Source of the DNA: Anaerolineae bacterium
GTDB taxonomy: Bacteria; Chloroflexota; Anaerolineae; UBA1429
Direction: 5' to 3'
Assembly (NCBI GenBank): GCA_021162655.1
Contig: JAGGYI010000150.1
Coordinates: forward strand, 1 to 32,726
Length of the DNA stretch: 32,726 nt
Part shown: in pieces, positions 1-32,726 of the stretch
Numbering within the stretch: the stretch's first letter is position 1
Layout of the letters: the number at the start of each line of letters is the position of its first letter
Program-made: the position numbers and the translations under genes
The notes under the pieces: model-generated
What the model was told of the DNA's origin: nothing
Database searches by the model: none
What the model saw: the letters and a program-made list of their open reading frames with translations, nothing else

Positions 1-311
1 AGCATGCCCAGTTTCGCGAGGCCTTGCGGGAATACCGCACAATGGAAGCTCTTCCTGCTTGTGATAAAGCCTTGGCCCAAACGCGTGTTTATGAAGCTGG
101 CCTTCCATTAACCCCGACAGCGACTCCAACCTTTACTCCTACTCCCACCTCTACACCAACGAGGACACCTACCCCAACGATGACTCCTACGGCCACTCCG
201 ACACCTACTTGGACGCCTTCCCCCGTGCCCAAGCCGCCTTCTGGTGGTGGAGGAGGGGGCGGTGGCAGTAAACCTCCAACGCCCAAGCCAACGCGCAAGC
301 CCCGCCGCTGA
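1..311 (+). CDS. C-terminal end of an exported Thr-Pro/Gly-rich protein (5' partial)
   Basis: The reading frame is open from the left edge (first full codon at base 3), so the true start lies outside the window. The visible part has a short helical, charged N-terminal stretch (about residues 1-35, containing ACDKALAQTRVYEAG). A long low-complexity linker follows, made of Thr-Pro pairs with the pattern TPTxTPTxTP (about bases 108-230), then a run of eight glycines and a basic Lys/Pro/Arg tail ending KPTRKPRR. Such Thr-Pro linkers are typical of extracytoplasmic proteins of Chloroflexota, where they space a domain away from the membrane or join domains. No catalytic domain is visible, so no function can be given. 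The next gene starts 38 nt downstream on the same strand, so the two may be co-transcribed. Confidence 0.7.
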   Translation, partial: HAQFREALREYRTMEALPACDKALAQTRVYEAGLPLTPTATPTFTPTPTSTPTRTPTPTMTPTATPTPTWTPSPVPKPPSGGGGGGGGSKPPTPKPTRKPRR

Positions 312-349
312 GGGGCTTGTTCATTTGGGGTAGAGGAGGGAAGGCTAGG

Positions 350-1522
350 ATGAGCGCATTAGGCAAGCGGCTGCAGAGCATCCGGCAGAGGATCGGGAGG
401 AGATATTTCCATCAGGTCCTCGTCTGTGTGCTCTGCTTTTTCGTACCTTTCGCTTTGGTGCCCTTGGCTCGTTCTCAGGGAGCAGAGGCTTGCTGGGAGC
501 GTCTAGAGACCTGGCCTGGGGATCAGTTGGTGACCCACGTGGCAGTGGGGGAAAGAGGGCATTACCTCTATGCTGTGGGAGAGGTGAGCGGTGTCTATGT
601 GAGTAGCGATGGGGGGCAGCACTGGCAGCGTGGGCAATTGGGTACTTTGCGCAAGCCCGTGGGGGCTGTGCGCATCCTCGATTTGGCAGTGAACCCCGAT
701 GACCCTCGGGAGGCGTATATTCTCATCGCCTCACCCCGCCGCCGGCCTCGGCCTATGGTCTATCGAACGGAGGATGGAGGAGTTTACTGGCGAGCTCTGG
801 GAGCTTTGGGGCCCAAATATGTGCAGGCCATCGCCTTTGGCGCCTGCGGGGATGCCCTTTATTTTGTCACTACTGGGGATCTCTACCGCGGCTATGGAGA
901 GGGGGGCGGCTATATTCGTCGGCCCGAAGATCTCGATCGAGCTCATGTGGCCTCGCTAAAGGCCCCAGTGGAAGTCATAGATCTGGCCGTCGCTGATTGG
1001 TCGGCTAAGGGTGTAGCTCACCAGGGGCGTCGCGTCAAGACGATCTATCTTGGCACGGTGGGGCGAGGTCTCCAGGTGTTCGTCGACGATCCTGTGGAGG
1101 GAGTGCACGGACTTCCCTATGGAGAGGACACTGTCTCTCTCTGGGTGCGCACGGGGGCAACAGTGCATACCGTTTGCCTGCATCCACAGTATCCTGGGCT
1201 CGTTTGTGTAGGCACCGATGCGGGTATCTATGCCAGTGTGGATGGAGGAAGAGACTGGTTCCCTACAGCTTATCCTCTACGTACACGCACGATACTTTCC
1301 TTGCTCATCGACCCGGTTTCTGGGGCGATCTATGCAGGGCTTGCGGGTGGGGGAGTGTTTTGTAGCTTCGATAATGGGGCTACTTGGCAGCCTTTGGGAA
1401 GAGGCTTGGGCACAGGTGTCTCGGTTCTCTCGCTGGCACTTGTCGAAGTGGGTGAGCGTGCTCTCTATGCTGGGACCAACGATGGTCTTTGGCGGTTGCC
1501 TTTAGAGGGGGTGGGACCTTAG
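350..1522 (+). CDS. Secreted BNR/sortilin-type beta-propeller protein
   Basis: A 390-aa protein. The ATG at 350 is preferred over an upstream in-frame TTG at 317 because a GGAGGG ribosome-binding site lies before it. The N-terminus is basic (GKRLQSIRQRIGRRY) and followed by a hydrophobic segment (about residues 32-50) ending near ARSQGAEA, consistent with a signal peptide or membrane anchor. The rest shows repeated Asp-box-like motifs: YVSSDGGQHW, YRTEDGGVYW, YASVDGGRDW and FCSFDNGATW. These are diagnostic of BNR/sortilin/HCF136-like propeller blades (family knowledge). The fold is well supported but no substrate or partner is visible; such proteins are often surface or photosystem-assembly-like factors. 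It sits 25 nt before the histidine kinase and may share a transcript with it. Confidence 0.75.
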   Translation: MSALGKRLQSIRQRIGRRYFHQVLVCVLCFFVPFALVPLARSQGAEACWERLETWPGDQLVTHVAVGERGHYLYAVGEVSGVYVSSDGGQHWQRGQLGTLRKPVGAVRILDLAVNPDDPREAYILIASPRRRPRPMVYRTEDGGVYWRALGALGPKYVQAIAFGACGDALYFVTTGDLYRGYGEGGGYIRRPEDLDRAHVASLKAPVEVIDLAVADWSAKGVAHQGRRVKTIYLGTVGRGLQVFVDDPVEGVHGLPYGEDTVSLWVRTGATVHTVCLHPQYPGLVCVGTDAGIYASVDGGRDWFPTAYPLRTRTILSLLIDPVSGAIYAGLAGGGVFCSFDNGATWQPLGRGLGTGVSVLSLALVEVGERALYAGTNDGLWRLPLEGVGP

Positions 1523-1547
1523 TGAGGCCTGAGTTGAGGGTATGGCC

Positions 1548-3890
1548 ATGGTAGAAAGAGAAAACAAGGCTCTGAGCCCTGCTTTGGAGCGAGCACTGCG
1601 GCTTGAGGCTCGCTATGGGAATCTTTTGCGTTGGGCGATTCTCTTGGCGAGTGTCGTTGCCTTGGGGCTCTGGCGGGGCTTTCAGCGGAGCCTCTTTGGG
1701 CGTCTAGGACCAGAGCTTTACGCAGTAGTGGGGTATGCTCTCTTTGCCCTCTTTTTCAGCTTGGTTTTTCGGGCACCAGGGAAACGAGCCCCCTTTTCCC
1801 CTCGGGCACGGAGGGGATTGCTCCTCTTTTCTTATATACTTGATTATCTCTACATTGCCGTGCTGGTCGGCGTGACGGGGGGCTTTCGCAGTGAGCTCTA
1901 TGTCTTTTGGGGGTTGCTGGCGCTCAAGGCCTCCATCTACTATCCCTCGGTTCGTGAGATGGTCTTTATCCCTTTCCTCTCGCCTCTCCTCTGGATAGTG
2001 GTGGCCTATGTAGGGGCCCGGAGCCTCTACTTCCTTTGGGATCGGGGCTTTTTGCTTCGCTATTCGGGGCTCTTTTCCCTTGTTGTGGGGGCAACAGCAG
2101 TGGGATGGCTGATGGAGCGGCGGCAGCGCTCCATTCGAAGTCTGGGGGCAAACCTCTCGCGCAAGAGCGAGGCCTTGGAAGAACAGGCTCGGCGGGCGCA
2201 GAGGACGGCCAAAGAGTTGGCGGATCGCCTTTTAGAGTTGCGTTCCCTCCAAGAGAGCGTCAAAGCGATCAATTCTTCGCTAGCTCTCGATGAGCTTCTC
2301 CAGCTCATTGTAGAGAATGCTACCCAGGTACTTCGGGGCGCTCGTTGTACCATCGCTCTGGTGGATGAGGCCCGTGAGCGAGTCGTGACCTCGGCAGCGG
2401 CTGGCATCCCCCGGAAAGAGCTTTGGGGCACTTCTTTCCGTATTGGGCAGGGAGTGGCTGGCTGGGTGGTGGAGAACAAGCAGCCGGTGTTGATCCCTTC
2501 GGTGGATGAGGACCCGCGCTTTTTGCGAATTGGCAACCGACCGATAGCTTCCCTCATCAGCGTGCCCCTTATCTCCGATGGGCAGGTGATCGGCGCTCTT
2601 ACGGCCACCAGCCCGGAGAAAGGGGCTTTTAGCGAGGCTGATGTGAACTTGCTTGATGCTTTTGCGGATCAGGCGGCCATAGCAGTCAAAAACGCTCGCC
2701 TTTATGAAAAACTTGCGCGCGAGGAAAAGGAGACGGCTCATCTCTACCAGAGCGTATTGGAAAAGAGCAACGAGTTGGAGGCTATCCTACGAGGCATTGG
2801 AGATGGCGTCATTGTGGTGGATCCTCAGCTGCGCCTGCTGATGATGAACCCAGTGGCAATGCGCATGTTTCGTGTGCTCGAGCGTCCTAGGGAGGGCATG
2901 CGCCTGCCTGAGGTTATCACGAACGAAGAGTTGTCCGTTCTCGTCCGTGAGACGCTCGAAAATCCTGATCAACCCCTGATCCGTGAGCTCACCCTCGAGC
3001 GTGAGGGGGACCGTCGGGCGATCTATCAGGCGCTGGCCTCGGCGGTGCGGGGGGCGATGAACCAGGTACGCGGTGTGGTCATTGTCGTGCGTGATATCAC
3101 GACCCAAAAAGAGATCGAGCAGATGAAATCGGACTTTCTCTCAGTGGTCTCGCACGAGCTGCGTACCCCGCTCCATTCTATCAAAGGCTTTGTGGACATT
3201 ATCCTCATGGGCAAAACGGGTGAAATCAACGAGCTTCAGCGCGACTTTCTCACCACCGTCAAGGAGGCTACGACGAACCTCCAGCAGCTTATTGAGGATC
3301 TGCTCGAGTTCTCTCGGATGGAGGCGGGGCAGATCAAACTCCGTCCTGAGCAGATCTCTCCCTTTGAGGTGGCTGAACGTGTGGTGGAGCAACTTCTCCC
3401 ATTGGCGGAGGAAAAGGGCATCCGTCTGTTGAACTCTGTTCCCGAGGAAATCGATCTTATCGAGGCGGACCCCATGCGTATTGAGCAGGTGTTGACGAAT
3501 CTCATCTCGAACGCGGTCAAGTTCACCCCTGCCGAGGGGACCGTCACGGTGCTGGGTGAAGATTTGGGAGATCGCATACGCATGGCAGTGTGTGATACAG
3601 GGATCGGCATTCCCAAGGAGGAGCAAGAAAAGATCTTTCAGCGTTTTTATCAAGTGGATAGCAGCGCGACTCGTTCTTACAGAGGGGCAGGGTTGGGGCT
3701 GACGATCTGCAAGTTTATCGTTGAATATCACCGTGGGCGCATTTGGGTGGAGAGCGAGGAGGGTAAAGGGAGCACCTTTTACTTCGAGCTCCCCAAAGAG
3801 CTCCCCAAAGATGAAGACTTGGTCATCGATTTCACTACGCCAATCCGTCGACGTCGAGCTGGAGGCGAGAATGAATTCCATCATCGCTGA
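1548..3890 (+). CDS. Membrane-bound GAF-PAS sensor histidine kinase
   Basis: A 780-aa kinase. The ATG at 1548 is chosen because a GAGGG motif lies 7 nt upstream; the ATG at 1542 would leave almost no spacing. Domains in order: five or six transmembrane segments (about residues 25-185), a coiled coil (about 195-240), a GAF domain (about 245-395, with GQGVAGWVVENKQPVLI), a PAS domain (about 415-520, with DGVIVVDPQLRLLMMNP), HisKA with phospho-acceptor His536 in SVVSHELRTPL, and a HATPase domain with NLISNAVKF, DTGIGIP and RGAGLGLTI boxes. It should autophosphorylate and pass phosphate to a response regulator. No regulator is encoded beside it, so it is an orphan kinase here. The signal sensed is unknown. 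Its last 20 nt overlap the aminotransferase gene. Confidence 0.9.
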   Translation: MVERENKALSPALERALRLEARYGNLLRWAILLASVVALGLWRGFQRSLFGRLGPELYAVVGYALFALFFSLVFRAPGKRAPFSPRARRGLLLFSYILDYLYIAVLVGVTGGFRSELYVFWGLLALKASIYYPSVREMVFIPFLSPLLWIVVAYVGARSLYFLWDRGFLLRYSGLFSLVVGATAVGWLMERRQRSIRSLGANLSRKSEALEEQARRAQRTAKELADRLLELRSLQESVKAINSSLALDELLQLIVENATQVLRGARCTIALVDEARERVVTSAAAGIPRKELWGTSFRIGQGVAGWVVENKQPVLIPSVDEDPRFLRIGNRPIASLISVPLISDGQVIGALTATSPEKGAFSEADVNLLDAFADQAAIAVKNARLYEKLAREEKETAHLYQSVLEKSNELEAILRGIGDGVIVVDPQLRLLMMNPVAMRMFRVLERPREGMRLPEVITNEELSVLVRETLENPDQPLIRELTLEREGDRRAIYQALASAVRGAMNQVRGVVIVVRDITTQKEIEQMKSDFLSVVSHELRTPLHSIKGFVDIILMGKTGEINELQRDFLTTVKEATTNLQQLIEDLLEFSRMEAGQIKLRPEQISPFEVAERVVEQLLPLAEEKGIRLLNSVPEEIDLIEADPMRIEQVLTNLISNAVKFTPAEGTVTVLGEDLGDRIRMAVCDTGIGIPKEEQEKIFQRFYQVDSSATRSYRGAGLGLTICKFIVEYHRGRIWVESEEGKGSTFYFELPKELPKDEDLVIDFTTPIRRRRAGGENEFHHR

Positions 3891-5040
3891 GCGTGTGCGA
3901 GGGCTACCTCCTTCGGGGTTGCAAAAATTCTTTGATCTCCTTTCGCAGCTTGATCAGGTGCTTTCTTTGGGCTTGGGTGAGCCCGATCTTCCCACTCCGG
4001 AGCCTATCCGCCTGGCAGGGATCGCTGCTATTCAGCGGGGTCGGGTGAGCTATACCTCCAACGCAGGGGCTTTGGAGTTGCGCCTTCGTGTTGCGGCTTA
4101 TTTGGAACGGCGTTATGGGGTGCATTATGATCCCGAGGAAGAGGTGCTCATCACTGTAGGTGTTTCGGAGGGATTGCACGCAGCGCTTCTTACTTTGGTG
4201 AACCCAGGCGAGGAGGTCCTTATACCTGAGCCCTGTTTTGTAGCTTATGCGCCGTGTGTACGCTTTGCCCAGGGGGTTCCCCTTTTTGTTCCTACTCGTA
4301 TGGAAGATGGGTTTCGTCTGCAAGTGGAGTCTCTTGCCGAGGCGCTCTCTCCACGAGCCAAGGTGCTTCTTTTGAATTATCCAAATAACCCCACCGGTGC
4401 AGTGATGGCGCGCGAAGAGCTAGCCAAGGTTGCCCATTTTGTCCAGGAGCAGGGGCTTTTTGTTATTTCAGACGAGATCTATGATCGTTTCGTCTATGAA
4501 GGGAGCCATGTTTGCTTTCCTGCCTTGCCAGGGATGCGCGAGCGCACGGTGCTTTTGGGAGGCCTGAGCAAGAGCTATGCAATGACTGGCTGGCGGGTGG
4601 GCTATGCCTGTGGTCCTCGTGAGGTTATTCAGGCGATGCTCAAAGTGCATCAGCATATCGTCATGTCTGCACCGACCATTGGCCAGCTGGGAGGCATTGA
4701 GGCTCTCGATCCCTCCAGAGATCATGCTCGGGAGATCGTCCAAGCTTTTGCCCAGCGCCGAAAGCTTGTCCTCCAGGTGCTCGATGCTTTAGGGTTACCT
4801 TATGCTCATCCGGGTGGAGCCTTTTACGTTTTTCCTTCTATCCAAGAGGCGGGGCTTTCAGGATTTGCTTTCTCGGAGCAGCTTTTGCGCGAAGAAAGTG
4901 TTGCCGTCATCCCTGGGGAGATCTTTGGGCCCTCCGGCGCGGGTTGTATCCGGATCGCTTACACCTTGCCTAGTCCTCAGTTGGATGAAGCTCTTGGGCG
5001 CTTCCAGCGTTTTACCCAGCGCTTGTTGGGAAGGGCTTGA
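3871..5040 (+). CDS. PLP-dependent aminotransferase, class I/II
   Basis: A 389-aa fold-type I aminotransferase of the aspartate/aromatic aminotransferase group. The frame is open far upstream inside the kinase gene, but the ATG at 3871 has a GGAGGCGAG ribosome-binding site and gives the usual family length. Visible signatures are the substrate/PLP region LGLGEPDLPTPEPI, NYPNNPTGAV, SDEIYDRFVYEG, the Schiff-base Lys234 in GLSKSYAMTGWRVGY, and the carboxylate-binding Arg in the C-terminal GCIRIAYTLP. It would exchange an amino group between an amino acid and 2-oxoglutarate in the cytoplasm; the exact substrate cannot be read from sequence. The 20-nt overlap with the kinase gene implies translational coupling. 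Confidence 0.88.
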   Translation: MNSIIAERVRGLPPSGLQKFFDLLSQLDQVLSLGLGEPDLPTPEPIRLAGIAAIQRGRVSYTSNAGALELRLRVAAYLERRYGVHYDPEEEVLITVGVSEGLHAALLTLVNPGEEVLIPEPCFVAYAPCVRFAQGVPLFVPTRMEDGFRLQVESLAEALSPRAKVLLLNYPNNPTGAVMAREELAKVAHFVQEQGLFVISDEIYDRFVYEGSHVCFPALPGMRERTVLLGGLSKSYAMTGWRVGYACGPREVIQAMLKVHQHIVMSAPTIGQLGGIEALDPSRDHAREIVQAFAQRRKLVLQVLDALGLPYAHPGGAFYVFPSIQEAGLSGFAFSEQLLREESVAVIPGEIFGPSGAGCIRIAYTLPSPQLDEALGRFQRFTQRLLGRA

Positions 5041-5055
5041 CGCCTTTCAAGGCGC

Positions 5056-6081
5056 TCAGAGATGAAAGCTCGCTTTGATGACCCCGTCGGCATACCGTTC
5101 CACCAGTTCGAAAGCCGCTCGGCCTTCTTCCAGAGAGAATGTATGGGTAAGTAGTGGACGAAGGTTCACCATTCCCCGTTGCACAAGGGTGATGGCCCGA
5201 GGGTAGACGAGCTTCATCCTGCGAGAGAGTTTTATCGTGAGCCCCTTGCGGCGGACGAGGTGGTGGGTGAGAAGGAGTTGGTCCTCTGGGGGGATGCCCA
5301 CGAGTACCACTCGTCCTCCCCGTTTGACGATGCGGGCTGCCTCTTCTTGGGCGGCGAGGACTCCAGCGGCTTCGATGGCTACGTCTACTCCGTAGCCGTT
5401 CGTCTGGCCAGTGATTTGCTCGGCTAGCCCTTCTCCTGGTTCCAAGGGAATCGCTCCCCACTCTTCGGCCAGAGCTCGACGGTAGGCTAGCGGTTCAATA
5501 GCAAAGACCTGGCTAGCTCCCCCGACGAGGGCCAGTTGGATAAGCAAAAGCCCGATGGGGCCGCAGCCCACAATGGCTACCGATTGGCCGATGCGTAGTT
5601 TGCCCAGATCCCAGGCATGAATAGCTACTCCAAGGGGCTCAAGTAGGGCGCCCTCATCAGCATCAAAGTCTTTAGGTAGGGGGTGGAGGAACTCGGCAGG
5701 CCAACAAAGGTATTCTTGTAGGGCTCCATCTTGTTCGGGAGAGCCAGCGAAACGTAGATTCTCGCAGAGGTTGGGGTTTCCTTCCTGGCAATAACGGCAG
5801 TGCCCACAGCTCAATGCTGGTTCCACGGCGACTAGCATCCCAGGCTGGAGATGCTGGACGGCACTGCCCACTTTGACAATTTCGCCGGCGAACTCGTGCC
5901 CTAAAATAAATGGCTCGTTGCCTACTGTGTCGCCAATGCGGCCATAGCGATAGTAATGGATGTCCGAATGGCAGACGGTAACTGCCCGGACACGCAAAAG
6001 GACCTCATGAGGTCGAGGGTGGGGGATGGGTCTTTCCTCTAGGCGAAGATCGCGGGGACCGTAGAGCAAGAGTGCTTTCAT
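5056..6081 (-). CDS. Zinc-dependent medium-chain dehydrogenase, polyol/sorbitol DH-like
   Basis: A 341-aa MDR-superfamily dehydrogenase. The ATG at 6081 is chosen because AAGGAG lies just upstream and MKALLLYGPRDLRLEE is a typical family N-terminus. Catalytic-zinc motifs are VCHSDIHYY and GHEFAG; the structural zinc site is CGHCRYCQEGNPNLC; the NAD(P)-binding Rossmann motif is VGCGPIGLLLI. The CHSDIHYYRYGRIGD segment resembles sorbitol/L-iditol and xylitol dehydrogenases, so a polyol or secondary alcohol is the probable substrate, but this is inference. It faces the aminotransferase tail-to-tail and is divergent from the DUF2298 gene. A TATAAT-type promoter lies 35 nt upstream. Confidence 0.88.
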   Translation of the reverse strand: MKALLLYGPRDLRLEERPIPHPRPHEVLLRVRAVTVCHSDIHYYRYGRIGDTVGNEPFILGHEFAGEIVKVGSAVQHLQPGMLVAVEPALSCGHCRYCQEGNPNLCENLRFAGSPEQDGALQEYLCWPAEFLHPLPKDFDADEGALLEPLGVAIHAWDLGKLRIGQSVAIVGCGPIGLLLIQLALVGGASQVFAIEPLAYRRALAEEWGAIPLEPGEGLAEQITGQTNGYGVDVAIEAAGVLAAQEEAARIVKRGGRVVLVGIPPEDQLLLTHHLVRRKGLTIKLSRRMKLVYPRAITLVQRGMVNLRPLLTHTFSLEEGRAAFELVERYADGVIKASFHL

Positions 6082-6115
6082 CGTTGGTGACTCCTTTGAA
6101 GGTATGCCAGAGCTC

Positions 6116-6144
6116 ATTATAGTGCATTGGGACAGCAGAGCCAA
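6116..6144 (-). promoter_or_regulatory. Predicted sigma70-type promoter of the dehydrogenase gene
   Basis: Read on the minus strand: TTGGCT, a 17-nt spacer, then a perfect TATAAT. The start of transcription would fall near 6109, giving a leader of about 28 nt before the ATG at 6081. It lies back-to-back with a candidate plus-strand promoter for the DUF2298 gene. Confidence 0.55.
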
Positions 6145-6163
6145 TCCTCCTTCTCCGTGATTG

Positions 6164-6192
6164 TTGACGGAAGGCGAGTGGGAGAGTATCTT
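6164..6192 (+). promoter_or_regulatory. Candidate promoter of the DUF2298 gene
   Basis: TTGACG, a 17-nt spacer, then TATCTT. The -10 match is only 4 of 6. If real, transcription would begin near 6199, almost at the ATGs at 6202/6205, implying a leaderless or near-leaderless mRNA. Confidence 0.35.
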
Positions 6193-6201
6193 GCAGTGGC
6201 G

Positions 6202-8514
6202 ATGATGGCGAGGGCGTTTTACTGGTGGTTGGGTTCAAGTCTTTTGGGATGGCTCACTTGGCCCTGGGTGGCGTATCTCCTGGGCCAACTGCCTGGGCGA
6301 GGTTATGCCTATGCTCGAGCTCTGGGGTTGCTAGTCCCCACCTATCTCTACCTTTTATTTGGAGTATTGGGCCTCTTGCCCAATAAGGATTGGGCTCTTT
6401 GGAGCGTGACGGGAGGGGTAGCTCTTTGGGGAGCAGTAGGCTGGTGGCATCGGCGGCGTGAATTGGCTGCCTTTGCACGCCAAAGGTGGCGGCATCTTCT
6501 CATTGTTGAGGCACTTTTCCTCCTCCTTTTTTTGGCTTGGGCAGTCCAACGGGCCTATGATCCGGCCATCGCTCATACTGAGCAGCCCATGGATTTCGCC
6601 TTTCTCAATGGCATTTTACAGAGTCCGCGCTTCCCTCCTCGAGATCCCTGGTTTGCTGGCGGGGTCATCCAGTACTATTACTTGGGGTATGCTCTGGTGG
6701 CGACCCTTGCTCGCTTGACGGGTCTGCCCTCGGGGGTGGCTTATAATTTGGGATTGGCCCAGACCTGGGCGCTGACGGCCGTGGGGGCTTATGGTCTCCT
6801 CGATGATCTTTTTCATTGGCATCATCGAGAGCGCCTTTCCGCTCAAGGGAAATGGCTAGGGGTTTTGGCTCTTTGTGGAGGGGTGGGGCTCGTTCTCTTG
6901 AGCAACTTGGAAGGGCCTCTGGAGCTTGGGCGAGCCCTTGGCTTGGGCTCGGAGGCTTTTTACCGTTGGTGGGGCATACACGGGTTGGCCGAGGCGCAAT
7001 CTACGGGCTCCTGGTTGCCGGCGGGGCATTGGTGGTGGTGGCGGGCCAGTCGTGTCATCCACGATGAAAACATCCTTGGCAAGAGCCCTACGGTGATTAC
7101 CGAGTTTCCCATTTTCAGTTTCATCCTGGGAGATTTGCATCCCCATGTGCTGGCCTTGCCTTATTTCCTTCTGGGGTTGGCTGTGGCTGGGCAGCTCTAT
7201 GCCCTGGCGAGGGCGGGAAGCACGAGCAAAACTTTGCTGTTGAGGGCCTTGTTCCTTGGCTGGGTGGTGGGGGCGCTAGGTCTATTGAACAGCTGGGATC
7301 TGCCCACCCTTCTTCTCATCTCTTTGTTGTCCTTGGGAAGTGGGTTCCTTTTCTCGATCAGACGGGAGTGGAGAAGGGCCACCATTCTGATTCTGGCCTT
7401 CCTTTGTGGCGGCATCATACCCTACCTCCCCCTCTACCGCACTCTTTATTCCCAAGTACAGGGGATTGGGGCCGTCTACTATGCCAAGACGCCCCTCAAA
7501 CACTATTTGCTCTGTTTTGGTCCTTGGCTGGTGCCTGTCTTGACCGAGATCTGGGGAGAGTGGCCTACCCTTTCATTGAGAGGAAAACGCGCTTTTTGGT
7601 TTCTCTGGGGGGGACTGCTTTTCCTTCCCTGGTTGGGCACCTTAGCCTTTGGCTGGGGGAGGTTTCTCCTGGGAGTATTGATCTGGCTCGTGCAAGGACC
7701 TTGGTTGGTTCTTTTTCTTAGTGCTACTATGGCGCTTCTCTTGGCTCGCCTTTGGGATGGTGTTGGACATCGCTCTTGGGGATTAGCGGAGGGGGCATTG
7801 ATTCTTCTATCCTTTGTCGCTTTTGGGGCGAGTTATGCGGTGGAGTTCTTTTACTTGCGAGATGTTTTTGATACGCGGATGAATACGGTTTTCAAATTCT
7901 ATTATCAGGTCTGGGTTTTGCTTGCTCTGAGCGCAGTCTTGGCAAGCTGGGCTCTTTGGAAGAAGGGGGGATGGCGCCGCTGGATCTTGGGCTTGGAGGT
8001 AGTGATCCTCTTGAGTTGCCTCTACTACCCACTGGCTGCTTGCTATACTCGGGCGGAGGGGTATCGAGGGCAACGGCCTACGCTAGATGGTACGGCTTTT
8101 TTGCAGGAGGTTTCTCCTGGGGAGTATGGGGCCTACCGCTGGCTAGTTGAGCATGCTAAACCAGGCGATGTACTCATCGAGGCCCCGGGAGAAGAGTATA
8201 TGCCCTACACTAGCCGGCTTTCTGCCTGGACGGGGATACCTACCATCATTGGCTGGCCTGGCCACGAGATCCAATGGCGCGGTATGGAGGAGGAGATTCA
8301 AAGGCGAGTGGAGGAAGTGGAACGGCTTTATACTAGAGCATCTCCTTCAGAGGTGCGAGGCATCATGACCAAGTATGGTGCCAAGTACCTTTTCATTGGC
8401 CCCTATGAACGAGAGCGTTTTTCCCTCACCCCAGAGCGTGAAGAGGTGTTGGAAAAAGGGCTTGCCCTCTGTTGTGCCCATAAGGAGGCCAAGCTTTATT
8501 GCCTACCTCAGTAG
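6202..8514 (+). CDS. DUF2298 (Chlor_Arch_YYY) polytopic membrane protein
   Basis: A protein of about 770 aa with many transmembrane helices spread over most of its length and a soluble C-terminal region (about the last 120 residues). The family signature is visible: MDFAFLNGILQSPRFPPRDP, then GGVIQYYYLGYALVA with the YYY motif, then GDLHPHVLALPYF. These match the 'Chlor_Arch_YYY' (DUF2298) family, found mainly in Chloroflexota and archaea and thought from its architecture to resemble GT-C glycosyltransferases; the activity is unproven. The start is uncertain: ATG 6202 is listed, GTG 6196 has a better-spaced GGGAGAG site, and GTG 6178 is a third option. It is divergent from the dehydrogenase and convergent with rpsT. 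Confidence 0.85.
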   Translation: MMARAFYWWLGSSLLGWLTWPWVAYLLGQLPGRGYAYARALGLLVPTYLYLLFGVLGLLPNKDWALWSVTGGVALWGAVGWWHRRRELAAFARQRWRHLLIVEALFLLLFLAWAVQRAYDPAIAHTEQPMDFAFLNGILQSPRFPPRDPWFAGGVIQYYYLGYALVATLARLTGLPSGVAYNLGLAQTWALTAVGAYGLLDDLFHWHHRERLSAQGKWLGVLALCGGVGLVLLSNLEGPLELGRALGLGSEAFYRWWGIHGLAEAQSTGSWLPAGHWWWWRASRVIHDENILGKSPTVITEFPIFSFILGDLHPHVLALPYFLLGLAVAGQLYALARAGSTSKTLLLRALFLGWVVGALGLLNSWDLPTLLLISLLSLGSGFLFSIRREWRRATILILAFLCGGIIPYLPLYRTLYSQVQGIGAVYYAKTPLKHYLLCFGPWLVPVLTEIWGEWPTLSLRGKRAFWFLWGGLLFLPWLGTLAFGWGRFLLGVLIWLVQGPWLVLFLSATMALLLARLWDGVGHRSWGLAEGALILLSFVAFGASYAVEFFYLRDVFDTRMNTVFKFYYQVWVLLALSAVLASWALWKKGGWRRWILGLEVVILLSCLYYPLAACYTRAEGYRGQRPTLDGTAFLQEVSPGEYGAYRWLVEHAKPGDVLIEAPGEEYMPYTSRLSAWTGIPTIIGWPGHEIQWRGMEEEIQRRVEEVERLYTRASPSEVRGIMTKYGAKYLFIGPYERERFSLTPEREEVLEKGLALCCAHKEAKLYCLPQ

Positions 8515-8525
8515 CCCTAACAAAG

Positions 8526-8569
8526 AAAAAAAGGGGAGCTTTCTCACCTCGGACAAGGCGATGCTCCCC
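8526..8569 (-). terminator. Intrinsic terminator of rpsT
   Basis: On the minus strand, GGGGAGC pairs with GCTCCCC (8563-8569 with 8533-8539) around a 23-nt loop that can form a small inner hairpin. Seven consecutive T residues (8526-8532 complement) follow directly. It lies 23 nt after the rpsT stop. Confidence 0.75.
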
Positions 8570-8591
8570 ACGTAGCCTCTAGCAAGGGTCG

Positions 8592-8858
8592 CTATTGGAA
8601 GAGAGCGTTAAAACGTTTCATCAGGCGTGATTTCCGTCGCGCCGCGTTGTTGCGATGGATGACCCCTTTTTTGGCAGCGCGGTCTATTTCGCTGATAGCT
8701 TGGCGCACGCTCTCTTCGGCAAGTTCCCTATCGCCGCTCTCGATAGCCAGCTTGGCTTTTTTGGTAAAAGTGCGCATCCGCGAACGCACCGCGCGATTGC
8801 GCAGGCGGCGCTTTTCATTCTGACGCATTCGTTTGATGGCTGATCTTGTGTTTGGCAA
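8592..8858 (-). CDS. rpsT: 30S ribosomal protein S20 (bS20)
   Basis: An 88-aa basic protein starting PNTRSAIKRMRQNEKRR, the conserved S20 N-terminus that contacts 16S rRNA during early 30S assembly. The body is Lys/Arg/Ala-rich and helical, and ends RKSRLMKRFNALFQ. The start is a TTG at 8858, preceded by GGGAGGAAAG at good spacing. Longer in-frame extensions lack family similarity. It lies 61 nt downstream of tRNA-Cys on the same strand, with no convincing promoter in that gap. A hairpin sits in the gap at 8897-8912. A strong terminator follows the gene. Confidence 0.95.
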   Translation of the reverse strand: MPNTRSAIKRMRQNEKRRLRNRAVRSRMRTFTKKAKLAIESGDRELAEESVRQAISEIDRAAKKGVIHRNNAARRKSRLMKRFNALFQ

Positions 8859-8919
8859 GACGCTTTCCTCCCGCTGGCCTCCAAAATCCCTTACTTGAGG
8901 TGAATGAACCTCCAACCTA

Positions 8920-8991
8920 AGGCGACGGTCGGACTCGAACCGACGGTGGGGGTTTTGCAGACCCCTGCCTTAACCACTTGGCTACGTCGCC
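8920..8991 (-). tRNA. tRNA-Cys (GCA)
   Basis: A full cloverleaf reads on the minus strand: acceptor GGCGACG/CGTCGCC, D-stem GCC/GGC, anticodon stem GGGGT/ACCCC around CTGCAAA (anticodon GCA), T-stem GTCGG/CCGAC with loop TTCGAGT. The discriminator base is U, as expected for cysteine tRNAs. The 3' CCA is not encoded (TAGG follows). Confidence 0.96.
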
Positions 8992-8993
8992 TC

Positions 8994-9031
8994 AAAAACC
9001 ACGGTTCCTTGGCCTACGTCAAGGAACCGTG
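8994..9031 (-). terminator. Hairpin plus T-run between tRNA-Gly and tRNA-Cys
   Basis: A perfect 11-bp stem (9000-9010 with 9021-9031) around a 10-nt loop is followed on the minus strand by G and TTTTT (8994-8998). It has the form of an intrinsic terminator ending the tRNA-Phe/tRNA-Gly transcript. The T-run ends only two bases before the 5' end of tRNA-Cys, and no promoter for tRNA-Cys is evident, so read-through or a processing role is also possible. Confidence 0.65.
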
Positions 9032-9044
9032 AAGCGAAACAAAA

Positions 9045-9120
9045 TGGAGCGGAAGACGAGATTCGAACTCGCGACCTTCTCCTTGGCAAGGAGACGCTCT
9101 ACCAGCTGAGCCACTTCCGC
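9045..9120 (-). tRNA. tRNA-Gly (GCC), CCA encoded
   Basis: Cloverleaf on the minus strand: acceptor GCGGAAG/CTTCCGC, D-stem GCTC/GAGC, anticodon stem TCTCC/GGAGA around TTGCCAA (anticodon GCC), T-loop TTCGAAT. The discriminator is U (9048), as in bacterial glycine tRNAs, and the CCA end is encoded at 9045-9047, unlike the two neighbouring tRNA genes. Confidence 0.96.
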
Positions 9121-9141
9121 ATAAGCAGTTCCGCTGCGAGG

Positions 9142-9214
9142 TGCCGAAGCCCAGACTCGAACTGGGGACACCTTGATTTTCAGTCAAGTGCTCTACCACC
9201 TGAGCTACCTCGGC
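9142..9214 (-). tRNA. tRNA-Phe (GAA)
   Basis: Cloverleaf on the minus strand: acceptor GCCGAGG/CTTCGGC with one G-U pair, D-stem GCTC/GAGC, anticodon stem CTTGA/TCAAG around CTGAAAA (anticodon GAA), T-stem CCCAG/CTGGG with loop TTCGAGT, discriminator A at 9142. The CCA end is not fully encoded (CCT follows). It is the first gene of the tRNA block, about 16 nt after the promoter -10 box. Confidence 0.95.
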
Positions 9215-9229
9215 ACTCAAGGCGAAAGA

Positions 9230-9258
9230 ATTGTACAACAAACTGCTCAGATTGTCAA
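9230..9258 (-). promoter_or_regulatory. Consensus promoter of the tRNA block
   Basis: Minus strand: perfect TTGACA, a 17-nt spacer, TACAAT. It is placed immediately before tRNA-Phe, with transcription expected to start near 9223. A near-consensus promoter is normal for stable RNA genes. Confidence 0.8.
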
Positions 9259-9282
9259 GATGCTTCTGACTTTTTAGAGGTG

Positions 9283-9310
9283 TTGACGTGGCTTTGGACG
9301 GGCTTATACT
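9283..9310 (+). promoter_or_regulatory. Promoter of the lipoprotein gene
   Basis: TTGACG, a 16-nt spacer, TATACT. Transcription would begin near 9317, which excludes a GTG start at 9288 and favours the ATG at 9345. It is divergent from the tRNA promoter; the two -35 boxes are about 24 bp apart. Confidence 0.65.
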
Positions 9311-9344
9311 GAGGGGCATGGAAGAGAGGAGTAAAAGAGCGGAA

Positions 9345-11117
9345 ATGAAAGGGTGGGGCAGGAGTTGGGTTGTTTTGTTGGCTCTTGGGGGGATACTTTT
9401 CCTTACAGGCTGCCGCCCTTTGGCGAAGCGTAGCGAGCGCACGATGGCAGACTGGAGCCGTGGGGAGAAGGTGGGTGAGACCGTGCTCAATGCTCGCCCA
9501 GCGTTGTTGGTGGATCGGACAGGTGCGGGGGTTTACCTCGCCTGGGTCTCAGCACCCTCGGTGGGGGAGGCTGAGTCGCTTTACTTTGTGCGTCTCGATG
9601 GGAGGGGCTCCCCTGTCGTCGCCAGAGAGCTCGCCTTGGAGACACGTCACCCTACCCAGGTAGCTTTGCTTCCTTTGGAGGGAGGTCTGGCGATCAGTTG
9701 GTTAGATCGGCTTCAAGGTCACAGTCAGCTTTCATTAGCTTCTCTGAGCTTTGATGGTGAGCTCCTCTCAGCCCCAAGGATTCTTTCTCCCCCAGGGCAG
9801 GAGGTGGATTCCTATGCTTTGCTGCCCAACCCAGAGGGGGGAGGGGAGCTCCTTTGGAGTGTGCGTGAGGGGCAGGCAAGAGGGCTCTATCACCTGCACT
9901 TGAATGGCCAGGGGCAGCCCGAGGGTGAGGTGATCTCTTTGGGGCGAGAGGGCTTTCAACCCGCCCTGGCTATGGGAGAGGATGGCGTGGTGCACCTGGC
10001 ATGGCTAGAGGAGCCAGAATATAGCCGTTATGTCCTCTATTATGCTTCTTTTGATCCCCAGAGGCGGACGTTGGGAGAGGTGTCCAGGCTTGTCTCTTTT
10101 CCTGTCCCTACTGGGGTGATCGTCCATTCCCCTAGCATCGGTGTGGCAGGGGGGAGGGTTTATCTCTTTTGGTCGCTGGAGCGGCGAGGAGGGGGGCTGA
10201 CACCTCCCTCGGCGCAGTCCTTTTACCTAAGCTTTTTGGAGGGCCAGCCCCAGCAAGCCCGGGGAGCTCGCCTCGTCTCTATTCCGGCTGAGAAGCATCC
10301 GCGCTATTTGCCGGTGGAGAGTGCTTTCCCTCTGCGCGAGCTGGCCGCTGCGGGGCCGGTGCCGGCTACTTTTGTTTACATGCCTTGTACGGCCAAAGGG
10401 CGCCAAGGAGAGTTACCTGTTGCTTTCGTGGTCGACATTCGGGGAAGGACAAAGCACATCCTGCAGGTAGTTCTCTCCCTCTGGTCTAGAGGGGAGCTCA
10501 AAGGATATCAGATCGTTGGCCAGACGGCGAACGGTTCCTTGCGTCCTGTTCTCGCTGTCGATGATACAGGGAACCTGCACCTAGTCTGGATTGATACCGC
10601 TGGCTTTGGTACCTTTGATGTCTATTATGCCAGCACGGCTCCTCAGGTGCGTGCCCGTTTGAACCGCATCACTGGTCAAGACGTCATGGCCGTGTTCTTT
10701 GGGATTGTCTGGGGGCTCGTCCAGGGGCTCAGCTTCTTGCCCATTGTGCTCGTTTGGGTCTTTGTGCCTCTGGTGATTATGAGCATCTATCTCTTTATCC
10801 GCGCCGAGGGGGGGCTCAGTTTTCGAAGCTCTCAGATCGTTCTCCTCGTGGCCATCCTTCTCTACACTGGGGGCAAATACCTCTTTCGCCCCAATTGGTT
10901 TGCCGCTTTGCCGCTCCCGCGGGATTTGCCCCAGTACCTGGCTGATTGGGCGATCTACACTGTACCTTTTCTCATCACTGGGGCAGCGGGGCTGGTCACC
11001 TGGTTCTATGTGAAAAGGCGCCCCTCGGCTACTCTCCTTTTGGCCTTTGCCATCTTTGCGGGCACCGATGCTCTATTGACGCTCTTGATCTATGTTCCAG
11101 GGATGCTAGCTGAGTGA
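9345..11117 (+). CDS. Lipoprotein with propeller-like ectodomain and C-terminal membrane domain
   Basis: A 590-aa protein of unknown function. The ATG at 9345 gives a classic lipoprotein signal (MKGWGRSWVVLLALGG, then lipobox FLTGC), with GAGAGGAG 13 nt upstream and the promoter just before it. The ATG at 9318 is an alternative. After the lipobox come about 430 residues of repeated beta-strand segments such as GVYLAWVSA, VVHLAWLEE, RVYLFWSLE and NLHLVWIDT, which look like propeller blades. The C-terminus (about residues 445-590) carries about five hydrophobic segments, so the protein would be tethered at both ends with a large extracellular domain. I recognise no named family. It meets the minus-strand membrane protein gene tail-to-tail, with six bases between. 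Confidence 0.75.
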   Translation: MKGWGRSWVVLLALGGILFLTGCRPLAKRSERTMADWSRGEKVGETVLNARPALLVDRTGAGVYLAWVSAPSVGEAESLYFVRLDGRGSPVVARELALETRHPTQVALLPLEGGLAISWLDRLQGHSQLSLASLSFDGELLSAPRILSPPGQEVDSYALLPNPEGGGELLWSVREGQARGLYHLHLNGQGQPEGEVISLGREGFQPALAMGEDGVVHLAWLEEPEYSRYVLYYASFDPQRRTLGEVSRLVSFPVPTGVIVHSPSIGVAGGRVYLFWSLERRGGGLTPPSAQSFYLSFLEGQPQQARGARLVSIPAEKHPRYLPVESAFPLRELAAAGPVPATFVYMPCTAKGRQGELPVAFVVDIRGRTKHILQVVLSLWSRGELKGYQIVGQTANGSLRPVLAVDDTGNLHLVWIDTAGFGTFDVYYASTAPQVRARLNRITGQDVMAVFFGIVWGLVQGLSFLPIVLVWVFVPLVIMSIYLFIRAEGGLSFRSSQIVLLVAILLYTGGKYLFRPNWFAALPLPRDLPQYLADWAIYTVPFLITGAAGLVTWFYVKRRPSATLLLAFAIFAGTDALLTLLIYVPGMLAE

Positions 11118-11123
11118 GGGAGA

Positions 11124-11726
11124 CTAACGCAGGTAGCGTGAGCAAAAGGCGGGACTACGCACGATCAACGGCGAAAGGAACTTGAGCAATACCGTACCCA
11201 AGAACCAAACGCTGATTGTGTTGCTGGCCCACCAGTGGAGGAAGAGCAGCTTCCAAGAGGCCTTGGGGAGTTCGGCGAGGAGGCCTTGGCTTAAAGCGAC
11301 AAGCGCTCCGCCCAGGGCATTGGAGAGAAGTACCCCCCAGAAGGTCCAAATGGCCCAGTCCCTGTTCGTGCGCAAGCGTGGGTCGGCTCGAAAGTGTCGA
11401 AAGGCCCAGGAAACAAGGAGCCCTTGGCAGAGATAGGCTGGAAGCTGGGCTAGGGGTTCGGGGAGAGGATAGGTTGGGGTTGATATGCCCGGGAGGAAAA
11501 GAGCGATGGATCCTGCTAGGATACCCCAGATCCCGAACCAGATCGCTCCCACCATTTGCAATGTTAGGGCGGCACCGAACCCGCGGAGAAAGCCTACTTG
11601 CAATGGTAACCACCCCGATCGTTGGGCAACCCAGCCCAGACCGAGGAGGAAAAGGGTAGCGAGGGCCTGAGGCCAGCCCAGTCTGGCTCGTGGTTGGTTC
11701 CAGATCGTTTCGCGGACAAAGGGCAT
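11124..11726 (-). CDS. Small polytopic membrane protein, unknown function
   Basis: A 200-aa hydrophobic protein with about five or six transmembrane segments (for example LATLFLLGLGWVAQ, GAALTLQMVGAIWFGIWG, LLSNALGGALVALSQ and ISVWFLGTVLLKFLSPLI). The ATG at 11726 has AGGGAGAG upstream. The GAIWFGIWGILAGSIALFLPG segment is reminiscent of small integral membrane domains such as ECF-transporter S components or MASE-type sensors, but the resemblance is weak and I assign no function. It is probably co-transcribed with the 169-aa gene 35 nt upstream, and no other membrane partner is nearby. Confidence 0.65.
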   Translation of the reverse strand: MPFVRETIWNQPRARLGWPQALATLFLLGLGWVAQRSGWLPLQVGFLRGFGAALTLQMVGAIWFGIWGILAGSIALFLPGISTPTYPLPEPLAQLPAYLCQGLLVSWAFRHFRADPRLRTNRDWAIWTFWGVLLSNALGGALVALSQGLLAELPKASWKLLFLHWWASNTISVWFLGTVLLKFLSPLIVRSPAFCSRYLR

Positions 11727-11761
11727 GGTGGCTCTCCCTGTGCTAATGGGTGAGAATCCTT

Positions 11762-12271
11762 TCAGACACCTGCCGACCCTGGAACGATGGGGGAAGTGGC
11801 ACCAAAGGCTCGTTGGAGCGGCGCTTGGCTGTTCTCGTGCAACCAGAGGTCGTTGATTTCACGGGCTTGGAAAAGACGATTGAGAGTAGTGGTAATAAAA
11901 GTAACCCGACGCAACTTGCGGCTGATGATGGGTTGGGGAAGAGCCTCCAAGGGACCGAGCTCAAGCTTGTAGTAGAGAGCGTTGGCCCGAGGGTGATCGA
12001 GCTCTTGGGGAAGGAGCTCGTGGCGGCGCACGACTCGGTAACGAAGGATGGGAGCGTAATAGGCAATGCGCCAGCGCAGCTCCCCAAAGACTTTGGGATG
12101 GTAAAAGGCTAGGTATTCGGCGGCGATGCTCTGAGGGGCCCGGGCTAGGGGAATGCGATACCAGTGTTCCTGGCAGATCAAGTGCCAATCTCGCAAGGTG
12201 GGCACGATGGCCACCAGAACGCGCTCCTCCTCAGGGGTAGGAGCGACAGGAAAAGGGAACTCTTCCCACAT
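11762..12271 (-). CDS. Conserved hypothetical protein (WYRIP/YYAP-type)
   Basis: A 169-aa soluble protein. The ATG at 12271 is preceded by GGAGGAAG; the frame extends further upstream, but that part contains the promoter and is not coding. Notable segments are HLICQEHWYRIPLARAPQ, AAEYLAFYHPKVFGE, WRIAYYAPI and ALYYKLELGPLEALPQPII, followed by a basic stretch RKLRRVTFITTTL and EINDLWL. I recall similar WYRIP...AFY...YYA proteins as uncharacterised families in Chloroflexota and cyanobacteria; no catalytic motif is obvious. It has its own TATAAT promoter and probably drives the membrane protein gene downstream. Confidence 0.7.
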   Translation of the reverse strand: MWEEFPFPVAPTPEEERVLVAIVPTLRDWHLICQEHWYRIPLARAPQSIAAEYLAFYHPKVFGELRWRIAYYAPILRYRVVRRHELLPQELDHPRANALYYKLELGPLEALPQPIISRKLRRVTFITTTLNRLFQAREINDLWLHENSQAPLQRAFGATSPIVPGSAGV

Positions 12272-12298
12272 AGGGCTTCCTCCACAAAACCTAAAGAG

Positions 12299-12327
12299 AT
12301 TATACTCCAGTGAAGAGGCCCCGTCTA
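12299..12327 (-). promoter_or_regulatory. Promoter of the 169-aa hypothetical gene
   Basis: Minus strand: TAGACG, a 17-nt spacer, perfect TATAAT. Transcription would start near 12292, about 21 nt before the ATG at 12271. Confidence 0.6.
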
Positions 12328-12349
12328 GCTCCAAGGTGAGTTTTCCTGC

Positions 12350-12377
12350 CTGACAGGACAACTAAAGGGGTTATAAT
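12350..12377 (+). promoter_or_regulatory. Promoter of the LarA-like gene
   Basis: CTGACA, a 16-nt spacer, perfect TATAAT. The -35 box lies inside a short inverted repeat, TCCTG-N5-CAGGA (12344-12358), a possible operator. The predicted start near 12384 gives a leader of about 30 nt containing AGAGGAGG before the ATG at 12413. Confidence 0.65.
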
Positions 12378-12412
12378 GGGGGGCAGATCAGCGAGCGCCA
12401 AGAGGAGGCAAA

Positions 12413-13615
12413 ATGCAAGTTGTCACCATTCCCTGGAGCATGTGGTATGAGGAAACAACCTTTCCCTTGACCTTCCCTGATGAATGGGAAGTGACGGTGG
12501 CTCGGATGAAAGGGGGGCCCGATATTGGGGAGGAAGGTATTCGCAAGGCCTTGGCTGAGCCCATTGGGGCCCCGCGTCTGCGTGAGCTAGCCAAGGGGCG
12601 CCGAGATGCAGCCATCCTCATCGATGATCTGACTCGCCCCACGCCCTCCTACCGCATCCTACCTTATATCTTGGAGGAGCTGGCGGCCGGCGGGTTGGAG
12701 GAGGAGCGGGTGCGCATTATCTGTGCAGTGGCTGCCCATCGCCCGATGACTCGCCAGGATTTCATCAAAAAGATCGGGGCTGACCTAGTGGAGCGCCTGC
12801 ATGTAAGCAATCACAATGCTTACGATAACCTCGAGTACTATGGCCAATCTTCCCAGGGGATCCCGATTTGGGTGAATCGCGATTTCGCCCGTGCAGATCT
12901 CAAGATCGCGGCGGGGATGATCACCCCACGGGGGATGATCTTTGGAGGTGGAGCCAAGCTGCTTCTTCCAGGGGCCTGTGGCCGGCAGACGATCTATCTG
13001 AACCATATGTACTGCCCCCAAGATGTCTTTCGCCAGCATATCGATGAGGTGGCCCGCATGGTAGGGCTGGAGTACATTGTCAATCCCCTTCTGAATGGAG
13101 AAGGGGGCATCATGGCGATGGTGGCCGGCGATCCCCAAGAGGCTTATTGGCATGGGGTAGAGCTGGGCAAGGAACTGTATCGTACGCCTCTACCTGAAGG
13201 GGTGGATATTGTCGTCTCCAATTCTTGGCCCAAGGATACAGAAGCTACCCAGGCGGATATGTCTCTCGTTCCTTTTTGGGGGACGCAGAAAAGGATCCTT
13301 AACGATGGGGGGACGATCGTCACGGTGACGGCTTGCCCGGAGGGGCTGGGCTTTCATTCGGTGATGGGCCCGGGGACGCTCTTCAAGATCTTTGCTCGTT
13401 CAGGAGTGGGGGGAGCAGTAGCCAAAGTGCCGCCGGCGCGGCGGATCATCTTTTCCCCTAACTTGAATCGCTACGATGTCGAGGATATCTGGGGCAAGGA
13501 GGCGATCTTTTGCAAGACTTGGCCTGAGGTCATCGAGCAATTGCGCCAATACCATGGGGATGCTCCTCGAGTGGGAGTTTTCCCCTATGGGGCCATCCAA
13601 TATACAGGGGAATAG
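12413..13615 (+). CDS. LarA-family (DUF2088) nickel-pincer racemase/epimerase homologue
   Basis: A 400-aa protein. The ATG at 12413 has AGAGGAGGC upstream. It shows the LarA N-domain signature IDDLTRPTPSYRILP, then AVAAHRPMTRQD (His109), AAGMITPRGMIFGGGAK (Arg173, Lys182) and YLNHMYC (His198). In Lactobacillus LarA the matching residues are, from memory, His108 and His174 (acid/base), Lys184 (cofactor attachment) and His200 (nickel ligand). The lysine and nickel ligand are kept, but the second catalytic histidine appears to be arginine. The protein probably uses the nickel-pincer nucleotide on a 2-hydroxy acid or sugar acid other than lactate. No larB, larC or larE lies beside it, so the cofactor must come from elsewhere. 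A strong terminator follows. Confidence 0.82.
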   Translation: MQVVTIPWSMWYEETTFPLTFPDEWEVTVARMKGGPDIGEEGIRKALAEPIGAPRLRELAKGRRDAAILIDDLTRPTPSYRILPYILEELAAGGLEEERVRIICAVAAHRPMTRQDFIKKIGADLVERLHVSNHNAYDNLEYYGQSSQGIPIWVNRDFARADLKIAAGMITPRGMIFGGGAKLLLPGACGRQTIYLNHMYCPQDVFRQHIDEVARMVGLEYIVNPLLNGEGGIMAMVAGDPQEAYWHGVELGKELYRTPLPEGVDIVVSNSWPKDTEATQADMSLVPFWGTQKRILNDGGTIVTVTACPEGLGFHSVMGPGTLFKIFARSGVGGAVAKVPPARRIIFSPNLNRYDVEDIWGKEAIFCKTWPEVIEQLRQYHGDAPRVGVFPYGAIQYTGE

Positions 13616-13619
13616 AGAT

Positions 13620-13656
13620 AGGGGGAGAGCCGCGAACCAGCTCTCCCCCTCTTTAG
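13620..13656. terminator. Terminator between the LarA-like gene and the exchanger gene
   Basis: A 10-bp perfect stem, GGGGGAGAGC with GCTCTCCCCC (13621-13630 with 13640-13649), extendable by one A-T pair, encloses a 9-nt loop. CTTTAGT follows on the plus strand. It lies four bases after the LarA-like stop and next to the stop of the convergent exchanger gene, so it can serve both. Confidence 0.7.
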
Positions 13657-14675
13657 TCTACCGCAAAGAAGACGGCCCTTAGTCCAACATAGATAAAGTA
13701 GAGAGCCATAAGGTAGAGGGCCCCAACTTTGGAAAGCTTGCCCTTGCGGAACCAGAGGATCAGCCAGAGGATGATGCCGGTAATCGTCTCCCAGGGGAGG
13801 TCCCAGTAGATGAGGGGCTGAGGCACCCAGTAGGTGGAGACGAGAGCTCCACCGCCAATGGCTACCAAGGGGTTGGTGATATTGCTCCCCACCAAGGTCC
13901 CCAGAGAGATGCCATGTTCTTTGTTTTTGATACCCGAGATAGCTGTCATCAGCTCAGGAAGGGCAGAGGCCACTCCTAGGGTGATGACCCCGATGAGGGA
14001 TCCCCCGATGCCCGTCTTGTGAACGACGATCTCCGTAATGTGCAGAACGATCTGGGCACTGAGGATAGTGAGCCCCATAGCGATAAGGGCAATGATGGCG
14101 TATTTGATGGCTTCGGCGCGCGTTTGGGGAACTTTTTTATCCTCTTCGGGCTCGGGCTCTTTGCGATAGTATTTGCGCTCATCCCAGTAGAGGAAATAGG
14201 TATAAAGAACGAAGGTGGCAAAAAAGATAAAGCCGTCGAGGCGTGAATAGGTGCGGTCCCACCCAAAGATGATGCACATGATCGTCGTCCCGATCATGGG
14301 GATCATGCTTTTCCAGAGGAAATAGCGACGAAAATAGAGCGTCCCCGCAGAAAAGACGACAAAACCGAGGATGAGGGTCTGCTGGACGACATCAGAGCCG
14401 ATGTTTGCCCCCAAGACAATGGCCGAACCGATTTTGTAGTCGAGCTGATGGGTGAGGATGCCCACCGAGGCCGTGAGGTGGGAGCTGATCTCAGGGATGC
14501 TCGTTGCCAAAGAGACGACGGTCATCCCCATAAAAGTAGTCGATAGGTTAAAATAATCCGCCAAACCGATAAGCCGTTTGACAGCCTCATCGGAGCTGAG
14601 AATGAGGATGGCGAGAGCAACAAGACCAAAGATGATGTTTACCCAGAGGCTTTGAGACTCCCACAAGACACCCAT
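13653..14675 (-). CDS. Sodium/calcium exchanger-type (CaCA) cation antiporter
   Basis: A 340-aa membrane protein with about ten transmembrane segments in two homologous halves. The alpha-repeats that form the ion site are visible: MGMTVVSLATSIPEIS with GANIGSDVVQQ in the first half, and IGVITLGVASALPEL with VGSNITNPLVAIGG in the second. The two acidic Pro-Glu motifs needed for cation binding are intact; the usual GTS is ATS and ASA here. A charged cytoplasmic loop (YYRKEPEPEEDKKVPQTR) separates the halves. It would exchange Ca2+ or another cation for Na+ or H+ across the cytoplasmic membrane. The start at 14675 has only a weak ribosome-binding site. A perfect promoter lies about 100 nt upstream, divergent from the ilv operon. 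Confidence 0.9.
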   Translation of the reverse strand: MGVLWESQSLWVNIIFGLVALAILILSSDEAVKRLIGLADYFNLSTTFMGMTVVSLATSIPEISSHLTASVGILTHQLDYKIGSAIVLGANIGSDVVQQTLILGFVVFSAGTLYFRRYFLWKSMIPMIGTTIMCIIFGWDRTYSRLDGFIFFATFVLYTYFLYWDERKYYRKEPEPEEDKKVPQTRAEAIKYAIIALIAMGLTILSAQIVLHITEIVVHKTGIGGSLIGVITLGVASALPELMTAISGIKNKEHGISLGTLVGSNITNPLVAIGGGALVSTYWVPQPLIYWDLPWETITGIILWLILWFRKGKLSKVGALYLMALYFIYVGLRAVFFAVD

Positions 14676-14778
14676 CTTTTGCCACCGCCGCTCTTATCGT
14701 CCCTTTTGCTTTTGCAGGCAGCATATGGCCTGGTGGAGCATCCCAAGGGAAGACGTCGGATTGAACACTCGGACGAGT

Positions 14779-14807
14779 AGTATAACCTGGGGTGGGGGGA
14801 CTGTCAA
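14779..14807 (-). promoter_or_regulatory. Consensus promoter of the exchanger gene
   Basis: Minus strand: perfect TTGACA, a 17-nt spacer, TATACT. Predicted start near 14772, leaving a leader of about 97 nt. It is back-to-back with the ilv promoter, with the two -35 boxes 19 bp apart. Confidence 0.75.
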
Positions 14808-14826
14808 AAAGGGATGGAATGATCCC

Positions 14827-14855
14827 TTGACAAAGGGGCCGAACTGTGATATGCT
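14827..14855 (+). promoter_or_regulatory. Promoter of the ilv-leu operon
   Basis: Perfect TTGACA, a 17-nt spacer, TATGCT. Predicted transcription start near 14862. Between this promoter and the exchanger promoter lies the inverted repeat GGGAT-N6-ATCCC (14811-14826), a possible operator. Confidence 0.75.
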
Positions 14856-14888
14856 AGGAGCAACTTTTTGGGAATGTGTGTGAGGCCT

Positions 14889-14996
14889 ATGTTTCTATCT
14901 TCCCTGACCGCTGGCGTTATTAGCATTATTATTCTCGTCCTAGTTGAGCTCCTCGTTATTGAGGAGCTATCGCCGGTTGGGAGGGGGTTGCAGTAG
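14889..14996 (+). CDS. Branched-chain amino acid leader peptide (attenuation peptide)
   Basis: A 35-codon reading frame from ATG 14889 to TAG 14994-14996, about 27 nt after the predicted transcription start. Residues 10-24 read VISIIILVLVELLVI: 13 of 15 are Ile (5), Val (4) or Leu (4), the three products of the operon. GAGG lies just upstream but close to the ATG; an in-frame ATG at 14874 would add five residues and is an alternative start. The position right before ilvD, the codon content and the overlapping RNA hairpins match the leader peptides of ilv operons controlled by ribosome stalling (as in enterobacterial ilvL). The gene symbol is not assigned because homology of such peptides cannot be shown by sequence. 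Confidence 0.85.
   Translation: MFLSSLTAGVISIIILVLVELLVIEELSPVGRGLQ
14947..14968 (+). promoter_or_regulatory. Pause hairpin (1:2) of the ilv attenuator
   Basis: A perfect 8-bp stem, AGCTCCTC (14947-14954) with GAGGAGCT (14961-14968), encloses the loop GTTATT. Strand 1 lies in leader-peptide codons 20-22, so a ribosome stalled on the Ile/Leu/Val codons would prevent it from forming. Confidence 0.7.
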
Positions 14997-15039
14997 GCCG
15001 AGCCAAAGCTGTTTGCTCAAAAGAGCCTCACCCAACCGG
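14973..15039 (+). promoter_or_regulatory. Antiterminator pairing (2:3) of the ilv attenuator
   Basis: CCGGTTGGG (14973-14981) is perfectly complementary over 9 bp to CCCAACCGG (15031-15039). The latter contains the top of the left terminator strand, the loop and one base of the right strand. The pairing is therefore mutually exclusive with the terminator. Strand 2 ends 13 nt before the leader stop codon, so a ribosome that finishes the peptide would cover part of it. A small bulged hairpin at 15000-15018 lies inside the enclosed region. Confidence 0.7.
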
Positions 15040-15058
15040 GGTGAGGCTCTTGTCATTA
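15021..15058 (+). terminator. Attenuator terminator of the ilv-leu operon
   Basis: A perfect 13-bp stem (15021-15033, AAGAGCCTCACCC, with 15039-15051) has loop AACCG and is followed by a moderately T-rich tract GTCATTAT. It lies 25 nt after the leader-peptide stop and 138 nt before the ilvD start. The weak T-run may mean incomplete termination. Confidence 0.75.
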
Positions 15059-15088
15059 TGAGGGCTCTTTGAGGAGCTCACTGGGAGC

Positions 15089-15147
15089 AAGGGCGCCATG
15101 GCTGGCAGAGGATCCCCTCTGCGGGTGGTGGCGCCTTTTCTCTATAT
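15089..15147 (+). terminator. Second terminator-like hairpin before ilvD
   Basis: A long two-tier hairpin. The outer stem pairs 15089-15098 (one bulged G) with 15129-15137 over 9 bp; the inner stem GCAGAGG/CCTCTGC (15105-15111 with 15116-15122) has loop ATCC; a 6x6 internal loop lies between. TTTTCTCTATATT covers the end of the outer stem and follows it. This T-tract is better than that of the first terminator. Confidence 0.6.
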
Positions 15148-15189
15148 TCGGGGATTGCCAAACGATCACAAATGAGAGGAGAAAGGGTC

Positions 15190-16872
15190 GTGAGAAGCGA
15201 TGTTGTCAAGAAGGGCATCGAGCGGGCACCACATCGTTCGCTCCTCCGGGCTCTGGGCCGCACGGATGAAGAGATCGAGCGTCCCTTTGTGGGGGTTATC
15301 AGCTCTTTTACCGAGATCGTTCCGGGGCACCTTCACCTTCGGCGCCTAGCCGAAGCGGTCAAGGCGGGCGTCTATATGGCTGGAGGTACTCCCTTTGAGG
15401 CGAATACCATTGCCGTCTGCGATGGAATCGCCATGGGGCATATGGGGATGAAGTTCTCTCTGCCTTCGCGGGAGCTCATAGCCGATTCGGTTGAGACGGT
15501 GGCACAGGCACATGCCTTTGATGCTTTGGTGCTTATTCCCGCCTGCGACAAAATCATTCCCGGCATGGTGATGGCGGCTGCTCGCTTGAATCTGCCTACG
15601 GTGGTTATCACTGGAGGGCCCATGCTGGCCGGTCAGCTTGGGGGGCAGGCGCTGGATCTAAACAGTGCCTTCTTGGCGGTGGGCGCGGCTGCCAAGGGAG
15701 AGATGGACGAGCGAGAGGTGGAGCGCATCGAGCGGGCCTGCTGCCCGGGCTGTGGTTCCTGTTCGGGCATGTTTACGGCTAATACCATGTCCTGCCTCTG
15801 TGAGGCTTTGGGCATTGCCCTTCCAGGGAATGGGGCCACTCCCGCGGTGCACGCCGAGCGCTATGCCTTGGGCAAGTTGGCCGGCATCCAGGTGATGGAG
15901 ATGTTCCGCCGGGGCATCACTGCTCGCGATATCCTCACCCCCGAGGCTTTTCACAACGCTTTTACCACTGATATGGCCATGGGAGGGTCGACGAACTCGG
16001 TGCTGCACCTTTTGGCCATCGCCCATGAGGCAGGTATCGAGTTTGATCTCCATCAATTGAATGTTTTTAGTGCCAATACCCCTCACATATGCAAGCTTTC
16101 CCCGGCAAGTGATCAGCACATTGAGGATCTTTATTACTCCGGAGGGATAGGGGCTATCCTGCATGAACTTGAGCGAGTGGGTTTGCTCAAAGGAGAGGCG
16201 CTCACGGTCACAGGGCAGACGGTTTCTGAGAATCTCAAGCCAGGCTCACGTTGGGCCCCAGATTACGCTATCGTCAATCGTCAGGTGGTGCGTACGCCTG
16301 AGGATCCTTATTCTCCTACAGGGGGGTTGACCATTCTCTTTGGCAATTTGGCTCCCGAGGGTGCGGTGGTCAAAAGCGCGGCCGTCTCCCCCAAGATGAT
16401 GCACCATTCGGGGCCGGCGCGAGTCTTTGATTCAGAGGAAGAGGCTACGGCGGCCATCCGCGCTCGCCAGTTCAAAGATGGTGATGTGATCGTCATCCGC
16501 TATGAGGGGCCCAAGGGAGGGCCGGGAATGCGCGAGATGCTCAGCCCCACTTCGTTGCTTTCAGGCATGGGGGTGGATGACCGTGTGGCGCTCATCACCG
16601 ATGGGCGCTTTTCCGGGGCCTCGCGTGGGGCGGCGATTGGGCATATCTCGCCTGAGGCGGCAGCCCGGGGCCCCATTGCGGCTGTTCAGGAGGGGGATAT
16701 CATCACGATCGATATCCCCAATCAGCGACTGGAGCTGAACGTGCCCGAGGAAGAGATTCAGCGACGCCTGGCTGCCCTTCCTCCCTTTGAGCCAAAGATC
16801 AAGGAGGGTTATCTGCGGCGTTATGCCCGTCTGGTGACCTCGGCCAGCACGGGTGCAGTGTTGGAAAGATAG
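15190..16872 (+). CDS. ilvD: Dihydroxy-acid dehydratase
   Basis: A 560-aa iron-sulfur enzyme that dehydrates 2,3-dihydroxy-3-methylbutanoate and its methylpentanoate homologue, the third common step of Val and Ile synthesis. The GTG at 15190 is chosen: GAGAGGAG lies 8-10 nt upstream and the protein then begins [19 protein letters not shown], aligning with the family N-terminus; an ATG at 15172 would lie upstream of this site. Cluster and active-site motifs are [30 protein letters not shown] and the C-terminal [17 protein letters not shown]. It is the first structural gene of the operon, after the attenuator. Expression should therefore respond to charged Ile, Val and Leu tRNA levels. Confidence 0.97.
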
Positions 16873-16935
16873 ATAAGAGCTATTTTGTGTAGTTGAGCTG
16901 AGATTTATTTGGCTTGCATCGAAGGAGAGCGAGAG

Positions 16936-18618
16936 ATGAAGATGAATGGAGCCCAGATTCTCTGGGAATGTCTGGTGCGCGAAGGGGTGGACGTTGTCTT
17001 TGGCATCACTGGCGGGGCGATCATGCCCGTCTACCACGAACTACCCAAGTTCCCCATTCGCCACGTGACGGTACGCCATGAGCAAGCTGCGGCGCATGCT
17101 GCCGATGGCTATGCCCGGGCTACGGGTAAGGTGGGTGTTTGTATGTCGACCTCGGGCCCGGGGGCTACCAACCTCGTCACGGGGATCGCCACCGCCCAGA
17201 TGGACTCCTCCCCTATCGTTGCCTTTACAGGTCAGGTTCCTTCTGCGGTGTTGGGCACTGATGCCTTTCAGGAGACGGACATTACCGGCATCACAATGCC
17301 CATTACTAAACATAATTATCTTATCACTGACGTGCGCGACCTAGCTCCGGCCATCCGCGAGGCTTTTCACATTGCCAGCACAGGCCGCCCAGGGCCAGTG
17401 TTGATCGATATCACCAAGGATGTACAGATGGCCGAGATCGAATTCGAGTATCCCAAGGAGATCAACCTACCGGGCTACAAGCCCCATACCAAAGGGAACA
17501 TTCGGCAAATCCGCCAAGCGGCGCAGATGATCAATGAAGCTCAGCGTCCGTTGTTCGTCGCAGGGCAGGGAGTGCTCATCTCGGGGGCAGAGAGGGAACT
17601 GCGGGCCTTGGCGGAAAAGGCTCAGATCCCTGTGGTCACTAGCCTTTTGGGCAAGAGTGCCATCCCCGAGTCTCACCCCCTTTGCCTAGGGATGGGTGGA
17701 ATGCACGGGGAGGCCTTTGTTAACCATGCTCTGCAAGAAGCCGATCTTCTCGTTGGTGTGGGAGCACGTTTTGATGACCGGCTGACTAGCACGGCTGAGA
17801 CCTTTGCTCCCAAGGCTAAAATCATCCACATCGACATCGACCCTGCCGAGATCGGCAAGCGCATCCCCGTAGATCTGCCTATTGTGGGGGATGCCGGCAA
17901 CGTGCTTCGAGCCCTCATCCCTTTAGTGAAAAGAGCTTCGCACAAAGAGTGGCTTGCCCAGATCGATGAATGGCGGCAAGACACCTACGCTCGCGATATT
18001 CTCCTCCGTGAGACGGATGAATTTATTCCCCAGTATGTCATCCGCAACATTTGGGAAGCCACCGAGGGTCAGGCGATTATGGTTACTGACGTTGGCCAGA
18101 ACCAGATGTGGGAGGCACAGTATTACCTCCATGAGCGTCCCCGCGGCTTGATTACCTCGGGAGGTCTGGGGACGATGGGCTTTGCACTGCCTGCCGCTGT
18201 GGGAGTGGCTGTTGGCCGTCCTGGAGAACCCGTCTGGGTTGTGGCGGGGGATGGAGGTTTTCAGATGACCCTCCAGGAGTTGGCTACCGTTGTGCAGGAG
18301 AGGCTTCCGCTCAAGATTGCCATCTTGAACAATGGCTACCTGGGTATGGTGCGCCAGTGGCAGGAGCTCTTTTTCGAAAAGAATTACTCTGGTACTCCTA
18401 TCTTGGGGCCAGATTTTGCCAAGCTGGCTGAGGCCTATGGGATTCCAGGGATCACTGTGGAGGAAAAGGCCCAGGTGCCTGAGGCAATCAAGCAAGCCCT
18501 CGAGACTGAGGGGCCAATTCTCCTCGATTTTCGTATCGAGCGGGAGCACAACGTCTTCCCCATCGTTCCTGTGGGGCAGCCCATCGATAAGATGATTCGC
18601 CGTCCCATTGATAGTTAG
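16936..18618 (+). CDS. ilvB: Acetolactate synthase, large (catalytic) subunit
   Basis: A 560-aa thiamine-diphosphate enzyme. It condenses two pyruvates to acetolactate, or pyruvate with 2-oxobutyrate to acetohydroxybutyrate, the first common step of Val/Leu and Ile synthesis. The ATG at 16936 has GGAGAGCG upstream; the frame is open to 16909, but that part lies before the ribosome-binding site. The catalytic glutamate is in RHEQAAAHAADGYARATG, and the diphosphate-binding motif runs from GDGGFQM to ILNN. All three TPP-enzyme domains are present. The regulatory subunit gene follows after 16 nt, as expected for a stoichiometric pair. Confidence 0.97.
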   Translation: MKMNGAQILWECLVREGVDVVFGITGGAIMPVYHELPKFPIRHVTVRHEQAAAHAADGYARATGKVGVCMSTSGPGATNLVTGIATAQMDSSPIVAFTGQVPSAVLGTDAFQETDITGITMPITKHNYLITDVRDLAPAIREAFHIASTGRPGPVLIDITKDVQMAEIEFEYPKEINLPGYKPHTKGNIRQIRQAAQMINEAQRPLFVAGQGVLISGAERELRALAEKAQIPVVTSLLGKSAIPESHPLCLGMGGMHGEAFVNHALQEADLLVGVGARFDDRLTSTAETFAPKAKIIHIDIDPAEIGKRIPVDLPIVGDAGNVLRALIPLVKRASHKEWLAQIDEWRQDTYARDILLRETDEFIPQYVIRNIWEATEGQAIMVTDVGQNQMWEAQYYLHERPRGLITSGGLGTMGFALPAAVGVAVGRPGEPVWVVAGDGGFQMTLQELATVVQERLPLKIAILNNGYLGMVRQWQELFFEKNYSGTPILGPDFAKLAEAYGIPGITVEEKAQVPEAIKQALETEGPILLDFRIEREHNVFPIVPVGQPIDKMIRRPIDS

Positions 18619-18634
18619 TGAGAAAGGGATTGAG

Positions 18635-19162
18635 ATGAGCGCAATACCAGCAAAAGAAGGGTTTTCTCGGCGCACTCTGGTTGCCTTGATGGAAGATAAG
18701 CCAGGTGTCCTCAGCCATGTGGTGAACCTTTTTCGTCGTCGAAACTATAACATCGAGAGCCTCACTGTGGGGCATAGCGAGACACCGGGCATCTCGCGGA
18801 TGACGGTGGTCGTCTATGCCAATGATGCTGTGGTAGAACAGGTAATGAAGCAGCTCTACAAGTTGATCAATGTTGTCAAGGTGAGTGACATCTCGGACGA
18901 TGCAGCCGTCATTCGAGAGCTGGCTCTCATCAAAGTGCATGCCCCCTCCTCTGTCCGCGCGGAGATCAAGCAACTTGCTGATATCTTTCGCGCCCAGATC
19001 GTTGACGTTTCCCGTGAGTCGATGACCATCGAGATCACGGGTACCGAGGACAAGGTCGATTCCCTTATCGAGATACTTCGGCCGTTTGGCATCAAAGAGT
19101 TGACGCGTACTGGTCGAGTGGCGATGGTGCGAGGGGCTCTGCACACCAATGGGAATACCTAA
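18635..19162 (+). CDS. ilvN: Acetolactate synthase, small (regulatory) subunit
   Basis: A 175-aa regulatory subunit. The N-terminal ACT domain reads TLVALMEDKPGVLSHVVNLF...NYNIESLTVG, the site where valine binds for feedback inhibition in this family. A C-terminal ALS_ss_C domain follows (EIKQLADIFRAQIVDVS). The ATG at 18635 is chosen; an in-frame GTG at 18608 would overlap ilvB. AAAGGG lies upstream. The length is normal for the longer type of small subunit, often called IlvH in other species; the symbol choice between ilvN and ilvH is conventional. Confidence 0.95.
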   Translation: MSAIPAKEGFSRRTLVALMEDKPGVLSHVVNLFRRRNYNIESLTVGHSETPGISRMTVVVYANDAVVEQVMKQLYKLINVVKVSDISDDAAVIRELALIKVHAPSSVRAEIKQLADIFRAQIVDVSRESMTIEITGTEDKVDSLIEILRPFGIKELTRTGRVAMVRGALHTNGNT

Positions 19163-19227
19163 GAGGAGGGCAGGAAGGGTTAGAACTGGTGCCTTGGCGC
19201 CAGCGAGTTTCATACATCCATCTATAA

Positions 19228-20251
<1,024 letters not shown>

Positions 20252-20292
20252 CCCTTTTTAGTGATAGTTCTCTTGAACATGTTGATGAGCGA

Positions 20293-20314
20293 GGGCTGGC
20301 TCTGGAGTCAGCCC
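20293..20314 (+). other. Hairpin upstream of cimA
   Basis: A 9-bp stem with one G-U pair, GGGCTGGCT (20293-20301) with AGTCAGCCC (20306-20314), has loop CTGG. It ends about 6 nt before the GGGAG ribosome-binding site of cimA and lacks a T-run, so it is not a terminator. It could affect ribosome access or mRNA processing. Confidence 0.45.
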
Positions 20315-20336
20315 CCGCAGGGAGTGGGCTTTGGCT

Positions 20337-21911
20337 ATGGTGAAAAAGATCGCAGTACTCGATACGACACTACGTGACGGCTCTCAGATGGAGGGTATTT
20401 CCTTCTCTGTAAAGGACAAGTTGCGCATTGCGCAAAAGCTCGATGAGTTGGGTGTTGCCTATATCGAGGGAGGATGGCCAGGCTCGAATCCCAAAGATGC
20501 CGAGTTCTTTGCGCGGGCCAAGCATCTTGCCTGGCGGCAAGCTCGACTGACGGCTTTTGGCAGTACACGTCATGCGCAAAAGAGCGTGACAGAGGATGCC
20601 AACGTCCGGGCGTTGTTAGAGGCCGAAACTCCCGCTGTGGTGATCGTAGGCAAGTCTTCCCCCATGCAGGTTACCGAGGTTCTCCAGACTACTCTGGAGG
20701 AGAACCTGGCGATGATTCGCGAGACGGTGGCCTATGTCAAGGCTCAGGGTCGGGAGGTACTTTTTGACGCGGAACACTTTTTCGATGGCTACAAGTTGGA
20801 TGCAGCCTATGCTATCGAGACGGCTCGGGTAGCAGCAGAAGCGGGGGCCGATTGTGTCGTTCTCTGTGACACGAATGGGGGCTCCCTTCCTTCAGAAGTA
20901 GCGCGCATCGTTGCTGCTGTGCGCAAGGCTTTGCCTGGGGTAGAACTGGGCATGCATGCTCATAACGATACCGGGGTTGCTGTGGCCAATACTCTCATGG
21001 CGGTGGAGGCCGGGGCTACCCACGTGCAGGGAACAATCAATGGTTATGGTGAGCGCTGTGGGAATGCTGATCTCTGTACGGTGATTCCCAACTTGCAACT
21101 CAAGATGGGCTACCAGGCCCTGGCTAATGGTGATCTCACCCGGCTGACAGAAGTAGCCCGTTTTGTCAGCGAGATCGCCAATCTGCGACCTAACGAACAC
21201 GCTCCTTATGTAGGGCGCAGTGCTTTTGCCCATAAAGCAGGCTTGCATGTGAGCGCTCTGTTGCGGAACGTGAATAGCTATCAGCACATTGATCCGGCCT
21301 TGGTGGGCAACAAGATGCGGGTGCTTGTCTCCGAGCTCTCTGGGCGGGGGAACATTGCCCACAAGCTGGCCGAGCTGGCCTTAGAGGTGGAGCTGGACGC
21401 CGAGGAGATTCGTCGGCTGGCCCAACGAGTGAAGGAACTGGAGAGCAAGGGGTTCCAGTTCGAGGGGGCCGATGGTTCCTTTGAGCTTTTGGTGAGGCGT
21501 TCTCAGCCTGATTACAAGCCACCTTTTGTTGTTTCGGATTTCACGGTGTTGGTGGAAAAGCGCACTGATAAGGAGATCATCGCCGAGGCTACCGTCAAGG
21601 CAGAGGTAGAAGGTGCTGTGATGCATACTGCTGCCGAGGGAGATGGGCCCGTGAACGCACTGGATAGGGCGATGCGCAAGGCGCTGTTGCCTTTTTATCC
21701 CGAGTTGGACAAAGTGCAACTGACGGATTATAAAGTGCGCATCCTCGATCCGCAGTCGGCTACGGCGGCCCTCACCCGGGTGCTCATTGATGCCAGCGAT
21801 GGTCAGAGCTCCTGGACGACGGTAGGCTGCTCGGTGAATATCATCGAGGCTAGCTTCCAGGCGCTCATCGATAGTTTGGAGCTGCCGCTACTCCGGCGGG
21901 CCTCCCCTTAA
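20337..21911 (+). CDS. cimA: (R)-citramalate synthase
   Basis: A 524-aa DRE-TIM metallolyase family enzyme. It begins with VKKIAVLDTTLRDGSQMEG and continues YIEGGWPGSNPKDAEFF, segments characteristic of the citramalate synthase branch rather than isopropylmalate synthase; the metal-binding HxH is in GMHAHNDTGVA. The C-terminal LeuA-type allosteric domain (about residues 390-520) is present. It condenses acetyl-CoA with pyruvate to citramalate, the first step of threonine-independent isoleucine synthesis. ATG 20337 is listed; TTG 20331 sits closer to GGGAG and is possible. Its product would be processed by the same LeuCD and LeuB used for leucine. Homocitrate synthase-like activity is less likely given the operon. 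Confidence 0.9.
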   Translation: MVKKIAVLDTTLRDGSQMEGISFSVKDKLRIAQKLDELGVAYIEGGWPGSNPKDAEFFARAKHLAWRQARLTAFGSTRHAQKSVTEDANVRALLEAETPAVVIVGKSSPMQVTEVLQTTLEENLAMIRETVAYVKAQGREVLFDAEHFFDGYKLDAAYAIETARVAAEAGADCVVLCDTNGGSLPSEVARIVAAVRKALPGVELGMHAHNDTGVAVANTLMAVEAGATHVQGTINGYGERCGNADLCTVIPNLQLKMGYQALANGDLTRLTEVARFVSEIANLRPNEHAPYVGRSAFAHKAGLHVSALLRNVNSYQHIDPALVGNKMRVLVSELSGRGNIAHKLAELALEVELDAEEIRRLAQRVKELESKGFQFEGADGSFELLVRRSQPDYKPPFVVSDFTVLVEKRTDKEIIAEATVKAEVEGAVMHTAAEGDGPVNALDRAMRKALLPFYPELDKVQLTDYKVRILDPQSATAALTRVLIDASDGQSSWTTVGCSVNIIEASFQALIDSLELPLLRRASP

Positions 21912-22016
21912 GGGTAGGTCCCGGCCCCCTGGGCAGAGGGGTCAGAGGATTGGGAGGCCCGCCTGGAGAGGTATTGGCCTGCCCGAGAGATGGCAAAACC
22001 AGGAGGTTTTTGAGCA

Positions 22017-23606
22017 ATGGATATCGCCAAAGTTCTCATCTTTGATACAACCCTTCGTGATGGTGAGCAATCTCCCGGGGCAACTTTGCACACCGATGAA
22101 AAGGTCGAGATTGCCAAGCAGCTAGCTCGGCTAGGAGTGGACATTATCGAGGCAGGGTTCCCGGCTTCTTCACCTGGGGATCTGGAGGCTGTGAGGCGCA
22201 TTGCGCGCGAGGTCGAGGGTCCGACGATCTGTGGCCTGGCGCGTTGTGTAAAGAGCGATATTGACGCGGCATGGGAGGCCATCAAGGATGCGCCCAAGGG
22301 ACGCATTCACGTCTTTATAGCTACTTCGGACATCCACATGAAGCATAAATTGCGCATGACCCGTGAGCAGGTGATTGAGCGGACGCGAGAGATGGTCTCC
22401 TATGCGCGCTCTCTCTGTGAAGATATCGAGTTCTCGCCCGAGGATGCGGGGCGTTCAGATCCCGAGTTCCTCTATCAGGTGTTGGCTGTGGCCATCGAAG
22501 CAGGGGCGACTACGCTGAACATCCCCGATACGGTGGGCTATACCATGCCTGATGAGTTCGCCGCTCTCATTCGAGGGATTCGTGAAAATGTTCCCGGCAT
22601 CGAGAAGGCTATCATCTCTGTACATTGCCATAATGACCTGGGCTTGGCCACTGCCAACAGCTTAGCCGGGGTGCTCGCGGGAGCACGCCAGGTAGAGTGC
22701 ACTATCAATGGCTTGGGTGAGCGGGCTGGCAATGCTGCCTTGGAAGAAGTGGTTATGGCCCTCTATGTGCGGCGGCAATACTTTAACTTGACGACAAACA
22801 TCGATACCACACAGATCTATCCCACCAGCCGAATGGTGGCTAACTACACCGGCATGGCCGTACAGGCGAACAAAGCTATCGTCGGGGCCAATGCCTTTGC
22901 TCATGAGGCGGGCATCCATCAGGATGGCATCCTCAAGAATCGCCTCACTTATGAGATCATGGATGCGCAGACAGTGGGCCGTGGCGAGAGCACCTTGGTT
23001 CTGGGCAAGCATTCAGGCCGCCATGCTTTTGCTGACAAATTGGCTCAGATGGGGTATCATCTGGACGAAGAGCAGCTCAACCGTGCTTTTGCGCGTTTCA
23101 AGGAGCTGGCCGATAAAAAGAAGATCATTTCAGAGCGCGATATCGAAGCGATCGTCTCCGATGAAGTGTTCCAGCCCGAAGAGGTCTATAGCCTGGAGCA
23201 TCTGCAGGTTTCCTGTGGCGATCATGCCATCCCCACGGCTACAGTGGCGCTCAAGGGTCCTGATGGCCAGGTGATCATCGATGCGGCTCATGGCACTGGG
23301 CCGGTGGATGCTGTCTACAAGGCCATCAACCGTATTATTGGGGTGCCCAACCGGTTGACGGAATTTTCTGTCAAAGCGGTTACTGAGGGGATTGATGCTG
23401 TTGGTGAAGTGACTATCCGCATCGAGGCTGAAGCGGATGATGTGGCCAATCTTCCCGTCAACCCTCAGACGGGGAAGAAGGTCTATGTTTTCAGTGGGCA
23501 TGGGGCTAGCACCGATATTGTTGTTGCTAGTGGTCGTGCCTATATGAGCGCTTTGAACAAGCTTCTTGCCGTCAAACGGGGCAAGAATGTCCAAGCCGAT
23601 CGCTAA
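22017..23606 (+). CDS. leuA: 2-Isopropylmalate synthase
   Basis: A 529-aa enzyme that condenses acetyl-CoA with 2-oxoisovalerate, the committed step of leucine synthesis. The ATG at 22017 follows AGGAGG. Motifs are [17 protein letters not shown] (catalytic Arg and metal Asp), [11 protein letters not shown], the metal-binding HCHNDLG, and [12 protein letters not shown]. The C-terminal third (about residues 390-510) matches the LeuA dimer/regulatory domain that binds leucine. It clearly differs from the preceding cimA at the substrate-specifying segments, so the pair are paralogues with distinct roles. The 105-nt gap before it has small GC-rich hairpins but no clear regulatory element. Confidence 0.96.
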
Positions 23607-23669
23607 GAGCGCTTTTCTCTTCACTTTGTAGAGGCAAAGATACATCATAGCACAAGGAGAAAGGGAACG

Positions 23670-24941
23670 TTGAGCGAATCTCTACCTATGACGATGGCTC
23701 AGAAGATTCTAGCGGCTCACGCTGGGCGCGAGAGCGTCCAAGTAGGTGAGCTCATCGACGTCAGAGTGGATTTTGTTCTAGCCAATGATATTACCGCCCC
23801 CATCGCCATTCGCGAGTTCGCCAAACTTGGTGTGGACCATGTCTTTGATCGGGAACGGATCGCCCTCGTTCCCGATCATTTTACTCCTAATAAAGACATC
23901 AAATCGGCAGAGCAGGTCAAGCTCATGCGGGAGTTTGCCCATCAACAAGGAATTGTCCACTATTGGGAGATAGGCCGAGTGGGCATCGAGCATGCGCTTC
24001 TCCCTGAGCAGGGGCTTGTTTTGCCTGGGGACGTGGTGGTTGGGGCGGATTCGCATACCTGCACTTATGGAGCAGTGGGGGCCTTTGCCACTGGCATGGG
24101 TTCCACCGATATCGCCGTGGCCATGGCTATGGGGCGCATTTGGATGCGCGTCCCCGAGACGATCAAGTTCATCTATCGAGGCAAATTGCGGCCTTGGGTG
24201 GGGGGCAAGGACCTCATCCTTTACACCATTGGCCTCATAGGAGTGGATGGAGCGCTCTATAAGGCAATGGAGTTCACTGGGCCGACGATTGAGGAGCTCT
24301 CTATGGATGGCCGCTTTACCATGGCGAACATGGCCATCGAAGCGGGGGCCAAGGCGGGGCTCTTTGCTGTCGATGCCAAGACAGAGGCCTATGTGGCTGA
24401 GAGAGCCCAGCGGCCCTATACTAGTTATTTTTCAGATCCCGAGGCAGAGTATGGGCAGGTTATCGAGATCGATGCTAGCACCATCGAACTACAGGTGGCT
24501 TTCCCTCATTTGCCCAGCAATACTCGTCCGTTGAGTCAGGTGGATCACATCGAGATTGATCAGGTGGTTATCGGCTCTTGTACAAATGGCCGTTGGTCGG
24601 ATCTCCTGCAAGCTGCCAAGATCCTTCGTGGGCGCAAAGTGCATCCCAACGTGCGCTGCATCGTTATCCCAGGTACGCAGCAGATCTATCTGCGTGCCGT
24701 TCGTGAGGGTCTGGCGGAGATTTTCATCGAGGCTGGGGCCGTGTTGAGCACGCCCACTTGTGGACCTTGCCTTGGAGGACATATGGGCGTTTTGGCAGCG
24801 GGGGAGCGTTGTGTTTCGACGACGAACCGCAATTTTGTGGGGCGGATGGGCCATGTGGAGAGTGAGGTCTACCTGGCGGGGCCGGCTGTGGCTGCTGCCA
24901 GTGCGGTGTTGGGTTACATTGGTGGGCCTGATCAGTTGTAA
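23670..24941 (+). CDS. leuC: 3-Isopropylmalate/citramalate dehydratase, large subunit
   Basis: A 423-aa aconitase-family large subunit of the shorter LeuC type seen in archaea and many non-proteobacteria. It isomerises 2- to 3-isopropylmalate and, in this operon, probably also citramalate. The [4Fe-4S] ligands are visible as [11 protein letters not shown] and [30 protein letters not shown] is the family signature. The start is taken as TTG 23670 because AAGGAG lies 10 nt upstream; the ATG at 23688 would lie too far from it. The small subunit gene leuD is separated from it by thrC. Confidence 0.95.
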
Positions 24942-24950
24942 GGAAAGAAT

Positions 24951-26321
24951 TTGTCGGGGGCGAGAAAAGCAGTGGATGCGGGCGAGCTAAAATGCTGGTT
25001 CCAATGTGTGCGTGGCTGTGAAGAGCGCTACTCTGTCTTTGAGGTGATTTATCACTGTCCCAAGTGTGGGGGACTGTTGGAGGTGCGCCACGATCTAGAT
25101 GCCCTAAGGGCATTGCATACGGCTGAGGAGTGGAAGCAGCTCTTTGACGCCCGCACGCGCACAAACGAGTGGCCCTATGGCAGTGGCGTTTGGGGCAAGA
25201 AGGAATGGGTCTGCCCAGAGGTACGTAACGAGAACGTCGTCTCGATGTATGAAGGGCATACAAACCTCTTTTGGGCTCAGCGCTTGGGGCAACAGATCGG
25301 TGTTGAGGATCTTTGGGTGAAGCTTTGTGGGAACAGCCATACCGGCTCTTTCAAAGATCTAGGGATGACCGTCCTGGTGAGTGTGGTCAAGCAGATGATT
25401 GCCGATGGGGCCCCTATCCGCGCCGTGGCCTGTGCTTCAACAGGGGATACTTCGGCAGCTTTGGCAGCCTATTGTGCGGCTGCGGGCATTCAGTCCATTG
25501 TCTTTTTGCCCAAGGATAAGGTTTCAGCAGCTCAGTTGATTCAACCCATCGCCAATGGAGCGATGGTGCTCGCCCTCGATACAGATTTTGATGGATGTAT
25601 GTCTATCGTCAAAGAGGTGACCAAGGATAATACCATCTATCTGGCAAACTCGATGAATTCGCTGCGCATCGAGGGGCAGAAGACGGTGGGCATCGAAATC
25701 GTTCAGCAATTCGATTGGGAGGTGCCCGATTGGATCATTATCCCCGTGGGGAACTTGGGGAATATCAGTGCTTTGGGCAAGGGGCTCCTCCTGATGAAGG
25801 AATTGGGATTGATTGACAAGCTCCCTCGTCTGGTGGCGGCGCAGTCGGCTCAAGCCAATCCTTTCTATCTTAGTTATCTGACGGGTTTCAAGAGCTTTGT
25901 TCCCATCAAGGCACAAAAGACCCTCGCCAGCGCTATCCAGATTGGTAATCCTGTAAGCTATGAAAAGGCTGTCAAGGTGATGCAGGCCTTTGACGGTATC
26001 GTTGAACAGGCCACCGAGGATGAGCTGGCCGATGCTGCCGCTCGAGCAGACCTCACAGGGATGTACGCTTGCCCTCACACGGGGGTGGCCCTGGCGGTGC
26101 TCTTTAAGTTGGTGGAGCGGGGTATCATCAGGAGCCATGACCGAGTGGTGGTCATCTCGACAGCTCACGGACTCAAGTTCACCAACTTTAAGATCGGTTA
26201 TCATGAAGGCACCTTGCCAGGCGTCAATGCTTTACGGCGCAACCCGCCTATCGAGCTCCCCCCGGATGTGGATGCCGTCAAAGAGACCATCGCTCGCGAG
26301 CTGGAAAGGCGGGGGATGTAA
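24951..26321 (+). CDS. thrC: Threonine synthase
   Basis: A 456-aa PLP enzyme that converts O-phosphohomoserine to threonine. The N-terminus has a zinc-ribbon-like [14 protein letters not shown]...YHCPKCGG segment, common in this threonine synthase group. The PLP lysine is in [12 protein letters not shown], the phosphate cup near [17 protein letters not shown], and the glycine-rich region in [16 protein letters not shown]. The TTG at 24951, only 9 nt after leuC, follows AAGGAAAG and is the likely start; a GTG at 24972 is possible. Its place between leuC and leuD is unusual. Threonine is not needed as an isoleucine precursor if CimA is active, so co-expression may balance aspartate-family and branched-chain pools. 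Confidence 0.93.
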
Positions 26322-26348
26322 GAGATACGACAAAGAGGAGGATCGTCT

Positions 26349-26852
26349 GTGAGCATTCGAGGCCGTGTGTGGAAGTATGGGGATAATGTGGATACCGATG
26401 CTATCATCCCGGCGCGTTACCTGAATACCTCTTCGGAGAAGGAGCTGGCTGCTCATTGTATGGAGGATATCGACCCCTCCTTTGCCCGAGAGGTCAAAGC
26501 GGGGGATATTATCGTGGCAGGCAGGAACTTTGGCTGTGGTTCTTCTCGGGAACATGCCCCGGTGGCCATCAAAGCTAGTGGGGTAGCTTGTGTCATTGCG
26601 GAGACCTTTGCACGCATCTTTTTCCGCAATGCTATTAACATCGGTTTGCCCATCCTTGAATGCCCTGAAGCGGTGCAAGCTACAGAGGCTGGACAGACTC
26701 TAGAGGTGGATCTGGCCAAAGGGATCATTCGCAATTTGGATACGGGCCAAGAATTCCGAGCTGTCCCTTATCCGGACTTTATGCTTGCCATCATTGACGC
26801 AGGTGGGCTCATCGAGTACACTCGGCGGAAATTACAGCAGGCAAGGAGCTAG
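26349..26852 (+). CDS. leuD: 3-Isopropylmalate/citramalate dehydratase, small subunit
   Basis: A 167-aa swivel-domain subunit that completes the LeuCD dehydratase. Motifs are [17 protein letters not shown] near the N-terminus and [17 protein letters not shown], followed by [15 protein letters not shown]. The start is GTG 26349, with GAGGAGGAT just upstream. The length matches the short LeuD paired with the short LeuC type. It is only three bases ahead of pheA. Confidence 0.96.
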
Positions 26853-26855
26853 ACG

Positions 26856-27707
26856 ATGGCCAAGGGCCTACGCATCGCCTTCCAGGGGGAGAGGGGAGCT
26901 TACAGTGAGGAAGCCGCTTTGGCCCTCTTTGGAGAAGAGATCGAACTCGTTCCACAGCGCACCTTCGATGCCGTTTTTGCTGCCGTGCAGGAGGGCCACT
27001 GCGATCATGGAGTAGTGCCTATCGAGAATTCGCTTGCGGGGAGCATTCACCGTAACTACGACCTGCTTTTACAATACGATCTCTATATTGTTGGGGAACA
27101 TAATTTGCGTATTTCCCATTGTCTCATTGCACATCCGGGTGTCGGGCTGGGTGAGATCCGGCGGGTCTATTCTCATCCTCAGGCATTGGCCCAATGTGAG
27201 CATTCATTGCGCGAACTCGAGGGTGTGCAGGTAGTGGCGACCATTGACACGGCTGGTAGCGTCAAGATGATTAAGGAACAGGGGTTGCGCGATGCGGCGG
27301 CCATTGCCAGTGAGCGAGCCGCGCGGCTCTATGGAATGGAAATCCTCCGTAGAGATTTTGAGGACGAGCGGACGAATTACACTCGCTTCATTGCCCTGGG
27401 ACGCAAGCCTGTTACCCCCGAAGGAGAAGCCAAAACATCTTTGGCCTTTGCGGGGCGGAACGAGCCTGGCCTGCTTTTCCGTTGCTTGAGCGCTTTTGCT
27501 TTGCGCAACATCGACCTGACCAAGATTGAATCCCGGCCTCTTAAGGGGGTGCCCTGGGAGTATATCTTTTATCTCGACTTTGCTGGTAGCCTCTCAGAGG
27601 AGCGCTGCCGTCGAGCTGTGGAGCAGCTTAAGGAGATGGCCAATTTTGTGCGTGTCTTTGGTTCTTATCCTCGGGCACCTGCAGCCTGGGTGGAAGCAGA
27701 GAGCTGA
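26856..27707 (+). CDS. pheA: Prephenate dehydratase
   Basis: A 283-aa monofunctional prephenate dehydratase, the step from prephenate to phenylpyruvate in phenylalanine synthesis; there is no chorismate mutase domain. Catalytic-domain motifs are IAFQGERGAYSEEAA, VPIENSLAGSIHRNYDLL and the conserved TRF in DERTNYTRFIALG. The C-terminal ACT domain has NEPGLLF and the phenylalanine-binding IESRPLKG segment, so feedback inhibition by phenylalanine is expected. It is tightly coupled to leuD (3-nt gap), placing an aromatic gene inside the branched-chain operon. Confidence 0.95.
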   Translation: MAKGLRIAFQGERGAYSEEAALALFGEEIELVPQRTFDAVFAAVQEGHCDHGVVPIENSLAGSIHRNYDLLLQYDLYIVGEHNLRISHCLIAHPGVGLGEIRRVYSHPQALAQCEHSLRELEGVQVVATIDTAGSVKMIKEQGLRDAAAIASERAARLYGMEILRRDFEDERTNYTRFIALGRKPVTPEGEAKTSLAFAGRNEPGLLFRCLSAFALRNIDLTKIESRPLKGVPWEYIFYLDFAGSLSEERCRRAVEQLKEMANFVRVFGSYPRAPAAWVEAES

Positions 27708-27763
27708 TGGGCTAGGCAACGGCCCCCAAGGGGGAGATTCTGATAAAAGGGAGTGAGGGCATC

Positions 27764-28834
27764 ATGCAAGCCAAGATTGCGCTATTACCGGGGGACGGCA
27801 TCGGCCCAGAGGTCATTGCGGAGGCCCGCAAGGTTTTAGAGGCGGTTGCTTCGGTCAAAGGGCATACCTTTACTTTTATCGAAGGGCTCGTTGGGGGTAT
27901 TGCCATCGACAAAGTTGGCACCGCTCTGCCCGAAGATACCCTAGCCCTTTGCCGAGCCGCTGACGCAGTGCTCTTTGGGGCGATAGGCGGTCCCAAATGG
28001 GATGACCCTACGGCCAAGGTGCGTCCTGAACAAGGACTTTTGGGGTTACGGAAAGGGCTGGGCCTTTTTGCAAATTTGCGTCCAGTGCGGCCTAGCCCTG
28101 CGTTGAAGGGAGCATCGCCGATCAGGCCCGAAGTGCTCGCTGGCACGGATTTGCTTGTCGTTCGGGAGCTCACAGGGGGTATTTACTTTGGTGAGCGAGG
28201 TCGTCTCAATGGGGGTAGTGTGGCCTTTGATACGATGACCTACTCTGTGGTTGAAGTGGAGCGTATCCTGAGGGTGGCCTTCGAGTTGGCGCGCAAGCGG
28301 CGCAAGAAGGTTACCTCAGTGGATAAGGCCAATGTTCTCGAGTGTTCGCGCCTTTGGCGGGAGACGGCCAATCGAGTTGCTCAGGAATACCCGGATGTAG
28401 ATTTTGAGAATTTGCTCGTCGATGCCTGTGCTATGCATCTCATCCGTCGCCCGGCGAGCTTTGATGTTATCGTTACCGGCAACATGTTTGGCGATATCCT
28501 CACCGATGAGGCTTCGATGCTTACAGGCTCTTTGGGGATGCTTCCTTCGGCTTCTTTGGCTGAGGGAACTTTTGGCCTCTATGAGCCCATTCATGGTTCG
28601 GCCCCAGATATTGCTGGCAAAGGCATTGCCAATCCCATCGGAGCTGTCCTCAGTGGCGCGATGCTCTTGCGCTACTCCCTGGGGTTGGAAGAGGAGGCCC
28701 AGGCAATCGAAGCAGCGGTGGATCAGGTATTAGAGGAGGGTTATCGTACCCAGGATATCGCTCAAGAAGGTACCCAGGTGGTGGGGACAGCTGAGATGGG
28801 GGATCTGATTGCTGAACGGTTAACCCAGGGATGA
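27764..28834 (+). CDS. leuB: 3-Isopropylmalate dehydrogenase
   Basis: A 356-aa beta-decarboxylating dehydrogenase that oxidises 3-isopropylmalate to 2-oxoisocaproate and, for the citramalate route, 3-methylmalate to 2-oxobutyrate. It starts [20 protein letters not shown]. The substrate loop [19 protein letters not shown], the catalytic Lys in [15 protein letters not shown], the metal-binding Asp in [15 protein letters not shown], and the NAD-type [17 protein letters not shown] are all present. The ATG at 27764 follows GGGAGTGAGGG. It lies 56 nt after pheA. Confidence 0.97.
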
Positions 28835-28876
28835 AAAGTTGGCTTGCTCAATGTCTAGGAAAAAGGAGTCAAGACC

Positions 28877-29806
28877 ATGCCGATGAATAAATCTGATTAT
28901 ATCTGGTTCGATGGGGAGTTTGTCCCCTGGGATGAGGCCAAAGTGCACGTCCTCTCTCACGCATTACACTATGGGTCCAGCATCTTTGAGGGGATTCGTT
29001 GCTACGACACAGCCAACGGCCCAGCGGTTTTTTGTCTTTCCCAGCACGTCAAACGGCTGTTCAATTCGGCCAAGATCTATCGGATGGAGCTGCCCTATTT
29101 GCCCGATCAGGTTTCACAAGCGATCTTGCAAACGATCGCCAAGAACAAATTGCGTTCCTGCTATATCCGTCCGCTAGCTTTCCGTGGTTATAGCGAGCTG
29201 GGGGTAGAACCCCGCAATTGCCCTGTGCATCTTGTGATTGCCGTTTGGGAATGGGGAGCTTATTTAGGGAAAGAAGCCCTTGAACAAGGGGTGGATGTGG
29301 GCGTCTCTTCCTGGCGGAGGATGGCGCCGGATACCTTCCCCGCTGCCGCCAAGGCTGGTGGGCACTATACCAACTCACAGCTCATCCGTATGGAAGCTGC
29401 TGAGCTCGGATATGCAGAAGGGATTGCTTTGGATGTCTATGGCTATGTGAGTGAGGGTAGTGGGGAGAACATCTTTGTTGTGCATGATGGAGTGATCTAT
29501 ACTCCACCTCTTTCGGCCTCCATTTTGGGGGGCATCACGCGCAGTTGTGTAATCACTCTGGCTCGCGATCTGGGTTATGAAGTGCGCGAAGCGCTTATTT
29601 CACGGGAGCAGCTTTATGTGGCTGATGAGATCTTTTTCACTGGTACGGCTGCCGAGATCACACCTATTCGTTCGGTGGACCACATTGTCATAGGGCCGGG
29701 CCGCCGGGGGCCCATCACTACCAAGCTGCAGAGCGAGTTCTTTAAGATCGTCTCGGGGCAGGTGCCTGATCGGCACCATTGGTTGACGCCCGTCCCCGTG
29801 GAATAG
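28877..29806 (+). CDS. ilvE: Branched-chain amino acid aminotransferase
   Basis: A 309-aa fold-type IV PLP aminotransferase that makes the final transamination to Val, Ile and Leu. The N-terminus [20 protein letters not shown], then [17 protein letters not shown], then the PLP lysine in [14 protein letters not shown] and the C-terminal [14 protein letters not shown] are typical IlvE motifs. The ATG at 28877 has AAAGGAG upstream. It is the last gene of the operon; a strong hairpin terminator follows 19 nt after the stop. Confidence 0.97.
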
Positions 29807-29825
29807 AGGGCAAAGACCTGCCCAT

Positions 29826-29860
29826 GCCGGCGCTGAAAGAGGCGCCGGCTTCTCTTTATG
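29826..29860 (+). terminator. Terminator after ilvE
   Basis: A perfect 8-bp GC stem, GCCGGCGC (29826-29833) with GCGCCGGC (29842-29849), around an 8-nt loop is followed by TTCTCTTTATG. It separates the ilv-leu operon from the nad operon. Confidence 0.75.
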
Positions 29861-29870
29861 TTCAGGGGTT

Positions 29871-29899
29871 TTGGTTTCCTTTGGGCTTGGGTATAGAAT
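29871..29899 (+). promoter_or_regulatory. Promoter of the nad operon
   Basis: TTGGTT, a 17-nt spacer, TAGAAT, directly after the ilvE terminator. The predicted start near 29906 leaves a short leader before the ATG at 29924. No clear operator repeat is visible. Confidence 0.5.
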
Positions 29900-29923
29900 A
29901 ATGAAAACTCGAGGGAAGGCTTT

Positions 29924-30772
29924 ATGGCCGTTACGGAGGAGATTAGGCGGATCATACGTAATGCTCTGGCTGAAGATATCGGACCAGGAGATGTTACAAG
30001 TGAGGCGATTATTCCACCTTTAACGCATCTCCAAGGTGAGTTCCTTGTCAAAGAGGCAGGCATCATTGCGGGATTGGAGATAGTCGGCGAGGTTTTCCGC
30101 CAGGTGGATGAACGCATTCGTTATACTCCTTTGGTGGAAGATGGTAGCCGTGTGCATCCTGGGGATGTAGTAGCGCAGGTAGAAGGTGATGGCCCTGGCA
30201 TCCTTTCGGCTGAGCGGGTGGCTTTGAATTTTCTGCAGCGCATGTCAGGTATTGCCACGATGACCAGGCGTCATGTGGATGCAGTGGCGGGCACTAAGGC
30301 CAAGATCCTCGATACGCGCAAGACAGTCCCCGGTTTGCGAGTGTTGGACAAGCTTGCCGTGCGTTTGGGAGGCGGCACGAACCACCGCTTTGGTCTTTAT
30401 GATATGGTACTGATCAAAGATAATCACATCGAGGCTGCAGGCAGTGTCAAAGCAGCGGTAGAGCGGGTGCGAGCTCGTGTGCAAGACCTGGCTATCGAGG
30501 TGGAAGTAGAGAGTTTGGAGCAGTTAGAAGAGGCGCTGGCTTTGCAGGTGGATCGCATTATGCTTGACAATATGAGCCTTGAGGAGATGCGTGAGGCAGT
30601 GCGACGGGTGGCAGGGCGTGTTGAGCTAGAGGCTTCGGGAGGCATCACTCTCGAGCGGGTGGCCGCGGTGGCGTCTACTGGAGTGGATTATATCTCTATC
30701 GGAGCGCTGACTCATTCTGTCAATGCTCTGGATATAAGCTTGGAGATCGTTTTGGCTCGCCAGGAGGCGTGA
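29924..30772 (+). CDS. nadC: Nicotinate-nucleotide pyrophosphorylase (carboxylating)
   Basis: A 282-aa quinolinate phosphoribosyltransferase that converts quinolinate and PRPP to nicotinate mononucleotide, the third step of de novo NAD synthesis. Motifs are EDIGPGDVTSEAIIPP, NFLQRMSGIATMTRR, ILDTRKTVPGLRVLDK, GGGTNHRFGLYDMVLIKDNH and VEVEVESLEQLEEAL. GAGGGAAGG lies before the ATG at 29924. nadA follows after four bases, so the genes form one transcription unit. Confidence 0.97.
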   Translation: MAVTEEIRRIIRNALAEDIGPGDVTSEAIIPPLTHLQGEFLVKEAGIIAGLEIVGEVFRQVDERIRYTPLVEDGSRVHPGDVVAQVEGDGPGILSAERVALNFLQRMSGIATMTRRHVDAVAGTKAKILDTRKTVPGLRVLDKLAVRLGGGTNHRFGLYDMVLIKDNHIEAAGSVKAAVERVRARVQDLAIEVEVESLEQLEEALALQVDRIMLDNMSLEEMREAVRRVAGRVELEASGGITLERVAAVASTGVDYISIGALTHSVNALDISLEIVLARQEA

Positions 30773-30776
30773 GATC

Positions 30777-31838
30777 ATGGCATTTCCGAAAAAATATGCA
30801 GCATTGAGCGATCAAGAAGTTGTTTTGAACATCCAAAAAGCGCGTGAGACACTGGGTAGCTCTCTGACTATCCTTGGGCATCACTATCAGCGAGATGAAG
30901 TGATTCAGTTCGCTGATTATCGGGGAGATTCGTTGGCCCTTTCACGTCGGGCTGCTGAGGCCAAGGAGGCGCGGTATATCGTCTTTTGTGGAGTCTATTT
31001 CATGGCCGAGACGGCGGCTATCCTTTGCACGCCTGAGCAAACGGTTATCCAGCCGGTGGCTGAGGCCCTTTGCCCCATGGCCCAGATGGCCCGCGCGGCG
31101 GATGTTGCTGAGGCTTGGGAGGCTCTCACTTCGGTTTGGGGGGATGATCTCGTCCCTATCACCTACCAAAACTCTATTGCCGAGGTCAAGGCTTTTGTAG
31201 GGCGTCATGGTGGGGCTGTATGCACTTCTTCTAATGCGCCCAAGCTTTTTGAGTGGGCTTTGGCTCAAAAAGGACACCTTCTCTTTATGCCTGACGAGCA
31301 TTTGGGCACGAATAGTGCTCTGAGCTTGGGTATTCCCGAGGAGGAGATTGGGATTTGGGACCCAGCGGATCCCCCAGATCCCAAAGAGCTAGCGCACTGT
31401 AAAGTGGTGGTTTGGAAGGGCTTTTGCTATGTGCATGAAGGATTCAGTGTGCAGGATGTGCAGCGAGTGCGCAAGCGCTATCCTCAAGCCAAGTTGGTGG
31501 TGCATCCTGAATGCCCACGGCAAGTGGTAGAGCTGGCCGACTCTTGGGGGTCAACGGCGGGAATCATCAAAGAGGTGGACGCAGCACCAGAGAAGGCGAC
31601 GGTTGCTATAGGTACCGAGTGGCACCTAGTGCATCGCCTACAAGAGGAAAATCCCGAGAAGCTTATTGTCCCTCTGAGCAGACGAACTTGTGCGGCTATG
31701 GGGATGACCAGTATGCGTGATCTGCTTTATGTGCTTGACCAGATCCTTCAGGGAGACCCGGTGAACGTAGTGAAGGTGGATTCTGAGGTAGCTCATTGGG
31801 CACGGTTGGCCCTAGAGAGAATGTTGCAGGTGAGTTGA
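30777..31838 (+). CDS. nadA: Quinolinate synthase
   Basis: A 353-aa [4Fe-4S] enzyme that condenses iminoaspartate with dihydroxyacetone phosphate to quinolinate. The signature TILGHHYQRDEVIQFAD is near the N-terminus. The three conserved cluster cysteines appear in IVFCGVYFMAETAAIL, VVHPECPRQVVE and RRTCAAMGMT, in the expected order. YQNSIAEVKAF and MPDEHLGTNSAL are further family segments. It begins four bases after nadC and ends one base before nadB, which supplies its unstable substrate. Confidence 0.97.
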   Translation: MAFPKKYAALSDQEVVLNIQKARETLGSSLTILGHHYQRDEVIQFADYRGDSLALSRRAAEAKEARYIVFCGVYFMAETAAILCTPEQTVIQPVAEALCPMAQMARAADVAEAWEALTSVWGDDLVPITYQNSIAEVKAFVGRHGGAVCTSSNAPKLFEWALAQKGHLLFMPDEHLGTNSALSLGIPEEEIGIWDPADPPDPKELAHCKVVVWKGFCYVHEGFSVQDVQRVRKRYPQAKLVVHPECPRQVVELADSWGSTAGIIKEVDAAPEKATVAIGTEWHLVHRLQEENPEKLIVPLSRRTCAAMGMTSMRDLLYVLDQILQGDPVNVVKVDSEVAHWARLALERMLQVS

Positions 31839-31839
31839 G

Positions 31840-32726
31840 ATGGCCGAGTTGTCAGAGCTTATTGAGACAGATGTTCTCATTATTGGGTGTGGTGTGGCAG
31901 GTTCTACCGCGGCATTGAATTTGGCTCAGGATAGGGATCTCCAGATCACCGTGGTGACCAAGGCTGAAGACCCTTTGGAATCGAACACCTATTACGCCCA
32001 GGGGGGGATCATCTATCGGGGGGATAAGGACTCGGTAGCGAGGCTGATGGAAGATCTCATCCGTGCTGGAGATGGAATGAACAATCGGCGCGCTGTCGAG
32101 ATTCTCGCTCGAGAAGGTCCCCAGCTTGTCCGTAAGTTGCTTATTGAAAAGTATCAAGTGCCTTTTACTCTTGATGCCCATCAGCACCTCGAGTTTACTC
32201 GTGAGGCCGCCCACTCGACGAGCCGTATTCTCCATGTGAGTGATTCCACAGGCAAAGCGATTCAGGAAAAGCTTGTCGAGGCTTTGCGGGCTCAGCCCAA
32301 CATCCAGCTCCTCACGGGGCATACGGCGGTGGACCTTTTGACCCCGGCGCACCATTCATTGGATCGTTTGGCTATCTATGAACCGCTCTCGTGTGTGGGA
32401 GCCTATGTATTTGACCAAGCGTCGGGCATTGTGCGCATCATCCTCGCCAGGGCGATCATCCTGGCTAGTGGAGGGCTGGGGCAGGTCTTTTTGCATACAA
32501 CTAACCCCGAGGGAGCTACGGGGGATGGTTTGGCGATGGCCTATCGAGCGGGGGCGCGGATCATCAATGCCGAGTATGTTCAGTTTCACCCCACCACTTT
32601 TTATCATCGAGGGCAGGCGCGCTTTTTAATCAGCGAGGCTGTGCGGGGAGAGGGGGGCAGGTTGCTGAACTACCACGGTGAGCCTTTTATGCATCGTTAC
32701 GCCCCAGAGTGGAAGGAGCTGGCCCC
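31840..32726 (+). CDS. nadB: L-aspartate oxidase (3' partial)
   Basis: About 295 codons are present and the frame remains open at the right edge. The enzyme is an FAD-dependent oxidase giving iminoaspartate for NadA. The FAD-binding dinucleotide motif is VLIIGCGVAGSTAAL (residues 12-26). Further family motifs are SNTYYAQGGI, the FTREAAHSTSRILHVSD segment with active-site residues, ASGGLGQVF, GDGLAMAYRAGA, EYVQFHPTTFY and SEAVRGEGGRLLN. These separate it from succinate dehydrogenase flavoproteins, which share the fold. The ATG at 31840 is one base after the nadA stop, so translation is probably coupled. Confidence 0.95.
   Translation, partial: MAELSELIETDVLIIGCGVAGSTAALNLAQDRDLQITVVTKAEDPLESNTYYAQGGIIYRGDKDSVARLMEDLIRAGDGMNNRRAVEILAREGPQLVRKLLIEKYQVPFTLDAHQHLEFTREAAHSTSRILHVSDSTGKAIQEKLVEALRAQPNIQLLTGHTAVDLLTPAHHSLDRLAIYEPLSCVGAYVFDQASGIVRIILARAIILASGGLGQVFLHTTNPEGATGDGLAMAYRAGARIINAEYVQFHPTTFYHRGQARFLISEAVRGEGGRLLNYHGEPFMHRYAPEWKELA

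Follow-up and report, generated by a model that had tools for sequence, protein, structure and literature searches.

A predicted ribosome-mediated attenuator with an Ile/Val/Leu leader peptide before the branched-chain operon of an Anaerolineae bacterium

The ilvDBNC-cimA-leu-ilvE operon in the window (the whole 32,726-nt stretch of DNA analysed here) is very probably controlled in cis by ribosome-mediated transcription attenuation, through an element that jointly senses charged tRNAs for Ile, Val and Leu. The element lies, like all features of the window described below, on the forward strand, and precedes ilvD (15190–16872), which encodes dihydroxy-acid dehydratase (TIGR00110 and NF002068 above cut-off). 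The longest ilvD ORF starts at 15172, and alignment with relatives favours the GTG at 15190 as the start. The rest of the probable operon (16909–29806) carries ilvB, ilvN, ilvC, cimA, leuA, leuC, a thrC-like gene, leuD, a pheA-like gene, leuB and ilvE, so that one Ile/Val/Leu leader fronts the whole branched-chain pathway. The threonine synthase-like gene (24951–26321) and the prephenate dehydratase gene (26856–27707) thus lie inside a branched-chain operon. The nearest named relatives of this ilvD are from Anaerolineae MAGs, which place the host in that class and bear out the guess of the initial annotation, made from the sequence alone, that it belongs to Chloroflexota.

Leader peptide, RNA pairings and proposed mechanism

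The promoter claimed by the initial annotation was found at 14827–14855. It is of the sigma-70 type (TTGACA, 17 nt, TATGCT, with a TG-extended −10 element; 10/12 match), and a TTGACA/TATAAT pair matching at least 10/12 positions is present in 31 of 36 homologous leaders, compared with 0.9% of shuffles. The transcription start is predicted at about 14862. The leader peptide ORF of 35 codons, MFLSSLTAGVISIIILVLVELLVIEELSPVGRGLQ, runs from the ATG at 14889 to the TAG at 14996 and contains the regulatory codon run VISIIILVLVELLVI (14916–14960), in which 13 of the 15 translated residues are Ile, Val or Leu; both the frame and this count had been reported initially. Among all stop-to-stop segments of the window in six frames, VISIIILVLVELLVI is the only one to reach at least 13/15 I/L/V, and none of 60 order-1 simulated windows contained such a segment (best simulated value, 11). 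Every Ile codon in the run is ATT, whereas the operon prefers ATC, and the CTA codon at 14940–14942, which makes up 6% of operon Leu codons, recurs at the corresponding position in 11 of the 13 members of the family. Within group A, variation in the run is greatest at codon position 3, then 1, then 2 (0.49, 0.35 and 0.20). This is a coding-type manner of variation, translation itself being predicted. No clear Shine-Dalgarno site was seen before the leader ATG. I/L/V leaders homologous to that of the window lie upstream of class ilvD genes, and their N-termini are without conservation among relatives. In two of these loci (L011 and L012) the ORF stops earlier in frame, and the inner hairpin and the GTTGGG segment 2 are retained; the conserved C-terminus of the peptide therefore reflects a constraint on the RNA.

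Folding of the leader beats 199 of 200 shuffles (z −4.1). The leader comprises four pairing segments and an inner hairpin. Segment 1, the protector (14901–14916), would partner segment 2 where no ribosome covers it, and the 1:2 duplex of 14901–14916 with 14971–14986 has an energy of −24.0 kcal/mol. Segment 2, the 5′ strand of the antiterminator (14973–14987), consists of CCGGTTGGG followed, after a mismatch, by GGGG. Segment 3 (15021–15038) forms the left arm and loop of the terminator and is the partner of segment 2 in the antiterminated state, and segment 4 (15039–15059) holds the right arm, which ends at 15051, and then a weak U-rich tail. The 9-bp antiterminator match noted initially is exact (CCGGTTGGG at 14973–14981 with CCCAACCGG at 15031–15039) and stronger than had been described, since the 2:3 duplex continues beyond the internal mismatch to −23.3 kcal/mol, a value equalled by none of 200 shuffles. 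The 13-bp terminator stem is likewise present (15021–15033 with 15039–15051). The U-tract that follows the stem is poor in the window (TTGTCATTAT from 15050), which is why a simple terminator scan did not list this terminator, and better in most relatives.

The inner hairpin (14946–14968), located where the codon run ends, contains the 8 bp that the initial annotation had called a pause hairpin (14947–14954 with 14961–14968). The stem itself holds up, but it neither overlaps the antiterminator strand nor competes for segment 2, and its probable role is that of a pause hairpin that would synchronise polymerase and ribosome. A 9-bp complement of its left arm near 15072 was set aside as chance, as it was not seen in the relatives inspected. 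Similarly, the attenuator had at first been called complete although the 1:2 pairing had been missed; with 14901–14916/14971–14986 added, the term is justified.

On this basis, we propose the following scheme, in which both termination and ribosome stalling are inferred. When Ile, Val and Leu are all sufficient, the ribosome would reach the stop codon (14994) and cover segment 2, upon which the terminator at 15021–15051 would form and transcription would end. Scarcity of any one of the three would stall the ribosome at 14916–14960 and break the 1:2 pairing; segment 2 would then pair with segment 3, and RNA polymerase would enter ilvD. Without translation, 1:2 would form and the terminator would again be favoured. 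In folding of the RNA as far as the terminator loop, with a simulated ribosome as a mask, the antiterminator probability in the window was 0.06 with no ribosome (1:2 at 0.71), 0.81 with a stalled ribosome and 0.00 with the ribosome at the stop codon. The family means were 0.14 (free), 0.62 (stalled) and 0.19 (at stop), and the group means followed the same order. Exceptions included three loci that stayed closed when stalled (L015, L016 and L019) and one that was open in every state (L009). Taken together, the 1:2/2:3/3:4 set and the simulated-ribosome folding support the mutually exclusive pairing logic, as in enterobacterial ilv operons, that had been suggested initially.

Conservation among ilvD loci and a second hairpin

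Conservation was assessed in 36 ilvD loci of the class, divergent to about 55% IlvD identity. All 36 carry the I/L/V leader, the inner hairpin, the antiterminator strand and the terminator, so that neither the codon run nor the exclusive pairings, whose absence from relatives had been named as grounds for doubt, is missing from any of them. The antiterminator strand is of the GGTTGGG or GGTTAGG type, its complement is carried in the terminator loop, and the strongest 2:3 duplex falls at the homologous site in 36/36 loci. The inner hairpin covaries (0.349, compared with 0.155 after shuffling and no more than 0.157 after sliding). Column-wise counting of 2:3 pairs on alignment A1 gave 81.3% against 80.0% when shuffled, with the Anaerolineales type one column out of register, and it was replaced by energy swap tests. 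In permutations that do not correct for kinship among the loci, 2:3 duplexes of own partners averaged −19.8 kcal/mol and those of swapped partners −15.8 kcal/mol (0/2000). By group, the corresponding counts were 40/5000 in A2, 8/5000 in B and 495/5000 in f1, the last not significant because the f1 sequences are too alike. For 1:2, the equally kinship-blind counts were 0/5000 overall, 1/5000 in A2 and 31/5000 in f1.

All 23 group A loci, the window among them, have the 1:2 pairing, at −11 to −28 kcal/mol and mostly near −20 kcal/mol, whereas the Anaerolineales group B loci lack it. There are therefore two subtypes, A with a protector and B without. Most group A loci place the stop codon exactly 19 nt beyond the first nucleotide of segment 2, a spacing at which a terminating ribosome would sit on segment 2.

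Between the attenuator and ilvD lies a second conserved element (15062–15148), which consists of a small hairpin (15062–15079), a GCAAGGGCGCC motif and a long hairpin whose last letters are TTTT. This long hairpin (15079–15143) begins with a conserved GCRA-N-G motif and carries a U-run. The stem of the element covaries across 20 loci (0.473 against 0.188 when shuffled), and the element also occurs in L003, L005, L007, L017–L020, L161, L275 and L282. A model of it re-finds the hairpin just after the attenuators of loci outside the training set (ilvB in G123 and G098, ilvD in G072, and also cimA and serA in genome G016). A hairpin resembling the second element stands alone at 1500–1563 of L272 (G200:C21), about 30 nt before a gene that by eye resembles glutamine synthetase. 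In the proposed attenuation scheme, polymerase must also read through this second terminator-like hairpin, which could either add a further step of attenuation or stabilise the transcript.

Copies before other genes and alternative explanations

We searched more widely with a covariance model of the attenuator (R1), which is mostly sequence and includes 6 base pairs. At E ≤ 0.001, it matched in 145 of 298 genomes of the class and 62 of 400 of the phylum, counts obtained with stricter filters, so that some weak matches were lost and a few distant ones are spurious. The matches in L172, L186, L187 and L189 look spurious, and most of the distant R2 matches outside attenuator loci resemble ordinary terminators or coding sequence. 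A scan of ilvD loci from Clostridia and other non-Chloroflexota gave no match at E ≤ 0.1.

Copies of the attenuator were found elsewhere before ilvB, ilvE, cimA, leuS and serA. Leu and Ile plus Val codons number 35 and 4 in the leuS leaders (n = 7), compared with 60 and 73 in the ilvB leaders (Fisher P = 3e-7). The leader of cimA is rich in Ile (IIIIAIPLII), and that of serA in Thr and Ser (GTTTTSSTTC). The composition of the leuS, cimA, serA and ilvB leaders thus indicates that codon identity follows the downstream gene. As the training set of R1 consisted of Ile/Val/Leu leaders, finding Leu-only and Thr/Ser cases goes against the bias of the model. The serA leader occurs as one copy (L161, about 2520–2660; G016:C72:4054–4158); serA of other relatives has none, and the serA case therefore rests on one genome. 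The window genome's own leuS (C240) also has no such leader.

Several further arrangements were observed. The Leu-only leader attenuators before leuS in L145, L146, L147, L170, L171, L173 and L174 are built on the same scaffold as the ilvD attenuators. In L083, L151 and L181, two attenuator-like leaders follow one another upstream of ilvD, ilvB or related genes. A full copy precedes a rubrerythrin-like gene in L141 (313–432), where a link to branched-chain amino acids is not obvious, and copies in L142 and L143 precede a small conserved ORF (about 137 aa, no Pfam match).

The gene-matched leaders bear on a different account of stalling, in which the peptide sequence itself rather than tRNA charging would arrest the ribosome, as in leaders of the TnaC or SecM type. 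Family f1 does have a conserved peptide motif, LVLVELLVIEE..VGRG, as such an arrest peptide might. However, the motif varies by family and downstream gene, tracking the cognate amino acids, and C-terminal conservation coincides with the RNA pairing regions, which makes nascent-peptide arrest very unlikely. Even less probable is that the product of the ORF functions as a small membrane protein with a hydrophobic helix and that the hairpins are an ordinary terminator. VISIIILVLVELLVI resembles a transmembrane segment and similarity of the peptide extends across the class, but the Leu-only leuS leaders (YLTLTGLLGCEER) are far less hydrophobic, the serA copy places TTTTSSTTC on the same RNA scaffold, N-termini are unconserved, L011 and L012 drop the C-terminus with the RNA retained, and the ORF is in every case followed by a terminator that has a complementary strand upstream.

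Control by an RNA that binds a metabolite or a protein (a riboswitch, T-box or repressor site), the ORF being incidental, is just as hard to credit: T-boxes occur in Chloroflexota (PMC3766115), a T-box-like GGGTGGTACCGCGG precedes leuS in L198 and L219, and the second conserved hairpin is present, but no Rfam family matched at gathering score, a T-box, which would have a stem I specifier and the sequence AGGGUGGNACCGCG, gave no match in 14800–15200 at E up to 10, and the codon run shows coding-type variation and gene-matched composition. The cyanobacterial sRNA NsiR9 gave a weak Rfam match of 19.3 bits, below its cut-off of 90, which was taken as chance.

Relation to known attenuators and implications

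Classical ribosome-mediated attenuation is known mainly from Proteobacteria and Actinobacteria, and the enterobacterial ilvGMEDA and ilvBN leaders are classical cases. The attenuator described here has in common with these an Ile/Val/Leu leader peptide, exclusive 1:2, 2:3 and 3:4 pairings and a branched-chain operon. In contrast, its sequence is unrelated, a separate covarying hairpin lies in the codon run, ilvD comes first in an operon that covers the entire pathway to Ile, Val and Leu, and one scaffold also serves leuS, cimA, ilvE and, once, serA. With the Rfam families Leu_leader (RF00512), Thr_leader and His_leader it shares the mechanism class; the window and ten relatives gave no match to Rfam leader families at gathering score.

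For Actinobacteria, predictions exist of candidate leader peptides upstream of ilvB and of classical attenuators upstream of leuS, and altering the ilvB codons in Streptomyces was reported to be without effect (PMC1262725). Corynebacterium has an ilvBNC attenuator and an ilvB-II motif (PMC11857589, PMC10272879). A short Ile/Val/Leu ORF with a terminator before ilvB and a Leu leader before leuS are common to these systems and the present one, whereas here the phylum and the sequence are different and one conserved scaffold serves several genes with swapped codons.

The initial annotation had expected the element to be unannotated, and as far as the libraries go this is supported, since Rfam, Pfam and NCBIfam hold no entry matching the attenuator or the leader peptide. 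In the literature searched, with one relevant subscription paper outside its coverage, we found no earlier report of such an attenuator for Chloroflexota. The attenuator is thus a new instance of a long-known mechanism class, apparently undescribed, and it can credibly be argued that these attenuators form a distinct and modular family. More tentatively, one ancestral Chloroflexota scaffold may have given rise to copies in several operons, each adjusted through its codons (Ile/Val/Leu for ilv, Leu for leuS, Ile for cimA, Thr/Ser for serA), often coupled to a second hairpin that reads another signal. We regard this as possible but doubtful; if true, the coupling in many lineages would amount to two-step control.

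The finding points to a widespread family of homologous attenuators, absent from Rfam, in a large and mostly uncultured phylum. Its gene-matched codon runs amount to a natural codon-swap experiment. The family predicts amino acid responses for many genomes available only as MAGs, and it points to many missed leader genes.
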